Positions 1 through 64,000 of a DNA stretch of 64,000 bases are shown here, piece by piece (position 1 is the stretch's first letter; every line of letters starts with the position of its first letter). The position numbers and the translations under genes were made by a program. The notes below the pieces were generated by a model. It saw only the letters and a program-made list of their open reading frames with translations, searched no databases and was not told the origin of the DNA. The DNA lies in assembly GCA_017542125.1 (NCBI GenBank), contig JAFXXU010000031.1, forward strand, positions 18,229 to 82,228, given 5' to 3'. The stretch is from Ruminococcus sp. (GTDB taxonomy: Bacteria; Bacillota; Clostridia; Oscillospirales; Ruminococcaceae).

Positions 1-593
1 TTGGTCATAGCTATATTCGAGCTTTCCATCGGAATACCGTTTTTGCGGCAGATCTCTGAGATAAGATCAAACACAGTCTCACCCTCTCTGATCTCTACCT
101 CGCTGCGGGGGAAAATGATACCGTCCTTAGGAATGACGTCTATCACTCCTGCGCGGAGCTTGTCCAGATTGTCGAATACTGTGGCGCAGGAGATCATAAA
201 TGTGCAGGTCTCAGCCTTGACAGGCGGCTCCGTGACCTTTTCCGTGGTCGTTACCGTCTCTGTACGGGTGACGGTCTCGGTCTGTGTTGCCTTTTGCTCG
301 GATACAGAGGTCTGAGTTTCCGGCGGAGCAGTTTCGGTCGGCACAGATGTTTCTGAGGGCGCCTCAGTAACGGCAGACGTATCCGGAGGGGCAGTAACGC
401 TCTCCGGAACAGTCTGCTCTGTCAGGGGTATTGACGTAACAACAGCCGTTAAAGTGACCGTAGTTGTCTGTGTTGTTTCAGGAGTCTTATCGGAAGTAAC
501 ATCGCTGCCCGAAAAGTATGCAGCCGTCAGCGCACCGGCGATAATGACTACCGCCAGCGCAGACTTTATCAGCTTTTTGAGCTTCTCGGACAT
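1..593 (-). CDS. Membrane-anchored DUF4430 (transcobalamin beta-like) protein, C-terminus cut by window edge
   Basis: The reading frame opens with ATG at 593 behind a GGAGGC ribosome site and runs off the window start, so only about 197 residues are seen. There is a basic N-terminus and one hydrophobic segment (residues about 9-27). A Thr/Pro/Glu-rich linker follows (about 35-130, many TET and TVT runs), then a domain resembling DUF4430, the bacterial relative of the cobalamin-binding beta domain of transcobalamin and intrinsic factor. The long linker suits a domain held away from the membrane across the wall. It lies 19 bp after the wall-anchored DUF4430/alpha-alpha protein and shares its riboswitch-controlled operon. 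Corrinoid capture is inferred from family and riboswitch; the ligand is not proven. Confidence 0.8.
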   Translation of the reverse strand, partial: MSEKLKKLIKSALAVVIIAGALTAAYFSGSDVTSDKTPETTQTTTVTLTAVVTSIPLTEQTVPESVTAPPDTSAVTEAPSETSVPTETAPPETQTSVSEQKATQTETVTRTETVTTTEKVTEPPVKAETCTFMISCATVFDNLDKLRAGVIDVIPKDGIIFPRSEVEIREGETVFDLISEICRKNGIPMESSNIAMT

Positions 594-612
594 AGGATGC
601 CTCCGTTATTAC

Positions 613-2511
613 TTATTTTCTCTTTCTGCTTGCTGCAGCTGCTGCTCCGGCAAGAAGTATCATTACCATACCTGCTGCCGCACCTGTAGGAGGATTGGAG
701 CCCTCTTCCTCGGTGTAAGGAACCAGCTTATCAGCAGTGAAATCATATATAGCAGACATATTGTTGGTGAGCCTGTAATAAGAGGTCAGCGCCAGGAATG
801 CCTGCTCTGTGGACATCGAATCAGCTGTGCCGCCCTTAAGATGTGCGAACTCGCCGCTGCCGAGATAGTATGCAGCTATGCCGTCCATAAGCGAAACGCC
901 GTTCTTAATGAAGCGCTCATCCTCGGCACCGTTGATGCCTGCGGAGGAAAGAGCGATCATTACCTGTGCGGTAGACTCACAGTTGCCGTAGGAACCGTCC
1001 TCGCCCTGCTTGGAGGAGAGCCATTCAACAGCCTTTGCAACAGCATCGGCAGTCGACTCATCTCCGGCAAGTGCGGTGATGCACATAGCAGTGATATCAA
1101 CGTCCTCGGTCTGACCGTCAAAGGAGAATGCGCCGCTTTCGAGCTGTGCATCAAGAAGGTCGGCAGTATGTACTCCCTCGGCGCCTACTCCGGTAAGAGC
1201 GATATTAGCCCAGATGTCACCGGTTATGCCCTGGATGGATGTGAAGTCCTCATCCTTTACAGCCGTGAGCATATCGGTTCCTGCATACTTAGTGGGGTCA
1301 TAGCCCAGAGCAGCCGCAGCAACGGACTCCTTTGAGTTCTCGGTAGAACGTCTGTCGTTGAGCTTGCCGTCCTTGGCGGTCTTTGCATATTCGGCAAGAG
1401 CCTTGGCGAATGCAGCCTTGCTCTTTTCGGAGAGCTTGCCTGCTCTTGCAAGGCCTATCATTTTCCACTCCGCACCGATGGCGGGTTCTGTCTCGGAAAG
1501 CTTCTCGGCAGTTTCCTCAAACATCTTGTTGAAGGAAGCGTCTACTTCTTTCTTTTTCAGCTCTTTGAGCTTTGCAACAGCCGCTTCCAGAACATCGGCG
1601 TTGCCTACGAGCTGCTTCTGAGTATCGTTCAGCCTGAGATAAGCGGTCTCAGCATCGGTGACAGTCTTCTCATTCTCGAGAGTTACCTCTCCGATAGCGT
1701 CGATCAGTTCTTCGACTTCCTTTGCAGCAACGAGAGCATCACCGGTGATATCCGAAACAATATTCAGAGTATAAACGGTCTCGGTCTGGCCGTAGTTCGT
1801 CGAAGGCCATGCGGGATCTCCGCAGCCGATTATGAGCTTATCGCCGTCTACTACTTCAATAGCATCGCCCCGTCTGTAATCAGCCGAGGACTCAGGAGCG
1901 TATTCATTCTTGTATGTTCTTACCTGGAAATTCTTGTTCAAAGCTGTGGGCAGAACGCTTACCTCGGAAACACCTGAAAGGGTGAGAGTGTACTCTGTCA
2001 CCTCGGGGGAGAACTCCTTGTCAAGAGTACCGGCCGAAACAGTAAGAGCTGAAAGCGAGGTATCGGTGCCGAGCCAGTCGCTGCCTATATCGGAGCCCCA
2101 GTCCAGAGTGTACTGAACGTCGATGACATCTCCTGCGGTAACGCCGCCGTTGGCAACGGTATAACTTGAAGCGACCTCCGTAGTGAACCAATCGTTGAGG
2201 GTCAGCATCCAGGAGCCGTTCAGGTCAGCAACGGTGTCAAAACCGCCCCAGGAAGACAGTTCATATGTCTTGCCCTCAGCAGTAAGCGCATCGCAGACTA
2301 CGGTGAGCATATCGGAGTCTGCCTTGAGGGGCACCTCTGTTTCGATAAGCACGCCCGACCAGGCTGCACCCTTATCCTTTGACAGTGTGTTGTTTTCCAC
2401 GATGACCTTAACGGTCGCCGCCTCTGTGTCGGCAGCAAAAGCAGCAGCGGGCAGTACGCCCAATGCCAGCAGAGCTGCAGCCGATACCGAGATGATTCTT
2501 TTTGCGATCAT
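613..2511 (-). CDS. Wall-anchored transcobalamin-like protein (DUF4430 + cadherin-like + alpha/alpha domain)
   Basis: This 632-residue surface protein has a signal peptide (1-26, ending AFA). The domains in order are a DUF4430-like domain (about 30-145, with the typical WMLTLND and GDVIDVQYT strands), a cadherin-like beta-sandwich (about 150-255), a helical linker (about 258-335) and an alpha/alpha repeat region like the prenyltransferase/squalene-cyclase fold (about 340-595, with motifs such as WLSSKQGEDGSYG). The end is NPPTG, a hydrophobic stretch and RKRK, a sortase-type wall signal. Human transcobalamin combines an alpha/alpha barrel with a DUF4430-like beta domain, so both halves of a B12-binding fold are present here in reversed order. 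The start codon overlaps the preceding stop (ATGA). The cobalamin riboswitch upstream supports corrinoid capture, which remains inference. Confidence 0.82.
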   Translation of the reverse strand: MIAKRIISVSAAALLALGVLPAAAFAADTEAATVKVIVENNTLSKDKGAAWSGVLIETEVPLKADSDMLTVVCDALTAEGKTYELSSWGGFDTVADLNGSWMLTLNDWFTTEVASSYTVANGGVTAGDVIDVQYTLDWGSDIGSDWLGTDTSLSALTVSAGTLDKEFSPEVTEYTLTLSGVSEVSVLPTALNKNFQVRTYKNEYAPESSADYRRGDAIEVVDGDKLIIGCGDPAWPSTNYGQTETVYTLNIVSDITGDALVAAKEVEELIDAIGEVTLENEKTVTDAETAYLRLNDTQKQLVGNADVLEAAVAKLKELKKKEVDASFNKMFEETAEKLSETEPAIGAEWKMIGLARAGKLSEKSKAAFAKALAEYAKTAKDGKLNDRRSTENSKESVAAAALGYDPTKYAGTDMLTAVKDEDFTSIQGITGDIWANIALTGVGAEGVHTADLLDAQLESGAFSFDGQTEDVDITAMCITALAGDESTADAVAKAVEWLSSKQGEDGSYGNCESTAQVMIALSSAGINGAEDERFIKNGVSLMDGIAAYYLGSGEFAHLKGGTADSMSTEQAFLALTSYYRLTNNMSAIYDFTADKLVPYTEEEGSNPPTGAAAGMVMILLAGAAAAASRKRK

Positions 2512-2780
2512 GATTCTTCCTCCGTCTTTAAAGATTTTTTCAGGAGCTTTCTACGTTCTGCCGCACGCCTGCGCTTCTGCTTGCTGAGCAATGCCGCAGG
2601 AGGCTTTACCGCCTCTTTGAGACCTGCCTTTTCAAGCGCCCTGGGAAAAGGCCCCAGCTTCTGCTTGATAAAGCAGACTTCTTCAGGAGTAAAATCGCTG
2701 CGCTTGGGCAGCCTCCCCAGCTCTGCCTGCTTGCTTATAAGGAGTGTGAGCGCGCGCTTAAGCTTGTCATCTTCAGCCAC
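2508..2780 (-). CDS. Small protein with one homing-endonuclease-associated (HNH_repeat-like) module
   Basis: This 90-residue basic protein is the first gene after the cobalamin riboswitch and overlaps the next start by ATGA, so translation is probably coupled. Residues about 17-57 (LGRLPKRSDF, then LGPFPRALEKAGL) fit the short helical repeat found beside HNH homing nucleases and in many small Firmicute DNA-binding proteins. No nuclease motif is present. The C-terminus is Lys/Arg-rich. A DNA-binding role is possible but its part in a B12 operon is unknown. Confidence 0.72.
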   Translation of the reverse strand: MAEDDKLKRALTLLISKQAELGRLPKRSDFTPEEVCFIKQKLGPFPRALEKAGLKEAVKPPAALLSKQKRRRAAERRKLLKKSLKTEEES

Positions 2781-2814
2781 GGCTTATCCCCCCTCTACAG
2801 ACATTCGGCACAAC

Positions 2815-2847
2815 AAAAAAGCTCCCTCCGTCCCAAACGGAGAAAGC
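2815..2847 (-). terminator. Intrinsic terminator at the end of the cobalamin leader
   Basis: On the minus strand an 11-bp stem (2837-2847 with 2821-2831, two G-U pairs, TTGGG loop) is followed by six T. It lies between the riboswitch aptamer and the first gene, so it is the likely expression platform: cobalamin binding would favour termination. Confidence 0.75.
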
Positions 2848-2989
2848 ACAGCAAAACAAACCGTATCGCCTGCATTTGTTTTTGGGTACAGCAAAGCTGA
2901 GCCCTGCAAATTCATCGGGCAAAACAGTTTATTGGCTGCACTTCTTCTTGTCCAAGACGGCGATACCGTTCAAGCCCGTTTAAAAGACG

Positions 2990-3095
2990 GACCAAGCCTG
3001 CGGGAGTATTCTGACTTTGACAGTAATGACAGTTGTGACGGGATCCCACCGCGCTTCCCAATTACAGACCCTTTCGGGACGACCGCAGACTTATA
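2990..3095 (-). ncRNA. Cobalamin riboswitch
   Basis: Read on the minus strand this leader contains the conserved cobalamin aptamer blocks in order: GGGAAG, GGTG, ATCC, CACAACTGT and AGTCAGAATAC. A closing P1 stem pairs CTGCGG (3088-3083) with CCGCAG (3003-2998). A CCCGAAAGGG hairpin precedes the GGGAAG block. It lies about 20 nt after a strong promoter and 150 nt before a terminator hairpin, so it probably acts by transcription attenuation. It looks like a short clostridial form without the long peripheral arms. The downstream DUF4430 genes independently fit corrinoid control. Confidence 0.8.
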
Positions 3096-3110
3096 TTCGG
3101 TTGTACTTTC

Positions 3111-3139
3111 AGTATATTACAGATTTCGTCAATTGTCAA
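3111..3139 (-). promoter_or_regulatory. Sigma-A promoter of the cobalamin riboswitch operon
   Basis: On the minus strand TTGACA (3139-3134) and TATACT (3116-3111) are separated by 17 bp. It starts directly after the T-tract of the GH3 terminator. Confidence 0.8.
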
Positions 3140-3144
3140 GAGAA

Positions 3145-3180
3145 AAGCTCCCCGGTGCCGAAAATAGCACCGGGGAGCTT
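3145..3180 (-). terminator. Terminator of the GH3 gene
   Basis: A perfect 14-bp inverted repeat (3145-3158 with 3167-3180) lies just after the GH3 stop codon and is followed on the minus strand by TTTTC. Confidence 0.88.
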
Positions 3181-3184
3181 AGTA

Positions 3185-5428
3185 TTATTTGTTTGCTGCT
3201 TCGTTGAGCCTTTCGACCAGCTTCTCAAAGAAAGCGCGGTCAAAGCGGGACTCGTCGCTGAACCCCACAACTGCTCTGAGAGCGAGCTCTCCTGAGATAT
3301 TCTCGCAGATGTCCTTGACTCTCTGCTCGTTATTGTCGCACTTGCCGTCAGGGTCGGTATTCCTGATAAGCTCCTCAACGATCTCCTTAAGACCGGATAC
3401 CTGCCTTATATCGCTGAAATTGCTGTTGACCGTGAAATGCACAGGCAGCTTCTTGCCTGTATTTACATATACGGTATCTTTAAGCCTGATATCGCGGGAG
3501 GATGCGCCGATCAGTATATCGTATGCGCCGTACTCCACATACCAATCCTCGATTGCAGGCTCATAATAAGCGAATGCGCGGGAATCCAGCCTGAACACTA
3601 CCTTCTTGCTCTCGCCCGGCTTAAGGAAGACCTTCTCGAAACCCTTGAGCTCCTTTACAGGTCTGATGACTGAGCTCTCGCGGTCGGAGACATAGAGCTG
3701 GACTGCCTCTTTACCCTCACACTTGCCGGTATTAGTGATTGTGACCTCAACGGAGAGCGTCTTGCTGTCATCAAGCTCGGTATGGGAAAGGCGCAGATCC
3801 GAATACTCAAAGGTGGTATAGCTGAGTCCGAAGCCGAAGGGGAACAGGGGCTCCAGTTCCTTCTTATCGTAGTAACGGTAGCCGACAAAGAGATCCTCGG
3901 CATAATTCACCTCATCGCCCACACCCGGGAAGTTAAGGAAAGAGGGGTTATCCCGGAGCTTCTTGGGGAAGGTCTCAGCCAGCTTGCCGCTGGGGTTTAC
4001 CTTTCCGAACAGTACATCGCAGACCGCTCCGCCTGAGCCGTCGCCGCAGAGATAGGCTTCAAGTATGGCAGAGACCTTATCGGCAAAGGGCATCTCGATG
4101 GGAGCACCGTTATGCAGAACTACTGCTATATTTTTATTTACCTTGCAGATCTCGTCGATAAGCTGCAGCTGGCACTCGGGCATCCTCATATGGGTGCGGT
4201 CAAAGCCCTCAGACTCAAAAGCATCGGGCAGACCGGCAAAAATAACAACGGTATCAGCAGCCTTTGCGGTCTCTATGGCCTCGGCAAGGAGCTTATCGTC
4301 AGTCCTGTCCTCATCGGTGACATAGCCCTGGGCATATGATACCTCGGCATACTCCTTAACGCATTTAACAGCTGAATCCACAACAGGAGAATTGATATGG
4401 GAGCTTCCGCCACCCTGGAACCGTGGCTTATCCGCAAACTGACCGATGAATGCCAGCTTCTTCTTGGCATTGAGTGGCAGCAGACCGCCCTCGTTTTTCA
4501 GGAGGACGATACACTCCGAAGCAAGACGTCTGGCAAGCTCGTGATCCTTTTCTTTATTCCAGACGGTATCAGGTCTGGAACCCTCCTGGGCTCTTTCAAT
4601 AAGCTCAAGAACACGCCTTGCGCAGGCATCCACCTCTTCCATCGAGAGCTCACCGCTGTTGACGGCGTCAACGATGCGCTTGTCGTTCTTGCCCATGCTG
4701 GCGGGCATTTCAAGATCAAGGCCGGCTCTTACGCCTTCTACTCTGTCATCGACAGCGCCCCAGTCGCTCATTACAAGACCGTCAAAGCCCCACTCGTCCC
4801 GGAGGACATTGGTGAGCAGCCACTTGTTCTGAGAGGAATGAACTCCGTTGATCCTGTTATAGGAGCACATTACCGTCCAGGGCTTGCTTTCCTTTATAAC
4901 AGTCTCAAAGGGCGCGAGATAGATCTCGCGGAGGGCTCTATCGCTGATCTTAGCTGAGACAGAGAATCGTCTGGTCTCCTGATTGTTGGCGGCAAAGTGC
5001 TTGATGCAGGCGCCTACGCCCTTGCTCTGCACACCCTTGATATGAGCTGAAGCCATCTGCCCTGCCAGATAGGGATCCTCGGAGAAATACTCAAAGTTGC
5101 GTCCGCAGAGAGGCGAGCGCTTGATATTGCAGCCGGGGCCGAGGATAACAGCGATCTGCTCGCTCTGGCATTCATTGCCTATGGCCTTGCCAAGCTCTTC
5201 AAGCAGACCTCTGTCGAATGAGCAGGCTGAGGCGGAGGCTGTGGGGAAGCAGACTGCCTCGATAGTCTCCCAGCCGATATTCTTTCTTAGTCCGTGAGGG
5301 CCGTCAGAGACCATTATCTGCTCCAGATCAAGCCTTTCAACTGCCTTGGTATGCCAGAAATCCGCACCGGAACAAAGGGATGCTTTTTCCTCCAGGGTCA
5401 TTTCCGACAGTATCCTATCAATATTCAT
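3185..5428 (-). CDS. Glycoside hydrolase family 3 beta-glycosidase
   Basis: This 747-residue intracellular enzyme (no signal peptide) probably removes terminal beta-linked sugars such as glucose or xylose from oligosaccharides. The N-terminal TIM-barrel domain has the GH3 substrate motif KHFAANN (143-149) and the catalytic nucleophile Asp222 in VMSDWGA. The second alpha/beta domain begins around 330, and a fibronectin-III-like domain (about 570-650) carries the typical GKEAVQLYVSD strand. About 95 further residues at the C-terminus are poorly conserved. The exact sugar specificity cannot be read from the sequence. It is a single-gene unit with its own terminator; a TATAAT-like -10 lies at 5474-5469, but the -35 is weak. 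Confidence 0.92.
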   Translation of the reverse strand: MNIDRILSEMTLEEKASLCSGADFWHTKAVERLDLEQIMVSDGPHGLRKNIGWETIEAVCFPTASASACSFDRGLLEELGKAIGNECQSEQIAVILGPGCNIKRSPLCGRNFEYFSEDPYLAGQMASAHIKGVQSKGVGACIKHFAANNQETRRFSVSAKISDRALREIYLAPFETVIKESKPWTVMCSYNRINGVHSSQNKWLLTNVLRDEWGFDGLVMSDWGAVDDRVEGVRAGLDLEMPASMGKNDKRIVDAVNSGELSMEEVDACARRVLELIERAQEGSRPDTVWNKEKDHELARRLASECIVLLKNEGGLLPLNAKKKLAFIGQFADKPRFQGGGSSHINSPVVDSAVKCVKEYAEVSYAQGYVTDEDRTDDKLLAEAIETAKAADTVVIFAGLPDAFESEGFDRTHMRMPECQLQLIDEICKVNKNIAVVLHNGAPIEMPFADKVSAILEAYLCGDGSGGAVCDVLFGKVNPSGKLAETFPKKLRDNPSFLNFPGVGDEVNYAEDLFVGYRYYDKKELEPLFPFGFGLSYTTFEYSDLRLSHTELDDSKTLSVEVTITNTGKCEGKEAVQLYVSDRESSVIRPVKELKGFEKVFLKPGESKKVVFRLDSRAFAYYEPAIEDWYVEYGAYDILIGASSRDIRLKDTVYVNTGKKLPVHFTVNSNFSDIRQVSGLKEIVEELIRNTDPDGKCDNNEQRVKDICENISGELALRAVVGFSDESRFDRAFFEKLVERLNEAANK

Positions 5429-5541
5429 AGTTTTTTAACTCCCTTCGGGTTATTTATAGTACAAATTCATTATAGCATATCAATTATCAAAAAGCTAGTA
5501 CATTTAGAATTATTTTTATGAAAAATTCTATACTCAAAAGC

Positions 5542-5570
5542 TTGAAATCGATTGAATTATGTGATATAAT
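5542..5570 (+). promoter_or_regulatory. Promoter of the CapA-family gene
   Basis: TTGAAA (5542-5547) and TATAAT (5565-5570) are separated by 17 bp, 45 bp before the start codon. Confidence 0.8.
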
Positions 5571-5615
5571 ATTTATTTGTGGAACAGTTTGAGTTTCTAT
5601 GAAAGGAAGGAACAA

Positions 5616-7034
5616 ATGAACAAAAAGCTTAAAAAGAAGCTGTCGGTGATAGCTGCGGCCACTGCTGCTGCGGTAATACTTGCCTCCTGCGGCACACCGA
5701 TAATCGATACAGACAAGGTGGGGGACACTAATCTGAGTGTTCTCAGCAGGCTTGACAGGGATTCCTCGGCTGAAGAAAAGCATACAGAGGCTCCCGAGAG
5801 CAAGTCCGAGCCGGTAGAGACCGCCGAAAGCAAGGATGATCCCTCCACAAGTGAGGATATCCCCGACACCAGCAGCTCCGAGCCCGATGAGAGCAAGAGC
5901 GAGCCTGCCGAGAGCAGCCTGGTACAGACAGACAGCAGCATACCCGTCCGCGAGGATAACGGAACCGGCAAGGTAAAGGCTCACCTGGTATGCGCTGGCG
6001 ATAACCTCATCCACGATAACATCTATGTCGATGCCCAGAACCCTGACGGGACATATGATTTCTCAAAGTGCTATGCACCCTGCAAGAAGCTTATGGAGGG
6101 AGCCGATGTTGCGATACTCAATCAGGAGACGCTGGTAAACGATGCCTTCGCGCCCTCGACTTTCCCACTCTTCTCGACGCCTACGGCCTGCGGCGATGCA
6201 GTAGTTGACTTCGGCTTCAACGTTATCTCCATGAGCAACAACCACGTTCTCGACAAGGGATCGGCAGGACTTATCAGCTCCCTTGATTACTGGGACACCA
6301 AGGATGTTGTTCACTACGGAGCTTACCGCTCCACCGAGGACTCGGAGAACATCAGAACGATGACCGTCAACAATATCACATTTGCGTTCCTCGGGTATAT
6401 GGAGCACACCAACGGCCTGTCTCTGAACCCAGGCGAACCCGGTAAGGTCATACTGCTCTCCGATGAAGACACTATCAGAAGGCAGATAGAGTACGCTGAC
6501 AAGATCGCCGATGTAGTAGTGGTTTCCTGCCATTACGGCACCGAGATCATGAACGAGCTCAACGCTCAGCAGCTCACACTTACTCCCAAGCTTGTATCCT
6601 GGGGCGCCGATCTTATAATCGGTACTCAGGCTCACGCTCTTTCGACCTGCGGTTATCTTGACAAGCCGGACGGCGGTCAGGCTTTTGTTTACTACGGTCT
6701 GGGCAATTTCCTGAACACCATGTACGATGCCGACAACCCTGACGGTCACTACGGCAAGTCTCTGGTAGGTATTTTCGGATCCCTGGATGTTGTCAAGGAC
6801 TACGACAACAACAAGAAGATAACCTTTGAGAACGTAAAGGCTATCCCCGTTATCTCTCACTACGAGGGCGAGACCTGGACATCTATGTGGTACAACTGCC
6901 GCATCTATCCCTACGCCGACTACACCGACGATCTGCTTGCAAAGCATATGATGCACTGGAGAAGCGGTGTCGGGCGCAGCGATTTCAACAGATGTATCTC
7001 ATACATTCCCAAGGAATTCTTAGCCTGGGAATAA
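5616..7034 (+). CDS. CapA-family lipoprotein (PGA_cap metallophosphatase-like)
   Basis: This 472-residue protein starts at ATG 5616, behind GGAAGG, rather than at an upstream in-frame ATG without a ribosome site. It has a lipoprotein signal with Cys25 in LASC. An acidic Ser/Glu/Pro-rich linker follows (about 45-125, repeated SKSEPAES-type units), then a PGA_cap domain (about 130-400) with the GDNLIHDNIY, LNQET, SNNHVLD and SCHYGTE motifs. Family members include CapA of poly-gamma-glutamate capsules, but many are phosphoesterase-like surface enzymes of unknown substrate. No capBC genes are nearby, so a capsule role is not supported here. It is monocistronic. Confidence 0.88.
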   Translation: MNKKLKKKLSVIAAATAAAVILASCGTPIIDTDKVGDTNLSVLSRLDRDSSAEEKHTEAPESKSEPVETAESKDDPSTSEDIPDTSSSEPDESKSEPAESSLVQTDSSIPVREDNGTGKVKAHLVCAGDNLIHDNIYVDAQNPDGTYDFSKCYAPCKKLMEGADVAILNQETLVNDAFAPSTFPLFSTPTACGDAVVDFGFNVISMSNNHVLDKGSAGLISSLDYWDTKDVVHYGAYRSTEDSENIRTMTVNNITFAFLGYMEHTNGLSLNPGEPGKVILLSDEDTIRRQIEYADKIADVVVVSCHYGTEIMNELNAQQLTLTPKLVSWGADLIIGTQAHALSTCGYLDKPDGGQAFVYYGLGNFLNTMYDADNPDGHYGKSLVGIFGSLDVVKDYDNNKKITFENVKAIPVISHYEGETWTSMWYNCRIYPYADYTDDLLAKHMMHWRSGVGRSDFNRCISYIPKEFLAWE

Positions 7035-7050
7035 TATTTCAGAGCACAGC

Positions 7051-7083
7051 GGCTCCCGTCAGAAGATGACGGGAGCCTTTTTC
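7051..7083 (+). terminator. Terminator after the CapA-family gene
   Basis: An 11-bp perfect stem GGCTCCCGTCA/TGACGGGAGCC with a GAAGA loop is followed by TTTTTCT. Confidence 0.9.
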
Positions 7084-7115
7084 TATCGCCGCAATAATTG
7101 TTAATAGAATACCCG

Positions 7116-7144
7116 TTGACATTTTTCGCGGCAGAAGGTATAAT
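7116..7144 (+). promoter_or_regulatory. Promoter of nadA
   Basis: TTGACA (7116-7121), a 17-bp spacer and TATAAT (7139-7144) make a consensus sigma-A promoter. Confidence 0.87.
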
Positions 7145-7194
7145 AAATATGTATAGGCATTGCCGTAAAACTCACGATTCGGAGGGTGTCAGGT

Positions 7195-8124
7195 ATGATA
7201 AAGGATATACAGCAGGAGATACTCAGGCTCAAAGCAGAGAACGACGTATGTATTCTTGCCCACAGCTATCAGGCTCACGAGATCCTGGAGGTGGCTGATT
7301 TTACGGGAGACAGCTACAAGCTGAGCGTTGACGCCTCCAAGGTGACTAACAAGAACATCCTGTTCTGCGGCGTTCATTTTATGGCTGAGACCGCCAAGAT
7401 GCTCTCGCCTGACAAGAGGGTATATCTTGCAAATCCCATTGCCGGCTGCCCAATGGCGGAGCAGATGGATCCCGAGATGATCTCTAAGATCAAGGAGAAG
7501 GAACCCGGCAGAAAGGTCGTAGCCTACATAAACACCACGGCAGCACTTAAGACGGTCTGCGATGTATGCGTAACATCTGCCTCGGCTGTAAAGATAGTCA
7601 AGGCGATGGAGGACAAGAAGCTGCTGTTCATCCCCGACTGCAATCTCGGCTCTTATGTTCAGAAGCAATGCCCGGACAAGGACATTATGCTGCTAAACGG
7701 CGGCTGCCCTGTACACGCGGCGGTCACAGCCGAAGAAGCCCGCGAAGCCAAAGCTTTGCACCCCGATGCTCCGCTGCTGGTTCATCCCGAATGCAAACCG
7801 GCTGTTGTAGAGCTTGCTGATCATGTCGGTTCCACCAGCGGGATAGTCAAGTTTGCAAAGGAGTCCTCTGCGAAGGAGTTCATCATCGGAACTGAGATAA
7901 GCATAGCTGAGCATTTACAGTACGAATGCCCCGACAAGAGATTTTACATTCTTTCCAAAAAGATCATATGCCCGAATATGAAGCTGACGACGCTTATGGA
8001 TGCCTACAACAGCCTGGTTTCCATCTCTAGGGATGACGGTGAGGCTTGCGAGATACTTATGGATGATGAGCTTATTGCTAAGGCCAGAGTCTGTATTGAC
8101 GAGATGCTGCGTTTGGGCGGCTAG
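7195..8124 (+). CDS. nadA: Quinolinate synthase NadA
   Basis: NadA condenses iminoaspartate with dihydroxyacetone phosphate to quinolinate in de novo NAD synthesis, using an oxygen-sensitive [4Fe-4S] cluster. The protein is 309 residues. Start ATG 7195 was chosen because GGAGGG (7181-7186) stands 8 nt before it, whereas a GTG at 7186 overlaps that ribosome site. The three cluster cysteines fit Cys85 (AGCPMA), Cys171 (GGCPVH) and Cys259 (IICPNMK), and GSTSG (212-216) is the phosphate-binding motif. nadB and nadC are not adjacent, but nadE lies 2.7 kb downstream on the same strand. Confidence 0.95.
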   Translation: MIKDIQQEILRLKAENDVCILAHSYQAHEILEVADFTGDSYKLSVDASKVTNKNILFCGVHFMAETAKMLSPDKRVYLANPIAGCPMAEQMDPEMISKIKEKEPGRKVVAYINTTAALKTVCDVCVTSASAVKIVKAMEDKKLLFIPDCNLGSYVQKQCPDKDIMLLNGGCPVHAAVTAEEAREAKALHPDAPLLVHPECKPAVVELADHVGSTSGIVKFAKESSAKEFIIGTEISIAEHLQYECPDKRFYILSKKIICPNMKLTTLMDAYNSLVSISRDDGEACEILMDDELIAKARVCIDEMLRLGG

Positions 8125-8137
8125 CACCCGCCCAAAC
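8111..8137 (+). terminator. Possible non-canonical terminator hairpin over the nadA stop
   Basis: A 10-bp perfect inverted repeat (8111-8120 with 8128-8137) spans the nadA stop codon. An A-tract rather than a T-tract follows, so a terminator role is uncertain. Confidence 0.35.
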
Positions 8138-8171
8138 TCCGCCCAAACAGAAAAAAATATCCTACCTGCAA

Positions 8172-8186
8172 TTGTAAACGTTTTCA
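8172..8186 (+). promoter_or_regulatory. cre-like / LacI-family operator upstream of the alpha-xylosidase gene
   Basis: TTGTAAACGTTTTCA matches the catabolite-responsive element pattern WTGNNARCGNWWWCA and is nearly palindromic around the central CG. It lies 212 bp before the alpha-xylosidase start in a 259-bp intergenic stretch. Binding by CcpA or a local LacI-type regulator is inferred. Confidence 0.6.
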
Positions 8187-8278
8187 CAGCTACCCGATAT
8201 TATTATATTTTACTATAATACACTTGATAATATCTATTCTCCCCTGCTAAAATACCAACAATGAGCATAAAGTTTATA

Positions 8279-8307
8279 TTGATTTTTCCGTGCATTTGCT
8301 GTACACT
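8279..8307 (+). promoter_or_regulatory. Candidate promoter of the alpha-xylosidase gene
   Basis: TTGATT (8279-8284) and TACACT (8302-8307) are separated by 17 bp. A TATAAT at 8214-8219, nearer the operator, is an alternative -10 but lacks a good -35. Confidence 0.5.
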
Positions 8308-8383
8308 TAATTCAAGGACATAGGCAGTATCGGCTGCATTAAAATATTTATATCAACACATCATACTAACGGAGGTAATGCTA

Positions 8384-10726
8384 ATGAAATTCGCTGACGG
8401 ATTTTGGCTCAATCAGAGAGGCTACGAGGTCAATTATATGACCCAGGCTTATGAGATCAAGGAGATCGAGAACGGCTTCCTTGTTGTCGCTACCCCCTTC
8501 TTCGGCAGAGAGAGATATAAGCTCCTCGGCAGCGCCAATCTGGAGATCGCTTATACTTCTACCCAGGAAAACTGCATTAAGGTCAGCATCGTCCACCATA
8601 AGGGCTATGCAGACCACGGCCCCCATTTCGTGCTGAACGAGGGCAGCTTCAAGCCGAAGGTAACGATCACCGAGGGAGAGGCTGTTCTTGAAGCCGGCGA
8701 TACAAAGGTTGTCGTTTCCAGATACAGCTGGAACGTTACCTACTATTATAAGGATAAAAAGCTCACCTCCGGCGGCTGGAGATCTACCGGTGTTATCAAG
8801 GAGAGTGCCTTCAAGCAGCAGACCAGGCTGGCTGTTCAGGCTGACGACACCTTCTGGAGCTTCCCTGCCGATGAGCACCGCACATACATCCGCGAGCAGC
8901 TGGATACTACCGTAGGCGAGTATTTCTACGGCTTCGGCGAGAAGTTCACCACCTTCACCAAGAACGGCCAGAATGTGGAGATCTGGAACGGCGACGGCGG
9001 CACCTGCTCCGATCAGAGCTATAAGTCCGTGCCTTTCTATGTTTCCTCCAGAGGCTACGGAATATTTGTAAACAGCACTGATAAGGTCAGCTTTGAGGTA
9101 TGCTCGGATACGGTTTCCAAGGTCAGCTTTACACTCCCCGGCGAGGCTCTTGAATACTTCGTATTCGGCGGTGAGAACCTCACCGAGGTACTGAAGGGCT
9201 ATACCGATCTTACCGGCAAACCCTCACTGCCTCCCGCTTTCACCTTTGGGCTGTGGCTCACCTCCTCATTTACAACCAGCTATGATGAGGAGACTATCTC
9301 AGGGTTTATCGATGGTATGGCTGAGAGAGATATCCCCCTGCAGGTGTTCCACTTTGATTGCTTCTGGATGAAGGGCCTCGAATGGTGCAACTTTGAGTGG
9401 GACAAGGAACAGTTCCCCGACCCCGAGGGTCTGCTTAAGCGCCTCCACGAGAAGAAGGGCTTAAAGACCTGTGTGTGGATCAATCCCTATGTGGGTCAGC
9501 GCTCCAGACTTTTTGACGAGGGTATGGCAGGCGGATACTTCATCAAGAACAAGGACGGCTCAGTATTCCAGTGCGACGAGTGGCAGCCCGGTATGGCTAT
9601 CGTAGACTTCACCAATCCCGCCGCCTGCGAGTGGTACGCCGGGTACCTGAGAATGCTCTGCGAGATGGGCGTTGATACATTCAAGACCGATTTCGGTGAG
9701 CGCATCCCCACCCGCGACGTAGTCTACTTCGACGGCTCCGACCCCATAAAGATGCATAACTTCTACACCTATCTCTACAACCAGACGGTGTTCAATGTCC
9801 TGAAAGAATACTACGGCGAGAACAAGGCTTGCCTGTTCGCCCGTTCTGCAACAGCCGGCGGTCAGAAGTTCCCCGTTCACTGGGGCGGCGACTGCTCCGG
9901 CAACTACAACTCCATGGCAGAGGTCGTCAGAGGCTGCCTGAGCCTGTGTATCTCCGGCTTCGGTTATACCAGCCACGATATGGCCGGCTTTGAAGCTACC
10001 GCAACTCCCGATATCTACAAGCGCTGGGCTGCCTTCGGTCTCCTCTCCACCCATTCCAGGCTCCACGGCAATCAGAGCTACCGCGTGCCCTGGCTGTTTG
10101 ATGAGGAGAGCTGCGACGTGCTCCGCTTCTTCACCAACACCAAGGGCAAGCTGATGCCTTATCTCTGGGCTCAGGCCATTAAGACCCACGAAGTGGGCGT
10201 TACGATGATGAGAGCTATGGTCATCGACTATGCCGACGATCCCGCCTGCCTCACTCTAGACAGACAGTATATGCTGGGCGATAATCTGCTGGTGGCTCCC
10301 GTGCTCAATGAGGAAGGCATTGCACAGTATTATCTTCCCGAGGGCAAGTGGACTGATATCATCACCGGAAAGGTATTTGAGGGCGGCAAGTGGTACACCC
10401 ACAAGTGCAGCTATTTTGAGATTCCCGCGCTGGCTAAGCCCAACAGCATACTCCCCTTCGGTAACTTCACCAGAGATTTTGAGTATGACTACCTGGACGG
10501 CACCACCTTTAAGATCTACGAGCTTGAAGACGGCAAGAACGCCGTATGCCCGATCTATAACGTTGAGGGCGAGAAGGTATTCGAGCTCAAGGCTGTCAGA
10601 AAGGGCAATATGATCGAGTGCGAATACACAGCGGCAAAGGCCTCCTTCCGCATCGAGATCGCATCCACCGACAAGGCTGTAGACGTCACCCCGACTACCG
10701 CGGGCAAGGTCATTATTGAGCTTTAA
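8384..10726 (+). CDS. yicI: GH31 alpha-xylosidase (YicI type)
   Basis: This 780-residue cytoplasmic enzyme would release alpha-xylose from xyloglucan oligosaccharides such as isoprimeverose. Start ATG 8384 was chosen since GGAGGT (8371-8376) is 7 nt upstream; the ATG at 8378 is too close. The sequence follows E. coli YicI along its whole length. The nucleophile is Asp436 in FKTDFGERIP and the acid/base is Asp503 in HWGGDC. The FHFDCFWMK block (322-330) contains the Cys-Phe pair that marks alpha-xylosidases among GH31 enzymes. A cre-like operator upstream suggests catabolite control. Together with the GH3 enzymes it points to hemicellulose use. Confidence 0.95.
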   Translation: MKFADGFWLNQRGYEVNYMTQAYEIKEIENGFLVVATPFFGRERYKLLGSANLEIAYTSTQENCIKVSIVHHKGYADHGPHFVLNEGSFKPKVTITEGEAVLEAGDTKVVVSRYSWNVTYYYKDKKLTSGGWRSTGVIKESAFKQQTRLAVQADDTFWSFPADEHRTYIREQLDTTVGEYFYGFGEKFTTFTKNGQNVEIWNGDGGTCSDQSYKSVPFYVSSRGYGIFVNSTDKVSFEVCSDTVSKVSFTLPGEALEYFVFGGENLTEVLKGYTDLTGKPSLPPAFTFGLWLTSSFTTSYDEETISGFIDGMAERDIPLQVFHFDCFWMKGLEWCNFEWDKEQFPDPEGLLKRLHEKKGLKTCVWINPYVGQRSRLFDEGMAGGYFIKNKDGSVFQCDEWQPGMAIVDFTNPAACEWYAGYLRMLCEMGVDTFKTDFGERIPTRDVVYFDGSDPIKMHNFYTYLYNQTVFNVLKEYYGENKACLFARSATAGGQKFPVHWGGDCSGNYNSMAEVVRGCLSLCISGFGYTSHDMAGFEATATPDIYKRWAAFGLLSTHSRLHGNQSYRVPWLFDEESCDVLRFFTNTKGKLMPYLWAQAIKTHEVGVTMMRAMVIDYADDPACLTLDRQYMLGDNLLVAPVLNEEGIAQYYLPEGKWTDIITGKVFEGGKWYTHKCSYFEIPALAKPNSILPFGNFTRDFEYDYLDGTTFKIYELEDGKNAVCPIYNVEGEKVFELKAVRKGNMIECEYTAAKASFRIEIASTDKAVDVTPTTAGKVIIEL

Positions 10727-10735
10727 TATGTATTT

Positions 10736-10773
10736 AACCCGGCATTCCCTTAAATGGGGATGTCGGGTTTTAC
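10736..10773 (+). terminator. Terminator after the alpha-xylosidase gene
   Basis: A 14-bp stem (10736-10749 with 10755-10768, two G-U pairs) ends in a GGGTTTTA tail. Confidence 0.8.
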
Positions 10774-10804
10774 ACATAAGTACACGGTAACTGAGCGATA
10801 GGCC

Positions 10805-10833
10805 TTGACCTCTCGCTCAAAATATAGTATAAT
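10805..10833 (+). promoter_or_regulatory. Promoter of nadE
   Basis: TTGACC (10805-10810), a 17-bp spacer and TATAAT (10828-10833). Confidence 0.82.
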
Positions 10834-10857
10834 AAGAAAAAACGGAGGGATATGCCT

Positions 10858-11610
10858 ATGTATCAATTTGATGTGAAGCAAACCACCAAGGACATTGTAG
10901 CCTGGGTCAAGGATCAGTTTGAAAAGACCGCTACCCCGGAGACCAAGGCTGTTATCGGGATCTCAGGCGGCAAGGACAGCTCTGTTGCTGCGGCAGTATG
11001 CGTTGAGGCGCTGGGCAAGGACAGAGTTATCGGCGTGCTGATGCCCCAGGGCGAGCAGGCTGATATCGATTGCGCCAGGCTGCTGATGGACCATCTCGGG
11101 ATCAAGAGCTATGAGATAAACGTGGGTGAGAGCGTTGAAGCTGTAAAGAAAGCCGTCGGCGGAGCTATGGAGCTTGCCGAGGGCGCGAAGATCAACACCC
11201 CTCCCCGTATCAGGATGACGGTGCTTTATGCCGTAGCTGCGTGTGTAAACGGAAGAGTCTGCAACACCTGCAATGCCTCGGAGGATTATGTGGGCTACTC
11301 CACCAAGTACGGTGATGCTGCCGGCGACTTCTCTCCCCTTTCCGACCTGACCGTTACCGAGGTCATTGCCATAGGCGACGAGTTGGGTCTGCCCTACGAG
11401 CTGACCCACAAGGTGCCCATCGACGGTCTCTGCGGCAAGACGGACGAGGACAATCTTGGCTTCACCTATGCTATGCTTGACCAATATATCCGCGGGCTTA
11501 CCGATCTTTCCGATCAGCCGGAGATCAGGGACAACATCGAGCGCCGCCACCGCGCAAATCTCCACAAGCTGAGGCTTATGCCAAAGTTCGTTTACGAGCC
11601 GGAGAAATAA
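10858..11610 (+). CDS. nadE: NH3-dependent NAD+ synthetase NadE
   Basis: NadE amidates nicotinic acid adenine dinucleotide to NAD+ using ATP and ammonia. The protein is about 250 residues, the length of the ammonia-dependent form; no glutaminase domain is present. The ATP-pyrophosphatase P-loop GISGGKDSS lies around residues 36-44. NTCNASEDYVGYSTKYGDAAGDF-type substrate residues are present around 140-162. ATG 10858 was preferred (GGAGGG 8 nt upstream); an ATG at 10852 adds two residues. It works in the same pathway as the nearby nadA but has its own promoter. Confidence 0.94.
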   Translation: MYQFDVKQTTKDIVAWVKDQFEKTATPETKAVIGISGGKDSSVAAAVCVEALGKDRVIGVLMPQGEQADIDCARLLMDHLGIKSYEINVGESVEAVKKAVGGAMELAEGAKINTPPRIRMTVLYAVAACVNGRVCNTCNASEDYVGYSTKYGDAAGDFSPLSDLTVTEVIAIGDELGLPYELTHKVPIDGLCGKTDEDNLGFTYAMLDQYIRGLTDLSDQPEIRDNIERRHRANLHKLRLMPKFVYEPEK

Positions 11611-11612
11611 GA

Positions 11613-11648
11613 TAAAAAATCGCATCACTGCCCAAGCGGTGATGCGAT
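11613..11648. terminator. Bidirectional terminator between nadE and the DUF1508 gene
   Basis: A 13-bp stem (11619-11631 with 11636-11648, one G-U pair) with a CCAA loop lies between convergent genes. On the minus strand it is followed by TTTTTTA, on the plus strand by CTCCTTT. Confidence 0.87.
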
Positions 11649-11664
11649 CTCCTTTGTACGGGGT

Positions 11665-12048
11665 TTACTTAGCAGCCTCGGGAAGCTCGATAGGAGCATC
11701 AGCTGCGTTCTTCTTGACGCTTTCGATACCGTTCTTGCAGGCAGCCTTGGTGGTGTAGCCCTCGGAAGCGCAGATGACCTGACCGTTGGTAGCCTTCAGA
11801 CGGAAGCGGAACTCGCCCTTCTTGTCGTTGTAGATCTCAAATTTCGGGCACTTTTCGGTGGTGTAGCCTTCAACTGTCTGATCCTCAACGTTTGCAACGG
11901 GTGCATTTTTGGAAACGCTTTCGCAGCCGTTCTTGCAGCTTGCAAGAGAATTATATACCTCGCCGCCGATAGCAATGATCTCGCCGTTGCCTGCCTTCAG
12001 ACTAAAGGTATAACCCGTCTTGGTTTCCTTGATAACAAACTTGCCCAT
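11665..12048 (-). CDS. DUF1508 (YegP-like) protein with two tandem repeats
   Basis: This 127-residue protein consists of two copies of the small DUF1508 beta-beta-alpha module (about 3-55 and 65-120). Each has a [KE]FxI...GxxxFxLKAxNGxxI strand pair and a CKNGxESVxKNA helix. The family is widespread and its biochemical role is unsettled. The start is ATG 12048; a longer frame upstream lacks a ribosome site and would cross the promoter. It is transcribed alone. Confidence 0.9.
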   Translation of the reverse strand: MGKFVIKETKTGYTFSLKAGNGEIIAIGGEVYNSLASCKNGCESVSKNAPVANVEDQTVEGYTTEKCPKFEIYNDKKGEFRFRLKATNGQVICASEGYTTKAACKNGIESVKKNAADAPIELPEAAK

Positions 12049-12093
12049 AATAATTGACCTGCCTTTCAAATAAAAATATATTTGTCTGAGTAT

Positions 12094-12122
12094 ATTATAA
12101 TACAATCCGCAGGATTTGTCAA
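12094..12122 (-). promoter_or_regulatory. Promoter of the DUF1508 gene
   Basis: TTGACA (12122-12117) and TATAAT (12099-12094) on the minus strand with a 17-bp spacer: full consensus. Confidence 0.9.
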
Positions 12123-12189
12123 GAATTTTTAAAAAAATGCTTGTTTTTTATTCCAAATCCACAAAGATTATTATCTCATTTCTGTGAAA

Positions 12190-12225
12190 AAAGCATCTTC
12201 CCCGGTTTGGCGGGAAAGATGCTTT
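12190..12225 (-). terminator. Terminator of the hypothetical 399-residue gene
   Basis: The inverted repeat 12190-12203 / 12212-12225 (one bulged A) lies just after the stop codon at 12233 and ends in TTTTTT on the minus strand. Confidence 0.82.
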
Positions 12226-12232
12226 ATCTGTA

Positions 12233-13432
12233 TCAATCAAGTATATAATCCGCGGGGTATCGGAATTTAAGCTCCTTGATAAAGATGTCATTGATCTCAG
12301 CGCCGTTCTGGACAGCTTCGTTGACCGCAGAGAAAAGAGAGCTCATCCTGAGGATATTCATCGAGAGATCGTTTGTGGGAGCCTTCTCGTTGAGATACAT
12401 CCCTACGCCCTGCTCGATATACCCGAAGATGCGAAGCTGAGACTTTTTCAGAGTGATCTCGGCATCACCCAGCATAAGCTTAAGGTCATCACCCTGGCGA
12501 AGCCCAAGCAGACGGCAGGTATAGATCTCGGGTATCATAGCGCGGAGCTCGTGGGCGAGTGTTGCGTGAGGCATACAAAGCTCGCGGATGTTCTTCATAG
12601 CAATATCATGGGTGCGTTCGCTTGTGACCTTCCCCAGCAGCTCGATAGACTTGCAGGCAAGGGAAATGACCTTCTCCGGCGGGACGGGAGTGTTTGTGGA
12701 CTCTCTGTCCTCATCCAGCAGGAGAATGAACTGCTTCTCGGAATGGAAGCGCTGCCTGTTCTGCCAGAGCTCGGTATAGGCGTAGAGCCTCTTGCTCAGC
12801 TCGGGCATTACCGCGCCGTTGATCCTTACCTCGCAGCTGACCTCATCGTTGTAGCATACGGCATAAAGCTTTAACCAATAGGCTTTCTTTGCACCGAGAT
12901 ATTCCGGCAGCTGCTTTTCTATGATACTGAACAGATCCACCTGTTCGTGGTCGCAGGCACCGATAGAATAAGTGAGCGCCGTGCAGGAGCGGCGAAAGGT
13001 TCTGTCCCTGCCGCCGTATTCTGCGGTAACGGTATGATCCCCCTCACAGCCGAAGGCTGTCAGCACGCTGTAAAGCACCACAGTTATGAACTGTTCGGTA
13101 CAGCTTGCCACAGCAGCGGAGGCATCGGGGCCCATTCCCTGTGAATACTCGCAGAGTGGCTCGTCAAACAGGTCGTGGGTGATGAAAAACAGCATCTCTG
13201 CGGAATATGTGGTCTTGGTCTCCTCCAGGCGCTGGAGCGTGCAGGATATGATAAGCCCGAACTTACCCAGCTCGATACGGTCGTTGAAGCGGCAGGGCTC
13301 GAATTCATCACTGAGTTTATTGATTATCGTATCATATGCGACAGATGCAAACTCATCGCTGGTATCGCCGTTTATAACCTGCTCGCCGTCATATCTGGCA
13401 GAGGAAAGGCTGCGCAGCTTCGACAAGCTCAT
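12233..13432 (-). CDS. Hypothetical cytoplasmic protein (possibly DUF6348-related N-terminal half)
   Basis: I do not recognise this 399-residue protein with certainty. It has no signal peptide or membrane segment. The first 150 residues show alternating strands and a HDLFDEPLCEYSQGMG block resembling DUF6348-type proteins. The remainder is mixed alpha/beta with no catalytic motif I can name. It begins at ATG 13432 after GAAGGGAG; a GTG one codon earlier is an alternative. It follows a small membrane protein gene by 12 bp, so the two are probably cotranscribed. Confidence 0.7.
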   Translation of the reverse strand: MSLSKLRSLSSARYDGEQVINGDTSDEFASVAYDTIINKLSDEFEPCRFNDRIELGKFGLIISCTLQRLEETKTTYSAEMLFFITHDLFDEPLCEYSQGMGPDASAAVASCTEQFITVVLYSVLTAFGCEGDHTVTAEYGGRDRTFRRSCTALTYSIGACDHEQVDLFSIIEKQLPEYLGAKKAYWLKLYAVCYNDEVSCEVRINGAVMPELSKRLYAYTELWQNRQRFHSEKQFILLLDEDRESTNTPVPPEKVISLACKSIELLGKVTSERTHDIAMKNIRELCMPHATLAHELRAMIPEIYTCRLLGLRQGDDLKLMLGDAEITLKKSQLRIFGYIEQGVGMYLNEKAPTNDLSMNILRMSSLFSAVNEAVQNGAEINDIFIKELKFRYPADYILD

Positions 13433-13444
13433 CACTCCCTTCGG

Positions 13445-13978
13445 TCATTGGATAAATGTCTTTACAAGCCAGTCCCTCAGAGGACTTGAAATGGCAAATA
13501 CAAGGAAATACACCAGCAGGACACATAGCAGTATCCGTTTGGCAAGTGTGATCTTCGGGGTATCCTCACGCTCGCTGTTATGGAGCGAATAGGCGATAAT
13601 TAGCAGGAACCCGGGAATGATCAGAAACAAGGGCTTTTTCATCAGTACAACTACATTCTCAAAGCCCCTCCCGATATACGGTGAGATCACCGGCATCAGA
13701 GCTGTGGTGACAAGCAGCATTATTATCAGAGGCAGGAAATAGTATCTAAGCTTGAAGCCAGCCTCTTTCCACCGCGGTATAAGAAAAATGCTGACCAGTA
13801 TCATCCACACAAGCAGACCGTTGGCGGCGATAAAAGCCGCAGGAGTGGTGATCAGCAGGAAGGAAAGCTCAGCTACTATCAGAAACCGTATGTATATAGC
13901 GATTATCTCCTTGCGGGCTTTTGGTATATCGTAGGAGGTGGAAAGGTAAAGCTCCAGCAGCCGGATATGCTTTATCAA
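13445..13978 (-). CDS. Hypothetical four-helix membrane protein
   Basis: This 177-residue protein has about four hydrophobic segments (roughly 28-50, 51-70, 80-100, 118-135) and a possible fifth near the C-terminus. There are no recognisable motifs. It lies between the deoxyinosine glycosylase gene and the hypothetical 399-residue gene, with short gaps (12 bp on each side). Function unknown. Confidence 0.7.
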   Translation of the reverse strand: MIKHIRLLELYLSTSYDIPKARKEIIAIYIRFLIVAELSFLLITTPAAFIAANGLLVWMILVSIFLIPRWKEAGFKLRYYFLPLIIMLLVTTALMPVISPYIGRGFENVVVLMKKPLFLIIPGFLLIIAYSLHNSEREDTPKITLAKRILLCVLLVYFLVFAISSPLRDWLVKTFIQ

Positions 13979-13990
13979 CTGTCTCCCCTC

Positions 13991-14488
13991 CTATTTCAAG
14001 TCGTCAAGGATAACGCTCCACGCCTTCAAGAGCTTTTCAAAGCTCCAGGCGGCATTAGCCGGGCTGGTGGAGGGCAGCTTGACCGCCTCCCTGCCTGTGA
14101 TCGGCTTCTGCCAGCGCTCATAGATATCGAAAGCCTTGCTGCCGTTCAGGAATATCCTGCGGATATCCGCATTATCCAGGATCAGCGATAGCTGCGTGGG
14201 GGTCACGTTCCGTATGGAAGCATCGCTGGAGCCGGAGATATCACATTCGGCTATAACGTCCCAGACAGCTATCCTGTTTGAGAGCAGCAGGAGCTTTTTA
14301 TCCTCTGTCGTCTCAGGCAGGGGGCTTTTGCAGAGAGATGAGATGACTCTCCAGAAGCGGTTCTGCGGGTGGCCGTAATAGAAGCTCTGCTCTCTTGACT
14401 TTACACTGGGCAGGCTGCCGAGTATAAGGATCCTGCTGTTTTTATCATAGACAGGCTCAAATTCGTGTTTGATACGGATACGCTCCAT
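13991..14488 (-). CDS. DNA-deoxyinosine glycosylase (uracil-DNA glycosylase superfamily)
   Basis: This 165-residue protein belongs to the Mug-like branch of the UDG fold that removes hypoxanthine (deamination product of adenine) from DNA. The first motif GSLPSVKSREQSFYYGHPQN (about 29-48) contains the active-site loop with the family's Asn, and the second motif LPSTSPANA (about 138-146) is the DNA-contact loop. The length matches the family. It is probably cotranscribed with the two downstream hypothetical genes. Confidence 0.87.
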   Translation of the reverse strand: MERIRIKHEFEPVYDKNSRILILGSLPSVKSREQSFYYGHPQNRFWRVISSLCKSPLPETTEDKKLLLLSNRIAVWDVIAECDISGSSDASIRNVTPTQLSLILDNADIRRIFLNGSKAFDIYERWQKPITGREAVKLPSTSPANAAWSFEKLLKAWSVILDDLK

Positions 14489-14501
14489 CGTTCCTCCAAA
14501 A

Positions 14502-14529
14502 AAAGCCGAAGCGTTAAAGCTTCGGCTTT
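14502..14529 (-). terminator. Terminator of the prepilin gene
   Basis: AAAGCCGAAGC (14502-14512) pairs with GCTTCGGCTTT (14519-14529); a run of T follows on the minus strand. Confidence 0.88.
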
Positions 14530-14533
14530 CTGC

Positions 14534-15031
14534 TTATGTTAAGCTCGGTCGGTTATCGTCTGACCACTTATCGCTGTTGAGCAGCGAACCCAGCTTCACC
14601 ATCGCTACATCCGGATTGTCGGCAGGATTGGGATACTGCCCGACGATCGTATCGCTGTCCTTATCCTCTGCCCACTGAGCACAGGCGATCTTCTTCTCGG
14701 GAGTGATATCCCAGCAGACATAGCCGGTGTTGATACCGTTATCACCGAGAGCGATCAGCGCAGCCTTCTCAAGATCATTATCTTCATCAAGAGATTTAAC
14801 GGCTACAGGCGTATGCTTGGCTATGTCAGAGATCTGGCCGTCACTTGTAAGGGACGTTGCAGCATTGTTGAGAGCATTGTAGGCGTTCTTCGCATTGAAA
14901 TTAGCCGCCCTCAGCTTAGACTTCTTGACATACCCGATCATAGACGGAATAAGGATCGCAGCAAGGATGCCAACGATCGCAATGACAACTATGAGCTCTA
15001 CCAAAGTAAAGCCTTTTTGATTGATTTTCAT
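14534..15031 (-). CDS. Type IV prepilin-like protein
   Basis: This 165-residue protein has the class III signal KGFTLVELIVVIAIVGILAA: the prepilin peptidase would cut after Gly8 and methylate Phe, and Glu at mature position 5 is present. A long N-terminal helix and a soluble domain with two cysteines (about 104 and 114) follow. It is monocistronic with a consensus promoter and its own terminator. No pilin assembly ATPase, platform protein or peptidase lies in the window, so the machinery must be elsewhere. It could be a minor pilin or pseudopilin. Confidence 0.9.
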   Translation of the reverse strand: MKINQKGFTLVELIVVIAIVGILAAILIPSMIGYVKKSKLRAANFNAKNAYNALNNAATSLTSDGQISDIAKHTPVAVKSLDEDNDLEKAALIALGDNGINTGYVCWDITPEKKIACAQWAEDKDSDTIVGQYPNPADNPDVAMVKLGSLLNSDKWSDDNRPSLT

Positions 15032-15058
15032 AATATTACCTCCTCACTTCCCGCTTAT

Positions 15059-15087
15059 ATTATATCAGCTTTAAATGTATTTGTCAA
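15059..15087 (-). promoter_or_regulatory. Promoter of the prepilin gene
   Basis: TTGACA (15087-15082), 17 bp, TATAAT (15064-15059) on the minus strand; full consensus. Confidence 0.9.
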
Positions 15088-15156
15088 TATATTACTCTAA
15101 TCGTTTTTAACTACATTGAAATTTTACAAAATATTAATATATGGCAGGAAGCAAAA

Positions 15157-15181
15157 AAGCATCTGCGAAATGCAGATGCTT
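15157..15181 (-). terminator. Terminator of carAB
   Basis: A 10-bp stem AAGCATCTGC/GCAGATGCTT with a GAAAT loop sits 12 bp after the carB-dapF stop; TTTTTTG follows on the minus strand. Confidence 0.9.
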
Positions 15182-15193
15182 CTTTTACTATAA

Positions 15194-18100
15194 TCAAACG
15201 ATAATGCTTCCTGAATAAACCGTTACCGCGTCGCCAGACATATAGACTGCGTCATCGGAATACCTGACTACAAGGTCGCCGCCCTTCAGCTTGACGATGA
15301 TATCGGTATCCTTCTTGCAGTAGCCGTTGAGGACAGCTGCAACTGTGGCAGCGCAGGCACCTGTTCCGCAGGCCCAGGTCTCGCCGGAGCCGCGCTCCCA
15401 TACTCTCATCTTGAGAGTTCTGTCGTCAATGACCTTGATGAACTCGGTATTGACTCTCTCGGGGAAAATGCTGTCGAACTCAAACTTGGGTCCGAGCTTT
15501 TCGATGTCAATGCCGTCGATGTTGTTCATAAAGACTACCGCGTGAGGATTGCCCATTGATACGCAGGTGATCTTATACTCCTCGTCGGCGATATTTACCC
15601 AGCGGTCAACAACTGCGCCGTTGTTGTTGGGTTCCAGAGCCACGGGGATCTGCTTGGGATCGAGCACCGGCTTGCCCATATTGACTACAGCGCCGTTTAC
15701 CTCGCCGTAATGACGGGTGAGGTCGATCTTCATTATGCCGCTGAGGGTCTCAATGGTGAAACTGTCGCTGTCAACGAGGCCGTTGTCTCTCATAAACTTG
15801 GCTACGCAGCGGATGCCGTTGCCGCACATCTTGCCCTCGGAGCCGTCGAGGTTGAATATCCTCATCTTTCCTGCTGCAACATCCGATCTCTCGATAAGGA
15901 TAACTCCGTCGCCGCCGATGCCGAAATGCCTGTCGGAAAGCTTGAGAGCCAGACCTTCAGGATTGTCGATCTTCTGATCGAAGCAGTTGAAGTAGATATA
16001 GTCGTTGCCGCAGCCCTGCATCTTGGTGAAATCAAGGCGCTTCTTCTCGGTGCGCATATTGTTGATGTCAACGATCTCGGTATTATCCTCGGTGAACTTG
16101 CTCCTGATGGAGGATGCGATAGCGTTGGCAGTATCGATAGAGGTCAGGCAGGGGATGTTTCTCTCGACAGTCTTTCTTCTGATCTTTACGGAATCCCTGG
16201 TGGGGATACGGCCCTTGGAGGAGGTGGAGATAACATAAGCGATCTTACCGCTCTCGATAAGGGTGAGGGTGTTCTCGTCAGCCTCGTGAATCTTGGCTAC
16301 TGCCTCGCAGGGAACGCCGTGCTCGGAGAGCACCTGAGCAGTGCCCTTGGTAGCATAGATCTTGAAGCCCAGGTCATAGAATGCCTTGGCGGTCTGGGGG
16401 ATCTCACGCTTATCGGTATCTCTTACGGTGATGAGAACTCCGCCCTTGTTGCCGAGCTTATAGCCGGCAGCAGTCAGACCCTTATAGAGGGACTCTTCCA
16501 GAGTGGAAGCTACTGCAAGCACCTCACCGGTGGACTTCATCTCGGGGCCCAGGTGGTTATCAACGTCGATGAGCTTCTCGAAGGAGAATACCGGCACCTT
16601 GACAGCCACATAAGGCGAATTGGGATAGAGTCCGGTACCGAAGCCCATATCGGCAAGCTTTTCACCCAGCATAGCTCTGGTGGCGAGATCTACCATGGGA
16701 ACGCCCGTTACCTTTGAGATATAAGGAATGGTTCTGGACGAGCGGGGATTTACCTCAATAACATAAAGCTCGTCCTGATAGATAAGATACTGGATGTTTA
16801 CAAGTCCCTTGGTGTTTAAGGAGACCGCCAGCTTCTTAGAGCAGTCGATGATGCGCTCGATCATCTTGTCGGAAACGTTCCAGGCGGGATATACGGCGAT
16901 AGAGTCACCGGAATGAATGCCTGCACGCTCGATATGCTCCATGATACCGGGGATAAGGATATCCTCGCCGTCGCAGATCGCATCTACCTCCAGCTCGGGA
17001 CCCATAAGGTACTTATCAATGAGCACAGGGTTCTCGATGCCCTGATTGAGGATGATAGCCATATACTCCTTGATATCGGCATCGTTAAAGGCGATGATCA
17101 TGTTCTGACCGCCGAGAACGTAGGAGGGTCTCATCAGCACGGGATACTCGATCCTGTTGGCTACCTCGAGAGCTTCCTCGGTAGTCATAACGGTGAAGCC
17201 CTGGGGACGCTTGATCTTGTGGAGCTCCAGCAGCTCGTCGAAACGCTCTCTGTCCTCCGCAGCGTCGATGGAATCGGGGGGAGTACCCAGGATGTTAACG
17301 CCCTGAGCGGCAAGATACTTGGTCAGCTTGATAGCTGTCTGTCCGCCGAAGGCCACTACAACGCCGTAGGGCTTCTCAATGCGGATGATATTCATAACGT
17401 CCTCATTGGTGAGGGGCTCGAAATAAAGTCTGTCTGCGGTATCGAAGTCGGTGGAAACGGTCTCGGGGTTGTTGTTTACGATAACAACGTCGAAGCCTCT
17501 CTCCTTAAGAGCCCATACGCAGTGAACGGAGGCGTAGTCGAACTCGATGCCCTGGCCTATTCTGATAGGACCGGAACCGAATACGATAACGGTCTTGTTG
17601 CCGGTATGAACCGACTTGATGAACTCCTCAGCTTCGTCCTCGCTGTCATAGGTGGAGTAGAAGTAAGGGGTCTGAGCTGCGAACTCAGCAGCACAGGTAT
17701 CAACCATTTTATATACAGCGTGGAGGGGCTTGGTAACAGCCTCGCCGGAAAGCTTCTCGATGACCTTATCGGGGAAGCCCAGCTTCTTTGCCTGATGGTA
17801 GGTCTCATAGGAGACATTACCCTTTTCAAGCTCTCTCTCCATAGCGATGAGGTTCAGCAGCTTATAGGTGAACCACTTGTCGATCTTGGTGATATCGAAG
17901 ATCTCCTCGGGAGTAACACCGCGGCGGAGAGCCTCATATACAACGAACAGACGCTCATCGTTGCAATCGTGGAGCTTGGCTCTGATCTCATCGTCGGACA
18001 TAGCCTCGTGCTTGGGAGAGCGGAGACTGTCGTGGCCGATCTCGGCACCTCTTACAGCCTTCATCATAGCCTGCTCAAAGGATGTACCGATGGACATTAC

Positions 18101-19249
18101 CTCACCGGTAGCCTTCATCTGGGTACCCAGTTCACGCTTTGCGTAAACAAACTTATCAAAGGGCCACTTGGGCAGCTTAACAACGATGTAGTCGATAGAG
18201 GGCTCAAAGCAGGCATAGGTCTTGCCGGTAACGGCATTGATGATCTCATCCAGCCTGTAACCGATAGCGATCTTGGTAGCCACCTTTGCGATAGGATAGC
18301 CCGTCGCCTTGGAGGCCAGCGCCGAAGAACGGGAAACTCTGGGGTTTACCTCGATAACGGCATATTCAAAGCTGTCGGGATTGAGTGCGAACTGGCAGTT
18401 GCAGCCGCCCTCTACCTCAAGAGCATCAACGATCCTGATAGCTGCGGTGCGGAGCATCTGGAACTCCTTATCCGCAAGGGTCACGCAGGGAGCCACAACG
18501 ATCGAGTCACCGGTATGTACGCCGACGGGGTCAACGTTCTCCATAGAGCAGATGGTGATAACGTTGCCTGCGGAGTCACGCATTACCTCAAACTCGATCT
18601 CCTTCCAGCCGGAGACGCACTTCTCAACGAGCACCTGAGTGATAGGCGAGAGATAGAGACCGTTTCTGGTGATCTCGCGGAGCTCTTCCTCATTATGAAC
18701 GATACCGCCGCCGGTACCGCCGAGAGTGAAAGCAGGACGGATGATAAGGGGATAGCCTACATCCTCCCTGTTGGCGAAGTCAACGGCATCCTCAACGGTA
18801 TTAACTACGATAGAGGGGATACAGGGCTGACCGATAGCCTCCATAGTCTCCTTGAACATAAGCCTGTCCTCGGCCTTGTCGATAGTAAGGGGCTTGGCGC
18901 CGAGGAGCTTAACGCCGTACTTATCAAGGAAGCCGGACTTTGCGAGCTGCATCGAAAGAGTAAGGCCTGTCTGACCGCCCAGGGTGGAAAGCACGCTGTC
19001 GGGGCGTTCCTTCTTGATAACTCTCTTGACTGTCTCGAGAGTAAGCGGCTCGATATAGATCTTATCAGCCATAGCCTTATCGGTCATTATGGTAGCGGGG
19101 TTGGAATTGATGAGGATGACCTCAAGCCCTTCCTCCTTTAAAGCGCGGCAAGCCTGAGTACCTGCATAGTCGAACTCGGCAGCCTGACCGATAACGATAG
19201 GACCGGAGCCGATGACGAGCACGCGCTTGATATCTTTATTCAAAGGCAT
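15194..19249 (-). CDS. carB: Carbamoyl-phosphate synthase large subunit fused to diaminopimelate epimerase (CarB-DapF)
   Basis: One uninterrupted 1351-residue frame joins two enzymes. Residues 1 to about 1060 are a full CarB: two ATP-grasp halves (about 1-400 and 555-935), the oligomerisation region between them, and a C-terminal MGS-like allosteric domain. It makes carbamoyl phosphate for arginine and pyrimidines using ammonia from CarA. Residues about 1072-1351 are a full DapF, converting LL- to meso-diaminopimelate for lysine and peptidoglycan. Both catalytic cysteines are present, in MCGNGIRC and WACGTGACA. An internal ATG at 16057 precedes DapF but has no clear ribosome site, so a fused product is most likely. 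It lies 12 bp after carA. Confidence 0.93.
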   Translation of the reverse strand: MPLNKDIKRVLVIGSGPIVIGQAAEFDYAGTQACRALKEEGLEVILINSNPATIMTDKAMADKIYIEPLTLETVKRVIKKERPDSVLSTLGGQTGLTLSMQLAKSGFLDKYGVKLLGAKPLTIDKAEDRLMFKETMEAIGQPCIPSIVVNTVEDAVDFANREDVGYPLIIRPAFTLGGTGGGIVHNEEELREITRNGLYLSPITQVLVEKCVSGWKEIEFEVMRDSAGNVITICSMENVDPVGVHTGDSIVVAPCVTLADKEFQMLRTAAIRIVDALEVEGGCNCQFALNPDSFEYAVIEVNPRVSRSSALASKATGYPIAKVATKIAIGYRLDEIINAVTGKTYACFEPSIDYIVVKLPKWPFDKFVYAKRELGTQMKATGEVMSIGTSFEQAMMKAVRGAEIGHDSLRSPKHEAMSDDEIRAKLHDCNDERLFVVYEALRRGVTPEEIFDITKIDKWFTYKLLNLIAMERELEKGNVSYETYHQAKKLGFPDKVIEKLSGEAVTKPLHAVYKMVDTCAAEFAAQTPYFYSTYDSEDEAEEFIKSVHTGNKTVIVFGSGPIRIGQGIEFDYASVHCVWALKERGFDVVIVNNNPETVSTDFDTADRLYFEPLTNEDVMNIIRIEKPYGVVVAFGGQTAIKLTKYLAAQGVNILGTPPDSIDAAEDRERFDELLELHKIKRPQGFTVMTTEEALEVANRIEYPVLMRPSYVLGGQNMIIAFNDADIKEYMAIILNQGIENPVLIDKYLMGPELEVDAICDGEDILIPGIMEHIERAGIHSGDSIAVYPAWNVSDKMIERIIDCSKKLAVSLNTKGLVNIQYLIYQDELYVIEVNPRSSRTIPYISKVTGVPMVDLATRAMLGEKLADMGFGTGLYPNSPYVAVKVPVFSFEKLIDVDNHLGPEMKSTGEVLAVASTLEESLYKGLTAAGYKLGNKGGVLITVRDTDKREIPQTAKAFYDLGFKIYATKGTAQVLSEHGVPCEAVAKIHEADENTLTLIESGKIAYVISTSSKGRIPTRDSVKIRRKTVERNIPCLTSIDTANAIASSIRSKFTEDNTEIVDINNMRTEKKRLDFTKMQGCGNDYIYFNCFDQKIDNPEGLALKLSDRHFGIGGDGVILIERSDVAAGKMRIFNLDGSEGKMCGNGIRCVAKFMRDNGLVDSDSFTIETLSGIMKIDLTRHYGEVNGAVVNMGKPVLDPKQIPVALEPNNNGAVVDRWVNIADEEYKITCVSMGNPHAVVFMNNIDGIDIEKLGPKFEFDSIFPERVNTEFIKVIDDRTLKMRVWERGSGETWACGTGACAATVAAVLNGYCKKDTDIIVKLKGGDLVVRYSDDAVYMSGDAVTVYSGSIIV

Positions 19250-19261
19250 ATTCTACACTCC

Positions 19262-20335
19262 TTACTTGTTTTGGTCTATCAAATCAACAAATCTGTCAAA
19301 CAAGAAACCGGGATCCTTGGGACCGCCGCAGGCCTCGGGGTGGAACTGTACCGAGAACGCCTTTTCACCTATGTACTTAACGCCCTCGCAGGTGCCGTCG
19401 TTGGTATTTACAAAGGAGACCTTTGCATAGTCGCCTATGGAGTCATTGACTACTGCGTAGCCGTGGTTCTGGCTGGTGATATATACCCTGCCAGTCTCGG
19501 TATCGGTAACAGGCTGGTTGGCGCCTCTGTGACCGTATTTGAGCTTCTGGGTCTTGGCGCCGTGGGCAAGAGCATAGAGCTGATGACCGAGGCAGATCGC
19601 AAAGGTGGGGATATCCATCTTGATGAGCTTCTTGAGCTCCTCGATGATCTCCTTATTCTCAGCCGGATCTCCGGGGCCGTTGGAGAGCATGATGCCGTCG
19701 GGAGCAAGCTCCGCCACACGTTCAGCTTTGGTATAAGCAGGAACGACCGTTACCTCGCAGCCTCTGTTAACGAGCTGCTTGGCAATGCTCCTCTTGGTGC
19801 CGAAGTCGAAGAGGACGATCTTCCTCTTAGTCTCACCATTTGCGGGTATCACATATTCCTTATCGCAGGTGGTATTCTTAACGGCGTCAACAATAGTATA
19901 GTTCTTCAGGTCATCGAAGCTGAAGCCCGCACCCTCGGAAACTATCTTGCCATTCATAACGCCCGATTCACGGACGATCTTAGTGAGCTGCCTGGTATCT
20001 ATGCCGCAGAGGCCTACGATATTGTTCTCTTTTAAAAAAGTGTCAAGATCACCCTCACAACGGAAGTTGCTGGGCTCCTGACACCATTCTCGAACAATAT
20101 AAGCCTTGACCTGCGGACGGTCTGATTGAAAATCAGACTTCATAATACCATAATTACCGATAAGAGGGAATGTTTGAACAACGATCTGCCCGTAATAGCT
20201 CGGATCGGTAAGTGTTTCAACATATCCCGTCATTGAGGTGGTAAAAACGATCTCGCCGACAGCCTCGCCGGAAGCGCCGAAGCTTTTGCCTTCAAAAATC
20301 GTGCCGTTTTCCAAAATCAAGTACGCTTTCTGCAC
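19262..20335 (-). CDS. carA: Carbamoyl-phosphate synthase small (glutaminase) subunit CarA
   Basis: CarA hydrolyses glutamine and passes ammonia to CarB. The 357-residue protein has the N-terminal CPSase small-chain domain (1 to about 130) and a class I glutamine amidotransferase domain (about 170-350) with the nucleophile Cys in ICLGHQ and the His/Glu pair in FHPEACGGP. The start is GTG 20335, seven nt after AGGAGG. It is the first gene of carAB; the short leader contains no PyrR site or T-box that I can see. Confidence 0.95.
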   Translation of the reverse strand: MQKAYLILENGTIFEGKSFGASGEAVGEIVFTTSMTGYVETLTDPSYYGQIVVQTFPLIGNYGIMKSDFQSDRPQVKAYIVREWCQEPSNFRCEGDLDTFLKENNIVGLCGIDTRQLTKIVRESGVMNGKIVSEGAGFSFDDLKNYTIVDAVKNTTCDKEYVIPANGETKRKIVLFDFGTKRSIAKQLVNRGCEVTVVPAYTKAERVAELAPDGIMLSNGPGDPAENKEIIEELKKLIKMDIPTFAICLGHQLYALAHGAKTQKLKYGHRGANQPVTDTETGRVYITSQNHGYAVVNDSIGDYAKVSFVNTNDGTCEGVKYIGEKAFSVQFHPEACGGPKDPGFLFDRFVDLIDQNK

Positions 20336-20371
20336 TTAAAACTCCTCCTTTGACTCAATTTTATCTTATAT

Positions 20372-20400
20372 ATTATATCACGACTGCGCTCGTTTGTAAA
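20372..20400 (-). promoter_or_regulatory. Promoter of carAB
   Basis: TTTACA (20400-20395), 17 bp, TATAAT (20377-20372) on the minus strand. Confidence 0.82.
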
Positions 20401-20480
20401 GTGGTAATTATGTTAATTTTCTTTAACAGCCACTACATCTTGTAAACTATATGCTTCATACCGCGCAGATACGCGAAAAG

Positions 20481-20509
20481 AAGCCTCCGCCCGATCGAGA
20501 CGGAGGCTT
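20481..20509 (-). terminator. Terminator of the acidic-linker lipoprotein gene
   Basis: AAGCCTCCG (20481-20489) pairs with CGGAGGCTT (20501-20509); TTCTTTTC follows on the minus strand. Confidence 0.82.
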
Positions 20510-20531
20510 CCTTCTATATATGATATATATA

Positions 20532-21344
20532 TCACACGAGCGCCGCTCGATCGGCAGGGTCACCGAGATCGGGCTCGAGGGTGTCGGGGAACAAAGCTGT
20601 CAGTGCCTCATAGACGGCCTCCCCGCTCTCACTGTCCTTCATTGCTATCATCAGGTTCAGACCGCCATCATATCTGACACTGACGTCGCATCTGTTTCCG
20701 TTGTTGAAACCTGTGAAGGCTTTGAAATAATCCTTATCCTCATCGCAGCTTATACTGAAGCCCTCTTCTCCCTCTTCGAGGCTCAGGATATATGCAATAG
20801 GGAGTTCATCAGACAGAGCAAAAGCAGCGTTTATGACGACGACCCTGCCGTCCTCCACCGCAAATGCCTGCATCTTGCCCGTAAACATCTGTATACGGGC
20901 GCTCTCGCTCCAGCTTCCGCCGCCGTTAACTGTGTAGTAGCAATCAAAGTAAACATTTCCCGCACCGCCGCCGTTGGGTATGACGCAGAAGGCTCTGCCG
21001 TCACCGGTAACATTTCCAAAGCCTGCATCGAGGCGCTCGCCGAATGTGACCTCACCGTTCGGGGTCTCAAACTCATAGCTCCTGTCAACGGTAGCGAGGA
21101 GCTCCTCATAGGTCTCCGGATCCTCAGGCTCCGGGAGCTCGGTCTCGGTAACAGTTTCGGTCTCCTCCGAAGATACTGCCTCGGTGACGGTCTCAGTCTC
21201 GGGTTCGGCAGCGGCCTCCGTGACCGTATCGGAAACGGGTGCAGAGGTCACGGTGTTTACGGGATCGGCTTTCGAACTGCCGGCACTGCCGCAGGAGCAG
21301 AGCATCAGTGCAGCTGCAAGAGCCGCAGTATATCTTTTAAGCAT
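20532..21344 (-). CDS. Lipoprotein of unknown function with Thr/Glu-rich linker
   Basis: This 270-residue lipoprotein has its lipobox in LMLCSCG. ATG 21344 was chosen because AAGGAG stands 7 nt upstream, giving a standard lipoprotein leader; an in-frame ATG six codons earlier overlaps the ribosome site. Residues about 30-85 are a low-complexity linker of TVTEA/TETVTE units. The globular remainder (about 90-265) has no domain I recognise. Its linker resembles that of the DUF4430 protein at the window start. Monocistronic. Confidence 0.78.
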   Translation of the reverse strand: MLKRYTAALAAALMLCSCGSAGSSKADPVNTVTSAPVSDTVTEAAAEPETETVTEAVSSEETETVTETELPEPEDPETYEELLATVDRSYEFETPNGEVTFGERLDAGFGNVTGDGRAFCVIPNGGGAGNVYFDCYYTVNGGGSWSESARIQMFTGKMQAFAVEDGRVVVINAAFALSDELPIAYILSLEEGEEGFSISCDEDKDYFKAFTGFNNGNRCDVSVRYDGGLNLMIAMKDSESGEAVYEALTALFPDTLEPDLGDPADRAALV

Positions 21345-21384
21345 AGTATTCTCCTTGATCATTCATTTCTCCCCTGATGCTTAA

Positions 21385-21413
21385 ATTGTATCACGGCAGG
21401 AACGCAAAATCAA
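21385..21413 (-). promoter_or_regulatory. Promoter of the acidic-linker lipoprotein gene
   Basis: TTGATT (21413-21408), 17 bp, TACAAT (21390-21385) on the minus strand. Confidence 0.72.
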
Positions 21414-21479
21414 TATATAAATAATGACAATATCCGATGCAGGATTACACTTCAATTACAAATATTTCCGAAATAAACA

Positions 21480-21516
21480 AAGCCGAAGCTTTTCGGCAGC
21501 TGCGGAAAGCTTCGGC
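21480..21516 (-). terminator. Terminator of the NhaC-family gene
   Basis: A long GC-rich inverted repeat (GCCGAAGCTTT against AAAGCTTCGGC, extended inward) lies after the stop codon; TTTGTTTATTT follows on the minus strand. Confidence 0.82.
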
Positions 21517-21547
21517 GTAACCGTTATGTAAGCATTATGCTCCGGAA

Positions 21548-23065
21548 CTAGATCACGGAGTCCTTCTTTTCGTCATCCGCGGATGAGTCTTTTGAATTCC
21601 TGAAAGCATAGTTCAGGATGCCGACAGTGAGCAGAGTTACGGCAACTCCTATTACAAGGCAGATGATCCAGTTCTTGACAAATCCCGCGACGATATACAT
21701 AATGAATGAGATCAGCGCTACTGTTACGGCATAGGGCAGCTGTGTCGCAACGTGTTCGACGTGGACGCATTTGGCTCCTGCCGAAGCCATAATGGTGGTA
21801 TCGGAGATAGGCGAGCAATGGTCGCCGCATACCGAACCGGCCATGCAGGCGGAGATAGCTATTATCATCATAGTCCTGTCGGTGCCTGCAAAGACATCTA
21901 CCACTATCGGGATAAGGATGCCGAAGGTGCCCCAGGAGGTGCCTGTGGCGAATGAGAGCATAGCCGCTATAATAAAGATTATCGCCGGCAGGAAGGAAGC
22001 AAAGCCGTCAGCGCTGCCCTTAACAAGATCGGCAACATACTCGGCGGCGCCTAGGCTGTCGGTCATAGCCTTGAGGGTCCAGGCGAAGGTGAGTATCAGG
22101 ATGGCAGGCACCATGGCCTTGAAGCCCTCGGGGAGGCAGGCCATAGCAGACTTAAAGCTGATCACTCTGCGGCAGAGGTAGAAGATAACGGTAACTATCA
22201 GCGCAGCCATAGAGCCGATGACCAGTCCCTTTGAAGCATCGCAGTCAGCGAAGGCATCAATGAAATTCACGCCGTCAAAGAAGCCGCCTGTATAGATCAT
22301 CCCGACAATGCAGGAGCCTATAAGCACAACGATCGGGAACACAAGGTCTATGACCTTGCCCTTGGTATTGCGCTCTTCACCCTTGACAGCCAGCTCGTTA
22401 GCCTTCATAGCCATAACTTCGTACTTCTTCATCGGGCCGTAATCCACCTTGAGCAGCACAACAGCAAGCATAAACACGATGGTCAGGAGAGCGTAATAGT
22501 TGTATGGTATAGCACGGACAAACAGCGAAAAGCCATCCTCGTCCTTTACAAAGCCGGTTACTGCGGCAGCCCAGGAGGAAACGGGAGCGATTATACATAC
22601 AGGTGCAGCTGTGGCGTCGATGAGGTACGCAAGCTTCTCCCTGGAGACATTATGTCTTGAAGCAACGGGAGACATAACGCTGCCCACGGTAAGGCAGTTG
22701 AAATAATCGTCAATGAAGATCAGCATCCCGAGTGCGATGGTGGCAAGCTGTGCCCCGGCTCGGGTCTTGATATGCTTCTGAGCCCATTCTCCGAAGGCTG
22801 CCGAGCCGCCCGCCTTGTTCATCAGCGCCACGATAGTACCGAGAATAACGAGGAAAATGATTATCCCCACATTACCGGCGCTGGTGAGAGAAGCGGTAAA
22901 GCCGTCGTCGATGATATGGTTCATTGCTTTGACGGGGTTGAAATCCGCAAAGAACAGACCGCCCATTACAATGCCGATAAAGAGAGAGCTGTAGACCTCC
23001 TTGGTCAGCAGGGCGAGTAGGATAGCGATTATAGGCGGGACAAGTGCCCAGAAGGTACCTATCAT
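21548..23065 (-). CDS. NhaC-family Na+/H+ antiporter
   Basis: This 505-residue membrane protein has about 11-12 hydrophobic segments. It has features of the NhaC superfamily: FIDDYFNCLTVGSVM (about 124-138), FATGTSWGTFGILIPI (about 364-379) and SVCGDHCSPISDTTIM (about 406-421). Members exchange Na+ for H+ or, in some cases, transport amino or dicarboxylic acids, so the substrate is not certain. ATG 23065 is used; the upstream extension overlaps the leader hairpin. A sodium role fits the Na+-type ATP synthase at 47-54 kb. Confidence 0.88.
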   Translation of the reverse strand: MIGTFWALVPPIIAILLALLTKEVYSSLFIGIVMGGLFFADFNPVKAMNHIIDDGFTASLTSAGNVGIIIFLVILGTIVALMNKAGGSAAFGEWAQKHIKTRAGAQLATIALGMLIFIDDYFNCLTVGSVMSPVASRHNVSREKLAYLIDATAAPVCIIAPVSSWAAAVTGFVKDEDGFSLFVRAIPYNYYALLTIVFMLAVVLLKVDYGPMKKYEVMAMKANELAVKGEERNTKGKVIDLVFPIVVLIGSCIVGMIYTGGFFDGVNFIDAFADCDASKGLVIGSMAALIVTVIFYLCRRVISFKSAMACLPEGFKAMVPAILILTFAWTLKAMTDSLGAAEYVADLVKGSADGFASFLPAIIFIIAAMLSFATGTSWGTFGILIPIVVDVFAGTDRTMMIIAISACMAGSVCGDHCSPISDTTIMASAGAKCVHVEHVATQLPYAVTVALISFIMYIVAGFVKNWIICLVIGVAVTLLTVGILNYAFRNSKDSSADDEKKDSVI

Positions 23066-23096
23066 AACAACACATCCTTTTTGTATGTAATAAAAC

Positions 23097-23118
23097 AGGT
23101 GATCGCAAAGGATCACCT
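23097..23118 (-). terminator. Terminator of the apbE operon, overlapping the NhaC transcription start
   Basis: AGGTGATC (23118-23111) pairs with GATCACCT (23104-23097); GTTTTATT follows on the minus strand. The predicted transcription start of the NhaC gene falls within the stem. Confidence 0.7.
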
Positions 23119-23120
23119 AT

Positions 23121-23149
23121 ATATTAACAAATTCTGACGAAAATGTCAA
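23121..23149 (-). promoter_or_regulatory. Promoter of the NhaC-family gene
   Basis: TTGACA (23149-23144), 17 bp, TAATAT (23126-23121) on the minus strand. Confidence 0.72.
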
Positions 23150-23233
23150 TGAGGTCGGAGAATTCATACTTAATACTGTAATACCAGACAAAGTGCAAAG
23201 TTCTGCCACGGATAAAATGACGGAGCAGGCATC

Positions 23234-23731
23234 TCATTTGAACCTGCCGCCAAGCGCCCTGACACTGTACTGAGCGCAGAGCCCAGTAAACAGCCCCGCA
23301 GCACACCCGGTGAGCATAAGAAACGGCAGATACACCAGTACAGAAGCTGTCCCCATGACCAGCATCGCAGCCGCCGTCTGACCCAAATTATGGAGGACTG
23401 CACCGAGAACACTGCATACCCAGATATGCTGCTTGTCTATCACTCTGCATAGCAGCAGCATACCGGCAAGGCAGAGGAAGCCTCCGCTGAGGCTCATTAT
23501 CAGAGATATGGGGCTGCCGGCTATAAGAGTCCCCAGCAGGATGCGGGCGGTAAGTATCATTGCCGATTCTGCTGGCCTGAGGGTATAGACAGCAAATACC
23601 GTTACTATGTTCGCAAGCCCCAGCTTTGCTCCGGGAATGGGAAACAGCGGCGGTATCTGCAGCTCTATAACAAAGATTATCAGAGCCATAGCCGTCAGCA
23701 GGGACATATAGGTGAGCTTTTTTGTGTTCAT
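23234..23731 (-). CDS. Gx transporter family protein (heptaprenyl diphosphate synthase component I-like)
   Basis: This 165-residue membrane protein has five to six hydrophobic segments and the family's PIPGAKLGLANIVTV block (about 31-45). It resembles ECF-type S components and is often labelled heptaprenyl diphosphate synthase subunit I, although the transport-like fold makes that name doubtful. It is the third gene of apbE-NusG_II-Gx, only 4 bp after the NusG_II gene. This trio recurs in Clostridia and is associated with flavin-dependent extracytoplasmic electron transfer; the role is inferred. Confidence 0.85.
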   Translation of the reverse strand: MNTKKLTYMSLLTAMALIIFVIELQIPPLFPIPGAKLGLANIVTVFAVYTLRPAESAMILTARILLGTLIAGSPISLIMSLSGGFLCLAGMLLLCRVIDKQHIWVCSVLGAVLHNLGQTAAAMLVMGTASVLVYLPFLMLTGCAAGLFTGLCAQYSVRALGGRFK

Positions 23732-23735
23732 AGGC

Positions 23736-24107
23736 TCACCTCGCTACGCCGTCGAGCTGACTGTCGGCGGGCTCGATGACAAGTCTGTTTGGGAGGCAGA
23801 TGATGGGCAGCAGAGAGCCTTCCTCGCCCCAGCCCTGACTTATACAGTAATGGTCGGGGCAATCGGCATAGGTAACTCTGATCCTGCCGCTTTTGATAGT
23901 GATGATGTTCTTCCTGCCCTCATATTCGACGGTAATCTCCCGGTCGGGCTCCTTGCTGAGGTCGATGGTATATAGCACCTTGCCATCGCTGATGATATTG
24001 ACGGTGCTGCCGCTGTCCCAGAAGCGGAGAGTCAGGTACGACCAAACCGCCGAGCCAATAATAACAAGCAAAGCAACAGCCACCCAGAATTTCTGTGAGC
24101 GTATCAT
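23736..24107 (-). CDS. NusG domain II-like membrane-anchored protein
   Basis: This 123-residue protein has one N-terminal hydrophobic segment (about 9-28) and a NusG_II beta domain (about 35-115) ending in the family's CPDHYCISQGW...LPIICLPNRLVIE pattern with three conserved cysteines. It has no NGN domain, so it is not a transcription factor. Its ATG overlaps the apbE stop (ATGA), and Gx follows by 4 bp. Members accompany ApbE and redox membrane systems; biochemical role unknown. Confidence 0.86.
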   Translation of the reverse strand: MIRSQKFWVAVALLVIIGSAVWSYLTLRFWDSGSTVNIISDGKVLYTIDLSKEPDREITVEYEGRKNIITIKSGRIRVTYADCPDHYCISQGWGEEGSLLPIICLPNRLVIEPADSQLDGVAR

Positions 24108-25108
24108 TTCACCACACTCACTTTCTCACCGAAGCCGGGCTCAAAGGTTATAAGCCCTGATACTCCCTCTGACATAATGACCTCGCCGCTGTCGGTAACA
24201 AGGATATAGTCAAAATCATGTCTGGAGCGGTAAAGCTGCTCTGCGCCCTTGGCACCGAGGACGAACAGCGAGGTGGAAAGAGCATCGCAAAGCCTGCCGT
24301 CGCTGCCTATGACGGTAGCGGAGGCAATACCGCTCTCGGCGGGTCTGCCTGTATTGGGGTCGATGATATGGTGATAGGTCTTGCCATCCTGCTCAAAGAA
24401 ACGCTCATAGGCGCCGGAGGTGACGATGTTGGTCTCCCCTACATCAAGGGTGGCATAGATACCCTCGGAGAATGGATCTCGGAGGCCGATCTTCCACTTT
24501 GAGCCGTCAGGCTTGGTCCCGAGTGTGCGGATGTTGCCACCAAGATCAAGCACCGCGGAGGTGACGCCGCATTCCTTCATCAGATCAGCGCAGATATCCC
24601 CTGCTCTGCCCTTTGCCACGGCTCCCAGGTCGAGCTTTGATCCGGTGGGGAGGGTGATCTCGCTGCCGCTGACCGTGATCTTATCAGAGCCCACAACTTC
24701 CAGCAGCTCGTTGAGTCTTTCCTCCGAGGGGACACTGTGTTCCCCGGTGGTGAAGCCCCAGGCCTCGACTATGGGGTAAACGGTGATATCGAAAGCCCCG
24801 CCTGTCTGTGAGGACATCTCCTTGGCAAAAGAGATCAGTGAGGCGGTCTCATCGCTGACGGACACAGGCTTGCCCTCGGAGCTGTTGACCGCAAATATCT
24901 CGCTGCCGCTTTCGGTGGCAGACCAGAGCTTATCCAGCTCGTTCAGCTTTTCGGAGGCTTTCTTTATGCCCTCCTCGGCGGAGGAGCCGTAGGCGGTGAG
25001 GGACATATATGTATCCATAGCGAATACGGAGCCCTGATGCTTTTCACTGCTCCCGCAGGAACAAAGCATCATCGCCGCTGCAGCGCATACCGCAAGCCTT
25101 TTGAACAA
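24104..25108 (-). CDS. apbE: FAD:protein FMN transferase ApbE (lipoprotein)
   Basis: ApbE covalently attaches FMN to a Thr of extracytoplasmic redox proteins. The protein has a lipobox (LCSCGSS), the MDTYM block just after the mature start, DLGAVAKGRAGD (about residues 165-176) and TSGAYERFF (about 235-243), all family signatures. The start is uncertain. ATG codons at 25129 and 25126 coincide with the predicted transcription start. TTG 25108 has GAGGGG 8 nt upstream and gives a standard lipoprotein leader, so it is preferred. Flavinylation targets are not in the window. Confidence 0.9.
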   Translation of the reverse strand: MFKRLAVCAAAAMMLCSCGSSEKHQGSVFAMDTYMSLTAYGSSAEEGIKKASEKLNELDKLWSATESGSEIFAVNSSEGKPVSVSDETASLISFAKEMSSQTGGAFDITVYPIVEAWGFTTGEHSVPSEERLNELLEVVGSDKITVSGSEITLPTGSKLDLGAVAKGRAGDICADLMKECGVTSAVLDLGGNIRTLGTKPDGSKWKIGLRDPFSEGIYATLDVGETNIVTSGAYERFFEQDGKTYHHIIDPNTGRPAESGIASATVIGSDGRLCDALSTSLFVLGAKGAEQLYRSRHDFDYILVTDSGEVIMSEGVSGLITFEPGFGEKVSVVK

Positions 25109-25136
25109 TGACCTCACCCCTCTCATCATCTATACA

Positions 25137-25165
25137 ATTATAGCATATCCCGCCGGAAATGTCAA
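25137..25165 (-). promoter_or_regulatory. Promoter of the apbE operon
   Basis: TTGACA (25165-25160), 17 bp, TATAAT (25142-25137) on the minus strand; the -35 overlaps the T-tract of the upstream hairpin. Confidence 0.87.
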
Positions 25166-25189
25166 AAGCCGACTCAACGAGCCGGCTTT
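25165..25189 (-). terminator. Hairpin terminator after the DUF3789 gene
   Basis: AAAGCCG (25165-25171) pairs with CGGCTTT (25183-25189), with a CTC/GAG inner stem. The DUF3789 stop codon lies inside it; TTTT follows on the minus strand and on the plus strand. Confidence 0.68.
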
Positions 25190-25332
25190 TTGTTTGTTTC
25201 ATCGGTATCAAAGGGACGGTCAGACCCGCCGCCTTCAAGATACCTGTCAGCGCGGGAAGCAGCAGTGCACAGGCAAACCGTCGTGACTCCGACAGTACCG
25301 CCCAGCAGAGCTCCCACAAAAAAACCTATCAT
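25174..25332 (-). CDS. DUF3789-family small membrane protein
   Basis: This 52-residue protein is too short for usual gene finders. ATG 25332 follows GGAGTGG. The sequence has one N-terminal hydrophobic Gly-rich helix with the family pattern MIGFFVGALLGGTVGV, then TTVCLCTAASRADRY, and a short charged tail. DUF3789 proteins are common single-helix membrane proteins of Firmicutes with no known role. It lies 52 bp after the CheX-like gene and directly before the apbE promoter. Confidence 0.78.
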   Translation of the reverse strand: MIGFFVGALLGGTVGVTTVCLCTAASRADRYLEGGGSDRPFDTDETNKKPAR

Positions 25333-25384
25333 AGCTATCCACTCCGTTCGGAAACAGTATTCCCGAAACGAAGCGGATAATACA

Positions 25385-26269
25385 TCACTTGATGGAGATA
25401 ACGAACTCTACCTCACCGAATGCAAATGCAACAGGGATGTTGAAAGCATTGCTTTCATACTTAACGACGCCGTTGTGGATGTACTGCTGAGGATCAAGGC
25501 TGAGCTCGATACCGAGCTGGTTAGACTCATTTACAACGAACAGACCGTTGTTAACATTCAGGAACTCACCGACGATCTCGTTTACATACTCGTCTGCTTC
25601 GGTAAGATCCTCCTTGGCAAAGCGCTCCGCAAAGGCGATATACTCGTCCTTCGGGCAGGCAATGCAGATCTCTGCATTATACTTGCCGTGGATGGTCTGG
25701 CAAACGATATACTCGGCGTCAGCCTCCTTGACAACGCTGGACTCCAAAGGAGTGAAGTCGTCGCCGATAAATCTGATGATATTCTTGAACAGCAGGGTAA
25801 CATACTCGGTATAGATACGGGCATTCTCAGCGGTATTGAAATGGAAGAAATCCTTTACGATAGCCGAGAGCTTCTCATTCTGATTGTTGGAGATATCGTC
25901 ATCGGAGAGCTGATACTGGTTCTTGTAAGCGGTGATAGCCGCCTCAAAATCGGAATTGGAAAGAGAGCCGTTGTTAACAAGGGTCTGACCCAGCAGCAGG
26001 TAGTCGGTGGGCTGCTCGGAAAGGAGCCTGTCAACATCTGCAGAGGTGAGGTAGCCCAGGTCTACGCAGAGGTCGCCGAAACGCTTATCAACGCTCTGCT
26101 GAGCTACATTGACGTGTTCAACCTGATCGGCGGTCATAAGGCCGGCATTGATAGCCAGCACACCTAGACGCATACGGGTGTTCTTCTTATCGTCGATAGC
26201 CTGCGCCAGAGTCTCGGGAGAGACCAGCTTGTTATTGAGCAGGAAAGCTCCGAAAAATTGTGCAAACAT
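25385..26269 (-). CDS. CheX-domain protein with GspE-N-like N-terminal half
   Basis: This 294-residue cytoplasmic protein has an N-terminal part (about 1-125) with two copies of the helical MshEN/T2SSE_N-like pattern (LLNNKLVSPETL..., LGYLTSADVDRLLSEQPTDYLLLGQTLVNNGSLS), a fold that in some proteins binds c-di-GMP. The C-terminal part (about 140-294) resembles CheX, the phosphatase of CheY-P, with an EIVGEFLNVNNG helix corresponding to the catalytic ExxN region. It lies 20 bp after a CheY-like gene, so the pair probably forms a phospho-switch. No CheA, CheW or receptors are nearby. Confidence 0.8.
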   Translation of the reverse strand: MFAQFFGAFLLNNKLVSPETLAQAIDDKKNTRMRLGVLAINAGLMTADQVEHVNVAQQSVDKRFGDLCVDLGYLTSADVDRLLSEQPTDYLLLGQTLVNNGSLSNSDFEAAITAYKNQYQLSDDDISNNQNEKLSAIVKDFFHFNTAENARIYTEYVTLLFKNIIRFIGDDFTPLESSVVKEADAEYIVCQTIHGKYNAEICIACPKDEYIAFAERFAKEDLTEADEYVNEIVGEFLNVNNGLFVVNESNQLGIELSLDPQQYIHNGVVKYESNAFNIPVAFAFGEVEFVISIK

Positions 26270-26289
26270 TTATATGTATCTCCTTTCGG

Positions 26290-26661
26290 TCACTTCATGG
26301 CGTTGCGGATTATCTTCTCGACCTGAGCATCGTCGATAGGCTTCTGAACGAAGTCATAGGCGCCCAGAACGATAGCCTGCTTCAGGTGGCTCTGGGTACC
26401 GACAGATGAGGCCATTACGACCTTAGCGTTCTTATCGAATTCCTTTATCGCCTTGAGAGCGTCTATTCCTGTCAGTTTAGGCATTACTATGTCCATAAAC
26501 ACCAGATCGGGTGCAAACTCCTTATACTTGACAACGGCCTCTTCACCGTCGGCAGCCTCGGCGATATTCACGATGCCCAGCGAAGACAGGAACATGCCCA
26601 GCTTCTTGCGTGCAAACATTGAATCATCGCAAAGAAGTATTTTAATATCCTTGAATTCCAT
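26290..26661 (-). CDS. CheY-like single-domain response regulator
   Basis: This 123-residue receiver domain has no output domain. The acidic pair is in LLCDDS (about 12-13), the phosphorylated Asp is in VFMDIVMP (about Asp57), the conserved Thr/Ser position is ASS (about 84-86) and the Lys is in QKP (about 107). It is the first gene of the CheY-CheX pair. The partner kinase is not in the window. Confidence 0.92.
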   Translation of the reverse strand: MEFKDIKILLCDDSMFARKKLGMFLSSLGIVNIAEAADGEEAVVKYKEFAPDLVFMDIVMPKLTGIDALKAIKEFDKNAKVVMASSVGTQSHLKQAIVLGAYDFVQKPIDDAQVEKIIRNAMK

Positions 26662-26739
26662 CTTTGATTCCTCCCATATAACAAAGCTGCTGCGCGGAAA
26701 TAATTACCTTTTTTCCAAACACAGTTTTATACAAATAAT

Positions 26740-26768
26740 ATTTTACCACAAAAATGATAAAAAATCAA
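26740..26768 (-). promoter_or_regulatory. Promoter of the CheY-CheX pair
   Basis: TTGATT (26768-26763), 17 bp, TAAAAT (26745-26740) on the minus strand, leaving a leader of about 75 nt. Confidence 0.62.
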
Positions 26769-26836
26769 TACCCTGAAAATATTTTTTTGTCGTAATTGTG
26801 CATAAATTTTCAGCCCGTTTTTTTTGCGCTTTGCCC

Positions 26837-26865
26837 TTGACTTTAAACATCCGATATGCTATAAT
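26837..26865 (+). promoter_or_regulatory. Promoter of tRNA-Leu
   Basis: TTGACT (26837-26842), 17 bp, TATAAT (26860-26865). Confidence 0.82.
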
Positions 26866-26883
26866 TTTATTTGTTATAAAACT

Positions 26884-26970
26884 GCCGGTGTGATGGAATT
26901 GGCAGACGTGACGGACTCAAAATCCGTTGCCAGCGATGGCGTACCGGTTCGACCCCGGTCACCGGCACCA
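26884..26970 (+). tRNA. tRNA-Leu (anticodon CAA)
   Basis: The acceptor stem GCCGGTG pairs with CACCGGC. The anticodon stem ACGGA/TCCGT holds the loop CTCAAAA, giving anticodon CAA. A class II variable arm and a T arm with GGTTCGACCCC follow, and the 3' CCA is encoded. It reads UUG leucine codons. It is a single tRNA gene between divergent protein genes, with its own promoter and terminator. Confidence 0.96.
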
Positions 26971-27002
26971 AAAAAGCCTCAGCGCGAAGCTGAGGCTTTT
27001 TT
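26970..27002. terminator. Bidirectional terminator of tRNA-Leu and the second GH3 gene
   Basis: A 14-bp perfect stem AAAAAAGCCTCAGC/GCTGAGGCTTTTTT with a GCGAA loop begins at the last base of the tRNA CCA and ends just after the convergent GH3 stop. Confidence 0.92.
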
Positions 27003-27005
27003 ATG

Positions 27006-29753
27006 TTAAGAAAGCTCGATATCGAACAGGCAGCAATCGCCGGGGAGAGATACAGTGAGGGTATCTCCGTCTATCCCCTCGGGGAGATCTGCCGTATAGA
27101 CCTTCCGTTCATCGTAGCGATCGGAGGGGGTGAGGGGGAGCTTAATCTCCTTATCACCGCAGAGGGCGGTAAGCTCTCTGAAACCCATAAGCGAGCTTAC
27201 ACCGAAGGAGATCTGCTTGTACGCCGGGAAGTCAACGCCTTCATAGGTCAGCTTCCCGCTCCAGCCGGCGATATGGGCATAGCTCTTCTTCTCGCGCTTG
27301 GAGTAGAGCAGTTCGGCACCCTTGAAGCTCTCGCAGGTGACTGCATCAAAACTGGCGGGGCGCTTCGAGAGCTTTTCACCGCTCATACGCAGCTGAGCCT
27401 CGCACTTGATATCCGCAGAGGAAGATCCCGCCATAAAGGTGCAGAGGCATTCCTCTACGATCATCTTACCTGCACGAAGATCGTAGATCCTGAATATGTG
27501 GGAGGGTGCTTTCAGCTCCACCGATCTGCTCTCCCCTGCCTTGACGTGGACTCTCTCAAAGGCACAGAGCTTTTTCAGAGGTCTTGAAGCTTTGGAATCC
27601 TCGGCTCTGAAATAGAGCTGGACTACCTCGTCGCTGTCATACTGTGAGGTATTGGTAACGGTAATACGAGCAGATATCCCGTCATCGGTCTGAGCGACGG
27701 TAAGTCCGCTGTATGAAAACTCGCCGTAGGTGAGACCGTGCCCGAAGGGGAACTGAGGCTTTCCGGTGAAGTACATATATGTGGTGCCGCTGTTCTCGAT
27801 ATCGTAATCCTCGATATCGGGCAGCTCCAACTCGGAGGAATACCAGGTCAGCGCCAGACGGCCTGCCGGGGGATTCTTTCCCCTGACCGTCTCAGCCACC
27901 GCTGTTCCGAGGAACTCTCCCGCGTGAGATGTCCAAAGGGAGGCTCCGCAGTATTCCTCGCCGCCGTCAAGGGCGAAGGGATAGCTTGAAATGAGAACAA
28001 GCAAAGTGTTGGGATTATGCATCGAAAGCTTGAAAGTCATACCCTTCTGGATGTTCAGAGAGAGGGTCTTTCTGTCGTAGCATTCCTTGGCTACCTGAAC
28101 GGGGTAATTACCGACACAGTAGACCACCAGATCATTCCTGTCGGCGATCTCGGCGGCACGCTGCTCCCCGGAGCTCTCGATAACTATCTTATAGAGCATA
28201 TCCTCGGAGATGTTTCGCTTGGGGGAGATCGAAAGGCTCCCGTCATCGGCGCAGACAACTCTGCCGTGGTTCAGGAATTCCTCGATGAGCACCTTACCGT
28301 CCTTCTCAAAGAGATTGAAGGTCTCGCGGGTGAACCAATCGTAGATACGGCGGTTGTGGAGCTTTAGTGTTCCCTCCTCAGTAAGGCGAACATAGCGCTG
28401 ATACTTCAATGAGAAAAGGTTCTTCCAGTTTTCGCCCCAATCCTGGAGCTCAAACAGCTCGCTGTCACCCACACGCTCGGCATCGGCGATGACAGATCCG
28501 TCCTCCTTGGCAGAGAGGTATTTTCCGTTGGGACAGAGTACGGAAACTCTATCCCATAGAGTATCGTACTCCACATTTGAACCCTGGTATTCGTTCCTGA
28601 TGCCATCCAGCACGGAAATATTCCCCGATGAATAACCGGTGTACCAATCCATCAGGTTCTCATCGGCGAGGGGGCCTACCACAGCGATATCCTCCGGGGT
28701 CTCCTCGATGGGAAGGAGGCCTCTGTTAGTCAGCATCACCACCTGCTCCTTAGCAGCGCGGAGGTTGAGCTCGCGGTGCTCGTGGCAGTCGATGACACTT
28801 TCGTCTATCTTATCAAAATCTGTCTGATCCAGCTGACCGAGACGGATACGCGCTTCTATCGTGCGGCAAAGAGAACGGTCGATCTCGTCCCAGGTGAGGA
28901 TGCCGTCAGCCAGAGCCTTCTTTGCAGCCTCACGGACGATGACCTCCATATCGGTCATAACGTCGCAGCCTCCCTCAAGAGTGAGCTTATAGGCCTCGGA
29001 GAGCGATTCGGTGAACTCATGGGCGGTAACGTTCTGGGAGTAATCGCCGCCGTCGCTGACAACGAACCACAGCCCCCATACATCCTTCAACAGGGTGTTG
29101 AGTTCCGGGTTCATAACAGCGGGCAGACCGTTGATCTCATTGTAGGCTGCCATTACGCTGCGTGCACCGCCCCATCTGATAGAGTTCTCAAAGGCGGCAT
29201 AGTAATACTCGTATTTCAGCCTCAGGGGGAGAACAGCGTTGCAGTTCCCGCGGGAGGCTTCATTATTGTTGGCACAGAAATGCTTCAGCGTCGGAACAGT
29301 TAGATAATACCCGTTCTGCTCGCCTGCCATGCCCTTGGTATAGGCGGCGGTCAGCTCACCTGCAAGGAAAACATCCTCACCGTAGGCTTCCTCTGTCCTA
29401 CCCCAGCGGGGATCCCTTACCATATCAACGGTAGGCCCCCAAAGGCAGAGCCCGCCCCGCTTATCCTTATTATAATAAGCTCTTGCCTCAACTCCGGCGA
29501 TGCGGCCGAGGCCCTCCATAAGCTCACGGTCAAAGGTCGCGGCAAGACCTACGGGCTGCGGGAACACCGTTGAGATCTTCTCCTTCTCTCTGCCCACATA
29601 GCCCCTGGCTACTTCGGTGCCGATATAGAATTCATCAAGTCCGAGACGGGTAACTGCGTTGTGGTGAGTGGAGAGCAATCCCAGCTTCTCCTCTTCGGTC
29701 ATAGCGCCTACGAGCGCCTTTGCACGCTCGGCAAAAGAATTACTGTCAGTCAT
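27006..29753 (-). CDS. Glycoside hydrolase family 3 protein with inserted fascin-like domain
   Basis: This 915-residue protein has no signal peptide. ATG 29753 follows GGAGG; the ten residues upstream have no ribosome site. The TIM-barrel domain contains DPRWGRTEEAYGED (about 114-127), LKHFCANNN (about 156-164) and the probable nucleophile Asp234 in VVSDGGD. The second domain is interrupted at about 400-530 by a beta-trefoil-like insert (NGKYLSAKEDGSV, ELFELQDWG, YVRLTEEGTLKL, ETFNLFEKDGK) resembling fascin/actin-crosslinking domains, perhaps a sugar-binding module. A fibronectin-III-like domain and an extra C-terminal region (about 790-915) follow. Substrate unknown; beta-xylosidase-like is a reasonable guess. 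Confidence 0.88.
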   Translation of the reverse strand: MTDSNSFAERAKALVGAMTEEEKLGLLSTHHNAVTRLGLDEFYIGTEVARGYVGREKEKISTVFPQPVGLAATFDRELMEGLGRIAGVEARAYYNKDKRGGLCLWGPTVDMVRDPRWGRTEEAYGEDVFLAGELTAAYTKGMAGEQNGYYLTVPTLKHFCANNNEASRGNCNAVLPLRLKYEYYYAAFENSIRWGGARSVMAAYNEINGLPAVMNPELNTLLKDVWGLWFVVSDGGDYSQNVTAHEFTESLSEAYKLTLEGGCDVMTDMEVIVREAAKKALADGILTWDEIDRSLCRTIEARIRLGQLDQTDFDKIDESVIDCHEHRELNLRAAKEQVVMLTNRGLLPIEETPEDIAVVGPLADENLMDWYTGYSSGNISVLDGIRNEYQGSNVEYDTLWDRVSVLCPNGKYLSAKEDGSVIADAERVGDSELFELQDWGENWKNLFSLKYQRYVRLTEEGTLKLHNRRIYDWFTRETFNLFEKDGKVLIEEFLNHGRVVCADDGSLSISPKRNISEDMLYKIVIESSGEQRAAEIADRNDLVVYCVGNYPVQVAKECYDRKTLSLNIQKGMTFKLSMHNPNTLLVLISSYPFALDGGEEYCGASLWTSHAGEFLGTAVAETVRGKNPPAGRLALTWYSSELELPDIEDYDIENSGTTYMYFTGKPQFPFGHGLTYGEFSYSGLTVAQTDDGISARITVTNTSQYDSDEVVQLYFRAEDSKASRPLKKLCAFERVHVKAGESRSVELKAPSHIFRIYDLRAGKMIVEECLCTFMAGSSSADIKCEAQLRMSGEKLSKRPASFDAVTCESFKGAELLYSKREKKSYAHIAGWSGKLTYEGVDFPAYKQISFGVSSLMGFRELTALCGDKEIKLPLTPSDRYDERKVYTADLPEGIDGDTLTVSLPGDCCLFDIELS

Positions 29754-29810
29754 GGTATTCCTCCGTTCACAGCCCGAAAGCATCAGAGCTTCAGGGAAAA
29801 TGTTGTATAA

Positions 29811-29839
29811 AGTATAGCATATAGCGCAGGGCTTGTAAA
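29811..29839 (-). promoter_or_regulatory. Promoter of the second GH3 gene
   Basis: TTTACA (29839-29834), 17 bp, TATACT (29816-29811) on the minus strand. Confidence 0.76.
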
Positions 29840-29878
29840 TGAATTATATTATTCTATTTATGATAAAACCCAACAATA

Positions 29879-30616
29879 TCACCACATAAAATCCCGGTCA
29901 GGCGCCTTGGGCATCTCGGGAGCGGACGGTTCGGAGGCGGCAGCCTTTGCTGCCAGCTTTTCAGCATCAGCCTGGAGGGCAAACTCATCGAACATATCGT
30001 TTACCGGCAGCAGCTGTCTGAATACCTTTCCGATATACTTTGCAAGCTCAGGCTTGTAGAGTATATCGCTGTCAACGGGGAGGGTCATAGTAATACTCAG
30101 AGCCTTCTTCTGATAGAACCTCCGCGCCTCATCAGATTCGCAGGGCTTCTGGCGCTTATATTCATCCCCTCCGATAACCATACCGGCTCGTTCCAGCTTT
30201 TTGACCAGCTTAATGAACTCTCCCCCGTCGGAAACGATCCTCTGACGGAACTTCTCCATTACCGGGGCGGCAGGATGGGTGATCTTAAACCCGAGGACAG
30301 CTCCGTCACCTGTAAGATCAAAGAAAAGCGATGGGGTCTTGCTCCAATCCCAGGCCTCGTGCCTGACCACGAACCACATATTATCCCGGTACTTGCGGTA
30401 GGGCGGAAAATTGGGGTCGGTGTAGATCCTGCCTGTCTTGCTCATCATAAAGTATTTCTTTGAAAACGGTGCCGCGACCTCTGCGCAGAGCTCCTTCATC
30501 GGGTGATAGAGCTTGTCCGTATAGGTCTTCTTGTGAGCCTCGAACCAATCCTTATCATCGTGGATCCTGATATCTCTGAGAAAGGCTATCGCATCTTCTG
30601 AAAATCCTGTGAACAT
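29879..30616 (-). CDS. DUF2461 family protein
   Basis: This 245-residue protein spans the DUF2461 domain (about 3-210), with the family blocks FLRDIRIHDDKDWFEAHKK, RIYTDPNFPPYRK and MWFVVRHE, and a low-complexity Ala/Pro/Glu tail. The family is common in bacteria (TIGR02453) and has no established function. It is transcribed alone from a consensus promoter. Confidence 0.9.
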   Translation of the reverse strand: MFTGFSEDAIAFLRDIRIHDDKDWFEAHKKTYTDKLYHPMKELCAEVAAPFSKKYFMMSKTGRIYTDPNFPPYRKYRDNMWFVVRHEAWDWSKTPSLFFDLTGDGAVLGFKITHPAAPVMEKFRQRIVSDGGEFIKLVKKLERAGMVIGGDEYKRQKPCESDEARRFYQKKALSITMTLPVDSDILYKPELAKYIGKVFRQLLPVNDMFDEFALQADAEKLAAKAAASEPSAPEMPKAPDRDFMW

Positions 30617-30648
30617 CCTATTCCTCCATAGTTAAGTGATACAAGGAA

Positions 30649-30677
30649 ATTATACTATGAACGCCCTGGGATGTCAA
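30649..30677 (-). promoter_or_regulatory. Promoter of the DUF2461 gene
   Basis: TTGACA (30677-30672), 17 bp, TATAAT (30654-30649) on the minus strand; full consensus. Confidence 0.88.
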
Positions 30678-30743
30678 GGGAACGAAATCGTTATCTTGAC
30701 ATTTGAGACAAACAGCACCCCTCAAAGTTAGCAGAAATAACGA

Positions 30744-30772
30744 TTGAAACCCCCGGTCTTTTATGGTATGAT
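30744..30772 (+). promoter_or_regulatory. Promoter of the CotH lipoprotein gene
   Basis: TTGAAA (30744-30749), 17 bp, TATGAT (30767-30772). Confidence 0.72.
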
Positions 30773-30810
30773 AATATTTGGTGTTATACTTTGTTTTGGA
30801 GGAAAGTAAA

Positions 30811-32880
30811 ATGACAAAAAAGATAAGCGCGATACTCTGCGCCGCTCTGATCGCTTTGAGCGTGGCAGGGTGCAAGGGCATCGCTCCCAGCGGTGACAGC
30901 TCGGCCTCATCGGCAGCATCGCAGGCTGACGGTTCAAATCAGCCGGGGGATACCTCCGGCGGCAGTACTGACAGACCCGAGGTCAAGCCGGTTAAATACG
31001 ATGGCAGCGTCTCCGAAGTTGCCCCCGACCGCAGCAGCGGCTTTTACGGCAGCGAGTTTGATCTTACGCTGACCACCGCCGAGCCGGACTGCTACATCTA
31101 CTACACTACCGACGGCTCAGACCCGGATATGAACTCCGAGCTCTATACGGGAGCAATCCATATCCGAAACAGATCAGCGGATGCAAACGTGCTGGCAAGC
31201 AAAAAAGATATCAGCGCTTCAAATGACTATATTCCCGGCAATATCGTCCGCAAGGGAACTGTCATCAAGGCTGCTGCCTTCAAGGCTGACGGCTCCCGAG
31301 GCGACATCTTCTGCGGAACTTACTTCGTAGGCATTGACCGCGAAAAGCATTACGCAGATGTCCCCATAATATCCATAGTAACCGATGAGGATAATCTCTT
31401 CGACTATGAAACGGGTATTTATGTTCTCGGCAAGCGCCACGACGAATGGCTTGCAGAGGACAAGAACAACAAAAAACTTGACGGCTGGCAGCATCAGGGC
31501 AACTACTCCCTGCGCGGCAAGGAGTGGGAGCGTCCTGCAAACGTGGAGATCATCGAGGCTGACGGCACCATTGGATTCTCTCAGGTGCTGGGTGTGAGGA
31601 TCAAGGGCGGAGCCTCCAGGAACGACTCCCAGAAATCCCTGAAATTCACAGCCCGTGAGGAATTCGGCAAGAAGAATGTAAAGTACACCCTCATCCCCGG
31701 CAATGAGCGTTCCGACGGCACGGGGATCGTTGACAAGTACAAGTCCTTTGCTCTCCGCAACGGCGGTAACGACAACCTCAACGCCAAGATACGCGATCCC
31801 CTGCTTCAGGATCTGGTAGCCGATCGCGATTTTGAGACAATGCAGCACCGTCCCTGCGTGGCGTTCATCAACGGCGAATACTGGGGGCTCTACACCATAA
31901 TCGAGGACTACACCGACAATTACTTCGAGAACAACTATCCCATCGAGAGCGATAACGTTGTTCTTGTTAAAAGAGGCGAGATAGAGGACGGCCGGGAGGA
32001 GGATATCGAGTTATATAACAATATGCTGGAGTTCATCAACGGCAGCGATATGAGCGACCCGGAGAACTACAAGAAAGCCTCGGAGATGCTTGATATGCAG
32101 AGCTTTGCCGACTACTGCGCCTTTGAGCTTTACATCCATAACGAGGACAGCCTCTTTAAGAACGACAACAACTGGAGGATGTGGAGAGCCCGTACTCCCG
32201 TTGAAGGCTGCGAGGAGACCGACGGCAAATGGCGTATGGTGGTCTACGACGTTGATTACTCCCTGGGTATTTACGGTGCCGGGGCAAACAGCTCCTTCCT
32301 GCCCCAGGCAATGAGCGGAAAGGGCTTTGAGGACGATCAGATCGCTAAAATGGTAAGCTCGCTCTGCGCCAACGATGAGTTCCGAAAGCTGTTTGCCAAT
32401 TCCCTGCTGGACACCCGCAACATCAACTTCGATCGCAAACACGTTAAGGAGGCAATAGCCGAGATCTCGCCCATCTACATCAAGCTGACCACCGAGACAG
32501 CTTCCAGATTCGGCCCCGATTACGTCAGGATGCCCAAGTTTATCGACAACAAGATCGACGAGGTACAGAGCTTCCTGCTCAAACGCTTCGACTCTTTTGC
32601 CAATATCGTTCAGAAGAATCTCGATCTGGGCGAGCTGCACCGCGTCATACTGAGAACAGGAGAAGGAACTGTCAGGGTCAATACGACTATGACAGAATCG
32701 GGCAAGGAGTATTACACCTCCTACCTGTCCGAATGCCCCATCACTCTGACCGCTGTTGCCCCCGAGGGGAAGAAATTCGTCCGCTGGGATACTGTTGATC
32801 TCACCCTGCCCGATCCGACGGCTGAAACTATCGAGTTCGCTGCCACCGCAGATTGCGAGATCAACGCCGTATTTGAATGA
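30811..32880 (+). CDS. CotH kinase family lipoprotein with chitobiase C-terminal-like domain
   Basis: This 689-residue lipoprotein (lipobox SVAGC, ATG 30811 behind GGAGG) has a Ser/Gly-rich linker. A chitobiase/beta-hexosaminidase C-terminal-like domain follows (about 55-140; YIYYTTDGSDPD is diagnostic). Next is a CotH domain (about 165-560) with RIKGGASR, KSFALRNGG, NGEYWGLYTIIEDY and the active-site-like VVYDVDYSLG. A short beta domain (about 600-689; KKFVRWDT) resembles InlB B-repeats. CotH proteins are atypical kinases that phosphorylate spore-coat proteins in Bacillus. In ruminococci similar proteins occur on the surface or with cellulosomal modules. No dockerin is seen; substrate unknown. 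Confidence 0.9.
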   Translation: MTKKISAILCAALIALSVAGCKGIAPSGDSSASSAASQADGSNQPGDTSGGSTDRPEVKPVKYDGSVSEVAPDRSSGFYGSEFDLTLTTAEPDCYIYYTTDGSDPDMNSELYTGAIHIRNRSADANVLASKKDISASNDYIPGNIVRKGTVIKAAAFKADGSRGDIFCGTYFVGIDREKHYADVPIISIVTDEDNLFDYETGIYVLGKRHDEWLAEDKNNKKLDGWQHQGNYSLRGKEWERPANVEIIEADGTIGFSQVLGVRIKGGASRNDSQKSLKFTAREEFGKKNVKYTLIPGNERSDGTGIVDKYKSFALRNGGNDNLNAKIRDPLLQDLVADRDFETMQHRPCVAFINGEYWGLYTIIEDYTDNYFENNYPIESDNVVLVKRGEIEDGREEDIELYNNMLEFINGSDMSDPENYKKASEMLDMQSFADYCAFELYIHNEDSLFKNDNNWRMWRARTPVEGCEETDGKWRMVVYDVDYSLGIYGAGANSSFLPQAMSGKGFEDDQIAKMVSSLCANDEFRKLFANSLLDTRNINFDRKHVKEAIAEISPIYIKLTTETASRFGPDYVRMPKFIDNKIDEVQSFLLKRFDSFANIVQKNLDLGELHRVILRTGEGTVRVNTTMTESGKEYYTSYLSECPITLTAVAPEGKKFVRWDTVDLTLPDPTAETIEFAATADCEINAVFE

Positions 32881-32887
32881 TTTAAAG

Positions 32888-32917
32888 TATCGCCGCAAGC
32901 CCTGCGGCGATATTTTT
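32888..32917 (+). terminator. Terminator of the CotH lipoprotein gene
   Basis: TATCGCCGCA (32888-32897) pairs with TGCGGCGATA (32903-32912) and TTTTT follows. Confidence 0.92.
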
Positions 32918-32926
32918 TATCCGCTC

Positions 32927-32955
32927 TTGCATTGTGAGAACAAATGTGGTATAAT
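32927..32955 (+). promoter_or_regulatory. Promoter of metA
   Basis: TTGCAT (32927-32932), 17 bp, TATAAT (32950-32955). No SAM riboswitch or T-box is visible in the short leader. Confidence 0.76.
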
Positions 32956-32988
32956 AGTTGTAAGCTAATACGGAAAAGGAGACCTTAA

Positions 32989-33912
32989 ATGCCGATCAAG
33001 ATACCAAACAACCTGCCGGCGTATTCCACGCTGGAGGCGGAGAAGATATTCGTTATGCCCGAGGACAGGGCGGCTCATCAGGATATACGCGACCTGAAGA
33101 TCGCCATAGTCAACCTGATGCCCGATAAGATCACCACCGAGACCCAGATACTCCGTCTGCTCTCGAACACCCCTCTGCACGTTGATATTGACCTTGTGCA
33201 GATGAACCATATTTCCAAAAACACCCCCCAGGAGCATATGCTCACCTTCTACAAGCCCTTTGACGAGGTGAAGGAGAACCGCTACGACGGTCTCATCATC
33301 ACCGGGGCGCCGGTGGAGCAGATACCCTACACCGATGTGGATTACTGGGATGAACTCTGCGAGGTCTTTGAGTGGTCAAAGACAAATGTTTACTCCACCA
33401 TACACATCTGCTGGGGTGCGCAGGCGGCACTGTATTACCATTACGGCATACCCAAGTATGAGCTGATGCACAAGATGTTCGGTAATTTCAAACACCACAT
33501 CACCTATTCCTCCTGCTCGCTGCTCAAAGGCTTCGGAGATGTTTTCCATTGCCCCCACTCCCGCCATACGGAGGTAAGGCGCGCCGACATCGAGAAGATA
33601 CCCGAGCTGGTCATCTGTGCAGAAAGCTATGAGGCAGGCGTCCACGTTGTTTCGGACAGGACAGAGCGGCAGTTCTTCCTGCTGGGGCATTGGGAGTACG
33701 ATCGGGAGACTCTGGCGAAGGAGTACTTCCGGGATAAGAATAAGGGGCTGGATATTGCCGTCCCCTATAACTACTTCCCCAACGATGACCCGAAGCAGAT
33801 GCCCATATTCAACTGGAGCTGCTCGGCAAACCTGATGTATGCCAACTGGCTGAACTACTGCGTATATCAGGAGACCCCCTACGACCTCAACGAGCTTGTT
33901 CCCCTTGGATAA
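32989..33912 (+). CDS. metAA: Homoserine O-acetyltransferase MetA (MetAA)
   Basis: This 307-residue enzyme acylates homoserine in methionine synthesis. The catalytic Cys is in HICWGAQA (about 142), the His in GHWEYDRET (about 234) and Glu two residues on. Glu110 in GAPVEQ corresponds to position 111 of characterised homologues, where Glu selects acetyl-CoA and Gly selects succinyl-CoA. The product is therefore predicted to be O-acetylhomoserine. It is a single-gene unit. Confidence 0.93.
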
Positions 33913-33921
33913 TAAAAAGAC

Positions 33922-33955
33922 ACGACCCGGAAAGCTGCTGTGCTTTTCGGGTCGT
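33922..33955. terminator. Bidirectional terminator between metA and clpX
   Basis: A 14-bp stem (33922-33935 with 33942-33955, one G-U pair) lies between the convergent genes; TTTTTA follows on the minus strand. Confidence 0.87.
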
Positions 33956-33968
33956 TTGCTGTTATCAG

Positions 33969-35243
33969 TTATGCGCCCTGCTGCTCGCTCTGTCTACGGA
34001 TGATGACAGGCTCGGCTTCGCCCTTTACGGCTTCTGCGGTAATGGTGATGCCGGTAATGCTCTCATCCGAGGGGGAGTCGAACATCAGCTTGGTGAGTAT
34101 CCTCTCAACTATGGAGCGGAGGCCGCGTGCGCCGGTCTTCTGCGCAATGGTCATACGGGCGATCTCTCTCTGAGCCTCTTCGGTAACGGTGAACTCAATG
34201 CCGTCCAGCTTGAAGAGCTTAGTGTACTGCCTGATCAGCGAGTTCTTGGGCTCGGTAAGGATGCGGCAGAGAGCGTCCTCGTCAAGCTCGTCAAGGACGG
34301 TGACTACCGGCAGTCTTCCCACCAGCTCGGGAACGATGCCGAACTTGACAAGATCCTGAGGGAGCACCTTCTTCATAACATTGGTCTCGGAGTTCTTGTT
34401 CTTGATATTGCCGCCGAAGCCCATCGAGGAGGAATCGGTGCGCTTTTTGATCACGCCCTCCAGCCCCTCAAATGCACCGCCGCAGATAAAGAGGATATTC
34501 TTGGTGTCGATCTGGATGAATTCCTGATGGGGATGCTTTCTACCGCCCTGGGGAGGAACGTTGGAGACTGTACCCTCAACGATCTTAAGCAGAGCCTGCT
34601 GAACACCCTCGCCGCTTACATCTCTGGTGATAGATGTGTTCTCGGACTTGCGGGCGATCTTATCTATCTCGTCGATATAGATAATGCCCTTGGAAGCAGC
34701 CTCAACATCATAGTCGGCTGCCTGGATAAGCCTGGTGAGGACGTTCTCAACGTCGTCGCCCACATAACCCGCCTCGGTAAGAGTGGTAGCATCTGCGATA
34801 GCAAAAGGAACGTTCAGCAGCTTCGCCAGGGTCTGAGCCATAAGCGTCTTGCCGGTACCGGTGGGACCCAGCAGGAGGACGTTGGATTTCTGTATCTCCA
34901 CATCGTCGTCCTTTTCGAGGGAGAGTATTCTCTTATAGTGGTTGTAAACAGCGACTGCAAGGGTGATCTTGGCATCCTCCTGCCCGATGACATATTCATC
35001 CAGCACAGCCTTGATCTCTGCGGGCTTTTTGAGCGATACGCCGCTGCTGTCCTTGGTGATCTCGGGCATTTCATGCTCGGAGGCAGAGCTGCCCATAGGC
35101 ACCATGCCCTGATCTGCAAGGATATCGTAGCAATACATGACACATTCATCGCAGATGCTGTAAGCTCCCGCGGTGAACATATTCTTTACCTTAGCTTCGC
35201 TCTTGCCGCAGAAATTGCAGCGCTTGTAAACGTCGTTTGCCAT
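33969..35243 (-). CDS. clpX: ATP-dependent Clp protease ATP-binding subunit ClpX
   Basis: ClpX unfolds tagged proteins and feeds them to ClpP. The 424-residue protein has the N-terminal zinc-binding domain (CNFC...CDEC, about 8-35), Walker A GPTGTGKT (about 120-127), Walker [12 protein letters not shown] and the C-terminal D2-small domain. It is the last gene of tig-clpP-clpX, 21 bp after clpP. Confidence 0.97.
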
Positions 35244-35264
35244 TTCAATCTCCTTTCGGAAGGA

Positions 35265-35855
35265 TCATCTGTGAGCGATGACCTGATCCACGAGCCCATA
35301 CTCCTTAGCCTCGTCGGCGGTGAGATAATTGTCGCGCTCGGTATCGGCTGCGATCTGCTCGATAGACTTGCCTGTGTTCTCGGCAAGGATCTTGTTCATC
35401 TTATCTCTGGTCCTGACCAGATGATCCGAGTGGATCTTGATATCGGTGCACTGACCCGAGAGCCCGCCTCCGCCGATGAGCGGCTGGTGGATCATTATCT
35501 CGGCGTTGGGGAGCGCAAAGCGCTTGCCCTTGGCACCGCTGGAGAGCAGGAATGCTCCCATAGAAGCAGCCATACCTATGCAGATCGTCGAAACGTCGCA
35601 CTTGATATACTGCATCGTGTCATAGATAGCCATGCCTGCGGTGATAGAACCGCCGGGGCTGTTGATATAGAGGTCTATATCCTTTTCGGGGTCCTGGCTT
35701 TCAAGGTACAGGAGCTGTGCTACCACCACGCTGGCGACTGCGTCGTCAATGGGGTCGGATAACATAATGATCCTGTCGTTGAGGAGCCTTGAATAGATAT
35801 CATAGCTTCTCTCGCCTCTGCCTGTCTGTTCCACTACATAAGGAATAAGTGCCAT
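35265..35855 (-). CDS. clpP: ATP-dependent Clp protease proteolytic subunit ClpP
   Basis: This 196-residue serine peptidase starts at ATG 35855 after GGGAGG. The catalytic triad fits Ser in [11 protein letters not shown] (about 98), His in MIHQP (about 123) and Asp in TERDNY (about 172). It forms the tetradecameric chamber used with ClpX, the next gene. Confidence 0.97.
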
Positions 35856-35879
35856 ATTGCTGCCTCCCTTTGATATGCT

Positions 35880-35910
35880 TTTCGCCCGCAAGTATATACT
35901 GCGAGCGAAA
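35880..35910 (-). other. Hairpin between tig and clpP
   Basis: An 11-bp inverted repeat (35880-35890 with 35900-35910, one G-U pair) lies in the 77-bp tig-clpP gap. No T-tract follows, so partial attenuation or RNA processing is more likely than full termination. Confidence 0.45.
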
Positions 35911-35932
35911 GCGATGTTATTCGACTTGGTTC

Positions 35933-37213
35933 TTACTTGATCACTGCGCTGGACTTGACAAGCTCAACAGCCTTGCCGACTGCGATATCCTTGCCCACAT
36001 CAGCCTCAGAAACGTACTTCTTGACCTCGTCAGCGGTGATGTTGTTCTGCTGAGCGATGGTGTTGATCTCAGACTCGATCTCCTCTGCAGTAGCCTCGAT
36101 GCCCTCGTTCTTTACTACCTGCTCGAGAGCGAGACGCAGCTTCACCTGCTTCTCAGCCTGCTCGCGGTAGGTCTTCTTAAGAGTCTCAGCGGTCTGACCG
36201 GTATACTGCATATACATATCAATGGAGATGCCCTGCTGACGGAGTCTCATAGCCAGCTCGTTGACCATCTCATTGGTGCGGTTGTCGTACATGACCTCGG
36301 GGATCTCAGCCTTCATATTCTCAACCAGCTTGTCGAGCAGATAGGTCTCAACAGCGTTGTCGGCTGCCTTCTCGTTAGTCTCCTCCAACTTCTTTCTGGC
36401 GTCAGCCTTGAACTCTTCAAGGGTATCGAAATCAGAGGTCTCGGCTACGAGATCGTCGTCAGCCTCGGGGTACTCCTTCTTGGTGATAGCCTTGAGGTTG
36501 ATCTTGAATACTGCGGGAGCGCCTGCAAGATCAGCTACCTGATACTGCTCAGGGAAGGTAACGTTGATATCGAACTGCTCGCCGGTGCTGTGACCTACGA
36601 TAGCATCCTCAAAGCCGGGGATGAACTGGCCGGAGCCCAGCTCAAGGTCGAAGTCCTCGCCCTTGCCGCCGTCAAAAGCAACGTCATCCTTGAAGCCCTC
36701 AAAGTCGATGGTAACGGTATCGCCCAGCTCTGCGGCTCTGTCGTCAACGGTAACGATGCGGACGTTCTTCTCCTGGAGCTTCTTGATCTCGCGGTCGATG
36801 TCCTCATCCTCAACGGGCTTAACGGTCTTCTCCACCTCAATGCCCTTGTAATTCTCGACCTCTACCTCAGGCTTGGTGATGCAGGTAGCCTTCATAGCTA
36901 CACCGGTAGCCTTATCAACAGCGGTGATCTCAACGTCAGGTCTGGCGACCAGCTCAAGGCCGGCCTCCTTGACAGCCTCATCAACAGCCTCACCGTAGAT
37001 GAGGTTTACAGCTTCCTCATAGAAGAAGCCCTCGCCGTACTCTTTCTCGATGAGCTTTCTGGGAGCCTTGCCCTTTCTGAAACCGGGGACCTGGATCCTG
37101 CTCTTGTTCTTCAGGAATGCCTGCTGGCAAGCCTGCTCAAAAGCCTCTGCACCGATCTCTATCTCGAGCTCGACCTTATTAGTATCGACCTTGTTTGTTG
37201 ACTTTAAACTCAT
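35933..37213 (-). CDS. tig: Trigger factor
   Basis: This ribosome-bound chaperone and prolyl isomerase has 426 residues. The N-terminal ribosome-binding domain carries the [10 protein letters not shown] signature (about 44-53). The FKBP-type PPIase domain (about 160-245) has [13 protein letters not shown], and a long helical C-terminal domain follows. It is the first gene of tig-clpP-clpX. Confidence 0.97.
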
Positions 37214-37273
37214 TTTTTATTCCTCCATAATAATGCCCGGGATAAATCCGCAGACAAATAATCTATCTTAACA

Positions 37274-37302
37274 ATTATACCACAAACTGATCTGCATTTC
37301 AA
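37274..37302 (-). promoter_or_regulatory. Promoter of tig-clpP-clpX
   Basis: TTGAAA (37302-37297), 17 bp, TATAAT (37279-37274) on the minus strand, just after the metallophosphoesterase stop. Confidence 0.85.
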
Positions 37303-37309
37303 GCATATT

Positions 37310-38023
37310 TCAAAATTCGTCACATTGCACAATATCAGTTATGTCCAATGGGTCAAATTGCAGATGATCTGCCGAGATCAGCCTGAGTTCTACCCCCTCA
37401 TACTGCCCGGTAACGGCATTTGTGTGGGCTGCCCTACCGTGAAGATGCCCGTAGAAGCAGAGCTTTATGCCGTGGCTTTTCAGCACATCGAATATGGGCT
37501 TGTTTACAGATCCCGAAAACACCGGCGGGTAATGCAGGAACACCACAGGTCTCAGCCCCTGCTTTTCGGCACAGAGAATGGATGCCTCCAGCCTGATAGC
37601 CTCACGGTTGATGACCTTGTCATCCTCCGGCTTACCGGTCTCGTTGATCCAGCCTCTGCTGCCGCAGATGCCTATGCCTTCGTACTCATAGCAATTATTG
37701 TGGAGTATGTTCAGTGTCGTGAAGCCATTCTCTTCAAAGAAACGGTCCATCTTGGAGGCGGTGTTCCACCAGTAATCGTGGTTGCCCTTTGAGATCAGCT
37801 TCCGTCCCGGGAGCTCGTTGATGAAACGCATATCCTCATAGCTCTGTTCCAGCGACATCGCCCAGGATATATCTCCCGGCAGGACGACGGTATCCTCCGG
37901 TTTTATCTTTCTTTTCCAATTATATTCAAGCCTCTGCACATAATCCTCCCAGCCGCCGAAAACATCCATAGGCTTATCGACCGAGAGGGGCAGATGAAGA
38001 TCGGCGATAACGTAAAGGCTCAT
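37310..38023 (-). CDS. Calcineurin-like metallophosphoesterase
   Basis: This 237-residue protein has the metal-binding motifs of the superfamily: ADLHL (about 7-11), LPGDISW (about 48-54), SKGNHDYWW (about 78-86), FLHYPP (about 169-174) and YGHLHG (about 195-200). The YWWN motif after GNHD is typical of a Firmicute subgroup annotated as predicted phosphohydrolases; substrate unknown. It lies upstream of tig on the same strand, but the tig promoter immediately follows its stop. Confidence 0.9.
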   Translation of the reverse strand: MSLYVIADLHLPLSVDKPMDVFGGWEDYVQRLEYNWKRKIKPEDTVVLPGDISWAMSLEQSYEDMRFINELPGRKLISKGNHDYWWNTASKMDRFFEENGFTTLNILHNNCYEYEGIGICGSRGWINETGKPEDDKVINREAIRLEASILCAEKQGLRPVVFLHYPPVFSGSVNKPIFDVLKSHGIKLCFYGHLHGRAAHTNAVTGQYEGVELRLISADHLQFDPLDITDIVQCDEF

Positions 38024-38104
38024 GCTTCACTTCCCTTCCGTATATGAATAAATGCTGTCAGCGCTGTCAATAATATGAGCAGTCCAATGAAAGGAGTTGC
38101 CAGT

Positions 38105-38272
38105 ATGTCAGACAGCAGAACTTTAAGATCGGTAAAATGTGATGTAGAAAGCTGCATCCACAACGTAGGCGGCAAGGAATGCAGTGCCGACGGTATCAAG
38201 GTATGCAGCACCTGCTCCCAGCCCGACTGCGCCGACGAGACCCAGTGCAAGACCTTCAGCGCAAGGCAGTGA
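38105..38272 (+). CDS. DUF1540 small cysteine-rich protein
   Basis: This 55-residue protein starts at ATG 38105 after AGGAG. It has the DUF1540 pattern KCDVESCIHN...KECSADGIKVC followed by further Cys residues (seven in all), which suggests metal binding. The family is found in many Clostridia and Bacilli with no known function. It is divergent from the metallophosphoesterase gene. Confidence 0.85.
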   Translation: MSDSRTLRSVKCDVESCIHNVGGKECSADGIKVCSTCSQPDCADETQCKTFSARQ

Positions 38273-38283
38273 GCCCGTTCAAA

Positions 38284-38315
38284 AAAGCGCCTGTGGCAGC
38301 GACCGCAGGCGCTTT
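38284..38315. terminator. Bidirectional terminator between the DUF1540 gene and thrC
   Basis: AAAGCGCCTG (38284-38293) pairs with CAGGCGCTTT (38306-38315) between convergent genes; T-runs occur on both strands. Confidence 0.85.
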
Positions 38316-38326
38316 ATCTTTTGAGC

Positions 38327-39823
38327 TTACTCCTTTATTCCGAGAGTACGGAACACATAGCCCTTCATATCGCTCTTGTCGATAGTCTCGGAGAAGCGGA
38401 TCTCCTTGTTTTTAAGAGCTGCAAGGGATGCGGGTATCGGCAGCTTGGAGGCATCGGCGAGCCTGTCAACCAGGGCGAACTCGTCAGCATCGGTATCAAC
38501 GCCGATAGCAGAGAGCACCGAGCCGGAGAATTTATAGGGGCTTGCGGTGGAGGCGATGACCGTCTTGGTGGTATCGCCGGTGGCAGCCTTGTAGTCCTCA
38601 TAGACCTTTACAGCTACAGCGGTATGTGTATCGCAGGTGTAAGAATACTTGTCGTAGATCTCCTTGATGCAAGCCTTGGTCTGCTCGTCATCGCAGCAGC
38701 CTGCATAGAATTCCTCGGAGAGCACCTTCTTGACATCCTCGCTTACCTCATATCTGCCCTCGGAAGCCAGCTTGCCGAACCACTCTCTGATAGTGGAGTC
38801 ATTTTCGCCGCAGAGATGATAGAGCAGTCTCTCCAGGTTGGAGGAGATAAGGATATCCATAGAAGGAGAAATGGTGGTATAGAACTTTCTGTTGCGGTCA
38901 TAGACGCCGGTGTTGATGAAATCGGTGAGGACGTTGTTGGCATTGGAAGCACAGATCAGCTTGTTTACCGGAACGCCCATCTTCTTGGCATAGTAGCCTG
39001 CAAGGATGTTGCCGAAGTTACCGGTGGGGACTACAATGTTGATCTTATCGCCCGCATTGATCTCACCGTCGGCAACCAGCTGAGCGTAGGTGGAAACGTA
39101 GTAGATGATCTGGGGAGCAAGTCTGCCCCAGTTGATGGAGTTGGCCGAGGAGAACTGCATACCGTTCTTTGCAAGGGCATCGGCGATCTCAGCATTGGTG
39201 AAGATTGCCTTTACGCCGTTCTGAGCATCGTCAAAGTTGCCCTTGATGGCGCAAACACCTACATTGGCACCCTCCTGAGTGGTCATCTGCTTCTTCTGCA
39301 TAGCGGAAACACCGTCGTCGGGGTAGAATACAAGTATCTCGGTATCGGGAACGTCCTTGAAGCCCTCGAGAGCGGCCTTGCCCGTATCTCCGGAGGTAGC
39401 AACGAGTATAACTATCTTCTTGCCGAGATCCAGCTTCTTGGCAGAGGTGGTGAGCAGGTAGGGCAGGATCTGCAGCGCCATATCCTTGAATGCGCAGGTG
39501 GGACCGTGCCACAGTTCCAGCATAAAGGTGCCGTCGAAGAGATGGGCAAGCTCGGCGATGTTGTCGGTATCGAAATTCTTATCGTTATAAGCATTGTCAA
39601 CGCAGTAACGGATCTCCGCCTCAGTGAAGTCGGTGAGGTACTTGGAGAATACGAAGAAGGCTCTCTCGGCATAGGTCATCTTTCCGAGAGCCTTGATGTC
39701 ATCCATGGACAGCGAGGGTATCTCGGAGGGAACGAACAGGCCGCCGTCCTTGGAAATGCCCTGGGCGATAGCCTGAGCTGAGGTAACATTCACACTGCTG
39801 TTTCTTGTGCTTTTGTAAAACAT
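38327..39823 (-). CDS. thrC: Threonine synthase ThrC
   Basis: This PLP enzyme converts O-phosphohomoserine to threonine. The 498-residue protein has the long-form threonine synthase N-terminal domain (YKSTRN, GLFVPSEIP) and the PLP-binding Lys113 in CAFKDMALQ. VPTGNFGNILAGYYAKKMG (about 262-280) lies in the cofactor domain. hom and thrB are not adjacent. Confidence 0.95.
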   Translation of the reverse strand: MFYKSTRNSSVNVTSAQAIAQGISKDGGLFVPSEIPSLSMDDIKALGKMTYAERAFFVFSKYLTDFTEAEIRYCVDNAYNDKNFDTDNIAELAHLFDGTFMLELWHGPTCAFKDMALQILPYLLTTSAKKLDLGKKIVILVATSGDTGKAALEGFKDVPDTEILVFYPDDGVSAMQKKQMTTQEGANVGVCAIKGNFDDAQNGVKAIFTNAEIADALAKNGMQFSSANSINWGRLAPQIIYYVSTYAQLVADGEINAGDKINIVVPTGNFGNILAGYYAKKMGVPVNKLICASNANNVLTDFINTGVYDRNRKFYTTISPSMDILISSNLERLLYHLCGENDSTIREWFGKLASEGRYEVSEDVKKVLSEEFYAGCCDDEQTKACIKEIYDKYSYTCDTHTAVAVKVYEDYKAATGDTTKTVIASTASPYKFSGSVLSAIGVDTDADEFALVDRLADASKLPIPASLAALKNKEIRFSETIDKSDMKGYVFRTLGIKE

Positions 39824-39873
39824 AATGATTTCACCTTTCCTGTTGGGTTAGTATATATCACGGGTCTCCCCGC

Positions 39874-40236
39874 TTATTTACTTGCATCAAAGGCCGAGAC
39901 ATAGTATTTCAGGCTCAGCCTGCCGTTTTTCTGCTGCTCGACAACGGCGACATCAAAACGGGCGCTCTTATCCTCGCTGATACTGAGAAGATAACGCTCC
40001 GCGGCGGTGATGAGGCAGCGCTTCTTGGCGGGAGTGATAGCCTCCTCCCCGGAGACAGCAGCTCCCTGCTTGCGCAGCTTCACCTCAACGAAGGCTATGA
40101 TATCGTTCTTCTCGGCAATAATATCTATCTCCCCGCCCTTGACCGTGTAATTACGGTCCCGGACGGTGTAGCCGTTCTTTTGCAGGAACGCGCATACCGC
40201 GTCCTCGCCTATATTGCCTATCTCACGCCTGTTCAT
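39874..40236 (-). CDS. YraN/UPF0102 family nuclease-like protein
   Basis: This 120-residue protein has the UPF0102 motifs GEDAVCAFLQKNGY, GGEIDIIAEKNDIIAFVEVKLR (about 34-55), a restriction-endonuclease-like core with Glu, Asp and the ExK pair. It overlaps rnhB by 14 bp. The rnhB-yraN order is conserved in Firmicutes; the biochemical role is unsettled. Confidence 0.92.
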   Translation of the reverse strand: MNRREIGNIGEDAVCAFLQKNGYTVRDRNYTVKGGEIDIIAEKNDIIAFVEVKLRKQGAAVSGEEAITPAKKRCLITAAERYLLSISEDKSARFDVAVVEQQKNGRLSLKYYVSAFDASK

Positions 40237-40849
40237 CGGTCAGCTCCGCCTTCTTGGCGTAATACTTTTTCAAAAAGCTCTTTCTGTGAACAGGGCTCTC
40301 TCCGTACATATCCAGCATCTGATAATGGAGCTTGGTGCCGTAGCCCTTGTGCTTGTCAAACTTCCACTCGGGATACTCGGCTGCCAGCTGCTTCATATAT
40401 CTGTCCCTGGCCACCTTTGCAAGCACGGATGCGGCTGCTATGGCCTGGCTCTTGCCGTCCCCCTTGACAACTGCCTCATAGGGCACGGGGAACTCCGGCG
40501 GCATATTGCCGTCCACAAGGATTATATCGGGGACGCCTTTGAGCCCGGCTACGGCTCTCTTCATCGCCAGCTTTGCGGCCTCAAGGATGTTTATCTCCTC
40601 AATCTCGGCAACCGAGGCGGTGGCTATGCACCAGGTCAGAGCCTTTTCTTTTATCTCGTCAAAAAGCTGCTCACGCTTTTTCTCGGTGAGCTTTTTGCTG
40701 TCGTTGAGCCCCTCGATGACAACATCCTCGGGGAAAATGACGGCAGCGGCATAAACATCCCCGGCAAGGGGGCCTCTGCCAGCCTCATCGGTGCCGCAGA
40801 CCAGCTTGTATCTGTCTCTGTACTGAGCGTCAAATTCGTTAAGTGTCAT
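40223..40849 (-). CDS. rnhB: Ribonuclease HII
   Basis: RNase HII removes ribonucleotides from DNA and RNA-DNA hybrids. The 208-residue protein has the metal-binding DEAGRGPLAGDVYAAAV block (Asp20, Glu21), NDSKKLTEKKRE (about 69-80) and LVDG (about 110-113). It is part of lepB-lepB-rbgA-orf-rnhB-yraN. Confidence 0.96.
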   Translation of the reverse strand: MTLNEFDAQYRDRYKLVCGTDEAGRGPLAGDVYAAAVIFPEDVVIEGLNDSKKLTEKKREQLFDEIKEKALTWCIATASVAEIEEINILEAAKLAMKRAVAGLKGVPDIILVDGNMPPEFPVPYEAVVKGDGKSQAIAAASVLAKVARDRYMKQLAAEYPEWKFDKHKGYGTKLHYQMLDMYGESPVHRKSFLKKYYAKKAELTDEQA

Positions 40850-40853
40850 AGCT

Positions 40854-41165
40854 TTACGGGTATACCCTTTCGCAGTTTTCTATTTCGGCGCAGTCTTCCT
40901 CGGAGATATAGACCTCGGCGGACTCGGAGAGGTCGTTGTCGCAGAAACGCTCGCTCTTCATCAGCTCGATGACCTTCTTAGCATTCGCTGCTGCGTCCTC
41001 TGTCTCCAGCCAGACGGCGATAACGTCGTCACTGAGATAGTCAAAGCCGTTGTCAGAAACGGCATTATCGGTGTATTCCTCTGCTCTTACGGGCAGATAG
41101 GAGATGATATCCAGATCGGGGTTTCTGAGCCTTGCAGAATCAAGCTTGATGATTATGGTCTGCAT
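40854..41165 (-). CDS. Hypothetical protein between rbgA and rnhB
   Basis: This 103-residue acidic protein has no membrane segment and no domain I recognise. It begins MQTIIIKLDSARLRNPDLDI and has an alternating strand/helix pattern with many Glu/Asp near the C-terminus. It is 4 bp from both neighbours, so it is clearly cotranscribed with rbgA and rnhB. Function unknown. Confidence 0.78.
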   Translation of the reverse strand: MQTIIIKLDSARLRNPDLDIISYLPVRAEEYTDNAVSDNGFDYLSDDVIAVWLETEDAAANAKKVIELMKSERFCDNDLSESAEVYISEEDCAEIENCERVYP

Positions 41166-41169
41166 AGTA

Positions 41170-42072
41170 TCACCTCTTGCGGTCTGACGGCCTTTCGAGA
41201 GTTATCCTCCCCAGCTTGCCGCTGCGAAACTCATCAAGGACGGTAATAGCCGCTCTTTCAGTGTTGATATCTCCCCCGGAGACCAGGAACCCGCGCTTGC
41301 GGCCTATACGCTCCAATATCTCAAAGCCCTGGACGCAGCCAATGGTGTCCTCGTCATTATCGGGGATGTCATCGGTCTCTATGCCGTAGCGCTCATTGAT
41401 AATGCCCTTGTAATCGCTGTTGAGCAGCTCCAGAAAGCGGCAGGCAAGGTATTCCGTATCGAGGATATCGTCCTTTACGGCACCGGTAAATGCCAGCATC
41501 TCCCCCACCTGCTTATCCTCAAACTTAGGCCAGAGGACACCGGGCATATCCAGCAGCTCCATATCGCTGCCCAGGGACACCCACTGCTTTCCGCGGGTGA
41601 CGCCGGGTCTGTCCTCCACCCTGGCACGCTTGGCACCGGCAAGGCGGTTTATAAACGAGCTCTTGCCCACATTCGGTATCCCTACTATCATGAGCCTGAT
41701 GGGTCTGCCGGCCATGCCGTGAGCCTCCCAGGCGGCCAGCTTGTCCTTCATTATCTCTTTGAGAGCGCCCTGAAATCTGTTAACGTTCTTGCCGCTGCGG
41801 CAGTCGGTGGCGATGGCGGTAATGCCCATACGCTTATAGTGGTCGAGCCACTGGGAGGTAACCGTCTCGTCGGCGGAATCGGCCTTGTTCAGCAGCAGGA
41901 GCCTGGGCTTTGAGCCCACGAGCCTGTCCATTTCGGGATTGCGGCTGGAGTAGGGAATGCGTGCATCGGTTATCTCGACGACGACGTCAACGAGCTTGAG
42001 GTTTGACTGCATTATCCTGCGGGTCTTTGCCATATGGCCCGGGAACCACTGTACGCTTGCCTGCTCGCTCAT
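41170..42072 (-). CDS. rbgA: Ribosome biogenesis GTPase YlqF/RbgA
   Basis: This 300-residue circularly permuted GTPase acts late in assembly of the 50S subunit. The G motifs occur in permuted order: G4 NKADSADE (about 57-64), G1 GIPNVGKSS (about 130-138), G2 region around PGVTRGKQW and G3 DMPGVLWP (about 175-182). The N-terminal QWFPGHMAKTRR is typical. A C-terminal ANTAR-like RNA-binding region follows. Confidence 0.96.
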   Translation of the reverse strand: MSEQASVQWFPGHMAKTRRIMQSNLKLVDVVVEITDARIPYSSRNPEMDRLVGSKPRLLLLNKADSADETVTSQWLDHYKRMGITAIATDCRSGKNVNRFQGALKEIMKDKLAAWEAHGMAGRPIRLMIVGIPNVGKSSFINRLAGAKRARVEDRPGVTRGKQWVSLGSDMELLDMPGVLWPKFEDKQVGEMLAFTGAVKDDILDTEYLACRFLELLNSDYKGIINERYGIETDDIPDNDEDTIGCVQGFEILERIGRKRGFLVSGGDINTERAAITVLDEFRSGKLGRITLERPSDRKR

Positions 42073-42084
42073 TTTTCCTCTCCT

Positions 42085-42657
42085 TTACTCAATGCTGCCC
42101 CTGGGATTACCGCTGGGGGAGCTGTATCTGAACACGACGCGGCCCAGTATCTCATCACGGGTAACAAACCCGAAGATACGCCCGTCGGTGGAATGGTTGC
42201 GGTTATCACCGAGGATAAAATACTTGTCAAAAGGAACGGTGTAGATATAACGCCCTGTCTTTTCGTCACGGAAGGTCGGGGCAAAGGAATCGCGCTCGGT
42301 CATAGGCTCACGGACATATGGCTCACTGAGCTTCTCACCGTTGACATAGACTGCATTCTCCTTATAGTCTATCTCGATGCGGTCGCCAGAGACTCCGATT
42401 ATCCGCTTGATGATGACCTCTTTCATATTCTCGGAATTGACCACAACGATATCGCCGCGCTTGGGGGTATACATAAACCGCAGCGCCACCAGCTTATCGC
42501 CGTCGGAAAGGGTCTGCTCCATGCTCTCACCCACAACGGTGATATTCCTCAGCACGAATGTGAATATGCAGACGAAAGCAAACACCGCAAGCATAGCGGT
42601 GCTGATCATATCCAGCGCATTGTCCACACGTTCGGAGAGCTTGCTCTTTCCTTCCAT
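42085..42657 (-). CDS. lepB: Signal peptidase I (second of a tandem pair)
   Basis: This 190-residue membrane peptidase cleaves Sec signal peptides. One N-terminal transmembrane helix (about 17-38) is followed by the Ser/Lys dyad: Ser45 in GESMEQTL and Lys84 in IKRIIGVSGD. GDNRNHSTDGR (about 145-155) is box E. Its first base overlaps the last base of the other lepB, and rbgA follows by 12 bp. Confidence 0.94.
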   Translation of the reverse strand: MEGKSKLSERVDNALDMISTAMLAVFAFVCIFTFVLRNITVVGESMEQTLSDGDKLVALRFMYTPKRGDIVVVNSENMKEVIIKRIIGVSGDRIEIDYKENAVYVNGEKLSEPYVREPMTERDSFAPTFRDEKTGRYIYTVPFDKYFILGDNRNHSTDGRIFGFVTRDEILGRVVFRYSSPSGNPRGSIE

Positions 42658-43271
42658 CAGTTAAGGCTGCCGAAGCCGCTGAAGGGCAGGAAGCGGAAGA
42701 TGGCCTTGCCCAGCAGATCCTCCACCTTTACGAAGCCCACTGCTTTAGCGCGGCTATCGGTGGAATGGTTGCGGTTATCGCCCATAGTGAACACACAGCC
42801 CTCGGGAACTACATAGGTGTACTCGTTCTCGCCGGTGCGGTAGGTATCGTCAAAGATGGACTGCACTCTCATATCAGCTTCGTTTATATAGCTCTGATCG
42901 TAGTACTGACCGTTGACCATAACAGTATCGTTGTCATAGTTGACTACAACGGTATCCCCTGCAACGCCGATAACTCTCTTGATAAGGCACTTGTTCAGCC
43001 CCTCGGAGTTGAACACAACGATGTCCTCACGCTCAGGAGTGTAGTTGAGGTGAGTAACGATGATCCTGTCCTTGTCAGTAAGGGTGGAATTCATCGAAGG
43101 CCCCGAGACCTCCACAACACGCAGGATGAATATGAAAACCAGCACAACAACAAAAAGCGCAACTACAAAAGCCTCTACCCATTCAAGGAACTCGTCAAAC
43201 AGCGAGAAATCATCCTCAAGGGCAGCTTCACCCTCTGCTGCATTTTTGATCAGCTCTTTTTCTTCGCTCAT
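42657..43271 (-). CDS. lepB: Signal peptidase I (first of a tandem pair)
   Basis: This 204-residue paralogue has an acidic N-terminal extension of about 30 residues before the single transmembrane helix (about 32-54). The catalytic Ser59 lies in SGPSMNSTL and Lys98 in IKRVIGVAGD; box E is GDNRNHSTDSRA. The two tandem enzymes differ mainly in the N-terminus and in the segment between boxes D and E, which suggests different substrate preferences. It is the first gene of the six-gene unit. Confidence 0.94.
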   Translation of the reverse strand: MSEEKELIKNAAEGEAALEDDFSLFDEFLEWVEAFVVALFVVVLVFIFILRVVEVSGPSMNSTLTDKDRIIVTHLNYTPEREDIVVFNSEGLNKCLIKRVIGVAGDTVVVNYDNDTVMVNGQYYDQSYINEADMRVQSIFDDTYRTGENEYTYVVPEGCVFTMGDNRNHSTDSRAKAVGFVKVEDLLGKAIFRFLPFSGFGSLN

Positions 43272-43307
43272 AAGTAATTACCCCTCACGAAAAATCTATT
43301 CTTTTAT

Positions 43308-43336
43308 ATTATAACAAAAACCCGTCGGTTTTTCAA
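43308..43336 (-). promoter_or_regulatory. Promoter of the lepB-lepB-rbgA-orf-rnhB-yraN unit
   Basis: TTGAAA (43336-43331), 17 bp, TATAAT (43313-43308) on the minus strand. Confidence 0.85.
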
Positions 43337-43397
43337 GTGCAAAAACAGAAAAATCGCCAAATCACCTGTTAATTTTTTGTGCATTATACAACACGGC

Positions 43398-43534
43398 TGT
43401 CCCTTGCGCCGGCTTTCTGCGGGGTACCATATCCTGTTAAAGCTATTTGGGGGGATCCCTTTTCAGAAGAAATGCTTTCCCCCGGCGAAGATACACAAAG
43501 TACGATATCCCGCAGAAATCTGGCGCAGGGGACA
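43398..43534. repeat. Imperfect long inverted repeat in the rplS-lepB gap
   Basis: The 321-bp gap between rplS and lepB contains no convincing gene. Two arms of about 32 bp (43398-43429 and 43503-43534) match as inverted repeats at about 26 positions; the shared core is CCCyTGCGCC..TTTCTGCGGG. The arms enclose about 73 bp, which holds a G6/C5 pairing of its own. It could be a short non-autonomous element or a structured RNA. Confidence 0.5.
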
Positions 43535-43555
43535 CAGACAGGACGGATAACAAAA

Positions 43556-43580
43556 AAGGCATCGCGGTGGGCGATGCCTT
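43556..43580 (-). terminator. Terminator of rplS
   Basis: AAGGCATCGC (43556-43565) pairs with GCGATGCCTT (43571-43580); TTTTTTG follows on the minus strand. Confidence 0.9.
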
Positions 43581-43592
43581 TAGTGCGGTCGA

Positions 43593-43937
43593 TTACTTGA
43601 TCATTTCCTTGATCTTAGCAGCCTTGCCGACTCTCTTTCTCAGATAGTACAGCTTAGCGCGGCGAACCTTACCCGAGCGAACGAGCTCTACCTTCTCAAC
43701 TACGGGAGAATGAACGGGGAATACTCTCTCGATGCCGCAGCCGTGAGCTACACGGCGAACGGTAAAGGTCTCGTTGATACCGCCGTGCTTCTTGGCGATA
43801 ACGGTACCCTCGAAGATCTGGATCCTCGACTTGTCACCCTCAGCGATTCTGACGTGAACCTTAACGGTATCACCGATGTTGACTACGGGTGCATTCTCCT
43901 TCATGCTTGAGCTTTCGATCAGTTTTAAAGCGTCCAC
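43593..43937 (-). CDS. rplS: 50S ribosomal protein L19
   Basis: This 114-residue protein lies at the 30S-50S interface. It has the L19 signature: [29 protein letters not shown], and the C-terminal [25 protein letters not shown]. The start is GTG 43937, seven nt after AGGAGGT. It is transcribed alone behind a structured leader. Confidence 0.97.
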
Positions 43938-43954
43938 TTTAATAACCTCCTGTT

Positions 43955-44075
43955 GTTTTCAGATGTTCATACACTTTACGGCGAAGCGCAGCGCTTCACA
44001 AAGCCAGAGGACTATCCGCTTTAATGTCGTCCCGATGAAACACGGGGTTTGGCATTAACTCTCGTCGGCGAAACC
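43955..44075 (-). ncRNA. Structured 5' leader of rplS (L19 leader-like)
   Basis: The roughly 155-nt leader contains several hairpins on the minus strand: CCGTCGG/CCGACG near the 5' end, CCCG..CGGG, and GAAGCGC/GCGCTTC. The GATAGTCCTCTGGC segment lies between them. Firmicute rplS genes are known to carry a conserved L19 leader thought to mediate autoregulation. The arrangement here fits, but I could not align it to the family model. Confidence 0.62.
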
Positions 44076-44098
44076 GACGGATATTCAAATGCTTAAAT

Positions 44099-44127
44099 AT
44101 TATACCACATCTTCGTCTGTATTTCAA
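44099..44127 (-). promoter_or_regulatory. Promoter of rplS
   Basis: TTGAAA (44127-44122), 17 bp, TATAAT (44104-44099) on the minus strand. Confidence 0.86.
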
Positions 44128-44134
44128 GTGAGTG

Positions 44135-44851
44135 TCAGATAAAATTTTCAAGCGATCTGGTCAGTATCTTTGTGCGTTTTGTATATATCATATCTATCCT
44201 GCCGCCGAAAAAGGCTTCAAAGGCCTCAAAGACCACATTGGTGTTAAGGTTGAACTCGCTGCCTGCGGGCAGTCTGAGAGACACCCTGGCATACTCCCCC
44301 TCCGAAGAGATGGAGAGCAGGTTTATGTGGGGCTTTATATCAACGAGATTGGCTCCCCGCTTCTTGGAGCGCTTTTCCACCTCTATCTTCTCCTGAGAGA
44401 GGAAATCTGAAAAGCACCGGGCGGTCTCATCGCCGGTCTGCCCCTTAACGCTGAAATCTACCTCATACTCCGCAAAGACTATCTCCGTATGCTTCATTAC
44501 GGGCTCCCCTGCCGAGACGATACGCAGCCCCTCGGGCATACTGGTATTCATCTTATCCCGTAGCTCATCAAAGGGCAGCTGCTCGGTAAGGGCTATGTCA
44601 AGTATCTCAACACTGGAATCCGTACCGAGTGAGAGTGCCAGCGGGAACATCAGATAGGCGTGGGGGTTGAATCCCTGTGTGTACCAAAGAGGGATCCCCG
44701 CCCTCTTGAAGGCTCGCTGAAAGCAGCGCATAAGGTCAAGGTGGGAAATGTATTTGGCTCTGCCCGTCTTTTCAAAGACCAAGCGGTATTCGTATTTCGT
44801 CAGACGGAGATTCTGGTTCTTCGGCTGGAGCATTTCAGCCACAGTAAACAC
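44135..44851 (-). CDS. TIGR03936 family radical SAM-associated protein (DUF2344)
   Basis: This 238-residue protein has the DUF2344 blocks FEKTGRAKYISHLDLMRCFQRAFKRAG (about 27-53) and YTQGFNPHAYLMFPLALSLG. It is the usual partner of TIGR03960 radical SAM proteins; in some genomes the two are fused. Its GTG start overlaps the upstream gene by 17 bp. The reaction is unknown, though an RNA-modification role has been suggested by context in other genomes. Confidence 0.9.
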   Translation of the reverse strand: MFTVAEMLQPKNQNLRLTKYEYRLVFEKTGRAKYISHLDLMRCFQRAFKRAGIPLWYTQGFNPHAYLMFPLALSLGTDSSVEILDIALTEQLPFDELRDKMNTSMPEGLRIVSAGEPVMKHTEIVFAEYEVDFSVKGQTGDETARCFSDFLSQEKIEVEKRSKKRGANLVDIKPHINLLSISSEGEYARVSLRLPAGSEFNLNTNVVFEAFEAFFGGRIDMIYTKRTKILTRSLENFI

Positions 44852-46709
44852 CCCCGCATTCCTTTTTTATCCCGCAGCCGGAGCAACCCTCGGCACAGTT
44901 GCGGGTGGTCTTGCCCTCATGGGCTTTCTTGTTCTCCCGGACAAAGAATTCGTGGGACACCAGATAATCCAGGTGAGACCAGGGCGCCACCTCCTCATAA
45001 GAGCGGCGGCGGTTGGCGTAGAAGGCCGTGTCGGTATGACATTCCTCAAAGGCCTCCTGCCAAAGGTCAAAACGGAAATGCTCGTCCCAGCTGTCGAGGG
45101 TGCAGCCCTTTTTCCAGGCACAGTATATCGTGTCGGCCAGGCGGCGGTCGCCCCTCGCAAGGACGCCCTCCAGGATAGAAACATTCATCTGGTGGTAGCT
45201 TATCTTGATCTTCTTGGACTTGATGCAGTCAAGCAGATGCCCCTGGCGGTGCTTGATCTGCTCGGGGGTAGCCTGAGGCTCGAATTCAAAGGGCGTAAAG
45301 GGCTTCGGCACGAAGGTCGCGCAGGATACCGACACCTGAACACTCTTGCCCCGAAGGTTCTTGGGGGTCTCGTAGTAGAGATCGACCACCTTCTGAGCCA
45401 GATCGGCTATGCCCTCGATGTCCTCATCCGTCTCGTCGGGGAGGCCCAGCATAAAGTAGAGCTTCACCGCCTGATAGCCCTCGGAGAAGGCAAGACGGCA
45501 GGTGCGCATGATCTCTTCCTCGGTGATGTTCTTGTTTATAACGTCCCGCAGGCGCTGAGTTCCGGCCTCGGGTGCGAAGGTAAGGCCGCTCTTTCTGACA
45601 GCGGCGAGCCTGTCAACTATCTCCTTGCTCATTGTGTCGATACGCAGCGAGGGCAGGGAGAGGTTGATGTTCTCCTTGTCTGTGTAGTCTGAAAGGCGGG
45701 TGAGCAGCTCGATTATCTTGGTATGGTCGCTGGTGGAGAGAGATGAAAGGGATACCTGCTCATAGCCTGTCTGCTCGCAGAGGGTCTTTGTCTCGTTGGC
45801 TATGGTGTCGATATTCTTCTCCCGGAAGGGGCGGTAGATAAATCCCGCCTGACAGAAGCGGCAGCCTCTTATGCAGCCCCGCAGCACCTCAACCACCACT
45901 CTGTCGTGGACTATCCCGGTAAAGGGAACGACAAAGCTGTCAGGGTAGTATGCGTGGTCGAAGTCGGGGATGACCCGCTTCTTTATCTTCGGCTTAGCCT
46001 CGGGGACGTTGGGGGTTATGGAGGCAACGGTGCCGTCCTCATTATATTCCACATCGTAGAACTGCGGGACGTAGATGCCCTCGATCTTAGCGGCCTCGCG
46101 GAGGAATTCCTCCTTTGAGGGGTTATGGGGCTTCATCCTCTCGTAGAGGTGCATAAGCTCCAGGTTTACCTCTTCCCCCTCACCGAGGATGAAAAGGTCA
46201 AAAAATGCGGCTATGGGCTCCGGGTTGCAGACGCAGGGGCCTCCACCGACGACTATGGGCATAAGCCCCTTTCTGTCCTTGGCATACACGGGCAGGCCGG
46301 CGAGATCCAGCATTTCAAGTACATTTGTAAAGGAGAGCTCGTATTGCAGTGTGAAGCCGATGAAATCAAAGTCCCTGATAGGGTCCAGGCTTTCAAGGGC
46401 ATAAAGGGGGATGTCATTCTCGCGCATAAGGGCTTCAAAATCCTTTTCGGGCATAAATACCCTCTCGCACCAGAAATTCGGCACGGCGTTCTTAAGCCCG
46501 TAGAGTATCTTCATCCCCAGGTGGGACATCCCGACGTCGTAGACATCGGGGAAGCAGAAGGCAAAGCGGACGTCCACCTTGCTTTTATCCTTGACAACGC
46601 TGCCATGCTCGCCGCCGATGTAGCGGGCGGGCTTCTGGGTCTTAAGAAGCAGCTGTTCCACTTTGTTTCTTATTTCTTCCAAGGGCTTGACCTCCTTTTT
46701 ATCCGTCAC
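44835..46709 (-). CDS. TIGR03960 family B12-binding-domain radical SAM protein
   Basis: This 624-residue protein has an N-terminal B12-binding-like Rossmann domain (about 45-175; FCFPDVYDVGMSHLG, IVVGGGP) and a radical SAM core (about 265-480) with the cluster motif CIRGCRFC. A C-terminal region ends in a Cys-rich tail (CAEGCSGCGIKKECGG) that could bind a further cluster. No substrate is established. It overlaps the M50 peptidase gene by 11 bp and the TIGR03936 gene by 17 bp, so the three form an operon. Confidence 0.92.
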   Translation of the reverse strand: MTDKKEVKPLEEIRNKVEQLLLKTQKPARYIGGEHGSVVKDKSKVDVRFAFCFPDVYDVGMSHLGMKILYGLKNAVPNFWCERVFMPEKDFEALMRENDIPLYALESLDPIRDFDFIGFTLQYELSFTNVLEMLDLAGLPVYAKDRKGLMPIVVGGGPCVCNPEPIAAFFDLFILGEGEEVNLELMHLYERMKPHNPSKEEFLREAAKIEGIYVPQFYDVEYNEDGTVASITPNVPEAKPKIKKRVIPDFDHAYYPDSFVVPFTGIVHDRVVVEVLRGCIRGCRFCQAGFIYRPFREKNIDTIANETKTLCEQTGYEQVSLSSLSTSDHTKIIELLTRLSDYTDKENINLSLPSLRIDTMSKEIVDRLAAVRKSGLTFAPEAGTQRLRDVINKNITEEEIMRTCRLAFSEGYQAVKLYFMLGLPDETDEDIEGIADLAQKVVDLYYETPKNLRGKSVQVSVSCATFVPKPFTPFEFEPQATPEQIKHRQGHLLDCIKSKKIKISYHQMNVSILEGVLARGDRRLADTIYCAWKKGCTLDSWDEHFRFDLWQEAFEECHTDTAFYANRRRSYEEVAPWSHLDYLVSHEFFVRENKKAHEGKTTRNCAEGCSGCGIKKECGGVYCG

Positions 46710-47250
46710 AGAGGATGATAACAGCAGTAGCGATAAGCGAAAAGGGTATGCTCCCGCGGATGACCGAAAGCACTGTCAGCACAAAAACGGGCAGCAGAGC
46801 GGCTATGCGCAGAAGCGTCGGCGGGTCCCGGCCGGTAAGCTCGGAATATAACCTTCCGCCGTCAAAATACCTGAAAGGCAGCAGATTGAACAGGCCCAGA
46901 GCCAGATGCGCTGCGGCGAAAAGCCCGGCATATCCCAACAGGAGGCTCATCCCGGCAGAGACCAGGTTTACAGCACATCCCGCCATAAGAACAGCGACAA
47001 GTTTAGGCTTGCTGCAATAAAGGCAGCTGTCCGAAAGGCGTATCCCTCCCGCATAGAAAGTGAGCGACTCCGGCGGCATACCAAAGAGGCACATCATACC
47101 GATGTGCCCGAGTTCGTGCATAAGCGAGCAAAGCAGTATCACTGCCAGCTGCACAGTCACCGCTCCTCCCGCAGCCGATACAAGCCCGACCACGGCAAAG
47201 AACGAAAATGTAAATCTTATCTTTATTCTGCGAAAAGGCAGCTCCATCAT
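46699..47250 (-). CDS. M50-family site-2 protease-like membrane peptidase
   Basis: This 183-residue membrane protein has the zinc-binding motif HELGHIG (about 46-52) and a later DGG motif (FRYFDGGRLY, about 125-134), as in S2P/SpoIVFB-type intramembrane proteases. Four to five hydrophobic segments are present. A GTG at 47259 could add three residues. It is the first gene of the unit with the TIGR03960/TIGR03936 genes. The substrate is not evident. Confidence 0.88.
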   Translation of the reverse strand: MMELPFRRIKIRFTFSFFAVVGLVSAAGGAVTVQLAVILLCSLMHELGHIGMMCLFGMPPESLTFYAGGIRLSDSCLYCSKPKLVAVLMAGCAVNLVSAGMSLLLGYAGLFAAAHLALGLFNLLPFRYFDGGRLYSELTGRDPPTLLRIAALLPVFVLTVLSVIRGSIPFSLIATAVIILCDG

Positions 47251-47328
47251 AGCTATCACCCGTAACAGTATACGCTGCCGGGGCTGAGCCTATCACAGTT
47301 ATCAACTAATGGCCGCGATGAAAAAACA

Positions 47329-47366
47329 AAGCCAGGCCGTCATTGCAATAATGGCGGCAATGGCTT
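47329..47366 (-). terminator. Terminator of the ATP synthase operon
   Basis: An outer AAGCCA/TGGCTT stem and an inner 9-bp stem (47336-47344 with 47350-47358) follow the atpC stop; TTTGTTTTTTC follows on the minus strand. Confidence 0.8.
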
Positions 47367-47371
47367 ATGAT

Positions 47372-47776
47372 TCAGTGCTTTCCTGAAACTGTCAGACGGT
47401 TGAGGGCACGTTTGAGGCGCTGCTCGGCGTGGCGGAACTCCTTGTCGCTGGCACGGGCCGCAAGCTCCTTCTCGGCTCTTTCCTTAGAGCGCTCGGCTCG
47501 GGCGATATCTATATCCTCAGCCCATTCAACGGCGGTGGTCACAACGGTGACAAGGTCACCCTCCACCTTGACGATCCCCGAAGAAACCGCAGCAATGCGG
47601 TAATCGGTGCCGTTCTCGCTGATGCGCAGAGGCGAGGGGACGATATTTGCCACATACGGCATATGCCCCTTTAAGATACCCACATTGCCCGCAGCGGTCT
47701 TGGCGATGAGCTGTACCGCTTCACCGTCATAGAACACCTTGTCGGGCGTTATTATCTTGAGCTTGAACGTTGACAT
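47372..47776 (-). CDS. atpC: F-type ATP synthase epsilon subunit
   Basis: This 134-residue subunit belongs to the central stalk. It has the N-terminal beta-sandwich (FKLKIITPDKVFYDGEA, ILKGHMPYVANI) and a C-terminal helical pair rich in Arg/Glu. It couples rotation and can inhibit ATP hydrolysis. Last gene of the atp operon, 23 bp after atpD. Confidence 0.95.
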   Translation of the reverse strand: MSTFKLKIITPDKVFYDGEAVQLIAKTAAGNVGILKGHMPYVANIVPSPLRISENGTDYRIAAVSSGIVKVEGDLVTVVTTAVEWAEDIDIARAERSKERAEKELAARASDKEFRHAEQRLKRALNRLTVSGKH

Positions 47777-47799
47777 CTGAACACCTCAAATCAGGTCTT

Positions 47800-49203
<1,404 letters not shown>

Positions 49204-49413
49204 TTATTTACCGCCTTTCCTGAGGCAGGAACTGCCCCGCGATGTATTCTTTTTGCGTGATCTGACCAGAAGCCGCACGAACAGTATCTCGAACAGCAGC
49301 TCCAGCAGATCGAATATGCCGTTGAGGACCGCTATATAAAGGATCCTCCGGCCTATGAGTTTTAACTTGTCTTTGAAGGAACTCCTCTCCGGAGCCTTAT
49401 CCTGCTCTGTCAT
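49204..49413 (-). CDS. Small basic membrane protein inside the ATP synthase operon (downstream one)
   Basis: This 69-residue protein has one hydrophobic segment (about 24-48, IAVLNGIFDLLELLFEILFV) flanked by basic stretches, and a Lys/Arg/Ser-rich C-terminus. Its ATG overlaps the upstream small gene's stop (ATGA) and its stop abuts the atpD start, so it is cotranslated. I do not recognise the family. It differs from AtpI, AtpZ, AtpQ and AtpR in position and in sequence. Confidence 0.72.
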   Translation of the reverse strand: MTEQDKAPERSSFKDKLKLIGRRILYIAVLNGIFDLLELLFEILFVRLLVRSRKKNTSRGSSCLRKGGK

Positions 49414-49607
49414 TTCTTCTTACCGGTCTTGCCGAAGATAAAGAGCATAAAGGATGCTAGCATATAGCTGACCACAGGGATAACTATCCCGTTCTTGAAG
49501 CCGAAGCTGTAGCTGTCACCCAGAAGCCAGGAGATAAGATTGAAAGCGCCTACGAACACAGCCAGGGTGATGAACCAGATGACAAGTCTTCTTGCAAATC
49601 CTTCCAT
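49410..49607 (-). CDS. Small membrane protein inside the ATP synthase operon (upstream one)
   Basis: This 65-residue protein has two hydrophobic segments (about 8-28 and 40-59) and a KTGKKK end. It starts 16 bp after the atpG stop with a ribosome site (AGAAGGTT region). No family recognised. Together with the next small gene it separates atpG from atpD, which normally adjoin. Confidence 0.72.
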   Translation of the reverse strand: MEGFARRLVIWFITLAVFVGAFNLISWLLGDSYSFGFKNGIVIPVVSYMLASFMLFIFGKTGKKK

Positions 49608-49623
49608 AGTGAACCTTCTCCCC

Positions 49624-50490
49624 TTATTCTTTATCGTTGAGGGTCGCCGAGCTGATCTCGGTGAGCTCCTGAGTGATCATAGCCTGTCTTGCACGGTTAT
49701 AAAGCAGCGAGAGGTTTGCTATCATTTCCTCGGCATTATCGCTGGCGGACTCCATAGCCGTTCTTCTGGCGGCCTGCTCGGAGGCGAAGGAATCCACAAC
49801 TGCGGCATAGATGAGCCCGGTAAGGTACTGGGGCACCAGCCCATCAAATACCTCCTCGGGAGAAGGATCGTACTCTATCAGCGACTTTCGCTTTACACCC
49901 GTGGATATATCCGTAACGGGCAGCACCGATACTGCTACCGGCTCCTGAGTCAGCGCCGAGATAAATGTGGTATAGATCAGATCCACCTGATCGTAATAAG
50001 CGCAGCGGAATTTTTCAATGATCTCGTCCGAGATATCCTCGGCATCTATGATCGAAAGGCTCTCGGCTACGCCGGGATATCTCCCGACCACATCGAAGCC
50101 CCGCTTGTCGCAGAACTCCACAGCCTTCTTGCCCACAGCGATGACAGAGACCTTCTCGTTTTTATCGGTAAGCTCCTTGATCTTCTGAGCAGCCAGCTTC
50201 AATACATTTGAGTTGAAGCCTCCAGCCAGTCCCCTGTCGCCGGCAATGACGACAAAGAGAGTGGATTTGAGAACCTTTTTCTTGGTATACACAGACGTAA
50301 AAGCGGGGTCGTTGGAGATATCGCTCATGGTGTCGTAGAGAGCCGCAAAGAACGGCTGGGCTGCGAGAGCCCTCTCCTTGGCACGCCTGAGCTTGCTCGA
50401 TGCCACCAGCTGCATAGCCTTGGTTATCTGCATCGTGGACTCAACGCTCTTTATGCGCCGCTTAACGTCCTTCATATTAGCTGTTGCCAT
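49624..50490 (-). CDS. atpG: F-type ATP synthase gamma subunit
   Basis: This 288-residue rotor-shaft subunit begins with the conserved MKDVKRRIKSVESTMQITKAM helix. GDRGLAGGFN (about 84-93) lies in the globular domain, and the C-terminal helix has RRTAMESASDNAEEMI and YNRARQAMITQEL. Confidence 0.96.
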   Translation of the reverse strand: MATANMKDVKRRIKSVESTMQITKAMQLVASSKLRRAKERALAAQPFFAALYDTMSDISNDPAFTSVYTKKKVLKSTLFVVIAGDRGLAGGFNSNVLKLAAQKIKELTDKNEKVSVIAVGKKAVEFCDKRGFDVVGRYPGVAESLSIIDAEDISDEIIEKFRCAYYDQVDLIYTTFISALTQEPVAVSVLPVTDISTGVKRKSLIEYDPSPEEVFDGLVPQYLTGLIYAAVVDSFASEQAARRTAMESASDNAEEMIANLSLLYNRARQAMITQELTEISSATLNDKE

Positions 50491-50519
50491 AATGCCCGCC
50501 TAAGCGGCGTCACACCCCC

Positions 50520-52034
50520 TTATTTGGTCTGGAGATACTTTTCAACATACTCGCTGATAGCGTCCTTGAGCTCAGCCTCGGTCTCTTTGGAAAGCTCGCC
50601 GGTGGAGCGGAGGTTGGAGCATACATCGGAGTGAGCCGACTCTACATATGTAAACAGCTCGCTCTCGAACTCCTTGACATCGGAAACCGCTATCTTCTTG
50701 AGGTAGTTATTGACTACGGCATAGATTATTATGACCTGATGCTCAACGGGCAGCGGAGAGTTGCGGTTCTGCTTGAGGACTTCAACTATACGCTCACCCT
50801 GGGCAAGTCTGTCCTTGGTGTCCTTATCCAAGTCGGAACCGAACTGGGAGAACGCCTGCAGCTCACGGTACTGGGAATAGAGCAGCTTCAGCGAGCCTGA
50901 GACCTTTTTCATAGCCTTTATCTGAGCCGAGCCGCCGACACGGGATACAGAGATACCGGGGTTTACGGCAGGTCTTACGCCCGAGAAGAACAGCTCGCTC
51001 TCTAAGAATATCTGTCCGTCGGTAATGGATATTACGTTAGTGGGTATATAAGCGGAAACGTCGCCCGCCTGGGTCTCGATAATGGGAAGTGCGGTGATAG
51101 AGCCCCCGCCGTAGTCCTTGTTGAGGTTGCAGGCACGCTCCAGCAGTCTGGAATGGAGGTAGAATACATCTCCGGGATAAGCCTCACGGCCGGTAGGTCT
51201 TTTCAGCAGCAGGGACATGGTTCTGTAAGCTACTGCATGCTTGGAAAGGTCATCGTAGACGCAGAGCACATCCTTGCCCTGGAGCATGAAATACTCAGCC
51301 ATTGCAACGCCCGAATAGGGAGCTATGTACTGCAGCGGAGCCATCTCCGAGGCAGTAGCCGAAACGACTGTGGAATACTCCATAGCTCCGGCCTTTTCAA
51401 GGGTATCCACCACATTTGCAACGGTGGAACGCTTCTGGCCGATAGCTACATATATACAGATAACGTTCTTGCCCTTCTGATTGATTATCGTATCCAGGGC
51501 AATGGCGGTCTTGCCGGTCTGGCGGTCGCCGATTATAAGCTCACGCTGACCCCTGCCTATGGGGATCATCGAGTCGATAGCCTTGATTCCTGTCTGCAGG
51601 GGGCGGTTTACCGACTGTCTTGTGATAATACCGTATGCAGGGCTCTCGATGGGTCTGGTCTCATCGGTGAGGACGGCTCCTTTGCCGTCGATGGGCTGAC
51701 CCAGGGCATTCACAACTCTGCCCAGCAGAGCCTCGCCCACAGGTACGGAGACGATATTCCCCGTTCTCCTGACCTCGCTGCCCTCTCTGATGCCGTCATC
51801 GGAACCCAAAAGCACGGCTCCAACAAAATCCTGCTCCAGATTGAGCGCCATTCCCATTGTTTTATTCTCAAACTCGATAAGCTCACCGGACATACAGCGG
51901 TCAAGGCCGTGAACTCTTGCGATACCGTCGCCGACGGTAACAACAGTACCGGTATCGGCGAGCTCGATCTTGGAGCGGTAATCCTTGATCTGCTGTCTGA
52001 TTATACCCGTTATCTCATCAGGACGCAATTTCAT
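50520..52034 (-). CDS. atpA: F-type ATP synthase alpha subunit
   Basis: This 504-residue nucleotide-binding subunit starts at ATG 52034 ([16 protein letters not shown]). It has the P-loop GDRQTGKT (about 169-176) and the signature [17 protein letters not shown] (about 361-377). The upstream 12-residue extension overlaps the atpH-atpA gap and lacks a ribosome site. Confidence 0.97.
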
Positions 52035-52085
52035 ATTTAAGTCCCATACCTTTCGTCTTGATCTCGGCACAGAGCCGGCCTGCGG

Positions 52086-52628
52086 TCAGGCTATTATGCC
52101 GTCTATCTGCGATTTGAGGCGATCCAGTCTTCCACGGACGCTGGAATCCAGCTCCGCACCCTCATATCTTACAATGATGCCGCCGATCAGTCCCTTATCG
52201 ACCTCGGTGTGCATAATGATCTTCTTGTTAAGCGTTGACTCCAGCTTGGCTTTCAGCTTATCGGCAAGAGCCTCACTCAAAGGCATAGCGGTAACAACGC
52301 TGACCTCCAGGATGCCCTGCTTGATATAGAAGAGCCTTCTGAACTCGCGGCATATCTCGGCGGTGAAGCCTGCCCTGCCCTTTTCGGTGACAACGCAGAG
52401 AAAATCGAAGACCGTATCCGACACCTTGCCCTCGAATGCGGCGGAGAGCAGCTTTTTCTTCTCGTCAAAGCCTACCAGCGGCGAGCTCAGGAGCCTTGTG
52501 TACTCCTCATTAGCTGAGAACAGCTCTCTTATGCCGTCAAGCTCCTCATCGGCTTCGGCGGTGATGCCCCGCTCTTCACAAAGCTGGAACAGTGCCTCGG
52601 CATAAACATTCTTTACGCTCTCTGCCAT
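52086..52628 (-). CDS. atpH: F-type ATP synthase delta subunit
   Basis: This 180-residue peripheral-stalk subunit has an N-terminal six-helix bundle and the C-terminal signature KLESTLNKKIIMHTEVDKGLIGGI (about 138-161 as a whole). It overlaps atpF by one base. Confidence 0.94.
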   Translation of the reverse strand: MAESVKNVYAEALFQLCEERGITAEADEELDGIRELFSANEEYTRLLSSPLVGFDEKKKLLSAAFEGKVSDTVFDFLCVVTEKGRAGFTAEICREFRRLFYIKQGILEVSVVTAMPLSEALADKLKAKLESTLNKKIIMHTEVDKGLIGGIIVRYEGAELDSSVRGRLDRLKSQIDGIIA

Positions 52629-53137
52629 TACTGTTCACCCACGCTGTTGATAAAGCCCTCGATGAGCCTTTCGTTGTCCTCGAGAGTGATCTCCTTCTCG
52701 GCTACTGCCGAAGCAGCGGAGATAGCCAGCTCTGCGATCTCGTCCTTGATCTGGTTGACGGCGATCTTCTTCTCCCTCTCGATCTCGCTGTTGGCATTAT
52801 CGACGATGCTCTTGGCTTCTGTCCTCGCCTCGGCGATGATCTCATCGGAGCGCTGCTGAGCCTTTACGGTGGCGGCACGGACGATCTCCGCACCCTCCTC
52901 CTTGGCGTGACCGATCTTCTCGTCATACTCAGCGGCGAGGTTCTCGGCTTTGCGCTGAGCCTCGTCAGCATTGCGGTAGCTTTCTGAGATCTCGCTCTGC
53001 CTGTCGTCGATGACCTTATTGACCTTATCAAAAAGGAAATGCTTGAGCACGAGGAACAGGATCAGCGTATTGGCAAGAGTAAGTATGATAGTCGTAGGAT
53101 CTATCGTTAAAAACTCGGTTATCTTGGCAAGCGCCAT
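52628..53137 (-). CDS. atpF: F-type ATP synthase b subunit
   Basis: This 169-residue peripheral-stalk subunit has one N-terminal membrane helix (about 15-35) followed by a long Ala/Glu/Lys-rich coiled coil (about 38-150). Confidence 0.95.
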   Translation of the reverse strand: MALAKITEFLTIDPTTIILTLANTLILFLVLKHFLFDKVNKVIDDRQSEISESYRNADEAQRKAENLAAEYDEKIGHAKEEGAEIVRAATVKAQQRSDEIIAEARTEAKSIVDNANSEIEREKKIAVNQIKDEIAELAISAASAVAEKEITLEDNERLIEGFINSVGEQ

Positions 53138-53178
53138 TTATCTCAACTCCTCCCGTTCGCGTTTCGTCGGACTGCTTA

Positions 53179-54212
<1,034 letters not shown>

Positions 54213-54224
54213 AGAGATTTCCTT

Positions 54225-54629
54225 TCAAAAATAATTTATTCCGAGGATGTGGTCAAAGGTGAGCAGTATCCTCGGGAACAGCTGCGGCACGATAATGCCG
54301 ACAACGCTCAACAGTCCCGTAAGAAAGCCGAAGGCGCAGAGTGCTGTAAGCACTGCCAGCCTCAGCCCGTAGCAGGAGAGCATCAGACGCTTGGCGCGTT
54401 TTTTGTCCTGATCGACAGCTCTCTGCACAGTTTTTGCCAGGTAATACATCCCGGCGCAGGCATTGGCACCTCCGACAGCAAAGCCCAGCAGGTTCCTGAG
54501 CTCGAACCCCCATATGAGCGTGAACAGAAAGCACACGCAGGCGGCGGCAGCCATAGCTTTGCACAGCTTGCCGACCAGCGGCATAAGTTCCGCGCCGCCG
54601 GCGGGTCTATTCTCGGTATCAGAGCTCAT
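54225..54629 (-). CDS. atpI: ATP synthase subunit I-like membrane protein
   Basis: This 134-residue protein has four hydrophobic segments (about 24-42, 45-65, 86-104, 106-120). It is the first gene of the atp operon, 12 bp before atpB, the usual place of atpI, whose product helps assemble the c ring. The assignment rests on topology and position more than on sequence motifs. Confidence 0.82.
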   Translation of the reverse strand: MSSDTENRPAGGAELMPLVGKLCKAMAAAACVCFLFTLIWGFELRNLLGFAVGGANACAGMYYLAKTVQRAVDQDKKRAKRLMLSCYGLRLAVLTALCAFGFLTGLLSVVGIIVPQLFPRILLTFDHILGINYF

Positions 54630-54687
54630 AGGCTATCCCTCGCTGACGATACGGCTAAAGCCGGACATACTGCCTGCAATTATATCT

Positions 54688-54716
54688 ATTATAGCATTTA
54701 TTTATGAAGATTTAAA
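54688..54716 (-). promoter_or_regulatory. Promoter of the ATP synthase operon
   Basis: TTTAAA (54716-54711), 17 bp, TATAAT (54693-54688) on the minus strand; the -35 is weak. Confidence 0.62.
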
Positions 54717-54808
54717 GGGGTAAATAGCAGAGGTCGGCATTTTTTACGTTTTGCACAATTTGTTTCAACAGAACGCAGCCTTTCTATAACCTGAAATTGT
54801 CAAAAGCA

Positions 54809-54836
54809 AAAGCGCCCCCGTACACGGAAGCGCTTT
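54809..54836 (-). terminator. Terminator of the small Thr-rich lipoprotein gene
   Basis: AAAGCGC (54809-54815) pairs with GCGCTTT (54830-54836), with an inner CCGT/ACGG stem; TGCTTTTG follows on the minus strand. Confidence 0.76.
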
Positions 54837-54841
54837 GCACC

Positions 54842-55135
54842 TTACCTGAGTATGTCGTCGGCTACATCGCCGGCTGTGGACAGCGTGGTGTCGATACCGT
54901 CGGCGACCTTATCGCTGAGGCTGTCAGCGGCACTCTCGGCTCTGGAGAGCATCGAATCCCTGTCGTCTGTCAGATCGGACGCCGTTGTGGTCGTGGTCGT
55001 GGTTGCCGATGTCCCGGGAGCGGTTGTCGTGGTAGTGGTCTTTTCGGTCAAGCTGCTGCTGTCGGCGCTGCCGGAACAGGATGCAAGCGCCAGAGCCGCA
55101 GTTACGGTGAGCATCCCTATCATAAATCTCTTCAT
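54842..55135 (-). CDS. Small Thr-rich lipoprotein
   Basis: This 97-residue protein has a lipobox (ALASCSG, Cys about 20), a run of threonines interrupted by Pro/Ala (about 33-52) and a charged amphipathic C-terminal helix (RDSMLSRAESAADSLSDKVAD). No domain recognised. Monocistronic between the atp promoter region and a secreted-protein gene. Confidence 0.72.
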   Translation of the reverse strand: MKRFMIGMLTVTAALALASCSGSADSSSLTEKTTTTTTAPGTSATTTTTTTASDLTDDRDSMLSRAESAADSLSDKVADGIDTTLSTAGDVADDILR

Positions 55136-55244
55136 CCCAGTTTCTCCTTTCGATCATGATCGCTGCCGGATGATCTGCGGCCAAAAGAGCCGAAGCATCA
55201 AACGGCAGTTATATTATCTGCGGCTTTTCTGATTTCTATACAAA

Positions 55245-55268
55245 AAAGACGCCCCGAGGGACGTCTTT
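55245..55268 (-). terminator. Terminator of the secreted 325-residue gene
   Basis: AAAGACGCCC (55245-55254) pairs with GGACGTCTTT (55259-55268, with a G-U pair); TTTTTT follows on the minus strand. Confidence 0.85.
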
Positions 55269-55286
55269 CCAATTATTGAAAATAAA

Positions 55287-56264
55287 TCAATAGAACTGCT
55301 TTTTCTTCTTGAAGAACAGGAACCCGACCACACCGCCGGCTACTACAACAACGATCACGATGATGATGATGACTATGCCGTGACCGCCCTCCTGCTTTTC
55401 GGGGGCATCGGCAACGTCCACAGACGAAGTCTTTTCCTTGATCTCGATCTCGTCAATGGTCTCCTGGGGCTTGGCGGAAGCGTTGTAGCCGTCAAGGGAT
55501 TTGATATAGAGCTTATCTCCGTTATCGTTCTTCTCGGGGAGAGTTATGGAGATATTATCTATGCAGACTACATCGGAATCCAGCTTTGAGAGTATGGGCG
55601 TTTCAAATACTATCCTGGAGCAGGCAGTCTTGCTGCCGATCTGGAGCACCTGAGACCTGTACTGCTTGACGTTATCGTTGGTCAGATTATTGAAGGTGAG
55701 CTTCTGAACGACGTTTGAGAGCACCACATTGTAGTTCTCATCGGTGCCGAAGCAGTAGATCGAATCCTCCACCAGCTTGCCGGAAACATCAGCGCCGACC
55801 TTATACATAAAGTAGATCATACATCCGTCAAAGCAGGAGAGGCCGAAATCCTCGGCTCGAAGCTCGATACCGGGGCATTTGAGCTCTGCACCCTCTGCCT
55901 GAGCGTCGGGGTAAACGGGATTGTTGTCAGAATCGACCACGTTCTGCATATTGAAATACAGCTTATCGCTGGCATCCGAGGCGCTGACCTTCAGGGAAAA
56001 GCCCTGATAATAGGTGGTCTTGTCCTGAGACATTTTAAGGCCCAGCATACTCGCATCGGGAGTAAGGTGAACATATTTCTCCCAGTTATCGGTATCGAAG
56101 GATACTGCCGGTATGGATTTATCCGTCGATGTAAGCAGTTTGTCATAGGTGAATGGTATCTCGGGTCTGGCATTCTCCTCTGCATCAGCAAAAGCAGGCA
56201 GAGCAAGGCAGGTCAGAGCGGCAGCCGCCGCCAGCACCGAGCTGAGAACTCTTTTAATAAGCAT
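55287..56264 (-). CDS. Secreted, C-terminally membrane-anchored beta-rich protein
   Basis: This 325-residue protein has a signal peptide (1-26, ending AFA). A beta-sandwich-like extracellular domain (about 35-245; SLKVSASDASDKLYFNMQNV, ELRAEDFGLSCFDGCMIYF) resembles carbohydrate-binding or CIA30-type folds only in general layout. A linker follows, then a very hydrophobic Ile/Val helix (about 297-317) and KKKKQFY. Function unknown; surface display is clear. Confidence 0.76.
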   Translation of the reverse strand: MLIKRVLSSVLAAAAALTCLALPAFADAEENARPEIPFTYDKLLTSTDKSIPAVSFDTDNWEKYVHLTPDASMLGLKMSQDKTTYYQGFSLKVSASDASDKLYFNMQNVVDSDNNPVYPDAQAEGAELKCPGIELRAEDFGLSCFDGCMIYFMYKVGADVSGKLVEDSIYCFGTDENYNVVLSNVVQKLTFNNLTNDNVKQYRSQVLQIGSKTACSRIVFETPILSKLDSDVVCIDNISITLPEKNDNGDKLYIKSLDGYNASAKPQETIDEIEIKEKTSSVDVADAPEKQEGGHGIVIIIIVIVVVVAGGVVGFLFFKKKKQFY

Positions 56265-56311
56265 ATTTCAGCCTCCTGTTCAAGTCGTAAGACATAGCTT
56301 TGCTTCTTTTC

Positions 56312-56340
56312 ATTTTACACGATTTATACAGAATTGTCAA
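56312..56340 (-). promoter_or_regulatory. Promoter of the secreted 325-residue gene
   Basis: TTGACA (56340-56335), 17 bp, TAAAAT (56317-56312) on the minus strand. Confidence 0.82.
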
Positions 56341-56400
56341 GGATACTTTTACATCCCTCATAAATTGTAACAGAACTGTAACCCGCGCAAGTTCAAAAAA

Positions 56401-56426
56401 GCCGCACCCGGGTCAAAGGGTGCGGC
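56401..56426 (-). terminator. Terminator after the adaptor/membrane-protein pair
   Basis: GCCGCACCC (56401-56409) pairs with GGGTGCGGC (56418-56426); TTTTTTG follows on the minus strand. Confidence 0.9.
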
Positions 56427-56432
56427 CTGTTT

Positions 56433-57302
56433 TTACTGGAGTCCTATGAAGCCGAAGTAATTCTTCTTCGGGAGGTTTCGTACCTTAACGGTCTTGGGCA
56501 GCTCCTCATCGGTGAGCTGATAGAGGATAGCCAGATAATACTCGCCTGTTACCTCATCCTGCTCCACTATCCAGCCGACGGAGGGAACGACGCCTCTGGT
56601 ACCGTTCTTGGTAACGGTCTTTCTGATGCCCTGCTGCTTCAGGGTGAAATAGTTGAGCTCTATATCCTGGTTTGCGGGGACAACATAGATCTTTACGGCG
56701 CCCTTATCACTGTCCTTAACGTCGGTGATATAGAACCTGTACTCGCCGTCGGGTGAGATGGCGTTATCATCCGCTGTGACCTCGGCAAGCTTCTTCATCT
56801 GGCCGCTGTAGAGAGGATATACCTCGCCCTGGGGGTCAAGATCTAGGTTCAGCTCGGTCTCGACTGCTGAGCCGCTGAGCAGCATATTCAGCACGAAATA
56901 AGCAACTATTCCCAGCACATAGACAAGCAGGTAGATCGTACCCAGCACGACCTTGATATTCGCCCTTGTGTCCGCTGCGAAGAAAATGACCAGCGCCACG
57001 ATAAAGGGAGGCACTATGATCACCCAATTATACATATTGAAGAGTATCAGACAGAATGCGACGGGCATCATCAGCACGCTGACCACCCTTGTGGGGATCA
57101 TATCTCTGGTATAGATCATCAGCACGAGGAACACAACGCTGGCTATGCTGTAAAGCACAAGGAACGAACCGGCCCTGCCCTCGACGAATTCGAGCTTATA
57201 AAGGAAAGTCGCATAGGCAAGCAGCGTTATGACAGTAAAATAGGCGCAGCTGAAAAGCGAAACACACCACTTGACCCATTTGTTTTCAAGAATTGCTTTC
57301 AA
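56433..57302 (-). CDS. Membrane protein with extracytoplasmic C-terminal domain
   Basis: This 289-residue protein begins with a TTG at 57302, nine nt after AGGAGG; no ATG fits. It has five hydrophobic segments in residues about 12-150, then a soluble domain (about 155-289) with mixed strands (YPLYSGQMKKLAEV, PDGEYRFYITDVKDSDKG). No family recognised. It follows the HlyD-like adaptor gene by about 60 bp and they share a terminator, so they may act together. Confidence 0.7.
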   Translation of the reverse strand: MKAILENKWVKWCVSLFSCAYFTVITLLAYATFLYKLEFVEGRAGSFLVLYSIASVVFLVLMIYTRDMIPTRVVSVLMMPVAFCLILFNMYNWVIIVPPFIVALVIFFAADTRANIKVVLGTIYLLVYVLGIVAYFVLNMLLSGSAVETELNLDLDPQGEVYPLYSGQMKKLAEVTADDNAISPDGEYRFYITDVKDSDKGAVKIYVVPANQDIELNYFTLKQQGIRKTVTKNGTRGVVPSVGWIVEQDEVTGEYYLAILYQLTDEELPKTVKVRNLPKKNYFGFIGLQ

Positions 57303-57364
57303 AATCAAGATCCTCCTAATGAGCAGACTCTGCTCAATTATTCAACACATATCAAAGATCGGGC

Positions 57365-58360
57365 TCAGTTGAGGATAAGCTCCTCACCGCCGATAAGACC
57401 GCCGGTGATCTCTGTCTTGTCACCGTCAACGATACCCGTTTCCACGTCCTGCTCGACCTTTACGTTATCTATCAGCAGGTTGACGAACTGTCTGTCACCG
57501 ACCTTCTTTATTGCTTTGGTAGGGACGACCACCACATCCTGCCGCGAATATACATTGAAGCTGACCTGGACCTCTCCGAAATCGAAGAGCTCGGTACCCT
57601 CATCGGGGCGGATAACATATACGGTAGCGTCATACTCGCCGTTGCCGGAGCCGCTGGCGATAACGTCAGCCACCATGCCCTCGGCGGAGGTATTGCCCTG
57701 CTTGAGCTCAACTCTCGTTCCGAAGCCCACGTTGTTCAGCTTCTGGAAGCTTTTGCAGATAAGGAACTGCTCGGTATTGTCGGTAGCCTGCCCGAGAGTC
57801 GTGCCCTTGTTGACCCAGGTGTATCTCTTCAAGCTTCCGCCGAACTGCCTGGACATATTGAACTGCCCGTCGCAGGGGGCATAGACATTATACTTGTCCT
57901 TTTCTTTGAGGAGGTGGTCATACTCCAGCTGCTGGATATCGACCTCGACCTGAGCCTGCTGGATCTCATAGTAGCTGCCGCCGTTAGCCCAAAGGGTGTT
58001 GAGGGTCTTCTTAGCCTGATTGAGGTAGACCTCCTTATCCTCGATCTGCTTGTCCAGATCGTCGGAGAAGAGAGTGCAGAGAAGATCGCCCTTCTTAATG
58101 GACTGAACGCTTGAAACATATACCTCGTCGATCTGACCGGAGGCATTGAACTTAACGCTCTCGCTGTAAGGGTAGCCGTAGCTGCCGTCAACGAAATAGC
58201 GCTCGGAGATCTCGGTGATCTCAGCCTTAGCGGTCTTGAAGGAGACAGTCTGAGCTTCATAGATAGGCAGCGAGAGATCCTTTTCCTCGTTCTTGCTGCC
58301 GCAGGAGGCCAGCGATAAGCAAAGCGCTCCGGCGAGAGCTATGATAAATGGTTTTTTCAT
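57365..58360 (-). CDS. HlyD/RND-type membrane fusion adaptor lipoprotein
   Basis: This 331-residue lipoprotein (lipobox LASCGS) starts at ATG 58360 after AGGTG. A lipoyl-like half (ASGQIDEVYVSSVQSIKKGDLL, about 72-93), a coiled-coil hairpin (about 100-160), the second lipoyl-like half (YNVYAPCDGQF) and a beta-barrel (about 190-300) follow the adaptor plan. Such proteins normally pair with an ABC or RND exporter, but neither lies beside it; the next gene is a five-helix membrane protein. Confidence 0.84.
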   Translation of the reverse strand: MKKPFIIALAGALCLSLASCGSKNEEKDLSLPIYEAQTVSFKTAKAEITEISERYFVDGSYGYPYSESVKFNASGQIDEVYVSSVQSIKKGDLLCTLFSDDLDKQIEDKEVYLNQAKKTLNTLWANGGSYYEIQQAQVEVDIQQLEYDHLLKEKDKYNVYAPCDGQFNMSRQFGGSLKRYTWVNKGTTLGQATDNTEQFLICKSFQKLNNVGFGTRVELKQGNTSAEGMVADVIASGSGNGEYDATVYVIRPDEGTELFDFGEVQVSFNVYSRQDVVVVPTKAIKKVGDRQFVNLLIDNVKVEQDVETGIVDGDKTEITGGLIGGEELILN

Positions 58361-58401
58361 ATTGTTCACCTGCTTGAATTACGATAGCATATACACAAGA
58401 T

Positions 58402-58430
58402 ATTGTATCACTCTTTAACAGATATTTCAA
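58402..58430 (-). promoter_or_regulatory. Promoter of the adaptor lipoprotein gene
   Basis: TTGAAA (58430-58425), 17 bp, TACAAT (58407-58402) on the minus strand. Confidence 0.76.
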
Positions 58431-58488
58431 CCTGCGCAACAATATATCGTCGTATTATACAATAATCTAAACAAAAAATTGTGCACCA

Positions 58489-59589
58489 TTACACATATAT
58501 CAGCTTGCCGATCACGCTGTTGGAGACAAGCATCCCTTTGGGAGTGAGCGAAAGCCTGTCGCCGTCGAAAACGCAGAGCTCATTTGAGCCAAGCCTTTGA
58601 GCCAAGGAAACGGCATCCTCTCTCCATTCTTCTCCGAAGCCAAGCGAAGCGGCTTTGACGAGGCTGATGCCCCTGTTCAGACGAAGACCGAGCATAACAT
58701 ATTCCTCGGCTCTGTCAGGAGAGGGGTCGGTGACTACCCTGCCGAAATCGGGGGAAGAATAGCCGTCCAGGGTGTCGGCGTTGCGGTACCTGACCCCGCC
58801 GAAATAAGAATGAGCCGATGGGCCGAAGCCGAGGTATTCCTCACAGAGCCAGTATTTCAGGTTGTGTCGGCTCTCGAAGCCGGGGCGGGAGAAATTTGAG
58901 ATCTCATACTGGGTAAAGCCGTGATCCTCACAGCTTTTGACTACAGAAAGATAAAGCTCCGAAAGCTCGTCCTCGTCGGATAATGAAGCGCGAACGGCAT
59001 CGCTGTCAAAGGGGGTTCCGGGCTCGGTTTTTATCATATAGACCGAGATATGCTTGACCCCCAGCGCTTCAAGCCGGGAGACAGCCTTTTCAACGGCAGC
59101 CGCAGTCTGCCCCTTGATACCCATCATAAGGTCAGCGGAAATATTCTCAAAGCCGGCAGATAAGGCATTTTCAATCGTCTGCTCTGCCTGGAGGACGTTG
59201 TGGAGCCTCCCCAGAAAACGGAGCTCGCCGTCGTCAAGAGACTGAACCCCCACCGAAAGCCTGTTGACACCCGCGCTGCGGAGGGCTTTCAGAGCATCGG
59301 GCGTGATGCTGTTGGGATTGCATTCAACGGTTATCTCAGGACTTGTCAAGTCAATTTGCTTGTCGATAAAAGAAATGACTTTTGCTATGTTTTCTGCTCC
59401 GAGGAGCGGGGGTGTGCCGCCTCCGAAATAGATAGTGTCTGCTTGCACATTGTCCTTGACAGAAGCCATTTCCCGAACGAGAGTGTCAAGGTATTTATCG
59501 ACAAGCTGTCCGCTTTTCGGGACAGAATAAAATGCGCAGTAAGGGCATTTCCTTTCACAGAAAGGAACGTGGATGTAGATGCCTGTCAT
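58489..59589 (-). CDS. hemW: HemW-family radical SAM protein (heme chaperone-like)
   Basis: This 366-residue protein has the radical SAM motif CERKCPYCAF (Cys11, Cys15, Cys18) with an aromatic residue and Tyr nearby, as in HemW rather than coproporphyrinogen oxidase HemN. YFGGGTPPLL (about 54-63) binds SAM, and a HemN C-terminal domain follows (about 290-360). HemW inserts heme into respiratory enzymes in other bacteria; a role in this anaerobe is unclear. It overlaps the upstream gene by 4 bp. Confidence 0.93.
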   Translation of the reverse strand: MTGIYIHVPFCERKCPYCAFYSVPKSGQLVDKYLDTLVREMASVKDNVQADTIYFGGGTPPLLGAENIAKVISFIDKQIDLTSPEITVECNPNSITPDALKALRSAGVNRLSVGVQSLDDGELRFLGRLHNVLQAEQTIENALSAGFENISADLMMGIKGQTAAAVEKAVSRLEALGVKHISVYMIKTEPGTPFDSDAVRASLSDEDELSELYLSVVKSCEDHGFTQYEISNFSRPGFESRHNLKYWLCEEYLGFGPSAHSYFGGVRYRNADTLDGYSSPDFGRVVTDPSPDRAEEYVMLGLRLNRGISLVKAASLGFGEEWREDAVSLAQRLGSNELCVFDGDRLSLTPKGMLVSNSVIGKLIYV

Positions 59590-60059
59590 TGCTCGTCCTC
59601 ACTGTCGGAAAACGCCGAATCTATGTACTTTCCTATCATATCGTTGTTCGAGCGGATACGCTTTGCGGCATAGGTTATGCCCCACCTTGCAAAGCATATT
59701 GGGAACATCCCCAGCAGGATAAACAGAGCGTACAAAACGAATACCAGCTGCTCTTTCAATGTCAAGTAAAAATACTTTGAACTCTTCTCCAACGCGCTGA
59801 CTATGGCAGGGTGGATAACTATATAGCAAATCAGACCTAGCCCTGCGGTGTATGCCAGCTTGGCAGCCCCCGCCAGCATCGCCGCTTTGTGTGACAAAGC
59901 CGATAGCTTTACACCTACAAACACCGTCCAGCCGGCAAGCAGTAACAAAGCCAGCCCTCTTGAAATGTTGGCGTAGCATTCATATATAAGGGGCATAAGC
60001 ACAGCCCCGATAAGTCCGAAGCAGAGAGACAGCTTCATTGCACGCTGAAAATCCTTCAT
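59586..60059 (-). CDS. Hypothetical four-helix membrane protein upstream of hemW
   Basis: This 157-residue protein has four hydrophobic segments (about 9-28, 33-52, 63-88, 104-125) and an acidic C-terminus ending SDSEDEQ. No family recognised. ATGA overlap with hemW indicates cotranscription. Confidence 0.72.
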   Translation of the reverse strand: MKDFQRAMKLSLCFGLIGAVLMPLIYECYANISRGLALLLLAGWTVFVGVKLSALSHKAAMLAGAAKLAYTAGLGLICYIVIHPAIVSALEKSSKYFYLTLKEQLVFVLYALFILLGMFPICFARWGITYAAKRIRSNNDMIGKYIDSAFSDSEDEQ

Positions 60060-60086
60060 TGACTACCCTTTCATATCAAAACCCAC

Positions 60087-60542
60087 TCATTTGGTCACTC
60101 CGGCAATGCCGAACAGCACCGAAATATAGCTGCTGATGTAGTAAAGTGATACGCTGCCCAGCAGCAGCCCTGTTATAATAGTGATCACAGAATAACGGTC
60201 ATAAGCCTTGCCCCGCTTGGTCATCCTGATCCTGACCTCCCGCTCCGGTTTATAGAGAGCGCTGCGGAATATCATCTCACAGGGGAAGGTGTTGCGCACC
60301 TCGCCCTCAGGCGTATCATAGACGGCTGAGGGAAAGCCCCTCTCGGGCTTGTCGATCCTGAGGTAATGCCCCTTGACGACCCGTGAGCCTATGAGCGTGA
60401 TACCCGTCCAGATAAAGAAGACCAGAGTTGCAGCCAGCGCAAGCAGCAGGAGGGCTATGAGGCATTCCATTATAAAATAGACGGATACTCCGAGCATCAC
60501 CAGTACTACTACGATGATAACAAAACCAATTAGTATCTCCAA
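60087..60542 (-). CDS. Hypothetical membrane protein
   Basis: This 151-residue protein starts at TTG 60542 after GGAGGGG; a longer frame upstream crosses the promoter and the preceding terminator, so it is rejected. Two hydrophobic segments form the N-terminus (about 3-25 and 27-50), a soluble stretch follows (HYLRIDKPERGFPSAVYDT, about 63-81), and a third hydrophobic segment (about 117-145) ends the protein. It heads the unit with the four-helix protein and hemW. Function unknown. Confidence 0.7.
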   Translation of the reverse strand: MEILIGFVIIVVVLVMLGVSVYFIMECLIALLLLALAATLVFFIWTGITLIGSRVVKGHYLRIDKPERGFPSAVYDTPEGEVRNTFPCEMIFRSALYKPEREVRIRMTKRGKAYDRYSVITIITGLLLGSVSLYYISSYISVLFGIAGVTK

Positions 60543-60579
60543 GGTGCTCCCCTCCTTCTTTACGAGACCGTACAATAGA

Positions 60580-60608
60580 ATTATACAACCCCCGCCGGGA
60601 TTTGTCAA
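60580..60608 (-). promoter_or_regulatory. Promoter of the hemW unit
   Basis: TTGACA (60608-60603), 17 bp, TATAAT (60585-60580) on the minus strand, directly after the EAL gene terminator. Confidence 0.87.
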
Positions 60609-60615
60609 TAAAAAA

Positions 60616-60637
60616 GCGCGGCATATGGCTGCCGCGC
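60616..60637 (-). terminator. Terminator of the EAL gene
   Basis: GCGCGGCA (60616-60623) pairs with TGCCGCGC (60630-60637); TTTTTTATT follows on the minus strand and runs into the next -35 box. Confidence 0.88.
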
Positions 60638-60666
60638 CCAAAAACTGTGCTGTTTTTTGCCGAAGA

Positions 60667-62733
60667 TCAGTATTCCGTGTCCTCGGTATGGCCGTTGACG
60701 GTAAATGCGCATCTTCCGCCGGTGGTGACGATCCCCTCGGGAGGGGCAAAGGTGCAGGTATCGTAATTAGTGGTGAGATCCACGGAAACATCGGCATTAT
60801 CGGATGTAAATGTGGTATCGCCGCTCACGCCGCCGAATGCCAGAGCCTCATGACCCGCAGCGGTAATGCTGAAGCTCGCCTTGGTAATGCTGATATCCGA
60901 TCTGCCTTTAAGGGAGCCGACCGCGGTGATCTCATCCGCTCTGATATCAACGGTAACATTGGAATTCTCGATATTGACGTTAGCCTTATCGCCGTCGGCA
61001 GTACCGAAAGCAACTGCCGTAAGCCCGGAGAGGAAGCATCTGACGGATGTGCCCCAGAACTTGACCTCGGCATTGCTGTAAAGCGAGCCGATGGCAGTAC
61101 ACTTGGCGGCGCTGAGCTTGGTCTGGATATCCACTTGGCGGATATCCAGCTTGACATTCTTCTGGAAGCTGCCCACAGCCACGCAATAGCTGCCCTGGAG
61201 TTTTATCAGATACTTTCCGCTGTGGATCTCAATCTCGCCGCCGCTTCCGGAGCCTATACCAATGCCCCGCTGACCGTTGGCGTCAATGGTGATCATACTG
61301 TTATGCTCAAAGATGAGCTTGCCGTGCTTGGTGGAGAGATCGTTGCCGATGCCGAAATACTCGGAATTATCCAGCCTGATATACAATGCGCCGTGACCCA
61401 CCACCCGCAGCTCCGAGCGGAAGGGCACCTGTATGCCGCCGCTGATGAGCCTGTTCTCGCCGGAGATCTCCAGCGTTACGCGGCTGCCCTCCGAAAGAGT
61501 GATACAAGGCCGGTTTCGGATGGACAGAAGCCTTACGGCATCTATTGTCAGCGTGCCCTTGAAGGTGGGCAGGCAGGTTATGCTGATGGGAGTATCCGAG
61601 GATGGAGAGCCGCAGAGAGTGACGCTGTCCCCCTCCTGGAAGTCCTTGCCTATAAGTATAGAGGAGACTCCGTCTCTGGCAAGGGCATCGAGCTGAACCT
61701 TTTCGCCGGGCTTGGGGCTGTACTGCTTGCTGGCGATACCGTCCCTCAGCTCGTCGCGGAAGCGGAGTATCTCGGCGATGACCTCCGGGTCTATCTTGTC
61801 GATGACCTCAGGGGAGGGTCTTGCGGTATAATAACCCTGGATAAGGTCTACACCCAGCAGGATGACCGTTCTCAGCTCCTCGGCGGTCTCAACGCCCTCT
61901 GCGAGGGCAAGTATGGAGTTATCGTGGCAGAAATCCACTATATCTCTTACAAAATGGCGCTTCTTGCTGCTGTTCTGGATATCGGAAAGCAGCGAGCGGT
62001 CGATCTTGACGTAGTTGGGCATATAATCCAGCAGATTTTTGACATTGGAATAGCCGGTGCCGTAATCGTCAATGGCGATACGGACGTTAAGGGTGCGGTA
62101 GTGATCCTTGAGCATCTCTATCTTCCGCTCATCCAGCTCGGAATGCTCGGTCATTTCGATAACCGCGGTATCTGAATGCTTGACAAGCAACTCGCCAATG
62201 AGCTTGGCATCGTCGGCGGGGAGGACAATATTCGGAATACTGTTGATAAATACCATCCTGCCGCGGAACTTTTCAAGCTCTCTGTCGATGATCCCGAGGA
62301 CATTCAGTAGCGTAGCCCTCTCGATATCTATAAGTCTGCCCATAAGGGCGGCATATTTAAGTATATGGTAGGGCGAAATGAGTGGTGCTCCCACAGGACG
62401 CATCAGTGCCTCATAGGAATAGATAGAGCCGTCCACCGCGCTGACGATGGGCTGGAAGTGGTAGGTCAGCAGATTGCCGTCGATGATCTTCTCTACCTGT
62501 TCCAGCTCGATTCGCTCTTCAAGGGAGAGCTTATCAAGCTCTGAACTGCCCCGCTCCTTGACGGCGTAATACCTCCGGCTGAGCTCAAACACTTCAGCGG
62601 CAAGCTCTGTGAAATCAGAGGACTCGGAAAAATCCCGCTCGAAAGCTTTTATACTGCTCTCAACGACTTCACTGCTCTGCTCGTCAAGCACAGCCTCGAC
62701 GATGCTTTTCAACGCAGCTATCCTGCTGTTCAC
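60667..62733 (-). CDS. EAL-domain c-di-GMP phosphodiesterase with repetitive C-terminal solenoid
   Basis: This protein of about 688 residues has a short helical N-terminus (to about 75), an intact EAL domain (about 80-325) and a repetitive beta-rich C-terminal half (about 390-680). EAL residues present include Glu in YEALMRP, Asn in FINS, Glu in EMTEHSE, the Asp pair in IDDYGTGYSN, Lys in VKIDRS and Glu in AEGVET, so hydrolysis of c-di-GMP is expected. The C-terminal half repeats CVAVGS, CTAIGS, AVAFGT, ITAVGS and ALAFGG every 25-30 residues. GTG 62733 is preferred (GGAGG 8 nt upstream); ATG 62772 coincides with the predicted transcription start. Confidence 0.87.
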   Translation of the reverse strand: MNSRIAALKSIVEAVLDEQSSEVVESSIKAFERDFSESSDFTELAAEVFELSRRYYAVKERGSSELDKLSLEERIELEQVEKIIDGNLLTYHFQPIVSAVDGSIYSYEALMRPVGAPLISPYHILKYAALMGRLIDIERATLLNVLGIIDRELEKFRGRMVFINSIPNIVLPADDAKLIGELLVKHSDTAVIEMTEHSELDERKIEMLKDHYRTLNVRIAIDDYGTGYSNVKNLLDYMPNYVKIDRSLLSDIQNSSKKRHFVRDIVDFCHDNSILALAEGVETAEELRTVILLGVDLIQGYYTARPSPEVIDKIDPEVIAEILRFRDELRDGIASKQYSPKPGEKVQLDALARDGVSSILIGKDFQEGDSVTLCGSPSSDTPISITCLPTFKGTLTIDAVRLLSIRNRPCITLSEGSRVTLEISGENRLISGGIQVPFRSELRVVGHGALYIRLDNSEYFGIGNDLSTKHGKLIFEHNSMITIDANGQRGIGIGSGSGGEIEIHSGKYLIKLQGSYCVAVGSFQKNVKLDIRQVDIQTKLSAAKCTAIGSLYSNAEVKFWGTSVRCFLSGLTAVAFGTADGDKANVNIENSNVTVDIRADEITAVGSLKGRSDISITKASFSITAAGHEALAFGGVSGDTTFTSDNADVSVDLTTNYDTCTFAPPEGIVTTGGRCAFTVNGHTEDTEY

Positions 62734-62777
62734 ACGGCTCACCTCCCTCTGCAAAATTTCACCAATTCTCATCTTAG

Positions 62778-62806
62778 ATTATATCATATTTTATACAAAA
62801 TGTCAA
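62778..62806 (-). promoter_or_regulatory. Promoter of the EAL gene
   Basis: TTGACA (62806-62801), 17 bp, TATAAT (62783-62778) on the minus strand. Two AAACGTTT-type cores resembling cre sites lie just upstream (about 62812-62846). Confidence 0.86.
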
Positions 62807-62857
62807 TCAGTTTGAAAACGTTTTTATTTAACATTGTTTAAACGTTTAGAAAAAGAA

Positions 62858-62886
62858 AAGTCCGTATTATTAACAATTACGGGCTT
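62858..62886 (-). terminator. Terminator of the lipid kinase gene
   Basis: AAGTCCGTA (62858-62866) pairs with TACGGGCTT (62878-62886, one G-U pair); TTTCTTTTTC follows on the minus strand. Confidence 0.76.
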
Positions 62887-62906
62887 GATCGGTTTCTGGG
62901 AAGTCC

Positions 62907-63824
62907 TTATACCAGCAGTCTCAGCTTTTGCGGGAGCAGGCGCATCTCGGCGCGTTTAGCTTTTCCCAGCACTTCGCCGTCGGTATGTATCCAGAGTGGC
63001 TGCTTGGAGCATATGGTGATAACATTGCCCCGGAGCTCGGTAATGCCCCTCAGCTTGATATGAGTGCCTTTATAGGCGTTGGGGAGCATCCGCAGGAACT
63101 CAAGCTTTGACAAACCGTCGCCGTAGACAATATCAAGCTTGCCGTCGGTAAAGTCGGCATGGGGACAGAATTTAAACCCGCCCCCCTCGTAGCAATGGTT
63201 CATCACTATTATGCAGAGGCATCTGGGGCAGCGCGTTTTCCTGCCGTCCACGGAAAGCAGGACATCCGCAGGCTTTGAAGTAAAGCATACGCCCAATGCG
63301 CCGATAAGATATATGAGCCTGCCCAGCCCGATCCGGTTGAGCAGAGGCTTAATGCGGGAACGGTCGGCATAAGCACAGGTGGAGGCTCCGAAGCCCACAT
63401 CGCTGCTGATATTGAAGCGGCGCTTAACGGTCTCCTTGCCGTAGAAGGTCAGCTCTCCGATATCCGCTTCCCGTCTGACCTTCCCCTGAAGGATCCGCTC
63501 CGCCAGCTTTTTCTTGCTCTTAGGAAGATCCATATCCCTGCACATATCATTCCCCGTACCGCAGGGAATGAAGCCTAGGGTAGTCTCCTCAAAGCAGTCG
63601 ATGCCGTTAAGGGCTTCATTGAGAGTGCCGTCGCCGCCGATGATGACCAGGTTGCTGTGCCTGCCCTTTGCGGTAAGCCTTCGGCATATTTCGCTGACGG
63701 GACGCTCGGGCGAGGAATAATGCAGCCTGCACTCGACGCTGTCAAATATATGCCGGAGCTTCTTCCACAGCTTCAGGGAATTCCCCGATGCACCGGCAGG
63801 GTTTATCACTATATCGAAGGTCAT
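62907..63824 (-). CDS. Diacylglycerol kinase-family lipid kinase
   Basis: This 305-residue cytoplasmic enzyme has the DAGK catalytic motifs INPAGASGNS (about 7-16), IIGGDGTLNEAL (about 61-72) and GFIPCGTGND (about 84-93), and a C-terminal beta domain ending near HTDGEVLG, as in YegS/BmrU/DgkB-type kinases. It probably phosphorylates diacylglycerol or a related lipid; several CxxC-like cysteines (RCPRCLCII) are unusual. ATG 63824 follows GGGAGG; the 13-residue extension has no ribosome site. Confidence 0.92.
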   Translation of the reverse strand: MTFDIVINPAGASGNSLKLWKKLRHIFDSVECRLHYSSPERPVSEICRRLTAKGRHSNLVIIGGDGTLNEALNGIDCFEETTLGFIPCGTGNDMCRDMDLPKSKKKLAERILQGKVRREADIGELTFYGKETVKRRFNISSDVGFGASTCAYADRSRIKPLLNRIGLGRLIYLIGALGVCFTSKPADVLLSVDGRKTRCPRCLCIIVMNHCYEGGGFKFCPHADFTDGKLDIVYGDGLSKLEFLRMLPNAYKGTHIKLRGITELRGNVITICSKQPLWIHTDGEVLGKAKRAEMRLLPQKLRLLV

Positions 63825-63839
63825 AGGTCTTCCTCCCAA

Positions 63840-64000
63840 CTGTACTTTAAGGCAACACCGCACGACCCGCGGCTAGCGCCTCTGCACATCATCTGCTTGC
63901 CAGCTTTCCGTCATATTACCCAAATTCTCCTTGACTTGCGTCAGCAAGCCTACGTCGAATTTAGGCAATCTGACGAAAATCTGGACGGCGCATCTGATGC
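63840..64000. repeat. Possible dispersed repeat or gene end at the window edge
   Basis: The last 160 bp upstream of the lipid kinase gene contain no promoter I can see but have several small hairpins (CTTGC/GCAAG at about 63934-63947, GCATC/GATGC at the very end). An open frame on the minus strand runs in from the edge to a stop at 63873-63875, encoding at least 41 residues without a known domain. The composition suggests a family-specific intergenic repeat; only one copy is in the window. Confidence 0.3.

Follow-up and report, generated by a model that had tools for sequence, protein, structure and literature searches.

A riboswitch-preceded operon with transcobalamin-type surface proteins, an ECF transporter, and an HNH_repeat gene, predicted to serve vitamin B12 uptake in a Ruminococcus-like bacterium

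RESULTS

Gene content and order of the operon. The DNA stretch analyzed, 64,000 nucleotides from a Ruminococcus sp. contig and designated "the window," harbors at its left edge an operon of five genes on the minus strand, the last two of which are located wholly left of the window. The 5' edge of the operon is the promoter at position 3139, followed by a riboswitch region from 2815 to 3097. Gene 1 (2508 to 2780) encodes a 90-aa HNH_repeat protein, and its stop codon overlaps the start codon of gene 2 (ATGA). Gene 2 (613 to 2511) is the gene for a putative wall protein of 632 aa, and gene 3 (1 to 593) that for a 264-aa membrane DUF4430 protein with a Thr-rich stalk. The full span of gene 3 is L002:18027-18821, with the final 67 residues left of the window. 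Genes 4 (EcfT, L002:17134-18024) and 5 (EcfA-EcfA'-S fusion, L002:14597-17203) complete the operon. The gene order was kept in ten loci, which are the window, L045 to L052, and L020. An earlier note, made from the sequence of the window alone, had placed three genes under control of the riboswitch: the gene set is indeed downstream of it, but three was an undercount of the five genes, which continue past the left edge.

The leader region. The promoter (3111 to 3139, minus strand) contains a −35 motif TTGACA (3139 to 3134) and a −10 motif TATACT (3116 to 3111) separated by a 17-nt spacer, with 11 of 12 positions matching the consensus. A similar promoter element precedes the aptamer in related leaders, as judged by eye. 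Downstream follows a compact cobalamin riboswitch aptamer (2994 to 3097, minus strand) with P1 and three inner helices, which was assigned on the basis of a sub-threshold match to RF01689 and a consensus fold of seven sequences. The Rfam scan of the window, which the earlier note had proposed as a check, yielded no match at the gathering cut-off; a lax search of 601 bases gave the AdoCbl-II model RF01689 at positions 2995 to 3070 (minus strand) with 23.4 bits compared to a cut-off of 36.5 (E 0.0061). At the equivalent leader position, four of nine related loci passed the Rfam cut-off, L047 with RF01689 (36.8 bits) and L020, L051, and L052 with RF00174 (42.8, 32.4, and 31.7 bits, respectively). 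A search of the whole genome with RF00174 had no match, and that with RF01689, in which 150 of 220 candidates were scored, listed two 14.4-bit matches (E > 4) on other contigs and not the operon leader. Compact and extended aptamers within this one operon family share a single expression platform.

A kissing loop between L5 and L13 is a feature of cobalamin riboswitches. In the window, the L5 loop UGUC (3028 to 3031) pairs with the L13 loop GACA (2949 to 2952), which covaries to GACG, GGCG, and other sequences in the relatives. Across 15 loci, 57 of 60 L5-L13 pairs form, compensatory types being present, and 18 of the 5040 permutations of the seven distinct types reached the observed value; the L13 register in this comparison was picked by eye and was shifted by one base in L053 and L055. 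The 5' strand of an antiterminator, AAGAAGAAGUGCAGCC (2934 to 2949), forms a duplex of −14.0 kcal/mol with the 3' strand UGCUGUGCUUUCUC (2840 to 2853), and 6 of 500 shuffled sequences were equally good. The 3' strand overlaps the 5' arm of an intrinsic terminator (2815 to 2847, −17.8 kcal/mol), which is composed of a 12-bp stem (2847 to 2821, minus strand) followed by UUUUUU (TTTTTT in the DNA). This switching platform precedes B12 genes. Because of the promoter, the covarying kissing loop, the antiterminator strand, and the intrinsic terminator, the B12 riboswitch looks real despite its Rfam score below the cut-off, so that the leader with riboswitch and downstream terminator proposed in the earlier note was borne out by the sub-cut-off RF01689 match, the kissing loop, and the 12-pair terminator.

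The putative wall protein. The product of gene 2 displays a series of domains: a signal-peptide-like start, DUF4430 of the transcobalamin beta-domain family (2086 to 2415), a cadherin-like beta-sandwich (1759 to 2055), a helical linker, an alpha/alpha toroid (727 to 1515; residues 333 to 595), and an NPPTG sorting-like tail (616 to 696). The signal-peptide-like start and the linker were assigned by eye. A Pfam search for DUF4430 with the 632-aa protein of the window gave no match, so the assignment comes from the orthologs and from profile comparison. DUF4430 matched 8 of 10 whole orthologs, the window included, at E ≤ 0.01. When the domains were cut out, nine of ten matched at E ≤ 1, the lowest value being 3.4e-10, and comparison of the profile of this region with that of the domain in the 264-aa protein yielded 98.6%. 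Similarly, the cadherin-like model PF12733 remained below threshold for the window copy and reached E ≤ 0.01 with four of the ten orthologs. The toroid of the window was weak when searched alone (PF13243, 17.5 bits, under the cut-off; PF01122, 12.2 bits and in a second search 13.9 bits, with a cut-off of 25). As a profile it was clear, the best PDB matches being toroid proteins. The riboswitch, the DUF4430 of the wall protein, and the toroid of the window are each individually below the curated cut-offs.

The tail of the protein contains SNPPTG, a hydrophobic stretch, and RKRK, and scored 22.0 bits with NF033846 (Rumino_NPXTG; cut-off 23.5). A search for sortases, suggested earlier, revealed four sortase-domain matches in the genome, every one above the cut-off. 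The combination of DUF4430 and toroid on one protein with a sorting-like tail, as read before from the sequence, was supported. In the open-access literature, nothing was found that combined NPXTG, Ruminococcus, and sortase, and among the articles naming DUF4430 none concerned bacterial B12, as judged by titles and the beginnings of abstracts.

This modular surface architecture with cadherin-like and helical linker domains would also fit a wall adhesin or polysaccharide-binding protein that is merely coregulated with B12 uptake. When the toroid profile was compared to the PDB, squalene-hopene-cyclase-type proteins were on top (E 3e-19), transcobalamin appeared at E 0.85 only, and the nearest solved relatives, being terpene cyclases, are not binders of B12. 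The DUF4430 profile A7 retrieved no transcobalamin chain from the PDB at E values as high as 10. When the wall protein and the 264-aa protein were each compared to the PDB as single sequences, all matches were weak, and those of profile A4 were confined to low-complexity stretches. An adhesin is nevertheless improbable: with the eukaryotic cobalamin-binding model PF01122, six of the 26 toroids had E values of 1 or below, the lowest being 4.1e-7, and in six relatives (L009, L013, L015, L016, L018, and L078) a protein that fuses toroid and DUF4430 is encoded directly before EcfT. Such a fusion as a single protein in transcobalamin order exists in eight relatives, these six plus L019 and L077. 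Comparison of the fused with the split versions suggests which domains may pair; the wall-protein toroid would have the membrane-protein DUF4430 as its partner. Alternatively, the two surface proteins might bind B12 independently, since each has its own DUF4430.

The membrane protein, the transporter, and the B12 metabolism of the host. The DUF4430 of the 264-aa protein was clearly assigned (PF14478, 56.4 bits; cut-off 23.8) and its Thr-rich stalk is plain from the sequence, in agreement with the membrane-anchored protein described earlier. The transporter that had been presumed beyond the left edge was found there and is of the ECF type. EcfT scored 38.5 bits with PF02361 (CbiQ; cut-off 25), and EcfA, EcfA', and S form one chain of 868 aa alongside. 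The S part had 6fnp_A as the top PDB match (E 7.4e-18), with the next S-component at E 0.025; 6FNP is ECF-CbrT, CbrT being the solved B12 S-component. In NCBIfam, the S part was nearest to a folate-family model, far below its cut-off (25.9 versus 60 bits). All parts of a CbrT-type ECF transporter are present: EcfT, a pair of EcfA ATPases, and an S-component resembling CbrT.

Since EcfT falls into the CbiQ family, the ECF genes might be CbiOQ-like and import cobalt instead of B12. This is extremely improbable: the S part matches CbrT, the surface proteins belong to the transcobalamin family, and without a match in the genome search for CbiD there is little sign of a B12 synthesis that requires cobalt. 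CbiM was not seen by eye in the operon. The genome contains a MetH-like open reading frame of 804 aa with a match of 100.5 bits to the B12-binding domain.

Rather less probably, the same operon mainly serves a different corrinoid, either cobinamide or some cobamide that is not B12. The class of the riboswitch does not fix the ligand, and CbrT can sustain growth on both cobinamide and cobalamin (PMC5997447). A specific argument for another corrinoid was not found, and the B12-dependent enzyme seen is MetH-like.

The HNH_repeat protein. The first gene, the HNH_repeat identity of which had not been mentioned in the earlier reading, matched PF18780 with 31.4 bits (cut-off 26). Its product has a pI of 10.2 and no signal peptide visible by eye. 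All 12 members of alignment A5, which was drawn from a set of 15 loci, matched PF18780 at E ≤ 0.01. The dN/dS ratio was 0.05 to 0.17 in three pairs with unsaturated dS, which indicates purifying selection; two further pairs were saturated.

An HNH_repeat match was absent from 342 of the 394 genomes of the order and occurred in 52, at one place per genome in 50 and at two places in two. The 52 order-level loci analyzed are not independent, coming from 29 of 169 genera with the genus of the window counted. In 47 of them, a B12 riboswitch was located just upstream, that is, on the same strand within 700 nt, with seven of these calls resting on the custom model R1 alone, including that of L120 (E 0.0028). 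The five loci without such a riboswitch were L115, L145, L152, L121, and L136. The first three, L115, L145 (riboswitch on the opposite strand), and L152 (at a contig end with little upstream sequence), nonetheless possess toroid, DUF4430, or ECF genes; the neighbors of L121 are cobT-cobU-cobS and those of L136 hem genes only. In the family set, the HNH_repeat gene of L080 precedes a Peripla_BP_2/FecCD transporter of unproven substrate, with no riboswitch match. Three further, weaker matches were obtained in the phylum: in L166 a DUF4430-like surface protein follows, as judged by eye, and no B12 gene was seen by eye in L165 and L167.

The Pfam name HNH_repeat, relatives with two or multiple repeats elsewhere (G012:C13, L167), and the missing gene in 12 of the 26 related toroid loci, within the stretch covered and with some stretches incomplete, could indicate the remnant of a homing element that contributes nothing to the function of the operon. 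A single place per genome in nearly all matching genomes of the order, the low dN/dS ratios, the ATGA overlap in the window, and the frequent riboswitch upstream make such a remnant highly improbable. The loci without this gene also mean that the system can work without the HNH_repeat protein.

The riboswitch upstream in 47 of 52 loci, and the position of the gene at the head of a cobT-cobU-cobS operon as well, suggest an as yet unrecognized protein of the B12 regulon. No paper linking HNH_repeat to B12 was found in the open-access literature, and PHROGs had no match for the protein; the B12 link of this small, DNA/RNA-binding-like protein seems to have gone unnoticed. It is the new and least explained part of the operon. 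Tentatively, it may be a dedicated nucleic-acid-binding protein of the B12 regulon in Clostridia, produced first from B12-riboswitch leaders over differing gene sets (toroid/DUF4430/ECF uptake or cobT-cobU-cobS) and acting as a second regulator of these leaders or of the promoters.

DISCUSSION

Computational analysis revealed how the riboswitch is built, with two mutually exclusive structures, in what order the genes stand, which domains can be assigned to their products, and that the S part is CbrT-like. Cobalt transport, a relic of a homing element, and a simple adhesin were rejected on the evidence given against each of them. With good confidence, the operon can be regarded as repressed by B12 and as serving a probably B12-requiring, Ruminococcus-like host to capture and import this vitamin or related corrinoids. 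Capture of B12 by the operon products is very likely, considering the riboswitch, the CbrT-like S part, the conserved gene order, and the presence of a MetH-like gene without a CbiD match.

When B12 is scarce, the leader should form the antiterminator and the five genes would be transcribed. Outside of the cell, B12 would be caught by the wall protein and by the DUF4430 protein tethered to the membrane and passed on to the CbrT-like S-component of the ECF transporter for ATP-driven import, which would constitute a relay from wall to membrane with this order of hand-over. When B12 is plentiful, the aptamer would be bound, the L5-L13 kissing loop would hold the antiterminator strand, and the terminator would end transcription. 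We infer B12 binding by the surface proteins, anchoring of the product of gene 2 in the wall, and an OFF position of the riboswitch in its bound state.

The biological interest of the locus is that one testable operon of a Firmicute unites a switch responding to B12 starvation with capture proteins of the transcobalamin type and a B12 pump. The HNH_repeat protein is small and conserved, with neighbors that are nearly always B12 genes, and identification of its binding partner would give access to a level at which B12 control in Clostridia of the gut is as yet unstudied. The fused relatives could guide structural studies of the possible origin of the animal carriers.

Animal transcobalamin and intrinsic factor are soluble carriers. 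They contain a toroid plus a DUF4430-type domain in the same order as the eight fused relatives; the wall protein of the window, in contrast, has the reversed order, a sorting-like tail, and additional domains. The leader shares the core, the kissing loop, and the downstream B12 genes with riboswitches of RF01689 and RF00174, but the copy in the window is below the Rfam cut-off. RF01689 was listed as marine in the text of a 2010 article (PMC2864571).

In the gut bacterium Bacteroides, the surface protein BtuG captures B12 at a step preceding the transporter; being a surface lipoprotein, with no DUF4430 or toroid stated in the text available, it is an analogue in role (PMC6143338). ECF-CbrT of Lactobacillus delbrueckii is an ECF importer of B12 with a similar S part, but CbrT is a separate protein on a common ECF module, whereas the window has the 868-aa fusion, its own EcfT, and extracellular binders; the main text of that article contains none of the words "lipoprotein," "riboswitch," and "fused" (PMC5997447).

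A close precedent is that of Burroughs et al. (2007), the main text of which described fusions of SLBB (DUF4430) and toroid, on either side, with Gram-positive anchors and in one operon, and a second paralogous SLBB protein together with CbiO/CbiQ genes in the same operons (PMC1796856). B12 scavenging was proposed there, the hosts usually being without key enzymes of B12 synthesis. The window shares with these operons the secreted DUF4430 proteins, the toroid fusion, a putative anchor, the second SLBB protein, and the CbiO/CbiQ-type genes. It differs by the fusion of its S-component to both ATPases, and its fused and split relatives hint at the domains that pair; the main text of the 2007 article mentions neither riboswitch, HNH, homing, nor Ruminococcus. 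The locus is an operon of the kind predicted in 2007, in a new variant.

Operon organization and occurrence

All genes of the operon are on the minus strand. A promoter at 3139-3111(-) and the leader are followed by the genes for a 90-aa HNH_repeat protein (2508-2780(-)), the 632-aa wall protein (613-2511(-), with a four-base ATGA overlap with the HNH_repeat gene) and a 264-aa DUF4430 protein (starting at 593 on the minus strand and running about 200 bases past the left edge of the window). Beyond that edge the operon continues with EcfT (296 aa) and an EcfA-EcfA'-S fusion (868 aa); the next long frame is on the opposite strand. Of the three-gene operon in the earlier note, the riboswitch-led gene set stood and the count rose to five, the two additional genes being the transporter that had been presumed beyond the left edge.

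The identical five-gene order was present in ten loci, which were the window, on contig C31 (bases 18229-82228) of a 2.9-Mb draft genome, eight same-genus genomes (L045 to L052), and an uncultured Ruminococcus (L020). The wall protein was matched in 13 of the 16 genus genomes and with at least 400 bits in 9 of them. The nearest of 16 loci from named genomes was L005 from a sheep-rumen Ruminococcus metagenome genome, with 60% identity to the wall protein; L005 and L045 are one contig, counted once.

Riboswitch in the leader

The Rfam scan did not call the window riboswitch at the curated cut-off. The cobalamin riboswitch was nevertheless accepted because relatives reached the cut-off at the equivalent place of the equivalent operon (4/9 related loci), the leaders contained compensatory changes and a covarying kissing loop, a strand was complementary to the terminator, and the leader folded better than its shuffles (z −2.73; 1 of 200 as good). 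Folding seven leaders together gave a consensus of 70 pairs, and in 22 of these a two-sided compensatory change occurred at least once. In the window leader, the kissing partners are the loop UGUC and a GACA farther downstream; relatives showed CGUC/GACG, CGCC/GGCG, CGCC/GGUG, and others. Over 15 loci, 57 of 60 kissing-loop pairs were formed, with the L13 register set by eye and differing by one base in L053 and L055. Among all 5,040 permutations of the seven distinct loop types, 18 equaled the observed pairing. The strand directly 3' of L13 was complementary to the strand opening the terminator in ten leaders (−11.0 to −19.0 kcal/mol), and 0 to 15 of 500 shuffles were as good.

R1, our riboswitch model built from related leaders, matched exactly the nine genus genomes with a wall-protein match of at least 400 bits, at one place each, with 150 candidates scored per genome for most genomes; seven of the nine had been used to build R1 and match by construction. 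Independent matches were L051 (72.6 bits), L052 (76.8 bits), and L020 (63.3 bits). In the leader alignment of the ten loci, the aptamer was compact in seven and extended (RF00174 type) in three, and the expression platform was common to all.

When the ligand is present, the kissing loop would form and hold the antiterminator strand, so that the terminator forms and the operon is switched off. Both B12 as the ligand and the bound state as the off state are inferred from the riboswitch class together with the anatomy.

Probable requirement for B12

The genome contained one strong B12-binding-domain match (100.5 bits), within an open frame that looked MetH-like by eye. A weak one (22 bits, cut-off 32.1) was in an ORF judged radical-SAM-like by eye at window positions 44835-46709(-). 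CbiD was present in 6 of 14 control genomes and had no match in this genome. The host is likely a B12 auxotroph, and only likely because the assembly is 90.5% complete and CbiD was the one synthesis gene sought.

Association of the HNH_repeat gene with B12 loci

All 12 members of the HNH_repeat protein alignment matched PF18780, which also had matches in 11 of the 16 genus genomes. One of these genomes, G012, carries an additional frame of 226 aa with two more repeat matches (C13:2654-2989), away from the B12 operon. The HNH_repeat gene of the operon is genuinely coding: three pairs gave dN/dS values of 0.11, 0.05, and 0.17 (dS was saturated in two others).

At the family level, 8 of 119 genomes matched the alignment at an E value of ≤1e-6, two of them with the window-type operon. 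Four others (L077, L078, L079, and L081) had the gene within toroid/DUF4430/ECF loci, with a riboswitch at the Rfam cut-off in three and by R1 in L078 (60.7 bits). In L076, the gene was downstream of an RF00174 riboswitch (82.8 bits). L080 had no riboswitch match; here the gene is followed by a Peripla_BP_2/FecCD transporter (L080:5004-8308).

At the order level, matches occurred in 52 of 394 genomes at 54 places, and 52 places were evaluated, all except the window and G108, the latter being covered as L081. A same-strand riboswitch within 700 nt upstream was found at the Rfam cut-off in 40 of these 52 loci, by R1 alone in 7 more, and not in 5. The riboswitch lay 77 to 318 nt (median, 170) before the domain, and 45 of the 52 stretches, some of them cut by contig ends, contained a gene for a toroid, DUF4430, or EcfT. 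Outside the order, the gene was rare in the phylum (4 of 398 genomes, the window's genome being one of the four). It is not universal in toroid loci, being absent from the sequence stretch examined in 12 of 26.

Other neighborhoods were also seen. The gene heads a cobT-cobU-cobS set (CobT, PF02277) in L121:1749-5124 and a set with GlutR (hemA) and ALAD (hemB) in L136:1476-6163, with hemC and a hemL-like gene recognized by eye. In two similar loci, the HNH_repeat gene is separated from the gene after it by a second cobalamin riboswitch (L123:4838-4985(-) and L133:1442-1589(-)), so that the small gene is served by its own riboswitch. A secreted-looking protein of about 250 to 280 aa follows the gene in L009:4722-5531, L018:5013-5846, L119, L125, L127, L130, L132, and L148. 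It has a DADGDG-like motif and a sorting-like tail and, by eye, a stretch resembling DUF4430.

Of the 73 distinct stretches matched, 72 had a pI above 9, and Cys or His did not exceed 30% in any alignment column; these features would suit a nucleic-acid binder more than a corrinoid ligand.

Wall protein, membrane protein, and a possible split site

The earlier note described the wall protein as DUF4430 plus an alpha/alpha domain plus a sortase signal. Pfam did not see the N-terminal DUF4430 domain in the window copy; this part stood through orthologs (E ≤ 0.01 in 8 of 10 whole wall proteins, E ≤ 1 in 9 of 10 domains cut out of them) and through a profile comparison with the domain of the 264-aa protein (98.6%, E value of 1.2e-15). 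The C-terminal domain is an alpha/alpha toroid, as claimed. The eukaryotic cobalamin-binding family was matched at E ≤ 1 by 6 of 26 toroids (best, 4.1e-7), whereas the PDB transcobalamin chain reached only an E value of 0.85. The toroid (residues 348-573) also matches the phage protein family phrog_38184 (8.3e-18). The NPPTG tail scored slightly below the NCBI cut-off for Ruminococcus NPXTG proteins, and the genome has four sortase-domain matches.

The 264-aa protein fits the membrane DUF4430 protein expected: it has a DUF4430 match and, by eye, a hydrophobic segment at the N terminus and a stalk rich in Thr. The profile of the S part, made with nine separate S proteins of relatives (226 to 245 aa), had one significant relative in PDB, 6fnp_A (7.4e-18), the ECF-CbrT structure.

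In eight relatives (L009, L013, L015, L016, L018, L019, L077, and L078), a toroid comes first and DUF4430 last on one protein; the L019 sequence stops inside the domain. Against a profile iterated from the 264-aa protein, the fused DUF4430 domains scored 82 to 143 bits (L077, 135; L078, 99) and the wall proteins' own 40 to 86 bits. By Rosetta-stone reasoning, a single transcobalamin-like site may be split between the two surface proteins, with the wall protein supplying the toroid and the membrane protein the DUF4430. We infer this second novel reading and rank it below that of the HNH_repeat protein.

Comparison with known systems

In the literature searched, no statement linked the HNH_repeat protein to B12, and this link is the chief novelty as far as these searches go. 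Within the same limits, three further points are new: the riboswitch below threshold together with its platform, EcfA-EcfA'-S as a single chain, and the comparison of fused and split toroid-DUF4430 proteins. No experimental work on such an uptake system was found in the open-access literature, which is weak evidence of absence because most subscription papers were outside the search. The DUF4430/toroid B12 uptake system itself is of the kind proposed in 2007 (PMC1796856). The domain order of the eight fused toroid-DUF4430 proteins equals that of transcobalamin.
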